From positions 1-63,610 of the forward strand of contig NZ_JAJGTZ010000041.1 of the NCBI RefSeq assembly GCF_020784725.1: a stretch of DNA of 63,610 bases, written 5' to 3'. Positions within the stretch are counted from its first letter, which is position 1, and each line of letters opens with the position of its first letter. The stretch comes from Limosilactobacillus reuteri. GTDB taxonomy: Bacteria > Bacillota > Bacilli > Lactobacillales > Lactobacillaceae. The notes under the pieces were generated by a model. It was given only the letters and a program-made list of their open reading frames with translations. It was not told the DNA's origin and made no database searches. The position numbers and the translations under genes were made by a program. Positions 1-63,610 of this stretch are shown here, piece after piece.

Positions 1-117
1 ATGGCCTCTAACGTCCGGCAAAACCGAACGTTAGAGGCCTATTGTTGCTTGCGGGGGCTCCCAGAGGCTAGCTTCGCGTCGAAAAACGAAGTCACAAGTG
101 ACTTCTGTCTCGCTCCC
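1..117 (-). repeat. Structured 3'-UTR repeat, copy A (truncated by window start)
   Basis: On the minus strand this begins GGGAGCGAGACAG, 12 nt after the stop codon of the P-type ATPase. It carries a GAAGTCAC/GTGACTTC hairpin, then a long GC-rich stem (GGCCTCTAACGTTCGG pairing with CCGGACGTTAGAGGCC around a T-rich loop). It is identical, over the shared part, to the copy at 63500-63610, nearly identical to 56557-56681, and related to a diverged copy at 41134-41244. The window starts inside the outer stem. Confidence 0.9.
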
Positions 118-129
118 TCGCTATTCTGT

Positions 130-1938
130 TTAGTCTGTCATTTTCCGTGCTTTTAGTGCCCATAGGATAGAAACGGTATCAATTATCTCCTGTAACATGG
201 CGCCGAAAAAGGCTGGAATAATTCCGGTACTAGCAATAAGCATTAGAATGGTACAAATTGCAATTCCGATTAAGACTGCTTGTTTTGCAATCCGCAGAGT
301 TTCCTGAGAAATGCTAACGGCTTTTGCGACTCGCAAAAGGTCATCTTTTAGGATAACAACGGCAGCGGATTCACTAGCAGCAGTTGATCCGTGAGCTCCC
401 ATCGCAATTCCAACATCAGCTGTCACAAGAGAAGGTGCGTCGTTTACGCCGTCACCAACCATGAAAACAGGATGTTCATTTGTTGGAATAGCTTTAAGTG
501 CATTGATTTTATCTTGTGGAAGAAGATCAGCTTTAACTTGGGTAATCCCTACTTGTTGGGCAACTTTATCTGCAATAACAGCTTGGTCTCCAGTTAACAT
601 TAATAGATTGGTAACACCAAGTTGTTTTAACTGGTTCATTGTTTGCTTTGCTTCAGGACGAATATGGTCGGTAAAAGTAATTGCACCATAGTATTGCCCG
701 TCAACGCTCACATAGATAGCGGTTATTGCCAATATCTGATTAAGATTTTCCGGAGATACGAATTTTAATTTTCCTACTTTAACTTCCCGCCCATCAACGG
801 TTGCTAAAATTCCTTTACCGGTTAATTCTTTAAGTTGATCAACAGTTGATAAAGAAACATTATATGCAATGGCATAAGAAATTAGTGAGCGTGCTAGAAT
901 ATGTGATGATTGTTGTTCAGCACTTGCTGCATAATGGAGAAGCTGAGTTGAGTCGATTTTCCCTGTGGGTAGGATTTTATCAACGGTCAATTGACCGCTT
1001 GTAATAGTTCCTGTTTTATCAAATGCACCGGTTTTAGCAATCGCCAGTTTTTCAAGCACGCTACCTGTCTTGACAACAATTCCATTTCGTGAGGCCCGGC
1101 TCATTCCAGAAACCATTGCCACGGGAGCTGCAAGGATTAATGGACATGGTGAAGCAACAACGAGAACTTCCGCAAAGCGTTCGGGACGACCGGAAAATAC
1201 CCATGCAAGTGAAGAGATAATAATGGCAATAACCGTAAATGGAACAGCATATCGGTCGGCTAATCGGACAAAGTGGGCAGGAGTTGCTTCAGCCTCTTTA
1301 ACCAATTTAACGAGTTGCTGATATTGACTATCTTTTGCTAGCTTGGTGACCTGTAAAGTAATAGCATTATCACCATTAACTGATCCTGACATCACTTCGT
1401 CACCAGCTGTTTTTGAAACTGGCCGTGATTCACCAGTTAATGACGATTCGTCGAACAATCCCTCGCCATTTTTAATAATTCCATCGACTGGTACTAATTC
1501 TCCAGGCTTAACGATCAGCTTGTCGCCAACTTTGACATCGTTAACTGAGATATCGCTAGTTTTACCATTAGTGATTAAATGTGCCGTTTGTGGTGAATTA
1601 TTAAGTAATGCTTTTAATTCTGTACTTGCCTTTTTGGCCGCATAATCTTCTAAGGCGTCTCCTCCGGTTAACATTACAAGAATAACCATCGCTGCCCAGT
1701 ATTCGCCAACGGCCAGCGTTGCAATGACAGCCATAATGGCAAGCAAATCAACGCCATATTTACCATTACGAATAGTTTTTATCATGCCAATAAACATTGA
1801 AAAGGCAACAATTGCCCCCGCGATAGTAACCAAGATTTGTGCGAAAAGGTGTAAATGGAATCCAAATTGGAGTATAACTGCGATTGCTGCGATTACTAAA
1901 ATGATAATTAATTTTTGCTTATTAGATAATTTTTTCAT
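130..1938 (-). CDS. P1B-type heavy-metal-translocating ATPase (SPC subgroup)
   Basis: A 602-aa metal-exporting P-type ATPase. Visible motifs are TGES (about 168), SPCPL in the metal-binding helix (263-267), DKTGT with phosphorylated Asp307, MLTGD (about 447) and GDGVND (495-500). There is no N-terminal CxxC metal-binding domain; the chain starts directly with membrane helices. An SPC metal motif rather than CPC is typical of P1B-4-like pumps associated with Co, Fe or Zn, so the metal is not certain. The usual His-Pro dipeptide of the nucleotide domain appears as SSHILA (His346-Ile). The C-terminal helix has LQEIID. The start follows a GGGGG ribosome site. It is divergent from the phosphopentomutase-like gene and is followed by a repeat copy. 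Confidence 0.9.
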   Translation of the reverse strand: MKKLSNKQKLIIILVIAAIAVILQFGFHLHLFAQILVTIAGAIVAFSMFIGMIKTIRNGKYGVDLLAIMAVIATLAVGEYWAAMVILVMLTGGDALEDYAAKKASTELKALLNNSPQTAHLITNGKTSDISVNDVKVGDKLIVKPGELVPVDGIIKNGEGLFDESSLTGESRPVSKTAGDEVMSGSVNGDNAITLQVTKLAKDSQYQQLVKLVKEAEATPAHFVRLADRYAVPFTVIAIIISSLAWVFSGRPERFAEVLVVASPCPLILAAPVAMVSGMSRASRNGIVVKTGSVLEKLAIAKTGAFDKTGTITSGQLTVDKILPTGKIDSTQLLHYAASAEQQSSHILARSLISYAIAYNVSLSTVDQLKELTGKGILATVDGREVKVGKLKFVSPENLNQILAITAIYVSVDGQYYGAITFTDHIRPEAKQTMNQLKQLGVTNLLMLTGDQAVIADKVAQQVGITQVKADLLPQDKINALKAIPTNEHPVFMVGDGVNDAPSLVTADVGIAMGAHGSTAASESAAVVILKDDLLRVAKAVSISQETLRIAKQAVLIGIAICTILMLIASTGIIPAFFGAMLQEIIDTVSILWALKARKMTD

Positions 1939-2043
1939 AATACCCCCGCTTAGTTCTAATACTTTCTACACTTTAATTATAGAGTTTTTATGCGGTGATA
2001 TAATAAAAAAGTTAGAAATATTAAGGAGAACTGGTGAAAAATA

Positions 2044-3234
2044 ATGCAAAATGGTCAAGCTTATCAACGAATTTTTGTAGTGATAATTGATTCGTTAGGG
2101 ATTGGAGCAACGGCAGACGCAAATCATTTTGAGAGTCTGGGGGCTGATACACTAGGGCATCTTGGGGAACACTTTCGGATGCGGTTACAATTACCGACTT
2201 TTCAGAAACTGGGTCTAGGAAACTTGCACCCAACTATGGGAATGCCTTCGCTTGAAAAGCCGACTGCTGCTTATGGACAAATGAGTCCAATCTCAATGGG
2301 CCTGAGTGATCGTGAAAGCCAGTGGGAGATGATGGGTTTAGCAACGACCGCTGAATCTGATATTTTTATTACTGGTGTGCCGATGGAAATAGCAACTAAT
2401 TTTGCACGAAAAGCAAAGCGTCCCCTTTTAAGCAATTCCTTAATGAATATCCAGACGGCATTGAAGGATTATGGCCTTGAACAATTGGCAACAGGTAACC
2501 TATTATTAGCGACGGCTAGCTCTTCGAGTGTTTGGTTAATTGCGCATGAACATACTATTTCGGTTGCCGAATTAAAAAAAGATTGTCAGATCTTACGAAA
2601 AATGTTGGATGATTCTCCATATACTATCGAAAATGTGAATGGTCTTCTCTTTAGTGGTAATCAGCCGGGTAATTTTTACCCCCAAGAACTTTATAAATTT
2701 CCTTTAGCTCCATCAAGCTCAACAGTTATTGATTATCTCCTGAAAGAAGGCTATGCGGTGAAATTAATCGGAAAAAGTACTCAGTTCTTTGATTTAGCTC
2801 GTAATGAAATAACTGGGAATAATAAAGAGAGTTTTGTTCAGTTACAAGAGCTAATCAATAAAAAATTTACAGGTATTTGTATGGCGGAAGTAGGAGAGAT
2901 AGAACAATTTGGTAAAGCGCGTAATCCTGAAGGCTTTGGAACGGAATTAATGCGGATTGACCATGAACTTACAAAAATTATCGATAAAATGCAAGATGAT
3001 GATTTACTGATTGTGACGGGGAACTTCGGGAATGATCCTACTTATCCTGGCGAAAAACATACTCGTGAATATGTGCCCTTACTTATAACATCCCCGCAGA
3101 TTAAACAAAATATTTCTCTCGGTGGCAGAAGCTTTAGCGATATTGGGGCAACAATTCTTGATAATTATGACTTAGGAGATAAGTTACCAGTTGGTAATAG
3201 TTTTTTAAGAGAATTCTTTTCTGCATATCAATAA
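2044..3234 (+). CDS. Phosphopentomutase-like protein with degenerate active site
   Basis: This 396-aa protein aligns over its full length with phosphopentomutase (DeoB, alkaline phosphatase superfamily). It keeps the N-terminal IIDSLGIGATADA (metal ligand Asp16) and the C-terminal KHTREYVPLL (His329). Most other catalytic positions have changed. The family's GKDTxTGHWE loop reads GLSDRESQWE (86-95), so both threonines, one of them the phospho-acceptor, and the His are gone. The DxxxYGHR metal site reads IEQFGKA (about 276-282), and the ADHGNDPT ligands Asp-His read Asn317-Phe318. The frame is intact and the start has good spacing to AAGGAG. It is probably not a working mutase; a non-catalytic or new function is inference. 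Confidence 0.8.
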   Translation: MQNGQAYQRIFVVIIDSLGIGATADANHFESLGADTLGHLGEHFRMRLQLPTFQKLGLGNLHPTMGMPSLEKPTAAYGQMSPISMGLSDRESQWEMMGLATTAESDIFITGVPMEIATNFARKAKRPLLSNSLMNIQTALKDYGLEQLATGNLLLATASSSSVWLIAHEHTISVAELKKDCQILRKMLDDSPYTIENVNGLLFSGNQPGNFYPQELYKFPLAPSSSTVIDYLLKEGYAVKLIGKSTQFFDLARNEITGNNKESFVQLQELINKKFTGICMAEVGEIEQFGKARNPEGFGTELMRIDHELTKIIDKMQDDDLLIVTGNFGNDPTYPGEKHTREYVPLLITSPQIKQNISLGGRSFSDIGATILDNYDLGDKLPVGNSFLREFFSAYQ

Positions 3235-3271
3235 AAGAGGATGAAAAAGTTCTGATTTTCCATCCTCTTTT
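3234..3271. terminator. Bidirectional intrinsic terminator
   Basis: AAAGAGGATG and CATCCTCTTT form a 10-bp stem with A/T-rich flanks on both sides. It lies between the convergent phosphopentomutase-like gene and the 43-aa gene. Confidence 0.8.
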
Positions 3272-3278
3272 ATCTATT

Positions 3279-3410
3279 TTAACGATGAAATTTATAGTAA
3301 ATAGCAATTCCCATAATTAAAAGAAGGACAAGGGCAGCAAGACGCGGGTTTGTTTTAAATAACTCGTGCATTGCATGAATTTGTCCAATACCAAGGGGAA
3401 GAGTAAACAT
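3279..3410 (-). CDS. 43-aa predicted single-pass membrane protein
   Basis: A short reading frame starting MFTLPLGIGQIHAM and ending YYKFHR. It has a ribosome site GAAAGGG about 10 nt before the ATG. The segment LAALVLLLIMGIAIYY looks like one membrane helix with a basic C-terminus. It lies 33 nt after the NmrA-family gene on the same strand and directly before a terminator, so it is probably the last gene of the Rrf2-NmrA operon. I do not recognise a family; the function is unknown. Confidence 0.6.
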   Translation of the reverse strand: MFTLPLGIGQIHAMHELFKTNPRLAALVLLLIMGIAIYYKFHR

Positions 3411-3443
3411 AGAAAAGACACCCTTTCAAATTTACTTAAGCGC

Positions 3444-4298
3444 TTAGTAATTTTTTATAAGGAATTCTTTCATATCTGTCGGTTGATGTCCAGTGATATG
3501 CGCAAAGTCGTCAGTAACTTGATTCATCAAGCCTATTGCAGCTGCTTGGTACATCGAGGCAAGTTCGTTTCCATCACCCTCAGCAGCGTAAATTTCAGCA
3601 AATCTTTTTACGGTAACCGGATCGTAACCAATTTCTTCACCCGTAACATTAGTCATAATATAACTAAGTTCTGGCATTGTATAATTTTTGCTCATGGTAA
3701 GGAGATAATTTTGTCCCTTATCTCGCAAGTATGGCTTGACCGCTACATTGGCGATGGCTTCAGCGCTATCTTGGCGGGAAATAAAACTCATTGCCTGGTC
3801 ACCAACCGGGTAAATAATATTATGTCGTTCGATTAATTCTGGCAGGTAAGGAACAAGCGGGTCGGCATACAATGAATTCTTAACAACCGCATATTCAAGG
3901 CCCGAGCTAGCAAGTCGGGCTGGTAAGTATGCGTAGTAACCAGCCATTTGGAATGGGTTATTATATTGATCTGCAATAAAACTAACATCGACTAAATTAT
4001 GAATATCTGCCTTAAACATTGCTGTTAATGAATTCTCAAATTCGTCAATTCGATCCTTAACTAAGTAGGTAATACTTGGAATATAGATAACAACATCAAT
4101 TCCGTTAAAGGCCGCTGTCATCTTAGCAACGTCATAGTAGTCAATTGCCGCAATTTCGTATCCGGCATCTTTGAATTGGGAAGCTTTTGCGGGATTGTGA
4201 ACGCCAACACGGATATTATCTGGAGATGTAAGTTTGCTCAATTGCTTAACGACATGTTGACCAAGGTGTCCAGTTGCACCAGTAACCATATACTTCAT
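3444..4298 (-). CDS. NmrA/QOR2-like NAD(P)-binding oxidoreductase
   Basis: A 284-aa atypical short-chain-dehydrogenase-fold protein. The Rossmann motif TGATGHLGQH sits at residues 6-15, and the rest resembles NAD(P)H-binding NmrA/YtfG-type quinone oxidoreductases. It lacks a membrane segment and should be cytoplasmic. Its start lies 2 nt after the stop of the Rrf2 regulator gene, so the two are cotranscribed. A redox-stress role is inferred from the pairing; the substrate cannot be told from sequence. Confidence 0.85.
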   Translation of the reverse strand: MKYMVTGATGHLGQHVVKQLSKLTSPDNIRVGVHNPAKASQFKDAGYEIAAIDYYDVAKMTAAFNGIDVVIYIPSITYLVKDRIDEFENSLTAMFKADIHNLVDVSFIADQYNNPFQMAGYYAYLPARLASSGLEYAVVKNSLYADPLVPYLPELIERHNIIYPVGDQAMSFISRQDSAEAIANVAVKPYLRDKGQNYLLTMSKNYTMPELSYIMTNVTGEEIGYDPVTVKRFAEIYAAEGDGNELASMYQAAAIGLMNQVTDDFAHITGHQPTDMKEFLIKNY

Positions 4299-4300
4299 TA

Positions 4301-4756
4301 TTAATTCCTTCTTTCTTTTTCAGCATCTTTGAGTGCTTGCTTAACGCGAATGGTGTCGATTACATCCTGTAAACTGATTCTTGCGAGTTTAGCTTTTGCT
4401 GCTGTTTCTGCTTGCTGGTAAAAGCCATCAAGCGTCTCTTGAATATTCCCGCCGACGATGCATTGTGGATTTGTTCGTTCATCAATCGTAAACAGATGCG
4501 CATCTCCTTCGATCGCAAGAAAAACATCATAAAGTGAGATGTTATCGGGAGATTTTGCAAGTACTGGGTCTGCTGCGCCATGGACGGTGTTGATTAATCC
4601 AGCTTTATTGAGCGCACTCATCAAACGCCGGACAACAACTGGGGAAGTTTCGATGCTGCTAGCGATATTATTACTTGTTAATGGGATGATTCCTTGATAA
4701 ATATTAATAAAAGCAAGAATATGGATGCTATCACTAAAACGAGTTGAAATTTTCAT
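4301..4756 (-). CDS. Rrf2-family transcriptional regulator
   Basis: A 151-aa winged-helix repressor of the Rrf2 family. The N-terminal SIHILAFINIYQ helix and the recognition segment SPVVVRRLMSALNKAGLI are typical. A single cysteine (Cys99, in NPQCIVGG) replaces the three-Cys FeS cluster of IscR-type members. This suggests a thiol-based redox sensor like other one-Cys Rrf2 proteins (inference). It is the first gene of an operon with the NmrA-like oxidoreductase. A palindrome overlapping its own promoter (4780-4798) suggests autoregulation. Confidence 0.88.
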   Translation of the reverse strand: MKISTRFSDSIHILAFINIYQGIIPLTSNNIASSIETSPVVVRRLMSALNKAGLINTVHGAADPVLAKSPDNISLYDVFLAIEGDAHLFTIDERTNPQCIVGGNIQETLDGFYQQAETAAKAKLARISLQDVIDTIRVKQALKDAEKERRN

Positions 4757-4777
4757 ATTATCATTCCTTTAATTGCG

Positions 4778-4807
4778 ATTGTAATTTATATAGTTACATG
4801 ATGTCAA
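4778..4807 (-). promoter_or_regulatory. Promoter of the Rrf2 operon
   Basis: Read on the minus strand, TTGACA (4802-4807) is followed after 18 bp by TACAAT (4778-4783), just upstream of the Rrf2 gene. Confidence 0.65.
4780..4798. promoter_or_regulatory. Candidate Rrf2 operator
   Basis: The imperfect palindrome TGTAAnT-N5-AnTTACA lies between the -35 and -10 elements of the regulator's own promoter. It is about 24 bp before the regulator's start and about 105 bp before the divergent transporter gene. Binding by the encoded Rrf2 protein is inferred from position and symmetry only. Confidence 0.5.
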
Positions 4808-4828
4808 GCGCTTGGGTCTGGTGTTGTC

Positions 4829-4857
4829 TTGACAATTATTTTCCTTAGATATAGTAT
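4829..4857 (+). promoter_or_regulatory. Promoter of the osmoprotectant transporter operon
   Basis: TTGACA (4829-4834) and TAGTAT (4852-4857) are spaced by 17 bp and lead into the substrate-binding protein gene. It is divergent from the Rrf2 promoter. Confidence 0.65.
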
Positions 4858-4904
4858 TAGTTTATTAATTGAAACTTTTTTAGTTACAAGTTAGGAGAAA
4901 ATAA

Positions 4905-5804
4905 ATGAGATTTAAGAAAATCGTTGCTCTTTCATTATTAAGCATTGGTGGCTTACTAGCAGGGACTATTATGCCGGCAGTAGCAAGTGCTGCCAGCAAT
5001 AAGCCAATTATTGTCGGTTCGAAAAATGTTTCAGAAAGTAAGACAGTCAGTGAAATTTACGCGCTTGCGCTTGAACATGAAGGCTACAAGGTTACTCGGA
5101 AACCCAATATTTCAAACAATGTGATTTTCAGTGCAACGCAAAAAGGTGAAGTCGATGTTTATCCCGATTATACGGGAACAATTGTAGAGGCATATCTTAA
5201 AAAGAAGGGAACTGGCAAGAGTGCTGGTCAAATGGCTAAATTAGCACACGATGGGATTCAAAAAGACGGCTTAACGACATTTGATTACGCACCAGGTGAC
5301 AATCGTCAAGGTATTGCAATGCCAACTAAGGATGCGAAGAAATACCACATTACCAATTTAAGTGAATTACAAAAAAATGCAAAGAAGATTAATTTTGCTT
5401 CACAGGGGGAGTTCGAAAAACGTGCTGATGCTCTTCCAGAAATGAATAAGGTTTATGGGAAGTTTGATTTTAAGTCAATTAAGGACTATGACGTAAATTT
5501 ACTTTATAAGATCATGGAACAAGGAAAGGCACAAGCGGCTCCGGTTTCAACCACTGATGGTCAATTAGCAACTAGTAAGTTTACTTTACTAAAGGATAAT
5601 AAAGATATTTGGCCACCATATAATTTAGTACCAGTAGTAAATAAAAAAGCTGCCAAAAGTCATCCGAAAATGGAGCAAGCCTTAAATAAAGTTGATGCTA
5701 AGTTAACAACTAAGCAATTAACAGATTTAAACAAAAAAGTTAATGTTGACGGGCAGAATTATAAGACCGTTGCTAAAAATTGGTATAATCAAAATATGAA
5801 ATAA
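4905..5804 (+). CDS. Osmoprotectant ABC transporter, substrate-binding protein (OpuC/OsmF family)
   Basis: A 299-aa secreted binding protein for quaternary amines such as glycine betaine, choline or carnitine. It has a signal peptide with a cleavage-like VASAAS motif around residue 27 and no lipobox cysteine. Mature-protein features are IIVGSKNVSES and DVYPDYTGT, typical of the OpuAC/QAT family. Without a lipid anchor it must be held by the permease or released. It is first in a four-gene operon with permease, ATPase and permease. The exact ligand is not determinable by eye. Start follows AGGAGA. Confidence 0.9.
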   Translation: MRFKKIVALSLLSIGGLLAGTIMPAVASAASNKPIIVGSKNVSESKTVSEIYALALEHEGYKVTRKPNISNNVIFSATQKGEVDVYPDYTGTIVEAYLKKKGTGKSAGQMAKLAHDGIQKDGLTTFDYAPGDNRQGIAMPTKDAKKYHITNLSELQKNAKKINFASQGEFEKRADALPEMNKVYGKFDFKSIKDYDVNLLYKIMEQGKAQAAPVSTTDGQLATSKFTLLKDNKDIWPPYNLVPVVNKKAAKSHPKMEQALNKVDAKLTTKQLTDLNKKVNVDGQNYKTVAKNWYNQNMK

Positions 5805-5812
5805 GTACCAAA

Positions 5813-5851
5813 GGGGCAGATAACTAGTTTTTATTGCTAGATGTTTGCTCC
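5813..5851 (+). other. Intercistronic hairpin in the transporter operon
   Basis: GGGGCAGATAACTAG and CTAGATGTTTGCTCC form an imperfect stem between the binding-protein gene and the first permease gene. It lacks a proper U-tract. It could partly terminate or protect the upstream mRNA, giving more binding protein than permease (inference). Confidence 0.5.
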
Positions 5852-5883
5852 TTCATTATAGGTAATAGGTGAGGAGTGATAGC

Positions 5884-6534
5884 TTGCTAGGGCAAATAAT
5901 TCAATATTTTCAAACAAATAGCGGACAATATTGGCAATATGTTGGTCAGCATATTGTTCTTACCGTTGTAACACTTGCGATTTCAATGATTATTGCACTG
6001 CCATTAGGATATGTTGGTTCGCGAATAAAACTAGTTGCTCAATTTTGTGTGATGTTTGCGCAATTGTTACGAATCATTCCTAGTTTGGCATTATTGTTTT
6101 TATTAATTCCGTTTATTGGAACGGGGGTTGTCCCGGCGTTAATTGCTTTAATTGTTTTAGCACTTCCGCCGTTGCTAATTAATACAATTCTTGGCTTTAA
6201 TGAAGTGAGCCCACTATATAAGGAAGTTGGAATAGCCTTAGGGATGGATCAGCGTCAATTACGCCGGCAAATAGAAATTCCTCTTGCATTACCCTATATT
6301 TTAAACGGAATAAAACTAGCATTGGTTGAAATCATTGCTAGTGCAACCTTAGCTACTTATATTGGTGCTGGTGGATTAGGAACCCTAATATTTACTGGTT
6401 TAGGCTTATACGATATGAGTTATGTAGTGATTGGCGCAGTAAGCGTTGCTGTTTTATCCTTGCTGGCAATGATTAGCTTTGATTTTTTAATTAGAAAGGT
6501 ACAAAAGCATGACAGAACCAATTATTCAATTTAA
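5884..6534 (+). CDS. Osmoprotectant ABC transporter, permease 1
   Basis: A BPD_transp_1 family membrane protein with about five or six helices and the EAA-loop signature of OpuCB/OpuCD permeases (EVGIALGMDQRQLRRQIEIP). The start is set at TTG 5884, giving 216 aa, because GAGGAG ends 7 nt upstream. A GTG at 5869 would add five residues but has no ribosome site. Its 3' end overlaps the ATPase gene by 26 nt, implying translational coupling. It pairs with the second permease (7272-7910) in a heterodimeric channel. Confidence 0.88.
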   Translation: MLGQIIQYFQTNSGQYWQYVGQHIVLTVVTLAISMIIALPLGYVGSRIKLVAQFCVMFAQLLRIIPSLALLFLLIPFIGTGVVPALIALIVLALPPLLINTILGFNEVSPLYKEVGIALGMDQRQLRRQIEIPLALPYILNGIKLALVEIIASATLATYIGAGGLGTLIFTGLGLYDMSYVVIGAVSVAVLSLLAMISFDFLIRKVQKHDRTNYSI

Positions 6535-7279
6535 ACATGTTGAGAAGCGTTTTAACGATCAAACAGTGATTCCTGATCTCAATTTCACAGTCAACAAGGG
6601 TGAATTTATAACGATTCTTGGTTCATCCGGTTCAGGGAAAACTACTACCTTGAAAATGATTAATGGGTTGATAGCGCCAAGTGCTGGTGAAATTTTAATT
6701 GATGGACAAAAGCTTCGGGAACTCGATCTAGTAAAATTGCGCCGGCACATGGGGTATGTTGTCCAACAGATCGGATTATTTCCACATATGACAATTGGAC
6801 AAAATATTGCCGTTGTGCCTAAGATGCTGCATTGGGATAAGAAAAAGATTAGTAGCCGGGTTAATGAATTGCTAAATCTTGTTCAACTAACCCCCACTGA
6901 ATATATAAACCGCTATCCTCAACAATTATCTGGGGGCCAACAACAACGCGTAGGAGTGGCAAGGGCCTTAGCAACTAATCCGCCATATGTATTATTTGAC
7001 GAACCCTTTGGCGCACTGGATGCCTTAACAAGAATGGAATTGCAACGAGAGATAAAAAAGATTCATGAATCATTGGCAGAAAAGACTTTTATGTTTGTAA
7101 CCCATGATATTAACGAAGCCTTATTTTTAGGCCAACGAGTAATGATCATGCATGAAGGACGTATTGTCCAATTTGCTACGCCAGAAGAAATTGTGCGTCA
7201 TCCAGCGACCGAATTTGTTGAGCAGCTTTTAGGAACGATTCGCCAAAATCAAGATTTATGGAGGCGGCAATATGATTGA
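6509..7279 (+). CDS. Osmoprotectant ABC transporter, ATP-binding protein
   Basis: A 256-aa nucleotide-binding subunit with Walker A GSSGSGKTT (about residues 34-42), Q-loop VVQQIGLF, signature LSGGQQQRVGVARALA and Walker B YVLFDEP. It is closest in layout to OpuCA/ProV proteins of quaternary-amine transporters but ends without the C-terminal CBS pair that lets OpuA-type ATPases sense ionic strength. Osmotic gating would therefore have to come from elsewhere (inference). It overlaps both flanking permease genes. Confidence 0.9.
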   Translation: MTEPIIQFKHVEKRFNDQTVIPDLNFTVNKGEFITILGSSGSGKTTTLKMINGLIAPSAGEILIDGQKLRELDLVKLRRHMGYVVQQIGLFPHMTIGQNIAVVPKMLHWDKKKISSRVNELLNLVQLTPTEYINRYPQQLSGGQQQRVGVARALATNPPYVLFDEPFGALDALTRMELQREIKKIHESLAEKTFMFVTHDINEALFLGQRVMIMHEGRIVQFATPEEIVRHPATEFVEQLLGTIRQNQDLWRRQYD

Positions 7280-7910
7280 ATATTGGAATGAGAATTGGCC
7301 GATAATGCTTGATGATGTCCGGCAACATGCAACGATGGTTCTTTCTTCATTAGCAATTGCCTTAGTGGTTGCAGTTGTAATAATCTTATTATTTTTGCGG
7401 CGCGAAAAATGGCTTAATAGTTTGGTCTATTTCTTTTCACTCCTATATTCGATTCCAAGTTTTGCATTTTTTGCTTTACTCTTACCGATTTCTGGATTAG
7501 GAATGAAAACCGCGATTATTGTTTTGACGATCTACTCTGAATATGTTCTATTGCGTTCCTTTATTACGGGAATCCGTGGAGTTGATCCACAATTAATCGA
7601 AGTTGGTGTGGGGATGGGGATGACATCTCGACAGGTTTTTCGTCAAATTCAATTGCCGCTAGCATTACCGGCAATTTTTAGTGGAATCCAAGTGGCCCTT
7701 GCCTCGACAATGGCAATGGCGACGATTGCAGCAACGATCAATGCCGGTGGTCTTGGGCAATTATTGTTTGAGGGACTGCAGGGGCAACAAGTAGTGCCAA
7801 TTTTGTGGGGAACAGTTTTAACAATGGCTTTGACGTTAGTGTGCGCAGGAATTGTTCAATTGATTTCGTGGATATTGTTGCATCGGGGGAATAGAGTATT
7901 AAATACCTGA
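7272..7910 (+). CDS. Osmoprotectant ABC transporter, permease 2
   Basis: A 212-aa permease homologous to the first one, with the EAA-loop segment EVGVGMGMTSRQVFRQIQLP and several hydrophobic helices. GGAGG lies 8 nt before the ATG, inside the end of the ATPase gene, with which it overlaps by 8 nt. It completes the order binding protein, permease, ATPase, permease. Confidence 0.88.
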   Translation: MIEYWNENWPIMLDDVRQHATMVLSSLAIALVVAVVIILLFLRREKWLNSLVYFFSLLYSIPSFAFFALLLPISGLGMKTAIIVLTIYSEYVLLRSFITGIRGVDPQLIEVGVGMGMTSRQVFRQIQLPLALPAIFSGIQVALASTMAMATIAATINAGGLGQLLFEGLQGQQVVPILWGTVLTMALTLVCAGIVQLISWILLHRGNRVLNT

Positions 7911-7981
7911 GCAAGAAATTAGTGGTATTCACTGAGAATGCCTATAATTAAAATAGGTAACGAAAATGAGGAGAGTGCTAA

Positions 7982-8410
7982 ATGGACAAAAATGAATTAA
8001 AGAAATTAACGCCAATGCAATATGCTGTGACTCAAATGGGAGTTACTGAAAAACCATATAGTGGTAAGTATGATCGATTTGATGAACCAGGTATTTATGT
8101 CGATGTTGTTAGTGGGGAACCATTATTCTCATCATTAGATAAATATGATGCAGGGTGTGGCTGGCCAGCATTTACTAAACCGATTAAGAAGCGTGCTCTT
8201 ACAGAAAAGCGCGATCAATCGTTTGGGATGGAGCGAACCGAAGTAAGAAGTAAGGAAGCTGATTCGCATCTAGGGCATGTATTTACTGATGGCCCAACTG
8301 AGCGCGGAGGATTGCGCTATTGCATCAATTCAGCCGCTCTGCAGTTTATCCCGGTTGATAAATTGCAAGAAGAAGGCTACGGAGAATATCTAAAGTTGTT
8401 TGATAAATAA
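7982..8410 (+). CDS. msrB: Peptide-methionine (R)-S-oxide reductase
   Basis: A 142-aa MsrB that reduces the R epimer of methionine sulfoxide in proteins. Characteristic segments are GCGWPAF, SHLGHVF and RYCINSAAL, which carries the catalytic Cys. The four Zn-binding cysteines of many MsrB proteins (two CxxC pairs) are absent, giving the zinc-free form common in lactobacilli. It is a stand-alone gene with its own ribosome site (GAGGAG) and is followed by a terminator. Cytoplasmic repair enzyme. Confidence 0.93.
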
Positions 8411-8451
8411 AAAATGAGGATGGAAGAAACTTTTCCCCATCCCCATTTTTT
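8411..8451. terminator. Bidirectional terminator between msrB and the ClC gene
   Basis: A GGATGG/CCATCC stem extended by AAAAATG/CATTTTT, with T-runs on both strands, lies between two convergent genes. Confidence 0.75.
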
Positions 8452-8462
8452 AGTTTTAAATT

Positions 8463-9800
8463 TTATTTTTCTTCTAACATTGCATCATAAAGTGAAGGCC
8501 GACCACCTAATAAACGATTAATATAATAGGCGACTAAAGTAATTAATGTCATTGGCAAAATTTGTTCAACTGAGCCAACCATTTCAGTTACTAATAAGAT
8601 TGCTGTAAATGGTAATCCTTCTGCCCCACCAAAATATGCAGCCATTGAAATTATAATGACGTTGACATAACAGCTAGCTGGGATTATTCCCATATGGATA
8701 AGAATGGTTCCCGTCAATGCGCCAATAACGGCTCCTAAAACAAATAAGGGCATGAAAATACCACCTGGGACAGTAGCACCATATGCGATCATTGTACCGC
8801 CGAAACGAAGGATGAAATAAACTAATAAAATTATGACCATTGCTTGCCAATTCGGTGAAAGGGACATCTTGGTGACATATTTAATAAAATCGTGACTACC
8901 ACCAAGAATATAAGGGTTCCATAATCCAACAGGAATAACTAATAATAGCGGAATAATACTATGAAATTCTTTTGGGATAAATGTGATTTTGCTGTACCAC
9001 CAAGTTAGGTTTAGTGCTGCAAATTGAAAACAGTATGCTAAGAAACCAATGACAACCCCCGCGATGATTAACCATGGATAAGATGCGACAGGCAATTTGG
9101 TTATGATTGGAATATATAGGCAAGGCTTAATGCCAAAAAACAAAAAAGTAATAAATGCAGAAACAATGGAAGAAGTTAAAGCGGGAATCCAAATTCGGGA
9201 ATTGAAATTATGAGTCATTTCTTCTAATAAAAACATTGTTCCCGCTAAAGGAGCACTAAAAGCTGCAGATAAGCCAGCCGCAACGCCACACTCCATCAAT
9301 AAATATTTATCTTTGTCCGTAAGATGAAAGAATTTTTCGTTAAAGCAGGCTCCAATACAGGCACCAATTTGGATACTTGGTCCTTCACGTCCCAAGAAAA
9401 GTCCTGGACAGATAGTAAGCAAACTAGCAACGAACTTTCGCCATAATACTGGCCACCAATGAATACGATGCTTTCCTAATAAAACAGCTTTTAATTGTGT
9501 AACGCCAGAACGAACAACATCTGTTTCATAAGGCTTAACAATTTTGCCGATTAACCATGCAACGATAAATGTTCCTAATATATATGGAATTAATAGCCAA
9601 GGATGTTTACCCATAAAAGGATAAATAATTGTAAGTAACGTAAGTGTATGGTCGATAATCCAGCGAAAGACCCCGACCACCAGACCAGTTACTACCCCAA
9701 TAGCAATACTAACGCCAAGGTAACGGGAAATGATGGAGGTAAATGGTTTTCCTAAAATGTCCCGTGCCCGTTTGTGATATAAAGTATTTTCGTTTTTCAC
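8463..9800 (-). CDS. ClC-family chloride channel / H+-Cl- exchanger
   Basis: A ClC protein with about ten or more membrane helices. GREGPSIQ carries the gating glutamate and GGIFMP matches the GxFxP motif. The GSGIP position is altered to RSGVT. The start is placed at GTG 9800 (445 aa) because GGAGG lies 8 nt upstream; an in-frame TTG at 9815 would overlap that ribosome site. In lactobacilli such proteins are thought to support acid or ionic homeostasis. Whether this one is a channel or an exchanger is not decided by these motifs. Confidence 0.9.
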   Translation of the reverse strand: MKNENTLYHKRARDILGKPFTSIISRYLGVSIAIGVVTGLVVGVFRWIIDHTLTLLTIIYPFMGKHPWLLIPYILGTFIVAWLIGKIVKPYETDVVRSGVTQLKAVLLGKHRIHWWPVLWRKFVASLLTICPGLFLGREGPSIQIGACIGACFNEKFFHLTDKDKYLLMECGVAAGLSAAFSAPLAGTMFLLEEMTHNFNSRIWIPALTSSIVSAFITFLFFGIKPCLYIPIITKLPVASYPWLIIAGVVIGFLAYCFQFAALNLTWWYSKITFIPKEFHSIIPLLLVIPVGLWNPYILGGSHDFIKYVTKMSLSPNWQAMVIILLVYFILRFGGTMIAYGATVPGGIFMPLFVLGAVIGALTGTILIHMGIIPASCYVNVIIISMAAYFGGAEGLPFTAILLVTEMVGSVEQILPMTLITLVAYYINRLLGGRPSLYDAMLEEK

Positions 9801-9842
9801 AAATACTGCCTCCAATAAGGTGTTTTTCTTATATTAGCATAA

Positions 9843-9892
9843 AAAGAGAGTGAACAATAACAGTCTACGAGAGATTAGCATTATTCACTCTG
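9843..9892 (-). terminator. Terminator downstream of the 34-codon ORF
   Basis: On the minus strand GAGTGAATAAT pairs with ATTGTTCACTC (one U-G pair), followed by TCTTTTT. It ends transcription coming from 10.0 kb before the ClC gene. Confidence 0.6.
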
Positions 9893-9923
9893 CTTTACTA
9901 AGAACTTTTTAATTAAATCTATG

Positions 9924-10028
9924 TTAGTGTTTACCATCCACAAATAAACTTATAATTAAAGCTACTAAAATTACGGAAAAACTTATAACAGGGATTACGT
10001 TACTTAATACTGATATTACGGTAAACAC
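9924..10028 (-). CDS. Possible 34-aa hydrophobic peptide (type I toxin-like)
   Basis: A GTG-initiated frame of 34 residues (MFTVISVLSN...LFVDGKH), almost entirely one hydrophobic helix with a charged tail. The start codon lies in a 10-nt sequence, AGTGTTTACC (10020-10029), whose exact complement GGTAAACACT covers the last codons and stop (9926-9935 on the plus strand). The mRNA could therefore mask its own start. A terminator follows. This layout resembles type I toxin mRNAs, but there is no good ribosome site, no recognised family match, and no antisense RNA promoter that I can defend. Treat as a candidate. Confidence 0.35.
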   Translation of the reverse strand: MFTVISVLSNVIPVISFSVILVALIISLFVDGKH

Positions 10029-10066
10029 TCTTTTTTAATAATTAGGGTAATCATTTTAACATTTGC

Positions 10067-11212
10067 TTATTCTTCAAAAAAGTCACGAATAATTTGCTTG
10101 TAAGCTTTAATTGTAGCAACGAAACTAGAAATGGTTGTATATTCATCAGTTTGGTGAGCAACGTTCCAATCGTCACAGCCTAAAATTACAACTGGAAGGT
10201 CAGGACGATTTAATGTAAATACACTTGCGTCAGTTGCACCATTGATAATATCAAGTTTGATGTCGTTTGGATAGTTACGCTGGGCAGCATGGAGGGCAAT
10301 TTGGACAAAATCGTTATTAGGTTCTGTCGCAATTGGATAAAAATCTTGAATAATTTTTAGTTCTAGTTGGAAAGGAGTTGTGTGGTTAATATATTCAAGT
10401 GCATCATTTAATCGATCTGCAACCTTAATATTATTAAATGATGCCGTAGGGCGGATATTTCCTTGCAGACTAGCACTGTCGGGGATGGTATTAACTTGAG
10501 ACCCACCGTCGATAACTGTAATACTATGTTGAACTTTTCCGAGGTATTGATCATCTTTGGTGTTATCAAAAAGGTGTTTTTCTTCTTCGATAAACTTTAG
10601 CAGTCCTTCAATTGCATTAATACCGTTTTGAGGATGAGAACTATGGCAAGATTTCCCATAACTGGTAACGCGGTAATTTATACTCCCCGAGTGAGCAAAA
10701 ATAACATTACCACCAGTTGGTTCGCCGACTACTAATGCATCAAGATCATCGGCAATTCCTTGCTTTTGTAAACGATACGCTCCAGGAGTACCAAGTTCTT
10801 CTCCGGCTGTAGCGATAAATCTAACAGTTCCTGATGGCAGCTGCCCAGCTTCTTTTAATTCGATTAATACAATAGCCTGAGCAGCCAGCCCACTTTTCAT
10901 GTCAGCAGCTCCACGACCAAAAACATAATCACCATTAATTTCGCCACCAAAGGGATCATGTTGCCAGCGATCTGGATTGGATACTGCTACGGTGTCTTGA
11001 TGTCCAGTGAGCCCAAGAATTTTTTTGCATTCACCAGTCCCAATTTCCGCAATCAAGTTTGCACGGCGATCACCAAATTCATCAACTTTTGAATGGATTC
11101 CGTGATTTGCTAAGAGTTTTTGTAAGTAGTGTGCTACTTCAATTTCATTCCCATTAACAGAATGGATTTTTATTAAATCCTGCAGTACTTTGACTTTTTC
11201 ACTGACTTCCAT
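10067..11212 (-). CDS. M20-family deacylase (ArgE/DapE type)
   Basis: A 381-aa zinc peptidase/deacylase. Metal-site motifs are GLTGHQDTV (about 68-76), GRGAADMKSG and TAGEELGTPGA, with the dimerisation domain in the middle. It is the last gene of the T-box-controlled metQ-metN-metI operon, 18 nt after metI, with ribosome site GGAGGGG. This context suggests release of methionine or another amino acid from an imported N-acyl derivative or dipeptide rather than a dedicated diaminopimelate step; that is inference. Confidence 0.85.
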   Translation of the reverse strand: MEVSEKVKVLQDLIKIHSVNGNEIEVAHYLQKLLANHGIHSKVDEFGDRRANLIAEIGTGECKKILGLTGHQDTVAVSNPDRWQHDPFGGEINGDYVFGRGAADMKSGLAAQAIVLIELKEAGQLPSGTVRFIATAGEELGTPGAYRLQKQGIADDLDALVVGEPTGGNVIFAHSGSINYRVTSYGKSCHSSHPQNGINAIEGLLKFIEEEKHLFDNTKDDQYLGKVQHSITVIDGGSQVNTIPDSASLQGNIRPTASFNNIKVADRLNDALEYINHTTPFQLELKIIQDFYPIATEPNNDFVQIALHAAQRNYPNDIKLDIINGATDASVFTLNRPDLPVVILGCDDWNVAHQTDEYTTISSFVATIKAYKQIIRDFFEE

Positions 11213-11230
11213 AATAACCCCTCCTATATG

Positions 11231-11920
11231 TTAGCGATCTTGGTGGTTAAGCTTCTTAGCTAAAATATCGCCAACTACTTGAATGATTAAAACAAATAAA
11301 AGAACAAGGATAGTAGCGACGAGGGTTACGTCGTTGTTAAATCTATCGTAACCGTATGAAATAGCGGTATTACCCAAACCACCAGCACCAATTGCACCAG
11401 CCATTGCAGTAAGGCTAACTAAACTAATTAATGTAACGGTGGAGACACGGACAAGTTCAGAACGTGCTTCACGAAGGTAAACGTCAGTAATAATATCCCA
11501 GTTAGTAGCCCCGATAGCTTGGGCAGCTTCAATTTTACCGTGGTCAACACTTTCAAGTGCAACTTGAACTTGACGAGCATAGAAAGCAAATACACCTAAT
11601 GAAAGTGGTACTAATGCGGCAGTCGTTCCGATCTGTGTCCCAACAATCAATTGTGTGAAGGGGGCAATGAAAGCCAACAAAATGATAAATGGAATTGCTC
11701 GGAAAACAGATACGACTTTGTCAACGATACTAAAAATAATTCGATTTTCTAAAATTCCGCCGGGTTCAGTAACCACAAGTGCAACTCCGAAGATTAATCC
11801 TAAAATCCCCCCGAAAATGGCTGGCCAGAAAGTCATGTAGATAGTTTGGACGATTGAGGTACCCCAACCGTTGTCACCACCCCAACCAAGTTGAATTACA
11901 TTTGGTATAAGATTATTCAT
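11231..11920 (-). CDS. metI: Methionine ABC transporter permease MetI
   Basis: A five-helix permease of the MetI family. Features are [20 protein letters not shown] (EAA loop) and a C-terminal [10 protein letters not shown] segment. The start is placed at ATG 11920 (229 aa), preceded by GGAGG at 6-7 nt; an upstream ATG in the same frame at 11959 would add 13 residues but lies within metN without a ribosome site. It overlaps the end of metN by 8 nt. Confidence 0.92.
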
Positions 11921-12977
11921 TCCAAATCCTCCGATCATCAATCTTTGTGACAGTAACATCGTTTTCTTTTAAGAAGTCAATAGCTTGTTGGCGTTTATCG
12001 GCATCGCCCTTGATAACCACAAACAGGGTACCGACTGGTGAGCCGGCCAAGACTTCAATGTTTCCATAAAGCATACTTGCTTCAACCTGCAGCTTCTTAT
12101 ACAACTCGATAATGATTGATTTAGTCACGTTATTTGCATCGTAGACCAATTGCAGCAACTCTTCATCATTGGCAAGATGCCCAAGGTCAAATGCTTTAAG
12201 GGTATCGACTGCGGCTAAGGATCCTCCCACAAATTGTCGGGTTAAATCCTGCTGTGGTTGAAGGAATACTTTCTGTAAGGTACCACGTTCAATGATTTGT
12301 CCATATTCCATAACAGCAATTTTATTAGCTACTCGTTTAACAGCGTCCATTTCATGGGTAATGAGAACAATTGTTAAATCCAATTTATCGTTGAGCCGTT
12401 TGAGAAGATCCAAAATCTGGTTAGTATTTTGGGGATCGAGGGCAGAAGTAGCTTCATCAGAAATTAAAATTTCAGGATCGTTAGCTAATGCCCGGGCGAT
12501 TGAAACACGTTGTTGTTCACCACCAGATAATTGAACAGGGTAGAATTCAGCCTTATCCTTTAAGCCAACTAAGTCTAAAAGTTCAAGCGCCTTTTTCTCT
12601 TTTGCGTCATCATCCAAGTCAGTATGTTTAAGAGCAAAAAGGACATTTTCAATTACTGAAGTTTCATTTAGTAAATTGAAGTGTTGAAAGATCATCCCAA
12701 TTTTTCGCCGCTTTTCTTGTAACTCTTTATTGCTAATTTGCTGTTGATGGTCTTTGAAAAAAACTGTTCCATTAACTGTTACTGATCCAGCAGAGGGAAG
12801 TTGGAGGAGGTTAATGGTTCGAACTAATGTTGATTTACCAGCTCCAGAATAACCAACAATCCCATAAATATCGCCTTTTTCTACTTTTAAAGTAACATCC
12901 TTAACAGCATGAACAACCTGTTTTCGTTGCTTAAAAGTTACGCTAATGTTGTCTAAATCAATGATCGGGTTCGCCAT
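11913..12977 (-). CDS. metN: Methionine ABC transporter ATP-binding protein MetN
   Basis: A 354-aa ATPase with Walker [11 protein letters not shown] (about residues 38-47), signature [16 protein letters not shown] and Walker [14 protein letters not shown]. The last about 80 residues form the NIL/ACT-like domain that in E. coli MetN binds methionine and causes trans-inhibition. Ribosome site AGGAGG. It lies between metQ and metI in the Met T-box operon. Confidence 0.94.
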
Positions 12978-12989
12978 ATTAATCCTCCT

Positions 12990-13841
12990 TTATTTATTGA
13001 AGTTGAGATCCCAGGCAGGAATTTCTGCAGTTCCGTATAGTTTCTTAATTTCTCGTTTTGTTTTTTCAGTTTGGTAAGCACGTACAACATCTTTGTAAAT
13101 CTTGTTATTCTTTTCGCTGCCTTTAACAGCAATGATGTTGACCCATTGCTTTGAATCCTTGTTAACTGGTTCAACGAAAATAGCACTCTTGTAATTAAGC
13201 CCAGCAGCTTGCGCATAGTTAGTATTAACTACTGCGGCATCGACGTTATCTAGTGACCGGGCTGTTTGATCAGCGGCTAATTCTTTAATCTTAAGATCGC
13301 GTGGGTTCTTAGAAATTGAACTTACGGTTGCAAGCTTTGTACCCTTCTTTAGGCTGATCAAACCAGCATTCTTTAATGCAAATAATGCCCGTGATTCGTT
13401 TGAAGCATCGTTTGGCACTGCGATCGTTCCCCCATTAGGAATTTCCTTTACACTCTTGTATTGCTTGGAGTATAACCGGATTGGAGTAATAAATGTATCA
13501 CCTAAAGAAACAAGATCAGTTTTATGGGCTTTGTTCCAAGTTTGTAAGAATAACTTGTGTTGGAAGGCGTTTAAGTCAACATCGCCATTTTCCAAAGCCT
13601 TGTTTGGTTGGTTGTAATCAGTGAATCGTTTGAATTTTAAAGTAACATTGTACTTATCTTTAGCGGTTTTGCTTACTGAATTCCAAATTTCATCGTCTTG
13701 TTTTGAACCAGCCATAATCCCGACAGTAACAGTCCGTTTTGCTTGTTGTTGCGGACGGATAAAACTAAAGTATCCGGCAATAACAACGATAAGTGCAACT
13801 ACTGACCAAATAATGATATTTCTTCTTTTCTTTCTCTTCAT
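12990..13841 (-). CDS. metQ: Methionine-binding protein MetQ (NlpA family), membrane-anchored
   Basis: A 283-aa substrate-binding protein with NlpA features: VTVGIMAG near the start of the mature part, and the segment DVDLNAFQHKLFLQTW. The basic MKRKKRR head and hydrophobic helix (about 9-27) end in FIRPQQQAK without a lipobox Cys, so it is probably held by an uncleaved N-terminal anchor or cleaved by signal peptidase I instead of being a lipoprotein. First gene of the T-box operon, with GAAAGGGAG before the ATG. Confidence 0.92.
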   Translation of the reverse strand: MKRKKRRNIIIWSVVALIVVIAGYFSFIRPQQQAKRTVTVGIMAGSKQDDEIWNSVSKTAKDKYNVTLKFKRFTDYNQPNKALENGDVDLNAFQHKLFLQTWNKAHKTDLVSLGDTFITPIRLYSKQYKSVKEIPNGGTIAVPNDASNESRALFALKNAGLISLKKGTKLATVSSISKNPRDLKIKELAADQTARSLDNVDAAVVNTNYAQAAGLNYKSAIFVEPVNKDSKQWVNIIAVKGSEKNNKIYKDVVRAYQTEKTKREIKKLYGTAEIPAWDLNFNK

Positions 13842-13910
13842 AGTAAAAACTCCCTTTCAATCAATTAAATATTTTCGTTGGTTAATTAAAACGTTAACTT
13901 GCTAGTAAAT

Positions 13911-14197
13911 AAAAAAGCACTCGTCCCTTTATTCAAAGGACGAGTGCTTCGTGTTACCACCTTTATTTGCTGAATCTTCACAGACCCAGCCTCAGTAGGT
14001 TACTCTAATAAAATAATTAGAATTACCTAGCACTAATAACGTGTGCTAACCCGTTATCGACTAACAATCATCGATACCATTCCAAGCCCATCTTCAGTAG
14101 TTACGCTTGCTTCTTCACACCACCCAGAAGCTCTCTTAAAAGCCTCGCTACTTACTCTGCTTTTCGATATGTTTTAACGTTCAATTAATTATTATGT
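13911..14197 (-). promoter_or_regulatory. Met T-box leader of metQNI
   Basis: On the minus strand this is a full T-box leader. It has a stem I region with a GGTGTGA distal-loop motif, an ATG in a specifier-loop context GAAGATGGG (plus-strand 14089-14091), the T-box AAAGGTGGTAACACG (13950-13967), and a terminator stem AAGCACTCGTCC/GGACGAGTGCTT with a T-run (13911-13949). An ATG specifier matches tRNA-Met, agreeing with the transporter downstream. Uncharged tRNA-Met would favour read-through. Confidence 0.9.
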
Positions 14198-14202
14198 GTT
14201 TC

Positions 14203-14230
14203 ATTATAATGATTCTCTAATGTTTGTCAA
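14203..14230 (-). promoter_or_regulatory. Promoter of the metQNI T-box operon
   Basis: Perfect TTGACA (14225-14230) and TATAAT (14203-14208) boxes with a 16-bp spacer on the minus strand. Confidence 0.8.
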
Positions 14231-14358
14231 CGCGTTTTTTAATTTAAATTTTGTTTTATTTGATTCATCAATCGTTTTTTATTTTGCCTATCTATAGTAA
14301 TTAAAAAACAATTATGTTAAGATTAGAAAATAATTAAAAATCGAAAGGGGTCTTAGTA

Positions 14359-15291
14359 ATGACACGAAAAGTTGGAGTTATCGGAATGGGTAATGTGGGG
14401 GCAACAGTTGCCCACTATATTGTGGCGATGGGTTTTGCAGATGACCTAGTTCTGATTGACAAAAACGAAGCAAAGGTTAAGGCAGATGCACTTGATTTTG
14501 AAGACGCAATGGCTAATTTGCCTTTCCATACCAATATTACTGTTAATGATTACAGTGCATTGAAGGATGCGGATGTAATTGTATCTGCGTTAGGCAATAT
14601 CAAACTTCAAGATAATCCTAATGCTGATCGTTTTGCGGAACTTCCATTTACCCGCCAAGCGGTAAAAGAGGTTGCTCAAAAGATTAAGGAAAGCGGCTTT
14701 AACGGCAAGATCGTGGCCATTACTAACCCGGTTGATGTTATTACCTCGCTCTACCAAAAAATAACTGGCCTTCCGAAGAACCATGTATTAGGAACAGGAA
14801 CACTGCTTGATTCTGCACGAATGAAGCGGGCGGTGGCTGAACGGCTTAATTTAGATCCGCGTTCTGTGGATGGCTATAATCTTGGTGAGCATGGTAATTC
14901 GCAATTTACAGCATGGTCCACGGTTCGCGTTCTTGGCCGTCCATTAACTGAATTAGCAGATAAGCGTGGATTAGACTTAGAAGAGCTTGATAAGGAAGCT
15001 AAGATGGGAGGCTGGACTGTCTTTCAAGGAAAAAAATATACTAATTATGGGGTTGCAACAGCAGCAGTTAAGCTCGTCAATGCAATTTTATCTGATTCAT
15101 TAACTGAATTACCGGTATCAAATTTCCGTGAAGAATATGGAGTCTACTTATCGTACCCAGCGGTTGTTGGCCGTGATGGCGTTGTAGAGCAAGCACAACT
15201 TGACTTGACAGAAGAAGAACTGCAAAAACTGCAAACATCAGCCGATTTCATTAAGGAAAAGTATCAAGAAAGTTTGCAAGCAAAAGATTAA
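14359..15291 (+). CDS. L-2-hydroxyisocaproate dehydrogenase (lactate/malate dehydrogenase family)
   Basis: A 310-aa NAD-dependent 2-hydroxyacid dehydrogenase. It has Rossmann GMGNVGATV (about 9-17), the active-site His in [10 protein letters not shown], and NPVDVIT. The substrate loop [15 protein letters not shown] and overall sequence closely resemble L-HicDH of lactobacilli and Weissella rather than L-lactate dehydrogenase. It reduces branched 2-oxo acids from leucine breakdown and regenerates NAD+. Monocistronic, with ribosome site GAAAGGGG and a terminator-like hairpin downstream. Confidence 0.88.
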
Positions 15292-15363
15292 GGAAAATTT
15301 AAATAAAGAAAATAGACTAGCATAAAAAAATTATGCATGGTAGAGTTGCTTCTATACTTAACA

Positions 15364-15409
15364 AATAAAAGTGGCGTCATCAGATAAATTTGGTGGCACC
15401 ACTTTTATT
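15364..15409 (+). terminator. Terminator-like hairpin after L-HicDH
   Basis: AATAAAAGTGG pairs with CCACTTTTATT. It lies between the L-HicDH and MFS genes. Confidence 0.6.
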
Positions 15410-15437
15410 CTGTAAAAATATAGAAAGGAAATATATC

Positions 15438-16634
15438 ATGACAAAAGAAGTAAAGCGTATAATCTTTGTAGTTCTTTTTTGTGAGTTTTTGATTTGCCTC
15501 GGAATGAGTCTTATCTTCCCAGTTGAACCGTTCATTAAAAATGAATATCACTTTACTGCCTTTGACATGGGGGTGATGTCTTCCCTATTTGCGTTTGTGC
15601 AATTTATTGCTTCACCCATTGTTGGTCGGATTTCAGACAAAGTTGGACGAAAACCAATGTTAGTATGGGGATTGCTGATATTTGCGATTGCTGAATTTGT
15701 TTTTGCCTTAGCACAGCATTTATGGTTATTTGACTTATCACGAGCGGTAGATGGATTATCAGCAGCTATGTTTGTGCCAACATCAATGGCATTAGCGGCA
15801 GACATTACTAGTGAAAAAGACCGCGCCAAAGTTATTGGGTGGTTATCAGCAGCTTTTAGTGGGGGATTAATTTTAGGGCCAGGTCTTGGTGGAATGTTAG
15901 CGCATGTAAATTATAAATTCCCATTTTGGGTTGCTGGTATTCTGGGATTGATTAGTACGGTTGTTGCTTGGCGCTTTCTACCTCACGATGAAGATGAATT
16001 ATTTAAGAGTGAAACTAAAAATCCAGAAAATGAATTATTGACTGGTGGTTGGAGTCAGTTGAAACAAATTATGACTCCAATACTAATTACGCTCTTTGGA
16101 ATGATCTTTGTAGCTTCATTTGGGTTAGCTGGCTTTGAAAGTATCTATAGTTTATATGTCAATGAAGTTCATAATTTTGACTTAAACGCAATTGCGCTTG
16201 TTTTAACCCTCAACGGGATTATTTCGCTTATTCTGCAAGTCTTTTTCTTTGATCGGCTAGTTCGTTGGCTGGGAGAAGTTCGACTAATGCGATACAGTTT
16301 TTTCCTTAGTTTAGTTGGAACGATCATGGTGATTTATGATCACAATCATTGGCATATCATTATTGCAACCTTGTTTGTTTTTGAAGCGTTCGATCTGTTG
16401 CGCCCAACAATTACTACATTGTTAACTAAGATGAGCAAGACAAACCAAGGATTATTGAACGGGGTAAATATGTCATTAACAAGTGTGGGGAATATTATTG
16501 GACCTCTTATTAGTGGCTATCTATTAGATGTTAATTATCAATATCCATATTGGTTCGTATCGATCTTCCTAATTATTTCCTGGGTAATAACGCTTGTTTT
16601 AGGACGGGAAAGAAAAGCAGCTGCTAACGATTAA
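15438..16634 (+). CDS. Major facilitator superfamily multidrug-type transporter
   Basis: A 398-aa 12-helix MFS protein. Motif A is GRISDKVGRKPML between helices 2 and 3, and motif C-like GGLILGPGLGGML is in helix 5, the pattern of drug/H+ antiporters. The start is ATG 15438, with AGAAAGGAAA 7-8 nt upstream. The substrate is unknown; efflux is the family default. A shared terminator follows. Confidence 0.88.
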   Translation: MTKEVKRIIFVVLFCEFLICLGMSLIFPVEPFIKNEYHFTAFDMGVMSSLFAFVQFIASPIVGRISDKVGRKPMLVWGLLIFAIAEFVFALAQHLWLFDLSRAVDGLSAAMFVPTSMALAADITSEKDRAKVIGWLSAAFSGGLILGPGLGGMLAHVNYKFPFWVAGILGLISTVVAWRFLPHDEDELFKSETKNPENELLTGGWSQLKQIMTPILITLFGMIFVASFGLAGFESIYSLYVNEVHNFDLNAIALVLTLNGIISLILQVFFFDRLVRWLGEVRLMRYSFFLSLVGTIMVIYDHNHWHIIIATLFVFEAFDLLRPTITTLLTKMSKTNQGLLNGVNMSLTSVGNIIGPLISGYLLDVNYQYPYWFVSIFLIISWVITLVLGRERKAAAND

Positions 16635-16659
16635 ATATTTAATTTTATTAAGAAACGAA

Positions 16660-16707
16660 AATAGCGAGAAATTAGGAAAAACAAAACTTTTCTAATTTCT
16701 CGCTATT
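16660..16707. terminator. Bidirectional terminator
   Basis: AATAGCGAGAAATTAG and CTAATTTCTCGCTATT form a perfect 16-bp stem between the convergent MFS and FMN-binding genes. Confidence 0.88.
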
Positions 16708-16720
16708 CTTGTATTTATAC

Positions 16721-17011
16721 TTAATTTTGTCGTGCCTGTTGCAGTGCATCCTTAGTTGCCTCTTTAATTGCACGGCTTGTTGCACTGGCCCCAGTAATGC
16801 CATCTACGTCTACACTATTAGCCGCAATAATTTTACCGGGAAGTTCATCTAAAGCCCATTGACCCATTTCCGATTCATGATGTTTGATTACTTGTAAATC
16901 TTGAATCTTATCATCTTGGTAGGTTAATAAGACTTCTAATTCACCGCCATAAGCACTAAAGCCACTTCCAATATATTGATTTCTGTCTATTTCTCTCATT
17001 TTATTATTCAT
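16721..17011 (-). CDS. Small FMN_bind-domain protein
   Basis: A 96-aa protein made of one FMN-binding domain. The motif DGITGASATSRAIK (residues about 69-82) matches the site where ApbE-type transferases attach FMN to a Ser/Thr. Such domains usually act outside the membrane, but no signal peptide or membrane helix is visible here. It may bind FMN non-covalently in the cytoplasm or be an unusual target (inference). It lies 11 nt downstream of nth on the same strand. Confidence 0.75.
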   Translation of the reverse strand: MNNKMREIDRNQYIGSGFSAYGGELEVLLTYQDDKIQDLQVIKHHESEMGQWALDELPGKIIAANSVDVDGITGASATSRAIKEATKDALQQARQN

Positions 17012-17022
17012 AATCTTCTAAT

Positions 17023-17664
17023 TTAAATCATATTATTTTGGCCTGTTACGCAGAGTGATAATAGTGGACAAGTTTGACATTTAGGATTTCTTGCCGTACA
17101 GACATACCTACCCCAAAAAATCATACTATGATGAGCATCTAACCAGTGTTCAGGAGGAATGGTTTTCATTAACTTCTTTTCAATTGCAAGAACGGATGCT
17201 GTGGGTTCAACCATTCTAAGGCGGCGAGCAACACGACTAACGTGGGTGTCAACTGGGAAAGCTGGAATGTTAAAGCATTCTGCAAGGACCACATCAGCAA
17301 CTTTCCTCCCGACGCCAGCTAAGGTCATTAGCTCTTTGAGAGTGTGGGGAACCTCGCCGTTAAAGTCAGTAACAATTTGTTGAGAAGTTTTGACTAAGAA
17401 TTTAGCTTTATTTCGATAAAGCCCTAATCTTTTGATATAAGGCTCCACTTCCGCGGGTTCAATCCCTGCTAAATCTGCTGGCAACGGGAAACGAGCAAAT
17501 AGTGTTGGCGTTACTTCATTGACAGATTGATCTGTTGACTGTGCACTCAAGATTGTAGCCAAGAGGAAGTGGTAGTTTGTGTCAGCAATCAAAGTTGTTC
17601 CTGCTTCGGGAAATGTTTGTCGCATGACCTTGATTGAGTAACGAATTTCATCTGGTGATAACAT
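17023..17664 (-). CDS. nth: Endonuclease III
   Basis: A 213-aa DNA glycosylase/AP lyase for oxidised pyrimidines in base-excision repair. It has helix-hairpin-helix LAGVGRK with catalytic Lys121, VDTHV with Asp139, and the C-terminal 4Fe4S loop Cys189-x6-Cys196-x2-Cys199-x5-Cys205. Length is normal for the family. The FMN-binding gene follows closely and may be cotranscribed. Confidence 0.95.
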   Translation of the reverse strand: MLSPDEIRYSIKVMRQTFPEAGTTLIADTNYHFLLATILSAQSTDQSVNEVTPTLFARFPLPADLAGIEPAEVEPYIKRLGLYRNKAKFLVKTSQQIVTDFNGEVPHTLKELMTLAGVGRKVADVVLAECFNIPAFPVDTHVSRVARRLRMVEPTASVLAIEKKLMKTIPPEHWLDAHHSMIFWGRYVCTARNPKCQTCPLLSLCVTGQNNMI

Positions 17665-17871
17665 ATAAAATCACTCTTTTCGAATATGATTATAACTATT
17701 TTAACCCGAATGATTAAAATAGCGAAGGGTAATAACCTCATTTTATACTCATTAAATTATTATTTGTAAAATTGGTGGTTAGCAATATGACATCAATTTA
17801 TGTTAAGGAAAAAATGTTTAATATGGATGTAAATGTAGAAATCGCTTTCTTTAATTAATTTAAATAAACGA

Positions 17872-17900
17872 TTGACCAGAGAAGAGCACCTTGGTAAAAT
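17872..17900 (+). promoter_or_regulatory. Promoter of the amino acid permease gene
   Basis: TTGACC (17872-17877), a 17-bp spacer, and TAAAAT (17895-17900), about 60 bp before the permease start. The rest of 17665-17871 is AT-rich; I see no gene in it. Confidence 0.6.
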
Positions 17901-17961
17901 ATATTAAAGATTTTCTTATAATTCTAATCAAATTTTAATTATTTAGAAAAGGAGGATGATT

Positions 17962-19434
17962 ATGAGTTTTTGGAAAACAATTACACGTAAAGAAGACCCG
18001 CGTGTTTATGATAATAAAGACGGTCATTTGGTTCGATCTTTGAAGGTGCGGGACTTTTTAGCTTTAGGTGTTGGAACGATTGTGTCCACTTCCATTTTCA
18101 CTCTTCCTGGTGAAGTGGCCGCAATGCATACTGGACCTTCAGTAGTTATCTCTTTTTTAATTGCTGCGATCGTGGCCGGGCTAGTTGCCTTCGCCTATGC
18201 AGAAATGGCTGCTGCAATGCCGTTTGCTGGTTCAGCCTATTCATGGATTAACGTCGTGTTTGGAGAGTTTTTTGGTTGGATCGCTGGTTGGGCACTATTA
18301 GCTGAATACTTTATTGCCTTGGCCTTTGTTGGGTCTGGTCTCTCTGCTAACTTCCGGGCCTTATTTGTTCCACTTGGCTGGAAGCTGCCTGCTTCATTAT
18401 CAAATGCTTTTGGTACAGAAGGCGGAGTTGTTGATCTTGTTTCAGTTGTTGTAATTATTTTAGTAGCTCTCTTAATTTCACGCGGGGTATCACAAGCTGC
18501 TCGTGTTGAAAATCTTCTTGTTATTCTCAAAGTTTTTGCAATTTTACTTTTTATTGTTGTTGGCTTAACCGCTATAAAAGCAAGCAATTTTATGCCATTT
18601 GTTCCACAATACCATGAGACAGCTAATGGTGCATTTGGTGGTTGGCAAGGTATTTATGCCGGGGTATCGATGATTTTCCTTTCTTATATCGGATTTGACT
18701 CAATTGCTGCTAACTCAGCGGAAGCAATTAATCCACAAAAAACGATGCCACGTGGAATCCTTGGTTCCTTAGTAATTGCAGTTGTTCTTTTTATCGCAGT
18801 TAGTCTTGTGTTGATTGGGGTATTACCATATCAACAATATGCTAACAGTGCTGAACCAGTAGGGCTTGCATTACGTGCAGCTCATCATAGTGGTGTAGCA
18901 ACTGTTGTTCAAACAATTGCTGTTCTAGGAATGTTTACCGCCTTGATTGGGATGAGTATGGCTGGTTCGCGGTTGATTTACTCATTTGGTCGTGATGGAA
19001 TGTTACCAGAATGGCTTGGAAAACTTGATGAACATAATCGACCAAACCGAGCACTTTGGACACTTACAATTGGTGCTGTTTTGATCGGTGCTTTCTTCCC
19101 ATTCGCTTTTCTTTCCCAATTGATCTCTGCCGGTACATTGATCGCATTTATGTTTGTTTCACTTGGGATTTATGCGTTACGTCGTCGTGAAGGAAAAGAT
19201 ATTCCAAATCCTTCATTCAAAATGCCGTTCTATCCAGTATTACCAGCTCTTGGTTTTCTTGCTTCATTAACTGTGTTTATGGGATTAGATTACCAGGCAA
19301 AACTTTACGCGGGGATCTGGTTTATCTTTGGCTTAATTATTTACTTTGCTTATGGAATACGTCACTCGTCAATGGCAAAGAAAGAAGATGGACAAAATGT
19401 TAAAAACGAAGCTGAAGCAGGGGAAAACGAATAG
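17962..19434 (+). CDS. APC-family amino acid permease
   Basis: A 490-aa 12-helix permease of the amino acid/polyamine/organocation family. Conserved features are GVGTIVSTSIFTLPG in helix 1 and SYIGFDSIAANSAEAINPQ, typical of the cationic amino acid transporter (CAT/YfnA) branch. The ATG at 17962 has AAAGGAGG 6 nt before it; an ATG at 17956 would be too close. The stop lies inside the next gene, an aminotransferase, so uptake and transamination of the substrate are probably linked. Confidence 0.88.
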   Translation: MSFWKTITRKEDPRVYDNKDGHLVRSLKVRDFLALGVGTIVSTSIFTLPGEVAAMHTGPSVVISFLIAAIVAGLVAFAYAEMAAAMPFAGSAYSWINVVFGEFFGWIAGWALLAEYFIALAFVGSGLSANFRALFVPLGWKLPASLSNAFGTEGGVVDLVSVVVIILVALLISRGVSQAARVENLLVILKVFAILLFIVVGLTAIKASNFMPFVPQYHETANGAFGGWQGIYAGVSMIFLSYIGFDSIAANSAEAINPQKTMPRGILGSLVIAVVLFIAVSLVLIGVLPYQQYANSAEPVGLALRAAHHSGVATVVQTIAVLGMFTALIGMSMAGSRLIYSFGRDGMLPEWLGKLDEHNRPNRALWTLTIGAVLIGAFFPFAFLSQLISAGTLIAFMFVSLGIYALRRREGKDIPNPSFKMPFYPVLPALGFLASLTVFMGLDYQAKLYAGIWFIFGLIIYFAYGIRHSSMAKKEDGQNVKNEAEAGENE

Positions 19435-20758
19435 AGATGTTTTATTAGAAGAAGAAAATGCATTTGCAACTGCTGCCCGGATTAAGTACTACGATATTGT
19501 ATTAGATCATGGACGGGGCGCAACGGTGACTGACATTGAAGGAAATGACTATATTGATTTGCTTGCCAGTGCTAGTTCCACTAATACTGGTCATGCGCAT
19601 CCACGAGTAGTGCAAGCTATTCAAGAACAAGCAGCTAAAATGATTCAGTATACTCCAGCGTACTTTGCTAATTCGCAGGCAGCGCGGTTAGCACCTCGAT
19701 TAGCAGAATTAGCGCCGATAAGTGGACCAGTTGAAATGGTATGGGGTAATTCTGGTTCGGATGCTAATGATGCAATTATTAAATTTGCGCGAGCATATAC
19801 TGGCCGTCAATATATCGTTTCCTTTACCGGGGCCTATCATGGATCAACTTACGGTTCAATGAGCTTGTCAGGTGTTTCATTAAACATGACAAGAAAAATG
19901 GGTCCAATGCTACCGGGCGTAGTAAAGGTACCATTCCCTAGTCCATGGGAACGATTAACTAATGAAAGTGACGAAGCGTTTGTTGAGCGGATGTTTCATC
20001 AATTCATGCTGCCTTTTGAAACTTATTTACCAGTGGATGAAGTAGCTGCAATTCTTATTGAGCCAATTCAGGGTGATGGGGGAATTGTAAAAACTCCGCC
20101 TGCTTATATGCAAAAGGTATATGAGTTTGCTAAAGCTAATGGAATTCTCTTTGCTGTTGATGAAGTTAATCAGGGGATGGGCCGGACCGGTAAGTGGTGG
20201 TCGATCCAGCATTTTGGGATTGAGCCGGATTTGATGTCTGTTGGTAAATCTCTAGCTTCTGGAATGCCGCTCAGTGCAATGATTGGTCGTAAAGAGATTC
20301 TAGAATCATTAGGGGCACCAGCGAATGTTTACACTACAGCCGGTAATCCGATTACGACTGCGGCAGCGAACGCGACCTTGGATGTTATTCAAAATGAGCA
20401 TCTTTTAGAGCGTTCACAACAACTTGGTAAAAAAGCAGCTGACTTCTTTAAGCTTGAACAGCAAAAATATCCCTTTGTGGGTGATGTTCGGATGTACGGG
20501 CTTGATGGTGGTATTGATATCATTGATCCAGCAACAGGAAAAGGTGATACAGAAGCAACAACCAAGTTAATGTATCGCATCTTTGAATTAGGGGCGATTA
20601 TCATTAGCTTACGGGGAAGCATTCTTCGGTTCCAGCCACCATTGGTTATTACAGAAAAGGAATTAGATCAAGCATTTGCGATGATTGATCAAGCATTTGC
20701 GGAATTAGCCGCTGGTAAATTAGCAGCTCCTGCAAATGCAGAAGAGTTGGGTTGGTAA
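19397..20758 (+). CDS. Class III PLP-dependent aminotransferase
   Basis: About 453 aa, related to 4-aminobutyrate and other omega-aminotransferases. The PLP phosphate segment is NSGSDAND, AVDEVNQGMGRTG carries the cofactor Asp, and GKSLASGMPLSA carries the PLP lysine. The start is uncertain: ATG 19397 or 19388, both inside the end of the permease gene, so the genes are translationally coupled. The substrate is unknown; an omega-amino acid brought in by the coupled permease is plausible (inference). Confidence 0.85.
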   Translation: MLKTKLKQGKTNRDVLLEEENAFATAARIKYYDIVLDHGRGATVTDIEGNDYIDLLASASSTNTGHAHPRVVQAIQEQAAKMIQYTPAYFANSQAARLAPRLAELAPISGPVEMVWGNSGSDANDAIIKFARAYTGRQYIVSFTGAYHGSTYGSMSLSGVSLNMTRKMGPMLPGVVKVPFPSPWERLTNESDEAFVERMFHQFMLPFETYLPVDEVAAILIEPIQGDGGIVKTPPAYMQKVYEFAKANGILFAVDEVNQGMGRTGKWWSIQHFGIEPDLMSVGKSLASGMPLSAMIGRKEILESLGAPANVYTTAGNPITTAAANATLDVIQNEHLLERSQQLGKKAADFFKLEQQKYPFVGDVRMYGLDGGIDIIDPATGKGDTEATTKLMYRIFELGAIIISLRGSILRFQPPLVITEKELDQAFAMIDQAFAELAAGKLAAPANAEELGW

Positions 20759-20797
20759 CTCTTGCAATTCAAGACCATCTTCGGGTATACTTTAAGC

Positions 20798-20871
20798 GCC
20801 ATCTTAGCTCAGCTAGGTAGAGCACATCCATGGTAAGGATGAGGTCGGCGGTTCGAACCCGCTAGATGGCT
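20798..20871 (+). tRNA. tRNA-Thr (anticodon GGT)
   Basis: A complete cloverleaf. The acceptor stem is GCCATCT/AGATGGC, the D-arm AGCTCAGCTAGGTAGAGC, the anticodon stem CATCC/GGATG with loop ATGGTAA, and the T-arm GGCGGTTCGAACCCGCT. The loop places GGT at positions 34-36. CCA is not encoded. A terminator follows. Confidence 0.93.
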
Positions 20872-20883
20872 TGTAATAAGTTA

Positions 20884-20926
20884 AAAAGAGATTTAGAAAA
20901 ACAATTTGTTTTTCTAAATCTCTTTT
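20884..20926 (+). terminator. Terminator after tRNA-Thr
   Basis: AAAAGAGATTTAGAAAAAC pairs perfectly with GTTTTTCTAAATCTCTTTT. Confidence 0.88.
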
Positions 20927-21036
20927 CTTCTTTTAATAATATGACTTGCTAGTAATATAATTAGGATTGAAAATATAGCTATGTTAAAATCAAAATTATG
21001 TAGCATTAGCTTAATTGATAAATTGGAGGAAAAGAA

Positions 21037-22206
21037 ATGGAATTTATTGCAGTGTTGGCGGGGTTATTGCTTGCGACACAGATCGTAGCACACTTGTGTC
21101 GTCGCGTTGAGATTCCAGAAGTGATTGGACAAATCCTGGTTGGAATCATTGCAGGACCCGCTGTTTTAGATTGGGTTCATTTAAACTCAATGATGAATGA
21201 ATTTCAAGAAATTGGGGTTATTATCTTGATGTTCATCGCAGGATTGGAGAGCGACCTATCCTTACTAAGGAAATACTTGAAGCCTGCTGTTGTTGTGGCG
21301 TTTTTGGGGGTAATTATTCCCATTGTAATTATGGGGCCGGTAAGTTATATGTTTGGCTTTACTAAGCTTGAATCATTGTTTATCGGGGTTATTTTCGCAA
21401 CAACATCTGTTAGTATTTCAGTTGCAGTATTACGTGAATTTAAGCGCCTGGATAGCCGAGAAGGGGCAACAGTCCTTGGAGCAGCAGTTGCCGATGATAT
21501 TATTGGTGTTATCTTATTAAGTGTGATGATTAGTGTAATCAATGGAAGCAGCAATAGTGGTCATGGTAATGGCCAGCCTTTAGGAATTGTCCTCTTGATG
21601 CAGTTAGTATTCTTTGGTGGAACTTACCTATTGATTCGTTGGTTAGCACCTTACCTGATTCATATGAGTGATCGCCTATTAACAGTTGCTTCAACGTCGG
21701 TAATGGCGATGATTATCTGTTTAGGCATGGCCGCAATTGCTGATTATGTTGGCTTGAGTGGGGCTGTTGGCTCCTTCTTCGCCGGAATTGCTGTGGCTAA
21801 CACCAAGCATAAAGAAGTTGTTGACCGGAGTTTTATTCCAATTGGATATGCAATGTTTATTCCGCTATTCTTTGTCAGTGTAGGCTTGAACATGCGCTTT
21901 GATAATATTGGTGAATCGTTTGTCTTTGTTATTGTAATGACAATCCTTGCATGCTTAACAAAACTGCTTGGATGTGGAGCGGGTGCTAAGCTATCTGGCT
22001 TTAGCATGCCAAGTTCTTATGTTGTCGGTAGTGGGATGGTTGCCCGTGGTGAAATGGGATTGATTACAGCCCAGATTGGTTATGAAGCACATCTTCTTTC
22101 GCCAATGTATTATTCAGATGTAATTACCGTGATTATTATCGCAACTGTATTAGCGCCATTTATTTTAAAGAATGCATTGAAACGATCAGCCAACGAACTT
22201 GAGTAA
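21037..22206 (+). CDS. CPA2-family cation:proton antiporter
   Basis: A 389-aa antiporter of the NapA/KefB type with about 12 helices. AVADDIIGVILL supplies the paired Asp residues of the ion site. There is no C-terminal TrkA-N domain, so it resembles NapA more than KefB/KefC. It probably exchanges Na+ or K+ for H+. The start follows GGAGGAAAAG. The HelD gene begins 9 nt downstream, likely in the same transcript. Confidence 0.88.
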   Translation: MEFIAVLAGLLLATQIVAHLCRRVEIPEVIGQILVGIIAGPAVLDWVHLNSMMNEFQEIGVIILMFIAGLESDLSLLRKYLKPAVVVAFLGVIIPIVIMGPVSYMFGFTKLESLFIGVIFATTSVSISVAVLREFKRLDSREGATVLGAAVADDIIGVILLSVMISVINGSSNSGHGNGQPLGIVLLMQLVFFGGTYLLIRWLAPYLIHMSDRLLTVASTSVMAMIICLGMAAIADYVGLSGAVGSFFAGIAVANTKHKEVVDRSFIPIGYAMFIPLFFVSVGLNMRFDNIGESFVFVIVMTILACLTKLLGCGAGAKLSGFSMPSSYVVGSGMVARGEMGLITAQIGYEAHLLSPMYYSDVITVIIIATVLAPFILKNALKRSANELE

Positions 22207-22215
22207 AGGGGGCTT

Positions 22216-24537
22216 TTGATGGAAAATCATGAACGAGAAACGGAGCAAGCGCGGGTTGATAATGTTGAAAAACAAATTGACCAACAGGTAGCTGCTACCA
22301 CTAAAGCTGTTGAAGATGCTCATCGTGAAACACGGGCAGTTGAACGTAATTATAGTGAAAATGCATCTATTAACCGTTATGAAGTTGATGATATTGCCGA
22401 ATCTCGGTCAATGATTGAACAGCAGCGCCAATTGGTTTCGCGAGCAGCGGAAAGTGAATCAATTCTAAAGCACCAGTTAAGAACTTTAAAAAACTTAAAA
22501 GGATCACCGTATTTTGGACGGATTGACATTCAGGATCCTGGTGAAGATAAAAGTGAAACGCTATACATTGGTACTTCTTCCTTAATGAATGAGGATAAAA
22601 CAGACTTTTTAATTTACGACTGGCGGGCACCGATTTCTGGGGTTTACTATAACGGTACCCTTGGGAAAGTTAATTATGAAACGCCAGCTGGGATACAAAC
22701 CACGGAATTAAAAAAGAAACGCCAATTTACTATTAAGGATGGTAAGATCACTAACATGTTTGATACCAATGAAACGGTTGGTGATGAAGTTTTGCAAGCG
22801 GCTCTTGGAAAGCAAAATGACCAGTATATGCATAATATTGTGGCAACAATTCAAAAAGAACAAAATGATATTATCCGTGATACGCGTAGTGACCTTTTAC
22901 TAGTACAAGGAGTTGCCGGTTCGGGAAAGACCTCAGCGATCCTTCAACGAATTGCATACTTGCTTTATCATAGTCGAACGGAATTGAACGCTGACCAGAT
23001 TGTCCTCTTTAGTCCTAATAATTTATTCAGCCACTACATTTCTGAAGTTTTGCCAAGTCTTGGTGAAAGAAATATGCGGCAAGTAACATTAGAAGGTTTT
23101 ATCCGTCGGCGCTTTGAAGGATTACAAGTAGAAACATTATTTGATCGCTATGAAGAACGGCAACAGCCGGAAAATGCTTCTCATGTTGTTGCTGACTTTA
23201 TTGAAAGTGAATCTTTTATGACGTCAATTGCACGTTATGTTGAGAAAATGACAATTGCTGATTTACAGTTTGCTGATATTCGCTTTAATGGTCAAGTTTT
23301 CTTTTCGGCTGATCATATCAATGATCTTTATAAAGAATTACCATTGAAAATGGCTCCTGCTGATAAGTTAGTTCAATTAAAAAATAAGTTAATTCGTGAA
23401 TTGCAACGGCGGGTTAAAGATGAAGCTAAAAAGGATTGGGTAGCTAAAGAGCTAGATTCACTTGATCTACAACAATTGCACAATCTTTATGGTAAGAAAA
23501 CAATTGATGATTTTAAGGATGAAGATGAACAATATGCTTACCTTTCACGGCGCTTAGCTAAACGACGCTTACGTGTTATTGCAGACGCAATCTATAATAA
23601 TTATTTTCTTGATTTTTATAATCAATATAATAAGTTTTTGCATCAGGTTGAAGTTCCTAAGACAATTAGTCAGCGGGAATGGGCGACAATGATTCTTGCT
23701 TTTCAAGATGAGATTGAATATCATCGGCTAGAATTAATGCATGCGGCCCCTTTGATGTATCTGCGTGATTTGATTTCCGGGACAGGACAAAATCGTTCTT
23801 TTCAATATGTATTTATTGATGAGATGCAAGATTATTCAACAGCGATGTTAATTTACTTAAAACACGCTTTTCCCCAAGCTAAGTTTACGGTCCTCGGTGA
23901 TAGTGAACAGGCTCTTTTTAAGCCGTTGCAGTTACCGGAAGAGCTATTAAATAAACTTAGTGGGGTATTAAAGGCTAAGCGACCTAATCTAATTGCTTTA
24001 CGGCGGAGTTATCGTTCCACAACGGAGATTACTAATTTTGCGAAGGCCTTGTTGCCAGATGGAGATAAGATAATTTCCTTTACTCGCCATGGGAAAAAAC
24101 CACGCTTGTTAGTCCGTTATTCTGATAAAGAGAGTCAGCAAAGTTTGTTAGATGAGACGCTTAAACTAGCTGACGAACATGAAACTGTAGCGATCTTAAC
24201 CAAGAATCAAGAGCAAGCTACTGCTATTTATCAATTACTTCACCGACAAAAGATTGAAAATATTCATCTCCTAGATAAGAATGCAAGTGAATTGCCAAAG
24301 GGGATTTTAATTCTCCCAATTTACTTAGCAAAGGGACTCGAATTCGATGCTGTTCTTGCTGCGGATGTCTCTGCTAAAAACCTAGCTAATACTGATGAAG
24401 TTGGCATGATCTATACAATGGCATCACGAGCAATGCATGAACTGGTACTTTTAAGCAATGGTTCAGTTAGTGATGCAATTAATGAGAAAGCTGGACGTCT
24501 TTTGACAATTGAGTATCAATTACCAAATAAAAATTAA
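22216..24537 (+). CDS. helD: HelD-type RNA polymerase recycling ATPase
   Basis: A 773-aa superfamily 1 (UvrD/Rep-like) ATPase. A charged N-terminal coiled-coil region (1-100) precedes Walker A GVAGSGKTS (about 231-239). Walker B FIDEMQDYS (about 535) and the helicase motif RRSYRST come later, with a split 1A domain. This layout matches HelD, which frees stalled or dormant RNA polymerase from DNA in Firmicutes. True helicase activity is not expected. Ribosome site AAAGGGGG. Confidence 0.88.
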   Translation: MMENHERETEQARVDNVEKQIDQQVAATTKAVEDAHRETRAVERNYSENASINRYEVDDIAESRSMIEQQRQLVSRAAESESILKHQLRTLKNLKGSPYFGRIDIQDPGEDKSETLYIGTSSLMNEDKTDFLIYDWRAPISGVYYNGTLGKVNYETPAGIQTTELKKKRQFTIKDGKITNMFDTNETVGDEVLQAALGKQNDQYMHNIVATIQKEQNDIIRDTRSDLLLVQGVAGSGKTSAILQRIAYLLYHSRTELNADQIVLFSPNNLFSHYISEVLPSLGERNMRQVTLEGFIRRRFEGLQVETLFDRYEERQQPENASHVVADFIESESFMTSIARYVEKMTIADLQFADIRFNGQVFFSADHINDLYKELPLKMAPADKLVQLKNKLIRELQRRVKDEAKKDWVAKELDSLDLQQLHNLYGKKTIDDFKDEDEQYAYLSRRLAKRRLRVIADAIYNNYFLDFYNQYNKFLHQVEVPKTISQREWATMILAFQDEIEYHRLELMHAAPLMYLRDLISGTGQNRSFQYVFIDEMQDYSTAMLIYLKHAFPQAKFTVLGDSEQALFKPLQLPEELLNKLSGVLKAKRPNLIALRRSYRSTTEITNFAKALLPDGDKIISFTRHGKKPRLLVRYSDKESQQSLLDETLKLADEHETVAILTKNQEQATAIYQLLHRQKIENIHLLDKNASELPKGILILPIYLAKGLEFDAVLAADVSAKNLANTDEVGMIYTMASRAMHELVLLSNGSVSDAINEKAGRLLTIEYQLPNKN

Positions 24538-24624
24538 ATTTTTCTATTGATTAAAAACGCTTTCGAGGGATGCTGACTTATGATAAGCTAATGGAGTAGA
24601 TATAGAAAAAGGAGATGCTTCGCC

Positions 24625-25068
24625 ATGGTTAAAGACGAATACACACTTGTACTAGTAAAGCCTGATGGGGTAAAAACTCGTCATATTGGAGATATTATTA
24701 CCCGTATTGAACGGAAAGGGTATAATATTGAAGCTCTTAAGATGATTGATCCATCAGAAGAAAAGCTTCGTCAGCATTATTTTGATAAAGTTGACAAACC
24801 ATTCTTCCCTGAATTATTAGAATACATGACAGAAGGGCCAATTGTAGGAATTGTTGTTTCTGGTACGAATGTAATTCAGGCCATTCATAACATGGCAGGA
24901 GCTACTAACCCTGGTGAAGCTGAATGGGGAACAATTCGTGGTGACTATGGTCGTGAATGGCCTGATGGCAACTTACGAAATATCATTCATACGTCTGATA
25001 ACGTTAATAGTGCTACTCGCGAAATTGGTATTTGGTTCCCAGAATTTGATATTAAAGATAAGCAGTAG
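24625..25068 (+). CDS. ndk: Nucleoside diphosphate kinase
   Basis: A 147-aa enzyme transferring the gamma phosphate between NTPs and NDPs. It has LVKPDGV at the start, the phospho-histidine in NIIHTSDN, and ATREIGIWFPE at the C-terminus. The catalytic loop HTSDN replaces the usual HGSDS and the phosphate-lid region has an unusual WPDG, a variant rather than a loss. AAAAAGGAGA before the ATG. Followed by a bidirectional terminator. Confidence 0.93.
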   Translation: MVKDEYTLVLVKPDGVKTRHIGDIITRIERKGYNIEALKMIDPSEEKLRQHYFDKVDKPFFPELLEYMTEGPIVGIVVSGTNVIQAIHNMAGATNPGEAEWGTIRGDYGREWPDGNLRNIIHTSDNVNSATREIGIWFPEFDIKDKQ

Positions 25069-25073
25069 AAAAT

Positions 25074-25111
25074 AAAAAGACTGAGAGAAAATTTTTTCTC
25101 TCAGTCTTTTT
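25074..25111. terminator. Bidirectional terminator between ndk and the methyltransferase
   Basis: AAAAAGACTGAGAGAAAA pairs with TTTTCTCTCAGTCTTTTT. Confidence 0.9.
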
Positions 25112-26069
25112 ATTTTTCATTTGCCTTTTGTTGACGTTTAATCTTTCGTTGTACTGCTAAGGTATTACGCTCCCAGAAGACTCCATCAGTGTAGCCTTGA
25201 ATGCTAGAATCGTCTTTGGCTTGATTTAGTCGGTACTGTCCCCATGCACAATATAAGAGGCTTTGCTCGATTCCAAGATAGTGGCGATTGAGCTTAGCGG
25301 CAGTTACTAAACTCGAACCGGAACCAGCAAAAGGATCAAAAATGAAGTCATTGGGATTAGAACTGGCAAGAATAATTTTTGCAAGCAATTTCTCGGGTTT
25401 TTGGGTTGGATGACCAGTATTTTCTGGCATTGACCAATACGGAATTGAAATATCATCCCAAAAATTAGAAGGCATTGTATCCCGAAAGTTACCATTTTTA
25501 GTAGCTTGCCAGTCTTTAGCAATCCCATCTTGACGATAAGGAGCTACTACCTGTCGTCGCTGTTTAACTTGGTCGACATTAAAAGTATAATCACTTGGGT
25601 TAGTGGTTAAAAACCAAATATCCTCCATCCCGTTTTTCCAATTTTTCATTGCCCCCCGGCCCTTTTCTCGCTGCCAAGTAATCCGGTTTTGAATTGTAAA
25701 ATTTTTTTCGAGGATCGGTGCTAGGGCCATACTGGTTGCCCAATCAGAAAAAACATAGATACTAGCATTTTCTTTTAATAATGGCTTTAAGAGGTTAATC
25801 CATTTTTGCGTGTAAGTTTGATATTGGCTTGTGGACATTTTTTTAAAGCATAAACCATCATACTGTTTATTAAGGTTGTAAGGAGGGTCAATAAGGGCAA
25901 GATCAATTTGATGTGGTGATAATTTAGTCATTACTTTGAAGGAATCTCCGTTGATAATCTTATCGGATATTGTCTGGAGATTATCAGTAGGTTGAATAAT
26001 TTGATTGAGGAGCTCAGGTGAAGTTTCCTCAAGCGTGAAATCGATTGTTTTATTTCTTTTTGAGCGCAT
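25110..26069 (-). CDS. Orphan DNA (adenine or cytosine-N4) methyltransferase, beta class
   Basis: A 319-aa SAM-dependent amino-methyltransferase. Motif IV LIDPPYNLN comes first (about residue 62) and the SAM motif FDPFAGSGSS near the C-terminus (about 245), which is the beta-class order. DPPY is usual for N6-adenine enzymes. No restriction endonuclease or specificity gene is nearby, so it looks solitary; the target sequence cannot be read from the protein. The start is ATG 26069 with AGGAG 8 nt upstream; a GTG three codons earlier overlaps that site. Confidence 0.87.
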   Translation of the reverse strand: MRSKRNKTIDFTLEETSPELLNQIIQPTDNLQTISDKIINGDSFKVMTKLSPHQIDLALIDPPYNLNKQYDGLCFKKMSTSQYQTYTQKWINLLKPLLKENASIYVFSDWATSMALAPILEKNFTIQNRITWQREKGRGAMKNWKNGMEDIWFLTTNPSDYTFNVDQVKQRRQVVAPYRQDGIAKDWQATKNGNFRDTMPSNFWDDISIPYWSMPENTGHPTQKPEKLLAKIILASSNPNDFIFDPFAGSGSSLVTAAKLNRHYLGIEQSLLYCAWGQYRLNQAKDDSSIQGYTDGVFWERNTLAVQRKIKRQQKANEK

Positions 26070-26126
26070 ATAGACCACTCCTGTTCGACGTTTAATATTA
26101 TTATACTTGTCATGTTCAGGATTGTC

Positions 26127-26156
26127 TTGCCTTTTTAGTAGGAGTTGGATTAAAAT
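26127..26156 (+). promoter_or_regulatory. Candidate promoter of trpS
   Basis: TTGCCT (26127-26132), 18 bp, then TAAAAT (26151-26156), immediately before the T-box leader. Confidence 0.45.
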
Positions 26157-26162
26157 TAAATA

Positions 26163-26326
26163 TATTAAGTAGCGCGAGCCTTAGCGAGGGACGGGTCGGT
26201 GAAAAGGTCCCCAAAGTGCGAAATGGTCACAACAAGATACATAATGAGCGGCAATAATGATTGCAATTTAGGTGGCACCGCGCGAAAAGCGTCCTATTTA
26301 GTGTATATGACTAAGTAGGGCGTTTT
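26163..26326 (+). promoter_or_regulatory. Trp T-box leader of trpS
   Basis: The specifier context is GAAATGGTC with TGG at 26224-26226, matching tRNA-Trp. The T-box core AGGTGGCACCGCG lies at 26270-26282. A terminator stem GCGTCCTATTTAGT/ACTAAGTAGGGCG with TTTT follows (26289-26326). The leader is short for the class. Confidence 0.92.
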
Positions 26327-26335
26327 GTAATTTAG

Positions 26336-27370
<1,035 letters not shown>

Positions 27371-27382
27371 AAATATAAACTA

Positions 27383-27434
27383 AAAAAGCGAGGTTGCTAG
27401 GAAAATAAGTTTTTCCCTGAGCCTCGTTTTTTTT
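27383..27434 (+). terminator. Terminator after trpS
   Basis: An AAAGCGAGG...CCTCGTTT hairpin followed by a long T-run. Confidence 0.8.
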
Positions 27435-27513
27435 CGTGTCTCCCATAGCAGAACATGGTAACATAAAAGAGATGTATTTATACGAAAAATAATTAATTAA
27501 AGCGGAGGTGAAA

Positions 27514-28455
27514 ATGGTGGAAAACCTCGCGATTGTAGACCTCGGCTCAAACTCGGCCCGAATGGCAATAACAGAAATTGCTCCAGATGGACGATTTCGT
27601 GAAATTCGACGTGTAAAAGAAAATACACGTTTATCTGAGGGAATGGGACGAGAAAAAATGTTACAAGAGAGTGCAATTGAACGAACAATTGCGGCTTTAA
27701 AACGATTTAAAAAAATATACCAAGAGATTCCTAATATTAAAGTTCGTGCGATCACAACTGCTGCAGTTCGGCAGGCACGAAATCGTCAAGAGTTTTTGAA
27801 TCGTGTTCAACAAGAAGTCGGTATTCATCTACAAGTTTTATCTGGTAAAAAAGAAGCCTATTATGATTACCTAGGCGTTGTTCGGACATTGCGACTTAAC
27901 CACTGTTTGATTCTAGATGTTGGTGGAGCAAGTTGTGAATTGATATTGGTGCAACAGCGAAAAGCACGTAATTTGATTTCTATTCCGGTGGGAGCTGTTA
28001 ATTTATCAGAACAATACCACTTAAATGGCTATGTTCGCTCGGCAGACCTTTTTCGTGCTCAGGTAGCTATGAATGAACGATTGACTAAGATTCCGTGGTT
28101 ACGATATGCAACGCGTGTTCCGATTGTTTTATTAGGTGGTGCTAACCGAACTTTAGCGCGTATGACTCAATCCTATCATCACCATCACCGCCGAAACGGT
28201 TCGATTCATGGGTATCAGCTTTCTTCACGAGTAGTATTTGCTACTTACCGTGAATTGTTAAATCGTAACTTGGCCCAGCGTAAACGGATGCCTGGTCTAG
28301 AACCGGAACGAGCAGACATTATTATTGGTGGAATGCTGCCTCTTGTAACCCTTTTGCAACGCAACAGTGATGGCCGGGTTATTTTTTCAGAGAGTGGTGT
28401 CCGCGAAGGAATCATCACTGAATATGTAAATCAAAGGAAGCGACACCATGACTGA
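27514..28455 (+). CDS. Ppx/GppA-family phosphatase
   Basis: A 313-aa protein of the ASKHA fold. It has VDLGSNSARMAI at the start and LDVGGASCELI (phosphate-2-like loop). It hydrolyses polyphosphate or pppGpp in the family; at this short length (no C-terminal HD domain) exopolyphosphatase activity is a fair guess. ATG 27514 lies 5 nt after GGAGG; a GTG at 27508 is less likely. It overlaps mvaA by 8 nt. Confidence 0.85.
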   Translation: MVENLAIVDLGSNSARMAITEIAPDGRFREIRRVKENTRLSEGMGREKMLQESAIERTIAALKRFKKIYQEIPNIKVRAITTAAVRQARNRQEFLNRVQQEVGIHLQVLSGKKEAYYDYLGVVRTLRLNHCLILDVGGASCELILVQQRKARNLISIPVGAVNLSEQYHLNGYVRSADLFRAQVAMNERLTKIPWLRYATRVPIVLLGGANRTLARMTQSYHHHHRRNGSIHGYQLSSRVVFATYRELLNRNLAQRKRMPGLEPERADIIIGGMLPLVTLLQRNSDGRVIFSESGVREGIITEYVNQRKRHHD

Positions 28456-29710
28456 TTGGCAACACGGTTTTTATAAGTTATCTGCCGATGATCGACGTCA
28501 GCAATTGGCAAAAGCTCGTCACCTATCTCCCATTGAAGAGCAAGTATTAGCAAATACAAGTTCAGATTTAGGGGATGAGTTAGTCGAAAATTATATTACT
28601 GATTATTCTTTGCCTGAAGGAGTAGCCTTAAACATAACAGTAAATGATCGACCGTACGTTGTGCCAATGGTAATTGAAGAACCATCAGTCATAGCTGCTG
28701 CTAGCAATGGCGCGCACCGGGTAAGCAAGTCGGGTGGATTTACTGCTCCTCAGCAAGACCGGCAATTAGTGGGCCAAGTTGTATTAGATGACGTAACCAA
28801 TAAAGCAGCAGTTAAATCATGGCTATTAGAACACCAAGATGAGATTTTAACAATTGCTAACCAGGCTCATCCCTCAATGCAGGCACGAGGTGGGGGCGCA
28901 ACGTCAATGGAAGTTCGCACTCCTGGTGACTTCATTAGCATTGATTTGGGGATTGACGTTTGTCAGGCAATGGGAGCCAATAGTGTCAATACGATGGCAG
29001 AAGCAGTTGGAAAATGGTTAACGAATCAGGGCTTCCATGTTATTACCGCAATTTTAAGCAATCTTGCAACGCAGAGCCTTCAAACTGCTACCTGTAAAGT
29101 TGCCTTTCGATACTTAGCTACCCCCGCGATGAATGGTAAAGAGGTTGCTCAACGAATTGCTCGTCTTAGTGATCTTGCACAAGTTGATCCTTATCGAGCA
29201 GCTACTCATAATAAAGGAATAATGAATGGAATAGATGCGGTTATGATCGCCAGTGGAAATGATTGGCGGGCAATTGAAAGCGGAGCCCATGCCTATGCTG
29301 CTCGTGATGGACAATATCGCGGCTTAAGCACTTGGACAATTCAAGACGACTACTTGGTAGGGAAAATTGTTCTTCCTTTACCAGTTGGTGTAATTGGTGG
29401 TTCAATTGGATTAAATAAGATGACAAAGATAAACTATCATATTAGTCAAATTAAGAGTGCCGAAGAGTTAGCAGCAGTGACAGCAAGTATCGGGTTAGCA
29501 CAAAATTTGGCTGCTTTACGAGCATTGACAACTACTGGGATTCAAGCTGGTCATATGAAACTCCAATATCGCTCGTTAGCGGCAAGTGTCGGAGCGACGC
29601 CAGCAGAAGTACCGTTAGTGGTAGCTCAATTAAAGCAGCGATCACATGTTGACCAAGCACTTGCTAAAGAAATATTATCAACGATTAGAAAGGATCAAGT
29701 TAATGACTGA
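28448..29710 (+). CDS. mvaA: Hydroxymethylglutaryl-CoA reductase, class II
   Basis: A 420-aa enzyme of the mevalonate route to isoprenoids. Family motifs are VENYI near residue 45, the CoA-site segment AMGANSVNTM and the dinucleotide-site GVIGGSIGL, with no N-terminal membrane anchor. Its presence implies that this organism makes isopentenyl diphosphate from mevalonate. It is embedded in an overlapping gene cluster with Ppx/GppA upstream and the HExxH protein downstream (8-nt overlaps on both sides). Confidence 0.93.
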   Translation: MTDWQHGFYKLSADDRRQQLAKARHLSPIEEQVLANTSSDLGDELVENYITDYSLPEGVALNITVNDRPYVVPMVIEEPSVIAAASNGAHRVSKSGGFTAPQQDRQLVGQVVLDDVTNKAAVKSWLLEHQDEILTIANQAHPSMQARGGGATSMEVRTPGDFISIDLGIDVCQAMGANSVNTMAEAVGKWLTNQGFHVITAILSNLATQSLQTATCKVAFRYLATPAMNGKEVAQRIARLSDLAQVDPYRAATHNKGIMNGIDAVMIASGNDWRAIESGAHAYAARDGQYRGLSTWTIQDDYLVGKIVLPLPVGVIGGSIGLNKMTKINYHISQIKSAEELAAVTASIGLAQNLAALRALTTTGIQAGHMKLQYRSLAASVGATPAEVPLVVAQLKQRSHVDQALAKEILSTIRKDQVND

Positions 29711-30662
29711 AGAGAGAATTACACTAAATAAAGAAAATCAAGCACTCCTTGATCAGGTTAACAGTCTATATCCTGAAGGTAGTGTCTTTGTTCAGTTTCA
29801 TGGTGACAAGTCAGGATACGTTCGCCATGACCAAGCAACTCAGCAAACTATTCCTGGTGCCTTGGTTATTATTGTGACTGACTTGACTGCCCCAAATTAC
29901 ACCGCTTCACACGAATTACTGCACCTTTTGATGTTGCTAAAAGGTTTTCCACAAATCTTTTTCCAACTATCTCTTGGTGATAAGGAACTCGATGAACAGA
30001 TGATGATTATGTCAACGGATTTGTATAACATTGCCATGCATCGAGTAGTGGTTGCGGAACAACGTAAGCATGGTTTTATTACCGATGAGATTGAAGAGCA
30101 GTATCTAAAGGGGATTGAACACACATTAACTCCGGAAAAAGAGGAAGATGATGAACGGACGTTACGGTTATTAACCCTTTTGGATGCCTTAGTCTTTTAT
30201 GGTGATCACATTTCAAAGTATGAAAAAACTTTGGCAGAAAAGTACCCTCTCGCACTAACTGCAGCAAAAAAGATGTATGCTGAGATTACAAAGAAGCCAA
30301 TTAAGTCACCATTCGATATGCGCCGGTCAATTGTTAAGATTTATGCTTTGTTTGATCAACAAATGCAAGAATGGGGATTACCAGCCTTACATAATAATGA
30401 ATATACAACTCTCTCACCGGTATTAAGTGCCCGGCAATTACGTTTAGAGATGCGTCAAGTTTTTGAAATCTATCACTCTGATATGAAAGAACGGGGGACA
30501 GATAAGCGCGCCTATGTTGGTCTTCGGCGGAGTGATGGTCAAAATTCGTTTACTCTTCCGGCACCGGCTCAAAATGCGCCAGAAGAATTTAAGAAGATAT
30601 ATGATCAATCAGTGAAGGAATTTCTTGAACAGAATAGCATTCCATACATTGTAAGGAAGTGA
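29703..30662 (+). CDS. HExxH-containing protein (IpaB/EvcA-type annotation), possible metallopeptidase
   Basis: A 319-aa soluble protein conserved in lactobacilli, often labelled IpaB/EvcA family without experimental basis. TASHELLHLLMLL (H70-E71-x2-H74) is a zinc-metallopeptidase-type HExxH at the end of a predicted helix. A third ligand is not obvious. The start is ATG 29703 with AAAGGA upstream, overlapping the end of mvaA by 8 nt; the Sir2 gene follows after 5 nt. Function is unknown. Confidence 0.7.
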   Translation: MTEERITLNKENQALLDQVNSLYPEGSVFVQFHGDKSGYVRHDQATQQTIPGALVIIVTDLTAPNYTASHELLHLLMLLKGFPQIFFQLSLGDKELDEQMMIMSTDLYNIAMHRVVVAEQRKHGFITDEIEEQYLKGIEHTLTPEKEEDDERTLRLLTLLDALVFYGDHISKYEKTLAEKYPLALTAAKKMYAEITKKPIKSPFDMRRSIVKIYALFDQQMQEWGLPALHNNEYTTLSPVLSARQLRLEMRQVFEIYHSDMKERGTDKRAYVGLRRSDGQNSFTLPAPAQNAPEEFKKIYDQSVKEFLEQNSIPYIVRK

Positions 30663-30667
30663 GTTAG

Positions 30668-31366
30668 ATGGATGCGACGATTCAAAAAACATTTGACGAC
30701 GCAAAAAATATTGTCTTTCTAACAGGAGCTGGTGTCTCAACTGCTTCTGGTATTCCTGATTTTAGGTCAGCAAACGGTTTATATACGCAAAATCGGAATG
30801 CTGAATATTATTTAAGTCACCGTTATTTTGCTAGTGATCCAGAAGGCTTTTACGAATTTTGCAAGCAAAATTTGTATTTTCCAGATGCAAAGCCTAACGT
30901 AATTCATCAAAAACAGGCAGCGTTGACGCAACAGGATCGTGCGACAGTTATAACGCAAAATATTGATAACTTATATGAAGAAGCTGGAACAAAACACTTA
31001 ATTGATTTTCATGGAAACCTCTTCCACGTTTATTGTGAAAAGTGTCATGAAACAGTTCCGGTGAGTGAATATTTGAATAGTCGCTTGCATCAAAAGGATA
31101 ATGGTCCCTTGCGTCCGGATATTGTGTTATATGATGAAGGAATTAAGCAAGAGGATATTGTCAATTCTGTCAAGGCAATGCAACAAGCTGATTTAGTTGT
31201 GATTGTGGGTACTTCGATGAAAGTATACCCATTTGCGGGCTTGCTAGATTACCGCAATCCAAATGCAAAGGTGATTGCTGTTAATCAGCAGTTATTGCAA
31301 TTTCCTTTTGACTTTCAAATGGTTCAAGACGACGCAACAAAATTCTTTGACGAATTAAAAGTATAA
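30668..31366 (+). CDS. Sir2-family NAD-dependent protein deacylase (atypical Zn site)
   Basis: A 232-aa sirtuin with GAGVSTASGIPDFRS (20-34), TQNIDNLYEEAG (96-107), catalytic His115 in FHG, and GTSMKVYP. The zinc module has the first pair Cys123-x2-Cys126, but the second pair is His141-x2-Asp144 instead of CxxC. Zinc may be bound by Cys2-His-Asp or not at all. It reverses lysine acylation in the family. Last gene of the Ppx-mvaA cluster, followed by a terminator. Confidence 0.88.
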   Translation: MDATIQKTFDDAKNIVFLTGAGVSTASGIPDFRSANGLYTQNRNAEYYLSHRYFASDPEGFYEFCKQNLYFPDAKPNVIHQKQAALTQQDRATVITQNIDNLYEEAGTKHLIDFHGNLFHVYCEKCHETVPVSEYLNSRLHQKDNGPLRPDIVLYDEGIKQEDIVNSVKAMQQADLVVIVGTSMKVYPFAGLLDYRNPNAKVIAVNQQLLQFPFDFQMVQDDATKFFDELKV

Positions 31367-31410
31367 AAAAGAAGCTGCAGTTGTCTGAGGACAATTTCCA
31401 GCTTCTTTTT
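31366..31410. terminator. Bidirectional terminator after the Sir2 gene
   Basis: AAAAAAGAAGCTG pairs with CAGCTTCTTTTT. It also serves the convergent 41-aa gene. Confidence 0.82.
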
Positions 31411-31420
31411 GCTCCAGTAG

Positions 31421-31546
31421 TTATTCAAAGAAAACGACCTTCCCATCAACTTTGAATGGGAGCGCTACTAAATGAGAACCCTTCTTTTTAGTAGCATCCT
31501 TTTCTTGATAAAAAATGTGACGAATACCTTTGTTCTTTAGTAGCAT
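31421..31546 (-). CDS. 41-aa basic small protein, unknown
   Basis: The frame MLLKNKGIRHIFYQEKD... ends KVDGKVVFFE. It has an excellent ribosome site (AAAGGAG, 9 nt before the ATG) and a terminator just after its stop. The chain is lysine-rich, without membrane segments or cysteines, and its end looks like a beta-hairpin. I recognise no family. The rest of 31547-31814 is AT-rich, with a cre-like half palindrome near 31626-31638. Confidence 0.65.
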   Translation of the reverse strand: MLLKNKGIRHIFYQEKDATKKKGSHLVALPFKVDGKVVFFE

Positions 31547-31814
31547 TTCTGATCGCTCCTTTCATATTGTTCACTTGTAAAATAACATGTTTTGAACGCT
31601 TTTCCTAGGGAAATAACGAAGTATGAGAAGCGCTTTCATTTTAAGATGTGAGAAAAATGCATAATCTGTTCGCCTTTTACTATCAAAATGAATAAAAGTG
31701 ATAAAAACAGGAATTTGCGTCCTTGAAAAATGAATATAGATTTATTTTGTGGTGTATAAGAATTTGCTAAGTAATTTGATGAGAATTTTTGAGGGACGAA
31801 AGAGAGGATTAAAG

Positions 31815-32663
31815 ATGAAAATAACAATGGGGATGACAACTTGGACAGAGCATCCAGTACTCATTCATGATGAACAACGCCCAGTAAGGCTTGATGAGTA
31901 TGTTCAACATTTTCCAGTCGTTGAGGTTGATACTTTTTTCTACGCTTTACCTCAGATATCAACAATTCAAAACTGGCTTGCTACTGTTCCTCCAGCTTTT
32001 CAGTTTATCGTTAAAGCTAACCAGAAAATGACATTGCATCAGCGAAATCAAGAACGCGGCGAACTGGAACAGGTCTTTCAACAATATCGCCGGACAATCT
32101 CCCCCTTGGTAGCTGCTGGTCAATTAAAGACGATATTGTTTCAGTTTCCACCATACTTTGACGCAACTGTGCGTGATTTTTCCTACTTACGATTAATTCG
32201 AGAATGGTTAGGAAGCTTACCAATTGCAGTCGAATTTCGTAATCAAACTTGGTATAAGAAAGAAATTTTCCCATCAGTCTTAGATTTCTGTCGGGAACTC
32301 AATTTTACATTAGTGGCCGCTGATGAACCTCATAATACGCCGACGTCCGTACCGTTTATGCTTGCGACAACTAATCTCGACTTAGCAATGTTGCGCCTTC
32401 ATGGTCGTAATCGAAAAGGATGGGAAAACCAAGGAAAAGAATGGCGGAAAACGCGGACTTTATATCGATATTCAACGGAAGAACTTCAATTCTTTAAAAA
32501 ACAAATTGAGTCCTTGCAACCGCAACCTAAAGAACTCTGTGTTATCTTCAACAATAACTCAGCTAAGGATGCAGCACCCAATGCATTGTGTCTTCAAAAA
32601 ATGATGAATATTGAATTCGAGGGACTGGCACCTAAATCGCCAGAACAGCTTGATCTGTTTTAG
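31815..32663 (+). CDS. DUF72 family protein
   Basis: A 282-aa protein of the DUF72 TIM-barrel family. It starts MKITMGMTTWTEHP, and has EVDTFFYALP and AVEFRNQTW, the family's hallmark strands. The molecular function of DUF72 is unknown. ATG 31815 has AGAGAGGAT 6-7 nt upstream. It stands alone. Confidence 0.87.
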   Translation: MKITMGMTTWTEHPVLIHDEQRPVRLDEYVQHFPVVEVDTFFYALPQISTIQNWLATVPPAFQFIVKANQKMTLHQRNQERGELEQVFQQYRRTISPLVAAGQLKTILFQFPPYFDATVRDFSYLRLIREWLGSLPIAVEFRNQTWYKKEIFPSVLDFCRELNFTLVAADEPHNTPTSVPFMLATTNLDLAMLRLHGRNRKGWENQGKEWRKTRTLYRYSTEELQFFKKQIESLQPQPKELCVIFNNNSAKDAAPNALCLQKMMNIEFEGLAPKSPEQLDLF

Positions 32664-32725
32664 GATGGAGCAAGTCCTAATAAAATGCTATACTAAATGT
32701 TAAATCTTAATTAGTAATATCTTAG

Positions 32726-34768
<2,043 letters not shown>

Positions 34769-34769
34769 A

Positions 34770-35579
34770 GTGAATAATCATCAACACCAGCAATTGGTTT
34801 ATGATTCCCATACCCACCTAAATGACGATGCATTTTATGATGACGTGCCTGCCTTTATTAACCGTGCTGCTCATTATGGCGTGACGGAAATGAATATTGT
34901 TGGCTCTAACCAGCTATTGAATGCCCGTGCTTTAAAGTTGGGGCATCAATATCCTAACCTTCATCCAATTATTGGTTGGCATCCAGAAGATATTGCTAAT
35001 TGGAATGGTGAAACCAAGAAAGAGTTACGTCAACAATTAGCAGATCCCTTAATTGTGGGAATTGGAGAAATTGGCTTAGATTATTATAATGACGAGCGTT
35101 CTCCTCACCAGCAACAACAAGAAATTTTTGCTGAACAGCTTGAGTGGGCACGGGAACTTAAATTACCGGTCTCAATTCACTGCCGGGATGCCCTAGCTGA
35201 CACGTATGAAATTTTGCGGAATGCCCACGTCGATGAATTTGGCGGTGTTATGCATAGTTTTAACGGGACACCAGAATGGGCAGAGAAATTTATGGATCTT
35301 GGGATGATGATTTCCTTTAGTGGTGTCGTAAGCTTCAAAAATGCGGCAGAAGTCCATGAAGCAGCATTAGTTGTTCCCCTGGAAAAGATGATGGTTGAAA
35401 CGGATGCTCCTTACCTAACTCCACTTCCATACCGAGGAAAGCAAAACGAACCCGGCTTTACTAAATTTACGGTGGATGCAATTGCAGATTTAAAGCAGGT
35501 TGACGCTGGTAAAGTAGCATACAAAACATTTATGAACGCCCGCCGCTTATTTTTGGAAAATGAAGAAAGAGGCCTATGA
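34770..35579 (+). CDS. TatD-family metal-dependent hydrolase/DNase
   Basis: About 269 aa. DSHTHLNDDAF, IGEIGLDYY, SIHCRD and VETDAPYLTP supply the His/Asp/Glu metal ligands of the TatD amidohydrolase fold. GTG 34770 is the favoured start, 1 nt after metG; a TTG at 34761 inside metG is possible. The stop overlaps the rnmV start (ATGA). Confidence 0.9.
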   Translation: MNNHQHQQLVYDSHTHLNDDAFYDDVPAFINRAAHYGVTEMNIVGSNQLLNARALKLGHQYPNLHPIIGWHPEDIANWNGETKKELRQQLADPLIVGIGEIGLDYYNDERSPHQQQQEIFAEQLEWARELKLPVSIHCRDALADTYEILRNAHVDEFGGVMHSFNGTPEWAEKFMDLGMMISFSGVVSFKNAAEVHEAALVVPLEKMMVETDAPYLTPLPYRGKQNEPGFTKFTVDAIADLKQVDAGKVAYKTFMNARRLFLENEERGL

Positions 35580-36142
35580 TTAGAATAAAAGAAGTTATAG
35601 TCGTTGAAGGTAAAGATGATACTAAACAAATTTTAAAAGCGGTTGATGCAGATACTTACGAAACAAATGGGTCCGCAATTTCAATGGCTGACTTGGCAAA
35701 ATTGAAAAAATTACAAGCAAGCCGGGGGCTAATTGTTTTTACTGATCCGGACTTTAACGGTGAGCGGATTAGAAAAATAATCAGTGAAGCTATTCCTGGA
35801 GTTAAGCATGCTTTTATTAAACGAAAAGATGGTGTGCCAACTGAGGCTCATGGTAGCTTAGGGGTTGAGCATGCGACGCCAGCAATTATAAAATCAGCAT
35901 TGGAGCACCTTTATACCCAAACAACGACACCCCAGCAGGTTTTTAAGCGAGAAGATTTGCAAAAATGGGGATTAACAGGTCAAGCGGATTCACGAAAACG
36001 GCGTGAAAAGTTAGGACAACTACTCGGAATCGGCTATGGAAATGGGAAACAATTGATTCACCGTCTAAACATGTTTCAAGTTGATCGCGCAACATTTGAA
36101 AAAGCAATTAAGCAAATAAATCAGGAGGAAGATCATGAGTAA
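35576..36142 (+). CDS. rnmV: Ribonuclease M5
   Basis: A 188-aa TOPRIM nuclease that matures 5S r[16 protein letters not shown] carries the catalytic Glu and [10 protein letters not shown] the DxD-like metal site. The conserved C-terminal M5 domain follows. It overlaps tatD by 4 nt and rsmA by 8 nt in the classical Firmicutes order tatD-rnmV-rsmA. Confidence 0.95.
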
Positions 36143-37028
36143 TTCACCAGAAATTGGTAGTCGAACACGTACCCGAGCGATAATGGAAAAGTACGGGATC
36201 CGAACAAAGAAAAGTTTTGGTCAGAATTTCCTTACTGATTTGAACGTCTTAAAAAACATCGTTGAGGCGGCGGATATTACAGCTAATGACAATGTAATTG
36301 AAATTGGCCCTGGAATTGGCGCTTTAACGGAGCAATTAGCACAAGCGGCAGGAGAAGTTTTAGCCTTAGAAATTGATCAAGATTTAATTCCGGTGTTAAA
36401 AGAAGTATTATCACCATATGATAATGTGAAAGTGATTAATCAAGATGTCCTTCAAGCTAATTTGCCAGAATTAATCAAAAAGGAATTTAAGGATCCTAGT
36501 CGACCAATTAAGGTGGTTGCTAACCTTCCTTATTACATTACAAGTCCCATTTTAATGAATTTGCTGGCTAGTCCTGTTGAGTGGGCGATGATTTGTGTAA
36601 TGATGCAAAAGGAAGTTGCTCAGCGACTCACGGCTAAACCAGGAACTAAACAATATGGTGCTTTGACGTTAGCTATTGAATACCAAATGCAAGCTAAAAT
36701 TGCTTTTGATGTTTCGCGGAAAGTATTCGTGCCATCACCTAATGTTGATTCAGCGATTGTGGTATTAACGCCACGGAAAAATCCGCTTCCAGTTCAGCCT
36801 TTTGACAGGCAAAAATTATTTGGTTTTATTCGGGGATGTTTTGCTCATCGTCGCAAGAGTCTTTGGAATAACTTGCAAGGTGTAATTGGTAAAGACCCAG
36901 CGGTAAAAGAGAAAATGACTTCTGTTTTAACCCAGCTAGATATTTCGCCGCAAATCCGGCCAGAAAAGCTAACTCTCGAACAATTTATTGAACTTGCGAA
37001 TGCTCTTCACCAGCAAAATCTCTTGTAA
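36135..37028 (+). CDS. rsmA: 16S rRNA dimethyladenosine transferase
   Basis: A 297-aa KsgA enzyme that dimethylates two adenines near the 3' end of 16S r[13 protein letters not shown], the SAM-binding [13 protein letters not shown] and the catalytic NLPYY are all present. CAGGAGG precedes the ATG. It is tightly coupled to rnmV. Confidence 0.96.
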
Positions 37029-37118
37029 AAGATGGTTGACCGTTATAAAACATTATGGTACAATTTTGCCTTTTGTGTAAAAAAAGAGTATGCTAGTCTA
37101 CAGTGAGGTGAAAGAGTC

Positions 37119-37361
37119 GTGCCTAATAGCATTGTAGAAATTAAGAAGAAGCTAGATGAACGGATTGGCGAGCATGTTTTAGTAAAAGCGCAAGCTGGAC
37201 GTAAACGTATTACCACCCATCACGGTATTTTAAGTAAGACTTATCCTGCAGTATTTGTTATTCATTTGAATGATGAACAAGGAACATTGGATCGAGTTTC
37301 CTATAGTTATACTGATTTGTTAACACGAAATATTTCAATTGCCTTCGATGAAGCAGAATAA
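37119..37361 (+). CDS. veg: Veg family protein
   Basis: An 80-aa small basic protein starting at GTG with GTGAGGTGAAAG upstream. The central segment RKRITTHHGILSKTYPAVFV is diagnostic of Veg. In B. subtilis it affects biofilm matrix expression, and its place between rsmA and ispE is conserved. A terminator follows. Confidence 0.92.
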   Translation: MPNSIVEIKKKLDERIGEHVLVKAQAGRKRITTHHGILSKTYPAVFVIHLNDEQGTLDRVSYSYTDLLTRNISIAFDEAE

Positions 37362-37397
37362 ACTGATAAAAATTAAAATTCATATTTATAAAATAAT

Positions 37398-37452
37398 AGG
37401 AGTGAGTAAAAATACCTTTCAATTAGGAAGGCAGTTTTTATTCACTCCTTTT
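37398..37452 (+). terminator. Terminator after veg
   Basis: AGGAGTGAGTAAAAA pairs with TTTTTATTCACTCCT, with an imperfect inner loop, followed by TTT. Confidence 0.75.
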
Positions 37453-37548
37453 GCTTTAGGAATAGTTAGGAAACAGTAGTTGCAAGGATTATAGTTCCAT
37501 TAGTATAATTTAACTAACTAAATTATTACAAATAGGGAGGGTTGCCGG

Positions 37549-38400
37549 ATGATAGTTACAGAAAAAGCACCAGCAAAATTAAATTTGAGTTTAGATACGC
37601 CGATGCGATATTTTGATGGTTCTCCTCAATGGGATATGGTAATGGTCTCGGCAGACCTGGCTGATTATGTAACTGTTGAGACACACCGGCGCCCTGCAAC
37701 AATTAAAGTCTATACAAATAGTGGCTTTTTACCTAATGACCAACGTAATCTAGCATACCAAGCAGCTCATATTTTACGTAGTCGTTTTCATTGTAAAGAT
37801 GGCGTTACGATTCGGATTAAGAAGCAAATCCCAGTTGCGGCCGGATTGGGTGGTGGCTCTTCAGATGCAGCGGCAGTTTTGCGAGCATTAAATAGTATTT
37901 GGCGGTTGGGACTGAGTTTATCAGAGCTAGCAAAGATCGCACTAACGATTGATTCTGATGTTCCGTATTGTATATATAACAAATTAGCTCATGTTACTGG
38001 TCACGGTGAAAAAATTGAATTGTTACCACCACAACCTCACTATTGGGCCGTGATCGCAAAACAAAAGATCAGTGTCTCTACACCGCAAATCTTACGGCAA
38101 ATTAATTATGAAAATCTTCACCATCTTAATAATGTAGATTTACTGGCAAATCTAAAGAAAGAGGATTGGCAAGAGGCAACAAAATATATGGGAAATGTTT
38201 TAGAACCTTTAACGATGAAATTTTATCCAGAAATTGGTCGTTTAAAGAATAAGATGAAAGAATTAGGGGCTGATGTTGCACAAATGAGCGGGACGGGACC
38301 AACTGTCTTCGCAATCTGCCATACAGAATCGCGAGCAAAACGGATGCAAAATAGTATCCGGGGATTTTGCCGCGACGTTCATGTTGTAACTTTGCTTTGA
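37549..38400 (+). CDS. ispE: 4-diphosphocytidyl-2-C-methyl-D-erythritol kinase (IspE)
   Basis: A 283-aa GHMP kinase. EKAPAKLNLSLD at the start, the ATP loop PVAAGLGGGSSDAAAVLRAL (about 92-111) and MSGTGPTVF near the C-terminus identify IspE. In the MEP pathway it phosphorylates CDP-ME. The same window carries mvaA of the competing mevalonate pathway, so this may be the orphan ispE kept by several lactobacilli, with a different or extra role (inference). GGGAGGG precedes the ATG. Confidence 0.92.
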   Translation: MIVTEKAPAKLNLSLDTPMRYFDGSPQWDMVMVSADLADYVTVETHRRPATIKVYTNSGFLPNDQRNLAYQAAHILRSRFHCKDGVTIRIKKQIPVAAGLGGGSSDAAAVLRALNSIWRLGLSLSELAKIALTIDSDVPYCIYNKLAHVTGHGEKIELLPPQPHYWAVIAKQKISVSTPQILRQINYENLHHLNNVDLLANLKKEDWQEATKYMGNVLEPLTMKFYPEIGRLKNKMKELGADVAQMSGTGPTVFAICHTESRAKRMQNSIRGFCRDVHVVTLL

Positions 38401-38412
38401 TCATATTTAAGG

Positions 38413-38547
38413 GCAAGAGATAGGAAGTGGGAAATAATCTCCTCGACAAGGCGGTGGGCTAAGCTAGAACGATGATTGGCACGGCACGGGCTGATTAGCG
38501 TTCGTACTTAGCCTCGAGCCTTGTGATTATTTTCCACGTTATCTTGC
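38413..38547 (+). other. Long extended hairpin, candidate structured RNA or MITE-like element
   Basis: The two halves of this 135-bp stretch are complementary in blocks: GCAAGA/TCTTGC, GTGG/CCAC with AAATAATC/GATTATTT, CAAGGC/GCCTTG, GGCTAAG/CTTAGCC and GAACG/CGTTC. The loop is near GGCACGGCACGGGC. It starts 12 nt after the ispE stop and is more GC-rich than its surroundings. Strand is assigned by ispE only. Confidence 0.6.
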
Positions 38548-38567
38548 TATTGTTCGTGAAAACAGTT

Positions 38568-38614
38568 GAGGCTGAGAGAAAACTTTGTTTTCTCTCAGCC
38601 TCTTGTCCTTTTTT
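38568..38614 (+). terminator. Strong terminator after ispE
   Basis: GAGGCTGAGAGAAAAC and GTTTTCTCTCAGCCTC form a perfect 16-bp stem with a 3-nt loop, followed by a T-rich tract. Confidence 0.9.
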
Positions 38615-38618
38615 ATAG

Positions 38619-38647
38619 TTGCAATCCAGCATAAAGTTCGCTATTAT
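38619..38647 (+). promoter_or_regulatory. Promoter of the zinc-type ABC operon
   Basis: TTGCAA (38619-38624), a 17-bp spacer, and TATTAT (38642-38647). Confidence 0.6.
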
Positions 38648-38659
38648 ATTCATTGTTCT

Positions 38660-38680
38660 AAATAGTAATGATTACGATTA
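38660..38680. promoter_or_regulatory. Zur box
   Basis: AAATAGTAATGATTACGATTA matches the Bacillus Zur operator consensus, whose core is GTAATNATTAC with AAATC/GATTT flanks, with few mismatches. It sits just downstream of the -10 box and 13 bp before the first gene, so Zn-loaded Zur would block transcription (inference from the known B. subtilis motif). Confidence 0.75.
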
Positions 38681-38693
38681 AAAGAGGGAAAGA

Positions 38694-39605
38694 ATGAAAA
38701 AATATATTATCGGTATTAGTAGTATTATTGCTTTGTTGGTTATAATTCTTGGTTTATCCTTTGTTCCGTGGAAATCGATGGGGAAAAATCAAAAGCCGAT
38801 TAGAGTGGTAACCGGAATGAATTTCTATGGCGAAGTAGCACAAAAGGTAGCTGGCGATCATGGCCAAGTGATTTCGTTTATTGATAATGCTTCGGTTGAT
38901 CCTCATGATTATCAACCCAATACTAAACAAGCTCAGCAAGTTGCTAAAGCCAATGTAGTAATTGAAAATGGCCTCGGCTATGATAGCTGGGTAAACAAAC
39001 TTGTTAAATCAAGCAGTAATCGTAACAAGATTAAGGTAATTGATGTGGCATCATTAACTGGCAAGAAAGCTGGTGACAATGAGCATATTTGGTATGCCCC
39101 TGAAACTGTCGAAAAATTAGCAAATGATCTGGCAACTCAATATGGTAAACTTGATCCGCAACATGCTAAGGATTACCAAAGAAACGCACGGAAATATTTA
39201 GCTTCTCTTCAACCGCTTAATGAAGAAATTGCAAAAGTGAAGCGCCAAGTAAATCCTAACAATAATCGAGTTGCAGTCAGTGAACCAGTTTTTGATTACG
39301 CCTTAGAGAATGCTGGCTATCAAATTATGGACAAACATTTCGAAAAAGCTGTTGAGGATGGAAACGATCCATCACCAAAAGATATTGAAGAAATTCAACA
39401 AGCAATCATTAATCACCAAATTGCCTTCTTTGTTGCTAATTCGCAGACAAGTGATAAAGTTGTTGATAATTTAGTTAAACTTGCCCATGAACATGATGTT
39501 CCAGTATTAAAGGTAACGGAAACAAAGCCGAATGGGGATGACTATATGCAGTGGATGCTTAAGCAATACCAAGCATTGTCTCGCATTCAACAAAAGGAGA
39601 ATTAA
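38694..39605 (+). CDS. Zinc/manganese-type ABC transporter substrate-binding protein (ZnuA/cluster A-I)
   Basis: A 303-aa metal-binding protein. A hydrophobic N-terminal anchor (about 4-26) has no lipobox Cys. Metal ligands visible are His71 in DPHDYQP and His131 in NEHIWY. The position that is His in classical zinc proteins is Glu197 in VSEPVFDY, a pattern also seen in Mn/Fe proteins such as PsaA. There is no His-rich loop. The Zur box upstream argues for zinc, so the metal is left open. First gene of a three-gene operon. Confidence 0.88.
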   Translation: MKKYIIGISSIIALLVIILGLSFVPWKSMGKNQKPIRVVTGMNFYGEVAQKVAGDHGQVISFIDNASVDPHDYQPNTKQAQQVAKANVVIENGLGYDSWVNKLVKSSSNRNKIKVIDVASLTGKKAGDNEHIWYAPETVEKLANDLATQYGKLDPQHAKDYQRNARKYLASLQPLNEEIAKVKRQVNPNNNRVAVSEPVFDYALENAGYQIMDKHFEKAVEDGNDPSPKDIEEIQQAIINHQIAFFVANSQTSDKVVDNLVKLAHEHDVPVLKVTETKPNGDDYMQWMLKQYQALSRIQQKEN

Positions 39606-39612
39606 GAAGATA

Positions 39613-40284
39613 ATGGCAGTTGTATCAGTTGATGATTTAACGATCGCTTATGGAAATCATACTGTAATCGATCATTTAAGCTTCTCCATTAATGAAGGGG
39701 ATTTTCTCGTCGTGGTTGGTGAAAATGGGGTAGGAAAAACGACTCTTGTTCGCTCGATGCTTGGTTTTTTAAAACCGAAAAGCGGGACAATAACTATTCC
39801 GCAAAGTACACGACTTGGCTATGTTCCTCAGTTTCGTAATATTGATGAAGAATATCCGCTATCTATTCGTGATTTTGTTGCTTTAAATACTAAACCACGT
39901 CTTTTACCATGGCTGACTAAAAGCGAGCGAAACCGCGTTGAACGGATGATTCGTGAAAATAACCTAACAAAGATTGCTGAGCGGCCCCTTGGTTTAGCGT
40001 CCGGGGGTGAGAAGCAGCGAGCATATCTTGCTCAAGCTTTATTACCTAATCCTAACCTCCTTATTCTGGATGAATCGACGGCAAGTTTGGACAATGAAAT
40101 GAAGTATGAATTGCTAGACTTAGTAACCCGTTTTCAACAGAATGGTTTAAGTGTAATGTTTATTACTCATGATTGGGATCTAGCAGAACAATATGGGACC
40201 CGTTTCTTGTATCTGTCTCCCGGTTCATATTCCACTGGGCCAATTAATGAGTTACCCAGCCCGGTAAAGGGGGATAAAAAGTAA
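39613..40284 (+). CDS. Zinc-type ABC transporter ATP-binding protein (ZnuC-like)
   Basis: A 223-aa ATPase with Walker A GENGVGKTTL (about 36-45), signature LASGGEKQRAYLAQAL and Walker B LLILDESTAS. The start is ATG 39613, 7 nt after the binding-protein gene. It ends on the start codon of the permease gene. Confidence 0.9.
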   Translation: MAVVSVDDLTIAYGNHTVIDHLSFSINEGDFLVVVGENGVGKTTLVRSMLGFLKPKSGTITIPQSTRLGYVPQFRNIDEEYPLSIRDFVALNTKPRLLPWLTKSERNRVERMIRENNLTKIAERPLGLASGGEKQRAYLAQALLPNPNLLILDESTASLDNEMKYELLDLVTRFQQNGLSVMFITHDWDLAEQYGTRFLYLSPGSYSTGPINELPSPVKGDKK

Positions 40285-41081
40285 TGTTAACTTTAAGTTT
40301 TATGCGTCATGCATTTATCGCTAGTACATTTATTGCCATTATTTGTGGAATTATTGGGGTTTTTGTTGTTGCACGAAATTTATCATTCTTAACGCATACC
40401 TTGTCTGAAATTGGATTTGCAGGTGGTGCTTTTGCAGTTTTCGCTGGATGGCCAGCGCTAAATGGGATGATTCTGTTTACAATGTTAAGTTCAGTTATTG
40501 TTGGACAAATGAGTATAAAAGAATCACGACGAGAAGCGGTTATTAGTGCCGTTTCAGCACTGTTCATTGGCTTAGGAATTCTTTTCTTATCTTTGAGCAG
40601 TCAGTCAGCTAGCTCAGCAACAAGTATTTTGTTTGGTAGCGTGGTTGGAATTAGTTTGAATGAGGTCTGGCAGCTTGTCTACCTTTCCATTCTTGTTTTA
40701 ATCATTTTGTTATTGATGTATCGCCGCCTTAAGTTTGACTCCTTTGATTCAATTGGGGCGCAGGTCAGTGGAATAAATCAAACAGTGATTTCTGTTGTTT
40801 TTCTTTTACTACTTGCTTTAAGCGTTAGTGTTGCTGCTCAAATTGTCGGTTCTTTGCTAATTTTTATCCTCCTAACGTTACCAGCTGCTAGTGCTAAATA
40901 CTTTACGCATGGTGTCGCACGGATGATTATTTTAGCGATTTTATTTTCACTGTTAGGTACATGGCTTGGGCTTTTTCTCGGTTATTTGACAGATTGGCCA
41001 GTTAGTTTCTTTATTGCAGTAATTGAAGTTATTATCTATGCTGTCGCCTTGATTTATAGTAAATTTATCGAATCGAATTAG
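40284..41081 (+). CDS. Zinc-type ABC transporter permease (ZnuB-like)
   Basis: A 265-aa ABC-3 family permease with about eight membrane helices. GIIGVFVVARNLSFLTHTLSE near the N-terminus and GSLLIFILLTLPAASAKYF are typical of ZnuB/MntB. Its ATG overlaps the ATPase stop (TAATG). It completes the Zur-box operon, which separates ispE from purR. Confidence 0.9.
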   Translation: MLTLSFMRHAFIASTFIAIICGIIGVFVVARNLSFLTHTLSEIGFAGGAFAVFAGWPALNGMILFTMLSSVIVGQMSIKESRREAVISAVSALFIGLGILFLSLSSQSASSATSILFGSVVGISLNEVWQLVYLSILVLIILLLMYRRLKFDSFDSIGAQVSGINQTVISVVFLLLLALSVSVAAQIVGSLLIFILLTLPAASAKYFTHGVARMIILAILFSLLGTWLGLFLGYLTDWPVSFFIAVIEVIIYAVALIYSKFIESN

Positions 41082-41133
41082 ACTGTGGCTTAAGCCAGAT
41101 GACATTCCTAAGAGGTAACCAGCACAGTCCAAC

Positions 41134-41244
41134 AATGGTCTTCAACGCCCAGCAAAGTGTTGGAGGCTATTATTCTTTGCGAGACTTTCAGAGGTTAACG
41201 TCGCCTTGAAAAACGAAGGCACGAGTGAGCTTTGGCTTGTGCCC
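41134..41244 (-). repeat. Structured repeat, diverged copy B
   Basis: Recognisably the same element as 1-117 (ATGGTCTTCAACGCCCAGC..., then GCGAGACTTTCAGAGG... and CCTTGAAAAACGAAGGCAC), with many substitutions and a short deletion in the apical loop. It is oriented against the flanking genes, unlike the other three copies. Confidence 0.65.
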
Positions 41245-41273
41245 TTTTCTTAGTAAATACTAAAATTTTGCCG

Positions 41274-41289
41274 AAAATCCGAACGTTTT
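41274..41289 (+). promoter_or_regulatory. PurBox upstream of purR
   Basis: AAAATCCGAACGTTTT matches the Gram-positive PurBox core CCGAAC with A/T-rich flanks. It lies about 50 bp before purR, next to a TTAAAAT -10-like sequence, indicating PurR autoregulation. Only one box is clear. Confidence 0.65.
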
Positions 41290-41338
41290 ATGTTAAAATC
41301 AATGTTAATTAATCCTTTTTGAAAGGTAGAGAAAGAAC

Positions 41339-42184
41339 ATGAAAATTAGACGGAGTAACCGATTGGTGGATATGACACGCTACTTGCTTGAACATCCGCG
41401 CTCATTAGTATCGTTGAAATTTTTTGGTGAGCGTTATGACTCAGCTAAGTCATCAATCAGTGAAGATTTAGGAATTGTTAAACATACATTCCAAACTTGG
41501 GGGCAAGGACGATTAGAGACAATTCCTGGTGCAAGCGGTGGCGCGGTACTAACGCCATTTTATTCTAAAGAAAATGCTCAAGCGGCCATTGATAACTTGG
41601 TTGACCGGGTTAATGATGACTCGCGTTTGCTACCGGGAGGCTATGTTTACTTATCAGATTTAATCGGCCAACCGGAAATCTTGCGGCAGATTGGTAAGTT
41701 AATCGCTACTCAATACGTTGATACTGATGTTGATGTTATTATGACAGTTGAGACTAAAGGAATTCCGATTGCACAAAGCGTTGCGATGTATATGAATAAA
41801 CCATTCGTTATTGTTCGTAATAGTTCGCACATTACTGAAGGACCTACTGTAAGTGTTAATTACGTTTCTGGCTCTGTTCAACGAATAAAGAAAATGGAAT
41901 TGTCTCGTCGTACATTATCAGCTGGGGCTAATGTTCTGGTTGTTGACGACTTTATGAAAGGCGGCGGCACGATTAACGGAATGAAATCTTTGATTAAAGA
42001 ATTTGATGCTAACTTGGTTGGGATTACTGTTTTTGCAGAAGGTCGTCCAGTCAATGGGCAACGGTTGGTCGATAACTGTACTTCATTAATCAAAGTGGAA
42101 ACTAAAGATGGTACGGAGAAGAAGATTGCAGCACAAGCAGGAAGCTTCATGGAAAACGTGTTTGATAAGAAAGTGGAGAATTAG
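41339..42184 (+). CDS. purR: Pur operon regulator PurR
   Basis: A 281-aa protein with an N-terminal winged helix (MKIRRSNRLVDMTRYLLEHP) and a C-terminal phosphoribosyltransferase-like domain. The PRPP loop is VLVVDDFMKGGGTING. It binds PurBox DNA and responds to PRPP and (p)ppGpp in Gram-positives. A PurBox precedes the gene, and prs, which makes PRPP, lies two genes downstream. Confidence 0.94.
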   Translation: MKIRRSNRLVDMTRYLLEHPRSLVSLKFFGERYDSAKSSISEDLGIVKHTFQTWGQGRLETIPGASGGAVLTPFYSKENAQAAIDNLVDRVNDDSRLLPGGYVYLSDLIGQPEILRQIGKLIATQYVDTDVDVIMTVETKGIPIAQSVAMYMNKPFVIVRNSSHITEGPTVSVNYVSGSVQRIKKMELSRRTLSAGANVLVVDDFMKGGGTINGMKSLIKEFDANLVGITVFAEGRPVNGQRLVDNCTSLIKVETKDGTEKKIAAQAGSFMENVFDKKVEN

Positions 42185-42187
42185 GAA

Positions 42188-43555
42188 ATGACAAAACGTA
42201 ATGCAATTATTTTAGCTGCTGGTAAAGGTACACGGATGCGCTCAAAGCTATACAAAGTTTTACACCAAGTTTGTGGTAAGACCATGGTTGAGCATGTTTT
42301 AACCCAATTAGAAAAGACCAAGATTGACAATATTATTACAATTGTTGGTTTTGGAGCGGAAACCGTTGAACAACAATTGGGACACCGTACTAAGTATGCT
42401 CTTCAGGAACAACAACTCGGAACTGGCCATGCCGTAATGCAAACAAAAGACCTTCTTGCAAATGAAGATGGCGAAACTATTATTGTTAGCGGTGATACTC
42501 CATTATTTACTGCTGAAACTTTTGAAAAGCTTTTCGAATATCATGAACAACGGCATGCGGCAGCCACTATTTTGACTTCTATTGCTCCTGACCCAACTGG
42601 TTATGGTCGGATTGTTCGAAATGACGTTGGAATCGTTGAACGAATCGTGGAACAAAAAGATGCTAATGTTCAAGAACAAGCAATTAAGGAAATTAATACC
42701 GGAGTTTACTGTTTTGATAACAAGAAGCTATTTGAAGCTCTCAGCAAGATCACGAATGATAATGCTCAGGGTGAGTATTATTTAACTGATGTTATTGGCA
42801 TTTTAAAGCAAGAAAATGAGATTGTAACAGCCTACAAGATGGATAACTTTGACGAATCGATGGGGGTAAATGACCGAGTTGCCCTTGCCCGTGCAAACAA
42901 GGTAATGCGTAACCGAATTAATACTCATTGGATGCGTGAAGGAGTTTCGATGATTGATCCAGAGACAACTTATATTGATGCTGATGTTAAAATTGGCCGT
43001 GATACAGTTATTGAAGGTGGCGTTGTAATCAAGGGTCATACAGAAATTGGTAACGATTGTTATATCGGTGCTGGTTCACGGATCGCTGATTCTAAGATTC
43101 ACGATGGGGTTAAAATTATTTCTTCGACCCTTCAAGAAGCAGAAATGCACAATGGTAGTGATATTGGTCCTAATAGTCACCTGCGTCCAGAAGCAGAAAT
43201 TGGCGAGAATGTTCATATTGGTAACTTCTGTGAGGTTAAGAAAGCTTACATTGGTAAAGGAACAAAAGTCGGTCACTTGACTTATATCGGTAATGCTACT
43301 TTAGGCAAGAATATTAATGTTGGCTGTGGAGTTGTCTTCGTTAACTACGATGGGACAAATAAGCACCATACTAATGTTGGCGACCATGCCTTTATCGGTA
43401 GTAACAGTAACTTAGTGGCTCCAGTTAATATTGCAAAAGATTCATTTGTCGCTGCTGGTTCGACCATCACAGACAGTACGGAACAATATGATATGGCAAT
43501 TGCGCGGGCACGACAGGTTAATAAAGAAAATTATGCTAAGAAGCTACCATGGTAA
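42188..43555 (+). CDS. glmU: Bifunctional UDP-N-acetylglucosamine pyrophosphorylase / glucosamine-1-phosphate N-acetyltransferase
   Basis: A 455-aa enzyme making UDP-GlcNAc for peptidoglycan. The N-terminal uridyltransferase half has [18 protein letters not shown]. From about residue 250 a left-handed beta-helix of hexapeptide repeats forms the acetyltransferase, with [11 protein letters not shown] near the end. GTGGAG precedes the ATG, 3 nt after purR, so the two are cotranscribed. Confidence 0.96.
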
Positions 43556-43629
43556 CTTGCTTTTTGCCTCACTAATTTATATTATGTAAGTGGTAGTAGT
43601 ATAACTTTTATTAATCAGCGGAGGACCTA

Positions 43630-44619
43630 ATGACACAGCAATATTTTGATCAAAATTTAAAAATCTTTGCGTTAAATTCAAACCGTCCCTTAGCAGAAAA
43701 GATTGCTAAGCATGTCGGTGTTGATTTAGGAAAATTATCTGTTAATCGTTTTAGTGATGGTGAGATCCAAATTAATATTGAGGAAAGTGTGCGGGGAGAC
43801 AATGTGTATGTCATCCAGTCGACTTCTGCCCCGGTTAATGACAACTTAATGGAGTTATTAATTATGGTAGATGCGCTTCGTCGTGCTAGTGCCAAGACGA
43901 TTAATGTGGTGATGCCATACTATGGTTATGCCCGTCAAGACCGGAAAGCACGGAGCCGTGAACCAATTACTGCTAAGTTAGTTGCTAATATGTTGCAAAA
44001 TTCTGGTGTTGATCGGATTATTGCACTTGATCTTCATGCCGCACAAATTCAAGGGTTCTTTGATATCCCTGTCGATCATTTGATGGGTGCTCCTCTGTTA
44101 GCAGAGTATTTTATCAACCAGGGTGTTGCTGAAAATGCAGTTGTTATTTCTCCTGATCATGGTGGAGTAACACGGGCACGAGCACTTGCCGAGTTTTTAA
44201 AGTCTCCAATTGCGATTATTGATAAGCGGCGTCCACGGGCGAACGTTGCTCAAATCATGAATATTATTGGGGATGTTAAGGGCAAAAAATGTATTATGAT
44301 TGATGATATGATTGATACTGCAGGAACTATTAGTTTAGGTTCGCAAGCATTAATAGATGCAGGAGCAGAAGAAGTCTACGCATCATGTACCCATGCGGTA
44401 TTATCTGGCCCAGCAATTGAACGTTTACGGAATGCACCGCTTAAAGAAGTCGTTGTGACGGATTCAATTCAATTGCCAAAGGAAAAACAAATCGACAAAA
44501 TTAAACAGGTATCGGTTGCTCCACTAATTGGAGATGCAATCAAACGGATTAACGAAAATCGTCCTGTTAGTCCACTGTTTAAACAAGTATTCCAAAGTGC
44601 ACAGTTGGAAAAGAAGTAA
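43630..44619 (+). CDS. prs: Ribose-phosphate pyrophosphokinase
   Basis: A 329-aa PRPP synthase. [12 protein letters not shown] near the N-terminus, [16 protein letters not shown] (ATP site), [11 protein letters not shown], and the PRPP loop [11 protein letters not shown] are classical. GGAGG precedes the ATG. It feeds purine, pyrimidine and histidine synthesis and supplies the PurR effector. Confidence 0.96.
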
Positions 44620-44763
44620 TGCTTAAGTAAAATGAATTTAATAAATCAAGTAGGTCGGAAGGAAAAAACATTTTTAGTTTCTTGCGGCCTTTCTTATTTT
44701 CCGTTTCTGTTTTAAAAGAAGATAAAGATTTAGGAAAGGCAAACAGTCATTATCAATTCATGT

Positions 44764-44769
44764 TATAAT
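44764..44769 (+). promoter_or_regulatory. Extended -10 promoter of the lipoprotein gene
   Basis: TGTTATAAT gives a TG-extended TATAAT box 26 bp before the start. No clear -35 is present. A weak hairpin around 44650-44700 precedes it, probably the prs terminator. Confidence 0.45.
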
Positions 44770-44794
44770 ACGATGTGAAATAAGGAGGAGAAAA

Positions 44795-45535
44795 ATGACA
44801 ACAATTAAGTTTTTCAAAAAAGCAATGGTTGGAACAGCTGCAGTCGCTACTATCTTTGCCCTAGCTGGTTGTGGGAAACAATCTGCGTCAAGTAGTGATG
44901 CAAGTTCTTCCAGCACATCGTCGTCTGTCCGTTCTTCCGAAAGTAAAGCTTCAAAGGCTTATCGTACAGCTAATAAGCTTATCCAAAATCATGATTATGA
45001 AGGGGCTTATGAACAGTTAAACCAATTAAATGATCATAATGCCCAAACGGAAGCACTTGCTGATGATTTACAAAGCTACATGGATGCCCAAAAAGCATAT
45101 GAAAATGGCGATTATGATGGTGCTAAGAACAATTTGAAATCACAAAAGTCAACTAGTCCGGCAATGCGGAATGCATACGCTGATTTACAAAGCAAGGTAA
45201 GTTCTGCACAGGGTTCTACTAGTTCTCAAGCTTCATCATCTACTAATAGCAAGCAAACAAATAAGCAATCCAGTTCTACAAGTGCAGCAGCTCACCAATC
45301 ATCTTCTACTGCTAACCAAGCTGCATCTGATGCAACTAGTGATAATGTAGTACAACAATTTGCTAACAAGATGGGCTTTAGTGGCTCCCAAGGTTACCAA
45401 ATTATGCCAACCGGTAAAACGGGTAATGTTTACAAGTTTGAAGTACGTCAAAACAATAGTGATAACACTGTTGCTAACTTAATCGGTATTTACCAATACA
45501 ATAGCCAAACTGGAGCGGTAACAAAGATCGCTTAA
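44795..45535 (+). CDS. Ser/Thr-rich cell-surface lipoprotein with TPR-like region
   Basis: A 246-aa protein with a signal peptide ending in lipobox LAGC (Cys26). Two low-complexity Ser/Ala/Thr stretches (about 29-50 and 135-185) frame a helical repeat region resembling tetratricopeptide helices (ANKLIQNHDYEGAYEQLNQL, then KAYENGDYDGAKNNLKSQ). A small C-terminal domain follows (VVQQFANKMGF...). Such domain orders occur in lactobacillar surface lipoproteins of unknown function. Confidence 0.8.
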   Translation: MTTIKFFKKAMVGTAAVATIFALAGCGKQSASSSDASSSSTSSSVRSSESKASKAYRTANKLIQNHDYEGAYEQLNQLNDHNAQTEALADDLQSYMDAQKAYENGDYDGAKNNLKSQKSTSPAMRNAYADLQSKVSSAQGSTSSQASSSTNSKQTNKQSSSTSAAAHQSSSTANQAASDATSDNVVQQFANKMGFSGSQGYQIMPTGKTGNVYKFEVRQNNSDNTVANLIGIYQYNSQTGAVTKIA

Positions 45536-45550
45536 TATATATAAGATGTC

Positions 45551-45608
45551 AAAAAATAAAAGCAAGAGGTGTAACTTTTTACGAAAGTACGCTTCTTGCT
45601 TTTATTTT
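45551..45608. terminator. Bidirectional terminator
   Basis: AAAAATAAAAGCAAGA pairs with TCTTGCTTTTATTTTT. It lies between the lipoprotein gene and the convergent HAD gene. Confidence 0.85.
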
Positions 45609-45613
45609 TGCCT

Positions 45614-46435
45614 TTACTTAAGAACATATTCTTCAATTGCTTTTCCAACACCATCATGATTATTATCAGCGGTTGTTACGTCAGCGATCTTTAAGGTGCC
45701 AGGAATTGAGTTTCCCATCGCTACCCCTAACCCAGCAAATGCGATCATTGAATCATCGTTTTGCGCATTACCAAGAGCCATGACTTCTTCTTTTTTAATT
45801 CCTAGTTCTTCACTAAGTAATTGAAGGGCATTTCCCTTACTTGCTTGTTTATTCATGAACTCCAAATAAAAGTCTTCGCTGCGGACAATTGAAAAACGCT
45901 CGCGCACTTCTACTGGAAGTTCTGCCCATGCTTTGTCAATTTGTTCTTTAGTATCAACCATCATTGCTTTGGCGATCACGTATTGGTCTTGCATTTTAGA
46001 AAGTTCGTCAAAGGTACGGTAACGAATTGGCATACTTACAAGGTCTGACTCGTAGACTGTATATGGACTTAAATCTCGATTAATTGTATAGATGTAATCT
46101 CGCGTTTCGATTTGGGACTTGACGCCTTCTTTAATACAATAAGTTTGCCAGTCTGCATAGTCATTGAACGGCATTGTGTAATTTACCAAGACGTTGCCAC
46201 TAGTTGATTGAGCTAGTGCACCGTTGAAGCTAATAACAAATTCGTTATCTGAATCATTTAAGTCCAACTGGTCAAGGTATGCTTTTACACCTGTCATTGG
46301 ACGTCCAGTGCATAAGACGATCTTTACTCCCTGCGCGCTGGCTTTTTTTATTGCGGCAACAGTTGGTGGTGTGATTTCGCGTTGGTCATTGATTAATGTT
46401 CCATCGATGTCGATTGCGACTAATTTAATTGCCAT
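45614..46435 (-). CDS. Cof-type HAD-IIB hydrolase
   Basis: A 273-aa sugar-phosphate-phosphatase-type protein. AIDIDGTLIND (Asp8/Asp10), CTGRP (motif II), and GNAQNDDSMI with a C-terminal Lys/Asp motif. The C2B cap lies between. It resembles YidA/Cof; the substrate is unknown. Its ATG overlaps the HD-gene stop (TAATG). Confidence 0.9.
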   Translation of the reverse strand: MAIKLVAIDIDGTLINDQREITPPTVAAIKKASAQGVKIVLCTGRPMTGVKAYLDQLDLNDSDNEFVISFNGALAQSTSGNVLVNYTMPFNDYADWQTYCIKEGVKSQIETRDYIYTINRDLSPYTVYESDLVSMPIRYRTFDELSKMQDQYVIAKAMMVDTKEQIDKAWAELPVEVRERFSIVRSEDFYLEFMNKQASKGNALQLLSEELGIKKEEVMALGNAQNDDSMIAFAGLGVAMGNSIPGTLKIADVTTADNNHDGVGKAIEEYVLK

Positions 46436-47802
46436 TATTTTTGCTCCTTTGGGTTAATAATATGATTATTCTTGATATAGCTTTGGAATTCTTCATAGAT
46501 TGGCTCAAAAATTTCAATATTGTTTCGCGTTTCAAGCATCTCTTTTGGGAAAAAGAACCGTTGATCTCCGGCTTCTCGTCCTGACACACTAGCGACTAGA
46601 GTACTAACTTGGGATAGTTCAACAAAATCGCCATTAGGTTGGAGAAGCTCGATTTGTGTTTGAGCATTAGAATCTTGTGGATGATAGGTGTCGTATGGAA
46701 GTTTAAAGCTATCGTTGACTGCGGTGTAATACTGGCTATTAAACCCAGCAGTTTGGATGAGCTTGCGTAAAGTTGGTAAAAGTTTTTGTGTATTTTGATC
46801 ATAAATAACTGATTTAAATGGTCGGCGGTTAAGGAAGCGACTAGCAAGATCGCTTAAAATATCATCACGGGAATGGGTCCAATGAATAAAATAAGTGGTT
46901 AAGACACCATCGTCAAGAGCCAAATAGTCATCCAAGGTGAACTTACCATTAAAAAACGGCATCAGCATATGAGGGGTGAAGTCGGGCTCAAAGTCATTAG
47001 GATGCTGGTAAATATGTTTTGCCCGCATTAAGAGGTGATCTAAGATAACTTCCATTGAACGAGAAACTGGGTGGAAGTAGACTTGCAGATACATTTGAAG
47101 CCGACTGATAATGTAATCTTCTACTGCATGCATCCCCGAAATTTCAAAGGCAATCCCCCTCTTAACCGGTCGCATAACATGAAGAACACGATCAAGATCA
47201 AATTTTCCGTAGTTTGTTCCTGTGTAATACGCATCTCGTTGCAAGTAGTCCATCCGGTCCGCATCAACCTGACTTGAGATCATTTGTACTACTTGGGGAT
47301 TCTCATAAGTATGATCAATCACACTAGCAACTTGATGAGGAAAATCAGGCGATACACGTTGTAATATCTTATTAATATTAGTGCTGCTGTCAGTGATCAA
47401 CTGGCGAGTAATTTGCTCATGGTTTGTATGGAAAATATGTTCAAATGTATGGGAATAAGGACCATGCCCTAAATCATGGAGGAGGGCTGCACATAAAGCA
47501 ACCGGCCGTTCGTGATCATCCCATAGGCCATCGCCAGGGTACTGACTAGGGTAGTTTCGTTGAAAATAGTTGCACATTTGGCGGGTAATTTCATAGACGC
47601 CTAAGCAGTGGCCAAAGCGGGAATGCTCGGCTCCATGAAAGGTAAATGATGAAGTTCCTAGTTGCTTGATTCGTCGTAATCGTTGAAACTCGGGGGTATT
47701 AATTAAGTCCATAATAATTTGATTATCGACAATAATTTGTCCGTGAATTGGATCGCGAAAAACCTTTTCACGGCGAAGTTTTTCGTCATAAAAGTGATTC
47801 AT
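46435..47802 (-). CDS. HD-domain phosphohydrolase (YwfO/dGTPase-like)
   Basis: A 455-aa protein with HSRFGHCLGVYEIT and LLHDLGHGPYSHTFEH, the metal-binding HD motifs of dNTP triphosphohydrolases. In B. subtilis and E. faecalis the homologue cleaves deoxynucleoside triphosphates. It lies 1 nt after lipL and overlaps the HAD gene, forming a three-gene operon. Confidence 0.9.
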   Translation of the reverse strand: MNHFYDEKLRREKVFRDPIHGQIIVDNQIIMDLINTPEFQRLRRIKQLGTSSFTFHGAEHSRFGHCLGVYEITRQMCNYFQRNYPSQYPGDGLWDDHERPVALCAALLHDLGHGPYSHTFEHIFHTNHEQITRQLITDSSTNINKILQRVSPDFPHQVASVIDHTYENPQVVQMISSQVDADRMDYLQRDAYYTGTNYGKFDLDRVLHVMRPVKRGIAFEISGMHAVEDYIISRLQMYLQVYFHPVSRSMEVILDHLLMRAKHIYQHPNDFEPDFTPHMLMPFFNGKFTLDDYLALDDGVLTTYFIHWTHSRDDILSDLASRFLNRRPFKSVIYDQNTQKLLPTLRKLIQTAGFNSQYYTAVNDSFKLPYDTYHPQDSNAQTQIELLQPNGDFVELSQVSTLVASVSGREAGDQRFFFPKEMLETRNNIEIFEPIYEEFQSYIKNNHIINPKEQK

Positions 47803-47803
47803 A

Positions 47804-48628
47804 TTAAGCTTCTTTCTCTAAACGTTCTTGTAAACGTTTCATGCTGATTAGTTCTTTACTGAGAGTTGATATAAAATTAGGCGACCACATTAAGTTATTA
47901 AGGCTGTCAGGATCAGTAATTTGAACGACTGATTGGATTCGCTGAATTGCATCCTGAACACTTAATTGTGAGTTGAGCACTTTAGAAACAGTTGTCATTG
48001 CTCCTGGCCAAACATCTGGAAAATGCCACTTGTTTTGATCTTGTTGCAGTCCTGTATCATAGAAGTCACGAATTAGCTTACCCCGATCCTGCTGATTACC
48101 ACAGACACTTAAGTAAAGCATTACTGTAACTCCCACTTTGTTTCGTCGTTGAGAAATTCCGCCAATCTTTTGGCCGTTAACGCTAATATCGAAGCTTCCT
48201 GGACAATACGAATGCGTGATTTCACCAGTGGCAATTTCTAGGCTAGGGAAAGCTGCCTGAATTAGGTCGACCATTCGCTGGTATGCTTCATCAATAGTTA
48301 ATTCATGATCTTCGAGGTGCCATGGATAGAAAATTGATAAGTTTAAAATACCGTCGTCACTTACAACTGCTAATCCCCCTGAATTACGCATGAAATAATG
48401 GAAACCACGGTGTGTAAGTGAAGTAAGGGCAGTTGATAAATGCGGTAATCGTTGATCTTTTAATCCTAAAATAACTGTATCTTCTAAGGTCCAAAAATGA
48501 AGAAGGGAAAATTTAAGTTCGTTAGCTGAACGTAACAAAGCGTTGGTATAGATGAAAGACGAAAGATTATCTGCTGGAGTTAGAGGTTGAATAAATTGTT
48601 GAAAACACTGATTCTTAAAATTAGACAT
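47804..48628 (-). CDS. lipL: Lipoate-protein ligase family, LipL-type octanoyl/lipoyl amidotransferase
   Basis: A 274-aa BPL/LplA/LipB-fold protein. The catalytic Cys142 in SYCPGSFDISVNGQKIGGISQ and Lys154 match B. subtilis LipL, which moves octanoyl or lipoyl groups from GcvH to E2 subunits. RNSGGLAVV is the substrate-loop motif. Ligase activity cannot be excluded. Confidence 0.85.
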   Translation of the reverse strand: MSNFKNQCFQQFIQPLTPADNLSSFIYTNALLRSANELKFSLLHFWTLEDTVILGLKDQRLPHLSTALTSLTHRGFHYFMRNSGGLAVVSDDGILNLSIFYPWHLEDHELTIDEAYQRMVDLIQAAFPSLEIATGEITHSYCPGSFDISVNGQKIGGISQRRNKVGVTVMLYLSVCGNQQDRGKLIRDFYDTGLQQDQNKWHFPDVWPGAMTTVSKVLNSQLSVQDAIQRIQSVVQITDPDSLNNLMWSPNFISTLSKELISMKRLQERLEKEA

Positions 48629-48760
48629 CGTACTTCTTCTTTTCTATGAAATAATATATCTATATTATACAAGAACTCATGAGAACATGGATGTTTCACG
48701 GGGTATTTATTAGTAAAAAGAGTATAATAATGACGATGAGTAAAGTGAAAGGAGGAGTTT

Positions 48761-49186
48761 ATTATCAAAAGTGTAATTCCTGTTCATGTGAATCTCTCAA
48801 CGATCATTGAGCAAAATGGACAGCAAGAAAAATTTACCTTTACTGAAGAAGGTACTTTTGTTGAAATGAATGGTAAGTATTATTTACGGTACATTGAACA
48901 CCAAGATGGTCAAGAAACGCCGGTGCAAATTAAGTTCGAAGATGAGCTAATCCGCTTAAGAAGGCGAGGCAATGTCGAAACAAACCTATTTTTAGACCCG
49001 ACACAAGAAACCATCATGCGGTATCAAACAGAATACGGCATGATTAAAATTGACGTGTTAACAGAAAGTTTGGAAAAAGACGTTGATGTAAAGGCCCCAG
49101 CTGGTCACCTTTCTGTCAAGTACCAACTAAAACAAGCGGGACAATTAATAGGGAGTTACCAACTAGAATTGCAATTTACTGCTTAA
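48761..49186 (+). CDS. DUF1934 beta-barrel protein with apparent ATT start codon
   Basis: The reading frame continues upstream of GTG 48788 to a perfect AAAGGAGG (48748-48755) and holds the expected N-terminal strand (IKSVIPVHVNLSTIIEQNG). There is no ATG, GTG or TTG before 48788. ATT at 48761 is 5 nt from the ribosome site; ATC 48764 is 8 nt. The GTG has no ribosome site. The 141-aa chain belongs to DUF1934 (YwiB-like, calycin-type barrel), usually found next to rpoE. Function is unknown. Confidence 0.75.
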   Translation: MIKSVIPVHVNLSTIIEQNGQQEKFTFTEEGTFVEMNGKYYLRYIEHQDGQETPVQIKFEDELIRLRRRGNVETNLFLDPTQETIMRYQTEYGMIKIDVLTESLEKDVDVKAPAGHLSVKYQLKQAGQLIGSYQLELQFTA

Positions 49187-49231
49187 TATTGTATGATGTA
49201 GTTTAGACTTTTTGAAGGGATGTGCACCAAT

Positions 49232-49789
49232 TTGGATTTAAAGGTTTTTGACGGTCAGGACAAATCAGAACTTTCAATGATTGAAGTCGCACACGCTATT
49301 TTAGCTCACCATGGAGAAGCAATGGCGTTTGTTGATTTGACCAACGAGGTTCAGCAATATCTGGGTAAGAGCGATGAGGAAATTCGTGAACGTCTTGCAC
49401 AGTTCTATACTGACTTAAATGTTGATGGCAGTTTTATTTCCCTTGGTGACAACACCTGGGGTCTGCGTGCTTGGTACCCATTCGAATCTATCGATGAAGC
49501 CACAGTTGGTGAAAATGAAGAAGATGAAGAGGATGATCGTCCAAAGAAGAAGCGGCGTAAAGTCAATGCCTTCCTCGCAGACACCGATGACGATGACGAT
49601 GTAATTGACTATGACAATGATGATCCTGAAGATGAGGATCTTGATACTGACGATGATACCGATTCTGAAGATGATTATGATGACGACACTGATGATTTCA
49701 GTGACGACGATGATGATCTTGATGATGGTATTGAAGGCCAGTTATCAGAATTACATGATGAAGAAGATGAAGACGAGGATGACGAATAA
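49232..49789 (+). CDS. rpoE: RNA polymerase delta subunit
   Basis: About 185 aa. The N-terminal HARE-HTH domain has [14 protein letters not shown] and WGLRAWYP. A basic patch (PKKKRRK) leads into about 75 residues that are nearly all Asp and Glu, as in delta subunits, where the acidic tail displaces nucleic acids from RNA polymerase. TTG 49232 is the likelier start; ATG 49220 abuts the GAAGGG ribosome site. DUF1934 upstream and pyrG downstream match conserved order. Confidence 0.93.
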
Positions 49790-49804
49790 TTTTCAATTTT
49801 GTGC

Positions 49805-49833
49805 TTGACTATTATTTATTGACCCTGTATTAT
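49805..49833 (+). promoter_or_regulatory. pyrG promoter
   Basis: TTGACT (49805-49810), 17-bp spacer, TATTAT (49828-49833), with the predicted start on GGGC at 49841. Confidence 0.8.
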
Positions 49834-49840
49834 CTTTCTT

Positions 49841-49925
49841 GGGCGCCTGTAAAGACAGGCCAATAAGTTCGTAGATAAATAAGCTCCCTGTTTCAGTGTT
49901 TTATTTGAAATAGGGAGTTTTTTCT
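49841..49925 (+). promoter_or_regulatory. CTP-sensing pyrG attenuator
   Basis: The predicted transcript starts GGGC. Downstream a terminator (GCTCCCTGTTTC pairing with GAAATAGGGAG, then TTTTTT, 49883-49925) has a C/U-rich 5' arm. In B. subtilis and other Firmicutes, low CTP causes repeated G addition after GGG; the poly-G 5' end pairs with this arm and prevents termination. All sequence parts of that mechanism are here. Confidence 0.85.
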
Positions 49926-49958
49926 ATTATCACACCCGCAAATATAAAAAAGGAGTAG

Positions 49959-51569
<1,611 letters not shown>

Positions 51570-51596
51570 AAATTTAAAGTGTATAATATAATTAAT

Positions 51597-51636
51597 ACAA
51601 GGGATGGGGGCAAGAATGTCACTTCTCTTGTTTTTT
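51597..51636 (+). terminator. Terminator after pyrG
   Basis: ACAAGGGA pairs with TCTCTTGT (one G-U pair), followed by TTTTTT. The rest of 51637-51837 is AT-rich and should hold the murA promoter; TTGACT near 51757 is a candidate -35. Confidence 0.6.
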
Positions 51637-51837
51637 GTTTAGTAGAATTGTTAAATTTTAAGTTAAATATGCTAATTTTTGGCCTGACCTTATGATTTTT
51701 TTTAAGATTGTTTATAAAAGGTTGTAATTCTCTTGATATTTCATTATCATTACAGTTGACTGTTTTGTAACTGAAATAATCATTAACTTAGCTTAAATGA
51801 AAAACAGACTAAAATTTTTAAGTGAGGAAACGCAGAA

Positions 51838-53115
51838 ATGAAGAAAATGATCATTCAAGGAGGAAACCGTCTTTCTGGTGAAGTCACGATCGGTGGTGCC
51901 AAAAATAGTACAGTGGCATTAATTCCAGCTGCTATTCTTGCAGATACCCCTGTAGAGTTTGACACGGTTCCAGATATCTTGGATGTTCACAATCTGATGA
52001 TTATTTTGGAGTCAATGAATGTAAAGTCCGAGTTTAGTCACGGAGTTTTAGATATTGATCCAACACAAATCGTAGAAGCTGAACTTCCAAGCAAGGCAAT
52101 TAAAAGTCTTCGGGCTTCCTATTACTTTATGGGTGCATTATTAGGTCGTTTCCATCGCGCGACATTAACATTTCCGGGAGGCGATAATATCGGCCCCCGC
52201 CCAATTGACCAACACTTAAAAGCATTTAAAGCACTTGGAGCAACCGTTAGCGAAGAAAAGGGTACTGTTCATTTAGATGCGCCGAATGGCTTACATGGGT
52301 CTCGGATTTTTTTAGATATGGTATCAGTTGGTGCAACAATTAATGCTACCTTAGCAGCTGTTCGCGCTGAAGGAACAACAACTATTGAAAATGCAGCTCG
52401 TGAGCCGGAAATTATTGATTTAGCAACATTCTTAAATAATATGGGCGCTAAAATTCGGGGTGCTGGAACCGATACTATCCGTATCACTGGAGTAAAGACA
52501 CTTCAGTCAATGAATACTCATACAATTATTGCTGATCGAATTGAAGCTGGAACATATCTATCATTAGCAGCAGCGCTTGGTGATGGTGTTATGATCCATA
52601 ATGTTATTCCTGAACACTTAGAATCATTTACCAGTAAAATGATTGAAATGGGTGTTGATCTTCAAATCGATAGTGATAAGATTTATGTGCCAAAGTCCAG
52701 TCATTTACATCCGGTTACTGTTAAGACGATGCCATTTCCTGGTTTTGCTACTGATTTACAACAACCGCTTACTCCATTGATGTCACTTGCTGATGGCGAT
52801 AGTACGATTGTTGATACTATTTATCCAAAGCGTGTAAAGCATATTTCCCAATTACAAAAAATGGGGATGAAGATTGAAGCGCATGATGGAATGATCGTCG
52901 TTAAACATACAGAAAAGCTTCATGGCGCGGAAGTCTCTGCAGGTGAGATTCGTGCCGGAGCAGCTTTAACCATTGCTGGATTAATGGCAGATGGACAGAC
53001 TGTAATTAATAATGCCGGAAATATTTTACGGGGTTACGATCGAATTGTCTGGAAGCTTAATCGCCTTCATGCCAATGTTTCTATTGAGGACGATTCTTCA
53101 GTAAAAATTGGTTAG
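51838..53115 (+). CDS. murA: UDP-N-acetylglucosamine 1-carboxyvinyltransferase with Asp at the fosfomycin site
   Basis: A 425-aa EPSP-synthase-fold enzyme for the first committed step of peptidoglycan synthesis. GGAKNSTVALIP near the N-terminus has the catalytic Lys/Asn. The loop that normally reads PGGC reads PGGDNIGPRPID, with GAT at 52183-52185 (Asp116, equivalent to E. coli Cys115). The same Cys-to-Asp change makes MurA of Mycobacterium and Chlamydia insensitive to fosfomycin while keeping activity. Position after pyrG matches the second copy (MurZ/MurA2) of Firmicutes. Ribosome site GTGAGGAAA. Confidence 0.94.
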   Translation: MKKMIIQGGNRLSGEVTIGGAKNSTVALIPAAILADTPVEFDTVPDILDVHNLMIILESMNVKSEFSHGVLDIDPTQIVEAELPSKAIKSLRASYYFMGALLGRFHRATLTFPGGDNIGPRPIDQHLKAFKALGATVSEEKGTVHLDAPNGLHGSRIFLDMVSVGATINATLAAVRAEGTTTIENAAREPEIIDLATFLNNMGAKIRGAGTDTIRITGVKTLQSMNTHTIIADRIEAGTYLSLAAALGDGVMIHNVIPEHLESFTSKMIEMGVDLQIDSDKIYVPKSSHLHPVTVKTMPFPGFATDLQQPLTPLMSLADGDSTIVDTIYPKRVKHISQLQKMGMKIEAHDGMIVVKHTEKLHGAEVSAGEIRAGAALTIAGLMADGQTVINNAGNILRGYDRIVWKLNRLHANVSIEDDSSVKIG

Positions 53116-53207
53116 AAGTTGCGTACTTCTTTAAATCGTGGTATCCTGTTAAAGTTGATTATCTATGTTTCAGGCAATGATTCATGGCAAAAGGAGCGTA
53201 ATAAATT

Positions 53208-53453
53208 ATGAAACAAGGAATTCATCCAGATTATCATCCAGTAGTTTTTGAAGATTCATCTACTGGTTACAAGTTTCTCTCTGGCTCAACAGCCACTTCA
53301 AGTGAAACTGTTAAGTGGGAAGACGGTAATGAATACCCATTAATTCGGGTTGAAGTTACTTCAGATTCACACCCATTCTACACTGGTAAGCAAAAGTTTA
53401 CTCAAGCCGACGGTGCTGTCGACAAGTTCAACAAGAAGTACGGTCTCAAGTAA
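53208..53453 (+). CDS. rpmE2: 50S ribosomal protein L31 type B
   Basis: An 81-aa L31 without the zinc-binding cysteines of type A, so it is the zinc-free paralogue. [17 protein letters not shown] and [20 protein letters not shown] are characteristic. AAAAGGAG lies before the ATG. TTGCGT and TATCCT (17-bp spacing, 53118-53146) may form its promoter. No convincing full Zur box is present. Confidence 0.95.
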
Positions 53454-53471
53454 TCGAACTTCTGATTATTC

Positions 53472-53510
53472 AAAAAAGCCGGGAAAAGCGAAAGTTTTCC
53501 CGGCTTTTTT
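53472..53510 (+). terminator. Terminator after rpmE2
   Basis: AAAAAAGCCGGGAAAA pairs perfectly with TTTTCCCGGCTTTTTT. Confidence 0.93.
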
Positions 53511-53610
53511 GAATTAAGTCTAATAAATAATTATTAACGCTATTTTGTGTCTTTAAGTATTGATCTTTCTCTGCGTATAATATTGATAATTGAGAAAGCG
53601 GGGGCTACCT

Positions 53611-54927
53611 ATGCATGAAAAAATAATTAATCGAATAATTGCTCTGCATCGTTATTCTTTTGTTAGGATAACCCGGCAGACATTAATTATGATTTTTCCC
53701 ATTGTTTTTATTGGAACGATGGCAAAAATGATTTTGAAAACTATTTTTAAACCAGATGGATTTATTTATAATATTGCTTTTCTTGATGTAATACCACAGA
53801 ACGTGTTGCGGATTATTCAATTTATATTAACTAGCATTAGTCAATTAACCTTAGGGATCCTGGGAATCTATACTGTCTATCTGGCAGCAAAATTTACTGC
53901 AAAAAGGTATCGGCGGGACGGTAAATTTGCCGGAATAACTGCTATTTTGACCCTTTTATTAATGTCGAATCGTTATGGTAAATCATCCCTGCATTTCTCA
54001 TTCAGCTTTTATCAGCGCCTCCTTAGTGGTAACAGTTTGCTAATCGTTTTAATCCTTGGTTATGGGATCGGCCAACTTTATCGGTGGTTAACCCCGCCAA
54101 AAGATGGCGATAATACCAATGCGCTACCCTTATTACAAGAGCGGTCATTTAGTTCCCTACTCCCAATGACAATTAGTCTTATTTTTGGAGTGGCGATTGC
54201 GCTTTTCTTAAATTCCAACACAATTTATCATGTTTGGTCAACAAGTTACTCTACTTTAGTTACGACTGCCCAAGAACATCGGCAATTATGGCTGACGTTA
54301 TTAGCTACGATGGGGTTAACAATATTTGATTGGTTAGGATTAGGTGTTCCGTACACTTCAATGGCGTTAACATCTGGCGATTCATTTACGACTAACTTGA
54401 ACTATGCGCTCGCTCATGGAACCCCGTGGAATGTGCCATATGAGTTTTTAGGAAGTTCGCTTTATAATTCATTTGCTAATTTTGGGGGTGACGGCCTGAT
54501 CCTTGCTTTGATAGTTGCCATTCTGTTAACCTCTAATGGCTCCTATATGCATCGGGTTGCACGGTGGACGGCCTTACCAACATTATTTAATTTTAATTAT
54601 GCAACAATGATTGGCTTACCAGTTGTATTTAATCCATTATTTCTGATCCCATTTGTCTTCTTACCGATTGTAAATATTCTTCTCGCCAGTTTAGCGATTA
54701 CGATTCACTTAATACCCTCAACGCCTTACCCGGTTTTACAGGGGACACCTGGCCCGCTTATTAGTTTTTTGGGGACAAATGGTAATTGGGGAATTTTGAT
54801 TTTTACCTTGGGATTGCTTTTAATTGATATTGCTGCTTATATTCCCTTTGTAAAAATGGCCTTAGTCGTTGAAAATCGCTTAACATTAGCAGAACAGGAC
54901 GTGATCAGTCATGAAAAAAATGACTAA
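53611..54927 (+). CDS. Orphan PTS EIIC-type membrane protein (cellobiose/lactose family)
   Basis: A 438-aa polytopic protein resembling the EIIC domain of Lac/Cel-type phosphotransferase permeases. It has about ten helices and a repeat hairpin with GTPWNVPYEFLGSSLYNSFA. No EIIA or EIIB gene or domain is nearby, so it must borrow partners or work without phosphorylation. ATG 53611 lies 6 nt after GCGGGGG. It overlaps the hydrolase gene by 17 nt. Confidence 0.78.
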   Translation: MHEKIINRIIALHRYSFVRITRQTLIMIFPIVFIGTMAKMILKTIFKPDGFIYNIAFLDVIPQNVLRIIQFILTSISQLTLGILGIYTVYLAAKFTAKRYRRDGKFAGITAILTLLLMSNRYGKSSLHFSFSFYQRLLSGNSLLIVLILGYGIGQLYRWLTPPKDGDNTNALPLLQERSFSSLLPMTISLIFGVAIALFLNSNTIYHVWSTSYSTLVTTAQEHRQLWLTLLATMGLTIFDWLGLGVPYTSMALTSGDSFTTNLNYALAHGTPWNVPYEFLGSSLYNSFANFGGDGLILALIVAILLTSNGSYMHRVARWTALPTLFNFNYATMIGLPVVFNPLFLIPFVFLPIVNILLASLAITIHLIPSTPYPVLQGTPGPLISFLGTNGNWGILIFTLGLLLIDIAAYIPFVKMALVVENRLTLAEQDVISHEKND

Positions 54928-55801
54928 ACCAATTCTTCACACTCGTTTGGTATTGATTGGCCTAATATTGATCTTAGTTCTCATGGCAATCCCAGCATAT
55001 TTTTGGATGAAAGATACAAACAAATATTTAGCTGCCCAACATAATTCTAGAATGTCGCCGATAATTATGGTTCCTGGAAGCTCAGCAACACAAAACCGCT
55101 TTAATCCGCTTATTCGTAAACTTAACGAAGATAGCCCTAAAAAACATAGTGTGTTGCGATTAGAAGTAATGAACAGCGGTAAAATTGTTTCGCAAGGATG
55201 GATAAATCGAGGCGATAATGAGCCGATTATCGTGATTGGCTTTGAGAATAATCGTGATGGTTATCAAAATATAAAGAAACAAGCACAAATGGTTAATCAG
55301 GCTTTTGAAAGATTGACGGAAGAGTATAGCTTTAATAACTTTAAGGCGTTTGGCCATTCTAATGGGGGGCTAGTATGGACTTATTGGTTGGAACATTACT
55401 ACTCTGAATATAAAGATACGATTACAATTAAAAGGCTAATGACACTGGGAACTCCATACAACTTTGCGGAATCTTCTGTTAGCCATCCGACGCAAATGTT
55501 TTCTGATTTTGTAAAGTATCGGAGTCGGATTCCTAAAAACTTATTAGTTTATTCGGTTGCGGGGACAGAAACTTATACATCAGATGGTCTTGTTCCAGAA
55601 GGAAGTGTCGATGCCGGGAAGTACATTTACCAAAAACAAGTCGCCCATTATACGAGTATGACGGTCACGGGAAAAGATGCTCAACACTCTAATTTGCCAC
55701 AAAATAAACAGATTGTACGGTTAATTGAAGAGTATCTGCTTGATCCAGATGACAACGGTAATCCTAATTCGCAAAATAAGCAGGGGGCTACTCAAAATTA
55801 A
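54911..55801 (+). CDS. Membrane-anchored DUF915 alpha/beta hydrolase
   Basis: A 296-aa hydrolase. One N-terminal membrane helix (about 12-33) places the domain outside the cell. IIMVPGSSAT supplies the oxyanion region, GHSNGG the nucleophile Ser150, and KDAQHSNLPQN the catalytic His259. DUF915 proteins of lactobacilli are esterase-like with unknown substrates. Coupled to the orphan EIIC and followed after about 50 nt by a sortase. Confidence 0.85.
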   Translation: MKKMTKPILHTRLVLIGLILILVLMAIPAYFWMKDTNKYLAAQHNSRMSPIIMVPGSSATQNRFNPLIRKLNEDSPKKHSVLRLEVMNSGKIVSQGWINRGDNEPIIVIGFENNRDGYQNIKKQAQMVNQAFERLTEEYSFNNFKAFGHSNGGLVWTYWLEHYYSEYKDTITIKRLMTLGTPYNFAESSVSHPTQMFSDFVKYRSRIPKNLLVYSVAGTETYTSDGLVPEGSVDAGKYIYQKQVAHYTSMTVTGKDAQHSNLPQNKQIVRLIEEYLLDPDDNGNPNSQNKQGATQN

Positions 55802-55850
55802 TTAAGCAGGTTATACTAAGTTCATAATAAAAAGTAAGGAGTTCAATATC

Positions 55851-56555
55851 GTGAAAAAAGATAAAAAGCGATCATTTGAATGGTTACGGTGGACAGCGGT
55901 TGTTGTACTGTTATTGATTTCAGTTGTCTTAATTTTTAACCAACAGATTAAGTCTTACTTAGTAGGTAGTTATAGGCCTGAGATTACCCGACAGACAGTT
56001 CAAAGCAACCAAAAGAAAAAAGCGACCTATGATTTTCAAAGTGTCAAAGATCTTAACTTGCAAACAGCTGCAAAGGCACGCGCAAATAAACAATCGATTA
56101 ATACTATCGGAGCAATTACGGTTCCAGCTATTAACATGACGATTCCAATTGCTAATGGGGTTGATAATACAACCCTCGCGTTAGCAGCGGGAACTCTTCG
56201 TCCAGATATGAAAATGGGAGAAGGCAACTATGCGTTAGCTGGTCATAATATGGCCCATGGAAGTAAAATCCTATTTTCTCCATTGTACTATCATGCCAAA
56301 GTGGGGCAGATGATTTATATCACCAACATGGATCGCGTTTATGAATATAAGATTTATCAACGTGAATTCATTGCGGCGACCCGGGTTGATGTGGTAGACA
56401 ATACGCCGGAAAAGATTATTACTTTGATTACTTGTGATGCTACCGGGGCTAATCGGTTGATGATCCGCGGTAAATTTGTTAAATCAGAACCATTTACGCA
56501 GGCACCACAAAATGTGCAAAAGAATTTTAGCGAGAAATATACAACAGGTCGTTAA
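55851..56555 (+). CDS. srtA: Class A sortase
   Basis: A 234-aa transpeptidase that attaches LPxTG proteins to peptidoglycan. The N-terminal membrane anchor is at 13-29. Catalytic residues are His132 (LAGHNM), Cys195 (TLITC) and Arg202 (ANRLMIRGKF), the expected class A triad. It starts with GTG after AAGGAG. No LPxTG substrate gene occurs in the window. A repeat copy begins 1 nt after the stop. Confidence 0.93.
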   Translation: MKKDKKRSFEWLRWTAVVVLLLISVVLIFNQQIKSYLVGSYRPEITRQTVQSNQKKKATYDFQSVKDLNLQTAAKARANKQSINTIGAITVPAINMTIPIANGVDNTTLALAAGTLRPDMKMGEGNYALAGHNMAHGSKILFSPLYYHAKVGQMIYITNMDRVYEYKIYQREFIAATRVDVVDNTPEKIITLITCDATGANRLMIRGKFVKSEPFTQAPQNVQKNFSEKYTTGR

Positions 56556-56556
56556 A

Positions 56557-56681
56557 GGGAGCGAGACAGAAGTCACTTGTGACTTCATTTTTCGACGCGA
56601 AGCTAGCCTCTGGGAGCCCCCGCAAGCAACAATAGGCCTCCAATGTTCGGTTTTTGAGCCGGACGTTGGAGGCCATTGTTG
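56557..56681 (+). repeat. Structured 3'-UTR repeat, copy C
   Basis: Full copy. It has GGGAGCGAGACAG, the GAAGTCAC/GTGACTTC hairpin, the conserved linker with GGGAGCCCCC, and a long terminal stem CAACAAT-GGCCTCCAATGTTCGG/CCGGACGTTGGAGGCC-ATTGTTG. Compared with copies A and D, one stem pair is changed on both sides (T-A to C-G), so pairing is preserved. A T-rich stretch follows. Confidence 0.9.
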
Positions 56682-56836
56682 TACTGCGTATTTGCTTTTT
56701 ATGAAAGTAACTTAACTTATAGCAAAGTCCTTTTTTTATTTGCAAATTTTTAGCGATATTTGTAATCCATTCCAAATTAAGAAAAACACAATGACGATAA
56801 AAAATAGCCAAATTAAAATAAATTTTAAGTAAACAG

Positions 56837-56878
56837 ATGAGCGAACGGACAGGAATGCCACCGTTTGCTCATTTTTTT
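56837..56878 (+). terminator. Terminator upstream of ppsA
   Basis: ATGAGCGAACGG pairs with CCGTTTGCTCAT, followed by TTTTTTT. The stretch 56682-56836 holds no gene I can support. Confidence 0.85.
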
Positions 56879-56894
56879 GCTGTAAATAAATTTC

Positions 56895-56923
56895 TTGACT
56901 CTTTTTCAGGAACCACCTAAGAA
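56895..56923 (+). promoter_or_regulatory. Candidate ppsA promoter
   Basis: TTGACT (56895-56900), 17 bp, then TAAGAA (56918-56923), 30 bp before ppsA. The -10 is weak. Confidence 0.4.
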
Positions 56924-56954
56924 AGAGATACATTAAATTTAAGGAGATGCAGTA

Positions 56955-59336
56955 ATGGAAAAACGCGAACAACAGAATGTTTTATGGTTTGATGAATTGC
57001 ATCGCTCTGACGTTAATCTTGTTGGTGGGAAGTCCTCTTCCTTAGGTGAAATGACTTCCGCAATGAAAATTCCAGTTCCATATGGATTTGCAACGACAAC
57101 GCACGCTTATCGGCAATTTATGGCAGAAACAGGATTAAATGGTCAAATTAATAAATTATTAGCTGAAATTAATGACTATGAAAATGCTGATGAACTTCAT
57201 CGGGTTTGCTCACATATTCGGCAGATGATTGTCGAAGCACCGATGCCAAGTGAGATCGCTATGACAATCAAAAAAGCTTATGCAGCTTTATCAGAAAAAA
57301 TGGGTGAAACTGAACCATTTGTAGCAATTAGGTCAAGTGCTACTGCTGAAGATTTACCGAATGCCTCATTTGCAGGGCAACAAGAATCGTATTTAAACGT
57401 GCGTGGTGCTGAAATGGTATTAGCAAAGGTTCAAGAATGTTATGCGTCTTTGTTTACCGATCGGGCAACATATTACCGGCATAAGCAGCATTTTCCTCAT
57501 GAAAAAGTGGCTTTATCGGCGGCTATTCAGATGATGGTTTTCTCAAAAGCTTCCGGGGTTATGTTTTCAGTCAACGTGGCGAACGGAAATGATGCCCAAA
57601 TTGTTATTGATACGATTTGGGGATTAGGTGAATACATTGTTTTAGGAAAAGTAACACCAGATCATTTTGTAATTAATAAAAATAACCTTCAAGTAGTAGA
57701 ACGTTCGGTAGTTCCGAAGGCAATTGAATTGTGTCAAACCCCTGGTGGCGGAGTGCATGAAGAACCGGTGCCAGCAGACCGGGCAATTCGGCCAGCACTA
57801 ACTGAAGACCAAATTCATGAATTAGCAGGATACGCAAAGGAAATTGAAAAGCACTATGGGTGTTACATGGACATGGAGTTTGCGTTAGACGCACGAACAG
57901 ATCGGTTATGGCTAGTGCAAGCTCGTCCAGAAACAGTTTGGTCGAATAAAAATAATAAGCAAGCAACAAAGGAGTCCACTGTCGCAATGAATAAAACTAA
58001 AAAAATTTTGGTCAAAGGCTTACCAGCAAGTCCCGGCGTTTCAACTGGAAAGGTTCACGTAATTGCAGATCCTAAAGATATTGATGAATTTGAAGAAGGA
58101 GAAATATTAGTAACGTTGATGACTTCTCCTGATTGGGTACCGGCAATGAAAAAAGCAGCAGCAATCATCACTGATAATGGTGGAATGACCTGCCATGCCG
58201 CAATTGTTTCTCGTGAAATGCAGATCCCTTGTATCGTTGGAACTAAGAGCTGTGGGCAAGCAGTTACTGAAATGCTGCAAGATGGTGAACAAGTAACTGT
58301 TGATGCTAAAAATGGAGTTGTTTATCAAGGCGACCTCGCCGAGCAATTTAATAGTGAAAAAGAGACAACAGAGCGTGGCTATGTAGAATATTACGCGCCG
58401 ACCGCAACCAGAGTCATGATGAATTTAGGCGATCCAGAACTAGCAGATAAATATGCTGAACTGCCTGTTGATGGTATTGGTTTAATGCGAGAAGAGTTTC
58501 TTTGGACGACTTATATTCATGACCATCCTCTTTACTTAATTGAAACGGGTCATCCCGAAAAAGTTGTTGATATGTTAGCAGATGGGATTGCTAAAGTGGC
58601 CCGGGCGATTGCTCCGCGGCCGATGGTTTTACGTTTTTCTGATTTTAAGTCTGGTGAATACCGTAATTTAACGGGCGGCGATCAATATGAGCCACGTGAA
58701 CCTGCCGACTTATTGGGATGGCGTGGCGCTTCTCGGTACTATGATCCCAAATATATCGAAGCTTTTAAGCTAGAACTTGCGGCGGTAAAAAAGGTGCGTC
58801 AAGAATTTCGCTTAAAGAACCTCAACGTAATGATTCCGTTTGTTCGCACCGTTGCTGAAGCTGATAAAGTAACAAAATTAATGGCAGCGGCCGGTTTACA
58901 CCGTGGGCCTGATTTTAAGGTTTACATGATGGCTGAGATTCCAAGTAATATCATCTTGGCGGATCAGTTTAATAAGTATGTTGATGGCTATTCGATTGGG
59001 TCCAATGATTTAGCAATGCTTATTTTAGGTTGTGATCGGAACAATGATACAGTGGCCCACCTCTTTGATGAACGCAATCTTGCGGTAAAACGTGCGATTA
59101 GTCACCTTATTAAGACTGCTCACCAAGATAACAAGACAGTTTCAATATGTGGGCAAGCGCCATCTGAATATCCTGAATTAGCATCTTTCTTAATTCAACA
59201 AGGAATTGATTATATTTCAGTTAATCCAGATATGGTTAAAGAAACAAAACAGAATGTAGCAAGGATTGAACAGCGCATAATCCTAGATAACGCGACTGGC
59301 AAAGGACGACAATCTGTGAAAAATTATGCATGGTAG
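56955..59336 (+). CDS. ppsA: Phosphoenolpyruvate synthase
   Basis: A 793-aa enzyme converting pyruvate plus ATP to PEP, AMP and phosphate. Domain order is ATP-grasp PPDK_N (VGGKSSSLGEM near residue 22, RSSATAEDLP near 126), the swivelling phospho-His domain with GGMTCHAA (His414), and the C-terminal PEP/pyruvate barrel (SIGSNDLAML, SICGQAPSE). AAGGAGA precedes the ATG. First gene of the five-gene cassette between two direct repeat copies. Confidence 0.94.
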   Translation: MEKREQQNVLWFDELHRSDVNLVGGKSSSLGEMTSAMKIPVPYGFATTTHAYRQFMAETGLNGQINKLLAEINDYENADELHRVCSHIRQMIVEAPMPSEIAMTIKKAYAALSEKMGETEPFVAIRSSATAEDLPNASFAGQQESYLNVRGAEMVLAKVQECYASLFTDRATYYRHKQHFPHEKVALSAAIQMMVFSKASGVMFSVNVANGNDAQIVIDTIWGLGEYIVLGKVTPDHFVINKNNLQVVERSVVPKAIELCQTPGGGVHEEPVPADRAIRPALTEDQIHELAGYAKEIEKHYGCYMDMEFALDARTDRLWLVQARPETVWSNKNNKQATKESTVAMNKTKKILVKGLPASPGVSTGKVHVIADPKDIDEFEEGEILVTLMTSPDWVPAMKKAAAIITDNGGMTCHAAIVSREMQIPCIVGTKSCGQAVTEMLQDGEQVTVDAKNGVVYQGDLAEQFNSEKETTERGYVEYYAPTATRVMMNLGDPELADKYAELPVDGIGLMREEFLWTTYIHDHPLYLIETGHPEKVVDMLADGIAKVARAIAPRPMVLRFSDFKSGEYRNLTGGDQYEPREPADLLGWRGASRYYDPKYIEAFKLELAAVKKVRQEFRLKNLNVMIPFVRTVAEADKVTKLMAAAGLHRGPDFKVYMMAEIPSNIILADQFNKYVDGYSIGSNDLAMLILGCDRNNDTVAHLFDERNLAVKRAISHLIKTAHQDNKTVSICGQAPSEYPELASFLIQQGIDYISVNPDMVKETKQNVARIEQRIILDNATGKGRQSVKNYAW

Positions 59337-59351
59337 AAAGGATTGAATAAA

Positions 59352-61139
59352 ATGCAAATTTTTATTGATATTAATGCTTCTGAAAATGGTAATGGTTCGC
59401 AAGAGTTTCCGTTTAAATACATCCAACAAGCAGCAGATATTGCTCGACCGGGAGATTATGTTCAGGTAATGCCGGGGGAATATCATGAGGAAGTTCATCC
59501 ACAATACTCTGGAACGAGCGATAAGCCAATTATTTATGCGTCTGCTAAACAAAATCGGGCAATCATCACGGGAGCTGACCGTGTTACTGGCTGGAAACAT
59601 GTTGCTGGTCCGGTATGGCAATTAAAACTCCCTAATGCTGAATTTGGTGACTATAATCCATACAACGTTTTAGTCGATCAAACCTTTAATCATGCCGGTG
59701 AAATTTTCCTAAATAATAAAGCGATGTACGAAGTTGATCAGTTGGCAAAAGTTGAAACACCAAGCGAAAACAAACTTTCGCGAGACCAGAAATTTACCCG
59801 TTATACCTGGTATACCGAACAGTTGCCAGCGGAAGATACAACGGTAATCTATGCGAACTTCCAAGAGCAGAATCCTAATGATGAACATGTTGAACTGACT
59901 TTCCGTGAAACGTGCTTTTATCCAGAAAAAGCAGGACTCAACCACCTCATTTTATCTGGCTTTACAATGACTAAAGCTGCTTGTCGGTGGGCATCTTCAC
60001 AATATAACAAGGGGATCATTGGTACTAATTATGGTCAAGGATGGAAGATTGCTAAATGCGACATCTCTCATGCTAAGTGTTCTGGGATCTCCCTTGGTCG
60101 AAATATTGTTCCAACCATTGACGATGATAAGGTTTATCCACACCGGATTAAGAACAATACAATTCATGATTGTGGACAGACCGGGATTATCGGTGTTGAA
60201 GGCAATCCATCCCCAATTATTGAACACAATAGTATTTACAATATTAATACTCGGCAAAACCTTGTTAGTGATGATGTTAGTGCGATCAACCTTTCACCAG
60301 CGATTGGGGCTAAGATTTTACGTAATTGCATTCATGATTGTACGCGCGGAATTTGGCTCGGCGGCAAGGTTGAAGACACTCAAATTTCACGAAACGTATT
60401 CTACAACAATTCACTGCCAGATTCATTTGAGGTTACAAACGAAAATCGCGAGGACTTAATCGCAGCGCTTGGAGAAGATATTGAAATTAAAGATTCGATG
60501 GGCGTAACTTTGATTGATAACAATTTCTTATTATCAGATTGTGCACTCAAGCTTGAATCTAAGGGTATCCTTCTCGTTCATAACCTGATTAATGGCAGTG
60601 TGGAATGGTTAAGCAATACGACGGTTGCTGAAAATGATCCTTACTACCACCGCCTTTATCAACAAAATGTGACAGAAAGTGCTCCTTACGATTCTTCCTG
60701 TTTCTATAACAATGTCTTTATCCGCAAGAACCTCCGGAGTGAAATGGCAAAATTAATTGCATTTGCCCACGAACAGGCAAGCGAACAACCAATTGATAAT
60801 CATATTAGCGATGATAATGCTGCTTATGTTGGTCTAGCCAGTGGACAACGAAGCTATATTCCAGCAAATAAAGCAGGAAATATTTTTATGAATGATGAGC
60901 AAGAAGACGTTAAGATTGACATCGATTCAAATGAAGATGGGGTATTTCTCGATAGTAATATTTGCGACTACTTGAATGAGGATACCAGTCGGGTGATCGC
61001 GGTTGGTACTACTCCCGAGACTGCCCGTGATTTTGATACAGATTTCTTAGGGAACCATCGTGAAGGAATTAGTGTAACAGCTGGACCTTTTGATGCGAAA
61101 GAAGAATATAGTCGACGCTTATTTAGATTACTGTTTTAA
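59352..61139 (+). CDS. Cytoplasmic right-handed parallel beta-helix protein, possible carbohydrate-active enzyme
   Basis: A 595-aa protein. The N-terminal segment (SENGNGSQEFPFKYIQQA, then ARPGDYVQVMPGEY) is DUF1565-like, followed by GADRVTGWKHV as seen in GH141-type beta-helix enzymes. Repeats from about 210 to 440 (NTIHDCGQTGI, NSIYNI, NCIHDCTRGI, NVFYNN) are PbH1 coils. A smaller C-terminal part is acidic. There is no signal peptide, unusual for pectin or xylan enzymes. ATG 59352 follows GAAAGGA. Substrate unknown; its place within glycolytic genes suggests a sugar-phosphate or storage-glycan role (inference). Confidence 0.8.
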   Translation: MQIFIDINASENGNGSQEFPFKYIQQAADIARPGDYVQVMPGEYHEEVHPQYSGTSDKPIIYASAKQNRAIITGADRVTGWKHVAGPVWQLKLPNAEFGDYNPYNVLVDQTFNHAGEIFLNNKAMYEVDQLAKVETPSENKLSRDQKFTRYTWYTEQLPAEDTTVIYANFQEQNPNDEHVELTFRETCFYPEKAGLNHLILSGFTMTKAACRWASSQYNKGIIGTNYGQGWKIAKCDISHAKCSGISLGRNIVPTIDDDKVYPHRIKNNTIHDCGQTGIIGVEGNPSPIIEHNSIYNINTRQNLVSDDVSAINLSPAIGAKILRNCIHDCTRGIWLGGKVEDTQISRNVFYNNSLPDSFEVTNENREDLIAALGEDIEIKDSMGVTLIDNNFLLSDCALKLESKGILLVHNLINGSVEWLSNTTVAENDPYYHRLYQQNVTESAPYDSSCFYNNVFIRKNLRSEMAKLIAFAHEQASEQPIDNHISDDNAAYVGLASGQRSYIPANKAGNIFMNDEQEDVKIDIDSNEDGVFLDSNICDYLNEDTSRVIAVGTTPETARDFDTDFLGNHREGISVTAGPFDAKEEYSRRLFRLLF

Positions 61140-61151
61140 GGAGGCAAAGAA

Positions 61152-61931
61152 ATGCGCAAACCGTTTATTATTGCGAACTGGAAAATGAATAAAAACGTTC
61201 ATGAATCTGTTGCATTTGTTAAAGCAATTAAAGAAAAGCTCCCGGCAAATAAAGAAATCGGAATTGCGGCTCAAGCAGTTTCGCTATATAACATGAAAAA
61301 AGTGGCGGGATCTTCCAACTTACAAATTATTGCTCAAAACGCATCTGCTGAGTTAGAGGGACCGTATACTGGAGAAATTAGTATGCGAAGTTTAGCTGAT
61401 GCTGGCGTGACATATGTGATGCTAGGACATTTAGAGCGCCGGCGCCTTTTTAACGAGAGTAATGATTCAATCAATCAAAAAGTTTTGGCGGCCCTCAATG
61501 CCGGAATTATTCCAATTATTTGTACAGACGAAGAGATGGTCCAAACAGAAGTTAACGGAAAAATTCATTATGTATTTCGTCAACTAAAGAGTGTCCTTAA
61601 AGGGGTACCAGCTAACAAACTCTCACAGATAGTTATTTCCTATGAACCGAGTTGGGCTGTTGGGAGTACACATCAAGCAAATCCAGACATTGCTGAAGAG
61701 GGATGTCAGGCAATTCGTCAAAGTCTAATTGAAATGTATGGTAATGAGATTGGCGAGCAAGTCCGAATACTCTATGGTGGCAGCGTTAATCCCGAGAACA
61801 TTGGCCAAATTATGAGTAAAGCAAATGTTGACGGGGCACTAATTGGTCGTGCAAGTCTCGAAATTGAAAGCTTTTTACAAATGATTAATTATATCGGATT
61901 AGCGAGCAAGCAGAAGTTACAGGTAATTTAG
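61152..61931 (+). CDS. Divergent triosephosphate isomerase paralogue
   Basis: A 259-aa TIM-barrel. The catalytic triad is intact: Lys11 in ANWKMNK, His93 and Glu165 in YEPSWAVGS, with loop YGGSV. The normally strict GHSERR reads GHLERR (Leu94), and the ICVGE strand reads ICTDE. It is therefore probably a second, diverged TPI, either working in this pathway or on a related substrate. AAGGAGG precedes the ATG. Third gene of the cassette. Confidence 0.85.
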   Translation: MRKPFIIANWKMNKNVHESVAFVKAIKEKLPANKEIGIAAQAVSLYNMKKVAGSSNLQIIAQNASAELEGPYTGEISMRSLADAGVTYVMLGHLERRRLFNESNDSINQKVLAALNAGIIPIICTDEEMVQTEVNGKIHYVFRQLKSVLKGVPANKLSQIVISYEPSWAVGSTHQANPDIAEEGCQAIRQSLIEMYGNEIGEQVRILYGGSVNPENIGQIMSKANVDGALIGRASLEIESFLQMINYIGLASKQKLQVI

Positions 61932-61942
61932 GAGGAAGAATG

Positions 61943-62809
61943 ATGGCTTACTTTGATAATGGAAACAAACTTTTTGATGACGCCCGGAAGAATCAATACG
62001 CAATTGGGGCATACAATATTAATAATCTTGAATGGACCCGGGCAATTTTGCGGGCGGCAGCTGAGACTAATACCCCTGTACTGATCCAAGTTTCAATGGG
62101 AGCCGCCAAGTATATGGGGGGTTATAAATTTGTCAAAGATATGGTTGAAGACCAGATGGACGCAATGGGAATTAAAGTTCCGGTTATTCTGAATCTTGAT
62201 CATGGTGACTATGATGCAGCGATTGAATGTATTAACTTAGGATATTCGTCAGTCATGTTTGACGGACATAAATTACCGATTGAAGAAAATTACGCCAAAA
62301 CCAAAGAGATTGTCCAATTGGCACATTCACGCGGCATTGCGGTTGAAGCTGAAATCGGTAAAGTGGGAGAAAACCAGGATACCAGCAGTGGGGAACTTGC
62401 TGACGTTGAAGATGCAATGGCGTTTGCCGCAATGGGAGTGGACCGTCTTGCTTGTGGAATTGGTAATATCCACGGCATTTACCCTGCTAACTGGCCAGGG
62501 TTAGACTTTGACCGCCTTCAAGAAATTGCGAATGCGATTGATATTCCGCTCGTGCTTCACGGTGGTTCGGGAATTCCTAGAGAACAGGTTCAAAAAGCAA
62601 TTTCAATGGGGATTGCAAAGGTGAATATCAATACTGAATTCCAGTTAGCGTTCCAAGATGCAACACGGAAGTATATTGAAAATGAATTAGACCTCAATAA
62701 AGAACAAAAAGGATATGATCCGCGGAAATTATTACTTCCTGGAACAGATGCAATAACTGCTAAAATGAAAGATATGATTGAATGGTTAGGCACGCCAGCA
62801 GTTGCCTAA
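61943..62809 (+). CDS. fba: Class II fructose-bisphosphate aldolase
   Basis: A 288-aa zinc aldolase of the FbaA/GatY family. LNLDHGDYD has the catalytic Asp and a Zn-binding His; GNIHGIYP and LHGGSGIP supply the other His and phosphate-binding residues. YDPRKLLLPG is close to Bacillus FbaA. A tagatose-bisphosphate specificity cannot be excluded. The ATG at 61943, 7 nt from GGAGG, is preferred over 61940. Confidence 0.9.
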   Translation: MAYFDNGNKLFDDARKNQYAIGAYNINNLEWTRAILRAAAETNTPVLIQVSMGAAKYMGGYKFVKDMVEDQMDAMGIKVPVILNLDHGDYDAAIECINLGYSSVMFDGHKLPIEENYAKTKEIVQLAHSRGIAVEAEIGKVGENQDTSSGELADVEDAMAFAAMGVDRLACGIGNIHGIYPANWPGLDFDRLQEIANAIDIPLVLHGGSGIPREQVQKAISMGIAKVNINTEFQLAFQDATRKYIENELDLNKEQKGYDPRKLLLPGTDAITAKMKDMIEWLGTPAVA

Positions 62810-62840
62810 TTATATGCCTAATTATAATGGAGGTTATGGA

Positions 62841-63497
62841 ATGGCAATCACAGTTTACTTTGTCCGGCATGGTGAGACGTACTTCAACCGGTTTGCCCGT
62901 CTGCAAGGATGGTCAGATACTCCGCTTACAGAAAAGGGGAAGATGAACGCTAAAAAGATCGGTCAAGTTTTAGCGGACTTAAGGATCGATTATCTTTTCG
63001 CTAGTGATTTAAAACGAGCAGTTGATACTGCACGGCTTTTAATTGCGGATCATCCAACTGCAACGATGAAGGAACCGATTCAAAAGGAATTCTTCCGCGA
63101 GGTATTCTACGGGTCTTTTGAAGGCCATAGTAACGAGGAAGGCGCAATTTGGGCAAGCTATCTTGAAGGCAAACGATTTCGGCGGATCGGTGAATTAGTT
63201 GATGAATTTGGCGTTGAAAAAGCGCATGACTTGCTGAAGGCCGCCGATCCAGCGCACCTTGCAGAAGATAGTAATGAATTAAATGCCCGTGTAGAGCAGG
63301 CAATTACTTTTCTGCAAAGCTTACCTGACAAGAGTAATGTGGTTGTAGTAGCCCATGGATCGATTATCCAATACATTGCGGGGATGTATGGCGAACCGGG
63401 ATATAAGTACGAAAACTTACATAATGGCGCCTTGATGAAGGTTCAGTTAACAGCTAAGGACGTTGAAATTACCGGATACAATCAATTTCAACTATAA
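62841..63497 (+). CDS. Histidine phosphatase family protein (phosphoglycerate-mutase type)
   Basis: A 218-aa protein with the phospho-His motif VYFVRHGETYFN at the N-terminus, LQGWSDTPLT, SDLKRAVDTA and the second catalytic His in VVVAHGSI. It resembles the GpmB/PhoE branch, so it may be a phosphatase rather than a true mutase. ATG 62841 has GGAGG 7 nt upstream. Last gene of the cassette; the repeat begins 2 nt after the stop. Confidence 0.88.
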   Translation: MAITVYFVRHGETYFNRFARLQGWSDTPLTEKGKMNAKKIGQVLADLRIDYLFASDLKRAVDTARLLIADHPTATMKEPIQKEFFREVFYGSFEGHSNEEGAIWASYLEGKRFRRIGELVDEFGVEKAHDLLKAADPAHLAEDSNELNARVEQAITFLQSLPDKSNVVVVAHGSIIQYIAGMYGEPGYKYENLHNGALMKVQLTAKDVEITGYNQFQL

Positions 63498-63499
63498 AA

Positions 63500-63610
63500 G
63501 GGAGCGAGACAGAAGTCACTTGTGACTTCGTTTTTCGACGCGAAGCTAGCCTCTGGGAGCCCCCGCAAGCAACAATAGGCCTCTAACGTTCGGTTTTGCC
63601 GGACGTTAGA
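63500..63610 (+). repeat. Structured 3'-UTR repeat, copy D (truncated by window end)
   Basis: Identical to the reverse complement of 1-117 over the shared length. It lies in direct orientation to copy C, so the two copies bracket the ppsA cassette. The window ends within the terminal stem. Confidence 0.92.

Follow-up and report, generated by a model that had tools for sequence, protein, structure and literature searches.

Reading the open reading frames of a 63,610-nucleotide stretch of Limosilactobacillus reuteri DNA (the window), we found a set of five co-directional, tightly packed genes on the + strand, separated, in order from pps to the phosphatase gene, by 15, 12, 8 and 31 nt. This bears out the first-pass annotation, which had described five closely spaced genes. 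The set and the features around it are as follows:

56554..56654, + strand: dispersed structured repeat, copy 1, outside the operon (34 matches in the genome; folds with a z of -6.7)
56761..56774, + strand: cre-like palindrome TGTAATCCATTCCA, one mismatch to the CcpA consensus
56839..56870, + strand: leader hairpin with a T run after it, seen by eye, ahead of the likely promoter
56895..56923, + strand: likely operon promoter TTGACT, 17 nt, TAAGAA, as read from the sequence; conserved in the leader alignment
56955..59336, + strand: pps, phosphoenolpyruvate (PEP) synthase (pyruvate, water dikinase), 793 aa (TIGR01418, NF005057; PPDK_N, PEP-utilizers, PEP-utilizers_C)
59352..61139, + strand: beta-helix protein, 595 aa, GH120 homologue without the GH120 catalytic residues (Glyco_hydro_120_ins 7.1e-26, Beta_helix 4.3e-9, XylC 3vst 2.8e-72)
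60360..60362, + strand: codon of G337, aligned with the XylC nucleophile Asp382 (roles in XylC from PMC8954004)
60489..60491, + strand: codon of K380, aligned with the XylC acid/base Glu405 (roles in XylC from PMC8954004)
61152..61931, + strand: tpi paralogue, 259 aa (TIM 4.2e-79; alignment of 17 TIMs)
61940..62809, + strand: fba, class II fructose-bisphosphate aldolase (TIGR01859; genome search)
62841..63497, + strand: histidine phosphatase, branch 1, 218 aa, ATG at 62841 (His_Phos_1 1.4e-33)
63497..63597, + strand: dispersed structured repeat, copy 2, outside the operon; not at the corresponding place in the 11 other genomes carrying the set

The five genes probably form one transcript; the beta-helix gene starts 15 nt 3' of pps, a spacing that gives no sign of a separate transcript. 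We placed its start at the ATG at 59352 because the listed TTG at 59343 directly abuts the ribosome-binding site. Rfam matches in the window were a T-box, a tRNA and an L31 leader, none of them inside the operon.

Profile searches matched every enzyme class assigned in the first-pass annotation, namely PEP synthase, triosephosphate isomerase (TIM), class II aldolase, His_Phos_1 phosphatase and Beta_helix protein. PEP synthase scored 953 bits with TIGR01418 (cut-off 739.75) and 1040 bits with NF005057, likewise over the cut-off; its three-domain architecture and its score above the curated equivalog cut-off both identify it as PpsA. The aldolase (FBA) exceeded the equivalog cut-off of TIGR01859 (351.1 bits, cut-off 343.05) and stayed below that of its best-scoring model, PRK07315 (387.4, cut-off 443). 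Searching the genome for a second fba returned none, fba of the set being its only class II FBA gene. Three TIM genes are present, and the isomerase (TPI) of the set is thus a paralogue, as had been proposed. It belongs to the TIM family (TIGR00419, 146 against a cut-off of 130.6) and keeps the Asn, Lys, His and Glu that we take to be the active-site residues; Leu occupies the position after the presumed catalytic His at which the GHSERR motif normally has Ser. In genomes carrying tpi, fba and the phosphatase gene (the trio) or tpi and fba apart from pps, this column holds Leu (G034, G023, G041), Ala (G026, G047) or Ser (G019). Since it varies among TIMs, an altered substrate is possible for the TPI of the set. 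The phosphatase matched His_Phos_1 and fell below the cut-off of all 21 NCBIfam families listed, mutase models included.

Among 50 genomes of the genus, 12 carry the short beta-helix gene, and in all 12 (the module genomes) it lies between pps and tpi, indicating that the linkage is conserved; the genes were not found scattered in these relatives. Where the record is normal (11 genomes), pps heads the set, and in G037 pps is broken while the beta-helix gene is intact. The trio occurs without adjoining pps in G019, G023, G041 and G047; G026 has tpi-fba, no pps that we could find and, after fba, a phosphatase match of just 20 residues. In six genomes pps is present and this fba is not. In G034, which is probably the type strain of L. 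reuteri, the missing genes are exactly pps and the beta-helix gene; they appear to have gone by a clean deletion, the trio is kept, and there is no pps anywhere else in the genome. In the pps tree, which covered 20 of the 22 genomes (the broken gene of G037 and that of G019, split over contigs, were left out), module pps fell on one side of a branch with support 100/99 (11 rows), and the pps and beta-helix trees agreed in their main groups. The fba tree, built from 16 of the 18 genomes that gave a match, G035 and G036 being omitted, did not place the module rows in one group, G023 and G041 falling among them. Fisher tests of co-occurrence take no account of shared ancestry, and we do not treat them as proof. 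From linkage and from the pps and beta-helix trees, which look vertical, the five genes look like a stable, vertically inherited unit. In the wider family, 19 of 301 genomes drawn matched the beta-helix protein at E 1e-50, 16 with a regular and 3 with a short form, the latter (G000, G037, G007) all within the genus. A contig scan with this protein, of a kind that reaches close relatives only, gave six loci, from four named Limosilactobacillus, one Lactobacillus sp. and one Lactobacillus MAG.

The set had also been described as bracketed by repeats and possibly mobile. Two 101-nt direct copies, 97% identical and 6.9 kb apart, do flank it. The bracket itself is unremarkable because the repeat has 34 matches dispersed in this 2.0-Mb genome; a copy between the sortase gene and pps is found in 5 of the 12 module genomes (one at 77% identity), and a copy after the phosphatase gene in this genome only. 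The downstream copy enters a run of Ns just beyond the end of the window. The flanking genes are common to 9 of the 12 genomes and were not found near the set in G005, G030 and G031, so some relocation happened. A mobile cassette carried between repeat copies would explain the two direct copies and the differing surroundings in these three genomes, yet we hold it extremely improbable: the repeat is dispersed, its downstream copy is present in 1/12 genomes, the pps and beta-helix trees are concordant in their main groups, and the junction in G034 lies at ribosome-binding-site sequence and not at a repeat. We therefore rejected repeat-borne mobility. Megablast with the 6.5-kb set matched no phage, two scans confirmed no viral contig, and a plasmid search with the beta-helix protein matched five records (best 32%), none a close relative. 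Nor was an empty site with a single repeat copy present among the loci fetched. Beside the best plasmid match, from L. brevis, lie genes for an AraC regulator and an MFS transporter, with two IS30-like transposases nearby.

CcpA-controlled PEP synthase is a known kind of system, and we scored upstream regions against the CcpA (cre) consensus. A perfect cre-type match was found upstream of stand-alone pps in 9/9 tested (0.005 expected), the tenth, the split pps of G019, being omitted; in G047 the site is at -298. Upstream of module pps, a cre-like site with at most one mismatch was found in 8/12 (0.445 expected), two of them perfect; the palindrome has one mismatch in this genome and is perfect in two relatives. 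At about 190 nt 5' of pps, the module site is unusually distant; G030, G031, G036 and the odd record G035 do not have it. With at most one mismatch allowed, none of the four stand-alone trios tested has a cre-like site 5' of tpi. The TTGACT/TAAGAA promoter was not reported by the consensus scan. The leader hairpin with its T run was seen by eye in 10 of the 12 leaders, caccae having a diverged version of it, and not in G030 and G031; the terminator scan, with a loop limit of 8, did not list it. The operon may be under CcpA catabolite control, as the sites suggest. It resembles the known system in a PEP synthase scoring over the cut-off and in the cre-type sites at stand-alone pps of the genus, and differs from it in that pps here leads genes for an isomerase, an aldolase, a phosphatase and a GH120-derived protein and in having a mostly imperfect module site a long way upstream.

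The beta-helix protein is a homologue of GH120 beta-xylosidases (PF21258, 91.4 bits against a cut-off of 27; 3vst, E 2.8e-72), the homology spanning two stretches of the protein. It shares common descent, insertion domain and beta-helix with XylC of Thermoanaerobacterium saccharolyticum (PDB 3vst/3vsu/3vsv) and Lr-XylC of L. reuteri ATCC 53608 and, like these, has no signal peptide apparent by eye. Unlike GH120 xylosidases of about 670-700 aa in a xylose context, it has about 595 aa and a central carbon context. The nucleophile column (XylC Asp382) holds Gly in 12/12 short rows and Asp in 27/27 different regular rows, and the acid/base Glu (XylC Glu405), present in 27/27 regular rows, is lost in 10/12 short rows, with Lys in this protein and Glu retained in G030 and G031. 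The GDW loop (XylC 111-113) is missing, and the columns of W113, K358 and H360 are altered in 12/12 short rows. In L. reuteri XylC, Ala at either catalytic residue is reported to abolish pNP-xyloside activity (PMC8954004). Having lost the nucleophile and a large part of the sugar-binding site, the beta-helix protein is not expected to act as a GH120 hydrolase. The earlier suggestion of action on a sugar polymer thus agrees with the GH120 ancestry and not with the loss of the hydrolytic residues. That the protein is an ordinary cytoplasmic beta-xylosidase in an operon handling xylo-oligosaccharide carbon, as its clear homology over two stretches might be taken to mean, is highly improbable given these substitutions, and none of the five genes is a transporter or xylose gene. 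A regular GH120 gene of the genus adjoins genes resembling xylulokinase and GPH symporter, and one is placed in a described xyl cluster (PMC8954004); this company would favour a xylosidase, and the coexistence of short and regular genes in four genomes argues against it. Homology alone would label the protein a beta-xylosidase, and GH120 beta-xylosidases are reported from the L. reuteri 121 draft genome (PMC5347244).

The beta-helix gene is under strong purifying selection, with dN/dS of 0.05-0.07 (0.047-0.071, compared with 0.039-0.056 for pps, five pairs each; 7 of the 12 genomes were used and a beta-helix value was obtained for 5/7 pairs). It has the largest dN of the five genes (0.30 between this genome and caccae, 0.43 between this genome and G031) and was lost in G034, as might be expected of a passenger gene in decay that no longer has a function; this we consider very unlikely, since no stop was found in 7/7 rows tested, dN/dS is low, 234 columns are invariant across the 12 short rows and the gene keeps its place between pps and tpi in 12/12. 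Comparison with 26 regular rows (one partial row dropped) revealed 39 residues invariant in the short rows and absent from the regular ones. Our own selection of basic or polar residues among these (K220, K232, R250, N313, R347, R434, K507) is what an anion-binding site might need; the remaining lineage-fixed residues include hydrophobic and acidic ones. Statements on the pocket rest on the alignment to XylC, and AlphaFold on 7 sequences (pLDDT 36) gave no structural backing for a new one. Given the strong conservation of the protein and its invariable place between pps and tpi, we propose a new role: it is likely repurposed, neither xylosidase nor relic. We tentatively suggest, at less than even probability, that the short family represents a GH120 lineage that has neofunctionalised and taken on a non-hydrolytic role in central metabolism, where it would either regulate PEP synthase or aldolase by binding a metabolite or carry out new chemistry on a phosphorylated sugar. 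The matches listed in the open-licence literature held no paper on an inactive or pseudoenzyme GH120, and no paper on the five-gene operon was found there.

To the proposal that the set could carry carbon from pyruvate to fructose 1,6-bisphosphate, the gene content lends support: the genome has PEP synthase, one FBA and, in one cluster on another contig, GAPDH, PGK, the canonical TIM and enolase, and no PFK was over the cut-off in a search without pfkB-like kinases. No classical FBPase scored over the cut-off (PF06874, PF03320 and PF00316 each in 0/50 genomes; two sub-threshold PF00316 matches), which leaves a gap at the fructose-1,6-bisphosphatase step. We give about even chances to a catabolite-controlled gluconeogenic operon in which the phosphatase may replace FBPase, combined with a neofunctionalised GH120 protein. 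Under sugar scarcity, such an operon would convert pyruvate and triose phosphate into hexose phosphate: PEP synthase would turn pyruvate into PEP; enolase, PGK and GAPDH, steps with genes identified, would carry PEP to triose phosphate; the dedicated TPI and the sole FBA would join two trioses into fructose 1,6-bisphosphate; and the histidine phosphatase would most likely convert this to fructose 6-phosphate. Transcription would be under CcpA control, and the protein derived from a GH120 beta-xylosidase may bind a metabolite of the route, perhaps a phosphorylated sugar, and act on or regulate the pathway. A glycoside hydrolase fold would then have been recruited into a gluconeogenic operon.

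In DSM 20016, three consecutive tags, lreu_0237-0239 (TPI, FBA and 'phosphoglycerate mutase'), match the set in type and length; the same trio is that of G034, there without pps and the beta-helix gene, whereas the full five-gene operon is present here. Table 1 of PMC5193401 gives, with glycerol in two stationary comparisons, log2 changes of +3.73/+3.96 for lreu_0238 (fba) and +3.69/+3.67 for lreu_0239 (phosphatase), listed there as phosphoglycerate mutase; it lists no change for lreu_0237 and increases of +1.2 to +2.2 for other mutase-annotated genes. According to PMC6821008, fba is unusual in the PFK-less group of lactobacilli; L. reuteri has no pfkA yet keeps the aldolase, assigned to a minor glycolytic route; EMP flux is about 7% in JCM 1112 with a major role in some strains; and PFK activity is assigned to a pfkB-like ribokinase. 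With flux and PFK activity reported, FBA may run downward. The same paper describes the published DSM 20016 sequence as lacking the island bearing GAPDH, PGK, TPI and enolase, so the route would not be complete in that strain. A glycolytic shunt, in which fructose 1,6-bisphosphate comes from the pfkB-like ribokinase and is split by FBA and TPI, with the phosphatase acting as a phosphoglycerate mutase and pps only replenishing PEP, would suit this activity, flux and named gene, the mutase label (PMC5193401) and the persistence of the trio without pps in G034. We regard it as rather unlikely: no PFK was over the cut-off here in the search described, the phosphatase reaches the cut-off of none of the mutase models listed, glycerol goes with higher fba and phosphatase expression in the stationary comparisons (PMC5193401), and pps heads the set in the 11 normal records.

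Against the gluconeogenic operon count the trios without adjoining pps and the pps-less G034 and G026, the six genomes with pps without this fba, the ungrouped module rows of the fba tree, the distant cre-like site, missing in four module genomes and at 0/4 stand-alone trios, the lack of a listed change for lreu_0237 and the other mutase-annotated genes also up (PMC5193401); the acid/base Glu kept in G030 and G031 and the pLDDT of 36 count against the combined explanation. For the gluconeogenic operon, a sole aldolase within a pps-led set, in a genus with no classical FBPase over the cut-off in 50 genomes, offers an alternative in which the aldolase would run upward and the histidine phosphatase would close the route. 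G034, with neither pps nor the beta-helix gene, and G037, with a broken pps and an intact beta-helix gene, provide natural comparisons.

Profile searches identified five genes, all in the same direction, in a genome that totals 2.0 Mb over 43 contigs:

56955-63497, + strand: PEP synthase (pps), beta-helix protein, triosephosphate isomerase (tpi), class II aldolase (fba) and branch-1 histidine phosphatase genes, in this order

Both the enzyme assignments and the close spacing proposed in the first-pass annotation were borne out, the gaps being 15, 12, 8 and 31 nt and the beta-helix gene starting at ATG 59352. A consensus scan found no terminator-like sites in the four gaps, whose length leaves little room for any, and the five genes are likely a single transcript. 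The set had also been described as a cassette bracketed by a repeat. Two copies of this 101-nt repeat, which folds strongly (z -6.7), are indeed present, but the repeat has 34 matches genome-wide, a count possibly inflated near N-run gaps, and while a copy lies between the sortase gene and pps in 5 of the 12 genomes carrying the module (one at only 77% identity), the copy after the phosphatase gene is found in the genome of the window only (1/12). Given these numbers, we attributed the bracket to chance and rejected it as a meaningful boundary. The repeat may be a MITE-like element, because copies reach past 101 nt with ends that by eye resemble imperfect terminal inverted repeats. Two copies (end of the window; locus L005) run into Ns, part of the same repeat resuming beyond.

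Surveying 50 genomes of the genus, we matched the beta-helix protein in 20; its short form (~595 aa) was present in 12 and lay between pps and tpi in all 12, indicating that the linkage suggested earlier is conserved in relatives. Loci encoding close relatives of the protein in the named collection came from Limosilactobacillus balticus, caviae, rudii and caccae, one Lactobacillus sp. and one MAG, which places the window near L. reuteri. The gene order was the same in 11 of the 12 module genomes, the exception being G035, where the same genes are adjacent, every one on the + strand, in reversed order. Neighbours at this locus (L097, G035:C1:1612000-1629000) are likewise all +, reversed and mostly separated by 3-nt spacers, unlike other relatives, and the record appears to be coding sequences joined end to end, not a real chromosome. 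G037 has a broken pps, spread across several frames (L096 5165-7539); the beta-helix gene and the tpi-fba-phosphatase trio give full-length matches. A sortase gene before and a low-molecular-weight phosphatase gene after the set are common to 9/12 module genomes. The fetched flanks of G005, G030 and G031 contained neither, which points to relocation of the set or altered surroundings there. Genes for a PTS EIIC-like protein, a DUF915 hydrolase and the sortase stand in a row 5' of the operon (53590-56555), an arrangement kept in 9/12 module genomes. In G036 (L098 2591-4262) ~1.67 kb separates sortase and pps and holds, upstream of the conserved leader, a 381-codon open frame resembling by eye an IS30-type transposase.

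Across the 50 genomes, pps (intact, broken or split) was found in 22 and fba in 18, and the trio occurred without adjoining pps in G019, G023, G041, G047 and G034. In G026 (L087, G026:C82, after 1837), on a short contig, tpi and fba are followed by only a 20-residue phosphatase match, and the trio seems eroded. Module pps genes fell on one side of a branch (support 100/99, 11 rows), their main groups agreeing with the beta-helix tree; module rows of the fba tree did not form one group, G034, G023 and G041 falling among them. From these trees the set was probably joined once, built with an older trio, and then inherited. G034, whose FBA is identical to that of the window genome, retains the neighbourhood, leader and trio of module genomes; pps and the beta-helix gene are missing, and the beta-helix protein had no match in this genome. 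The loss is apparently clean: the junction (L095 7947-8351) lies in a ribosome-binding-site stretch similar before pps and before tpi, so that tpi now follows the operon leader immediately. G034 probably represents L. reuteri DSM 20016, for which Table 1 of PMC5193401 gives consecutive lreu_0237-0239 as TPI (259 aa), FBA (288 aa) and 'phosphoglycerate mutase' (218 aa), and PMC8954004 reports no predicted beta-xylosidase.

The beta-helix protein is homologous to GH120 beta-xylosidases (Glyco_hydro_120_ins, 7.1e-26; XylC of Thermoanaerobacterium saccharolyticum, PDB 3vst, 2.8e-72). Asp382 and Glu405 of XylC are regarded as catalytic, alanine mutants being inactive in the L. reuteri enzyme and two other GH120 enzymes (PMC8954004, section 6). 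Both residues were present in 27/27 regular relatives from genus and family, whereas in the short proteins the Asp382 column is Gly in 12/12 and the Glu405 column is not Glu in 10/12 (Glu is kept in G030 and G031). At the columns of XylC K358 and H360 (both invariant in 27 regular rows) and W113 (invariant in 26), 12/12 short proteins have either another residue or none. Yet dN/dS of the beta-helix gene was 0.047-0.071 (five pairs), near that of pps (0.039-0.056), and 39 residues are invariant across the 12 short rows and never found in 26 regular rows. Loss of the catalytic columns, together with low dN/dS and lineage-specific residues, argues for a function that has changed and is maintained. 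The short proteins form a single clade (100/100) whose branch is long, at 1.53 changes per column; the exact sister of the clade is unsure because long branches meet (tool warning). Structure prediction gave pLDDT 36. A regular GH120 gene of the genus (L094) has by eye neighbours resembling xylulokinase, an AraC-type regulator and a GPH symporter, a xylose context of the kind known from L. reuteri (PMC8954004, section 7). Earlier work covers GH120 beta-xylosidases of the genus (PMC8954004) and assigns the L. reuteri trio to the EMP route (PMC6821008, PMC5193401); our search of open-licence literature, mostly at listing level, turned up no publication describing the five-gene operon or GH120 proteins with altered catalytic residues. 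Being conserved, within a defined operon and naturally lost in some strains, the beta-helix lineage is a good study target.

We scored cre-type sites against the CcpA consensus. A perfect match preceded 9/9 stand-alone pps genes tested (of 10) vs 0.005 expected, lying 35-73 nt before the start in 8; G047 has a perfect site at -298 and a one-mismatch site at -53. This G047 gene (L110 4698-7085) carries one in-frame stop. Module pps genes have a cre-like site in 8/12 (2 perfect), at -183 to -194, which G034 retains, now before tpi; stand-alone trios had none in 4 tested. A hairpin with a T run (56839-56870) lies just 5' of the likely pps promoter; it is conserved in L. reuteri-group leaders, with an altered version in caccae, and could terminate upstream transcription or be an attenuator. 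Elsewhere in the window are a T-box leader (13933-14176, - strand) and an L31 ribosomal-protein leader (53163-53196, + strand).

PEP synthase is a gluconeogenic enzyme. None of three FBPase families (PF06874, PF03320, PF00316) scored over cut-off in the 50 genomes, two PF00316 matches being sub-threshold. In DSM 20016 given glycerol, fba and the phosphatase gene rose ~13- to 16-fold in two stationary comparisons, which list no change for TPI (PMC5193401, with data from its reference 31). The enzyme set, the absent FBPases, the cre-type sites and this glycerol-linked expression lead us to favour a route running upward from pyruvate to hexose phosphate, in which the histidine phosphatase would act as FBPase; that such a route operates under catabolite control with a repurposed beta-helix partner has, in our estimate, an even chance. 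Against it, section 14 of PMC6821008 reports EMP flux and a pfkB-like ribokinase, and section 13 describes the DSM 20016 sequence as lacking an island holding GAPDH, PGK, TPI and enolase. Alternatively, the trio may serve the EMP route as a glycolytic shunt, consistent with the reported flux and ribokinase; we consider the shunt less likely. The window genome has no PFK over cut-off and one weak match; on its contig C21, genes for GAPDH, PGK, TIM and enolase are clustered. A search for a second tpi and a second fba elsewhere had been suggested: the genome encodes three TIMs and a single class II FBA. Neighbours of the third TIM (L084 5228-5998, G000:C36) suggest no clear role for it; the protein is 63% identical to the module TIM and has Ile after the catalytic His, where the canonical C21 TIM has Ser.
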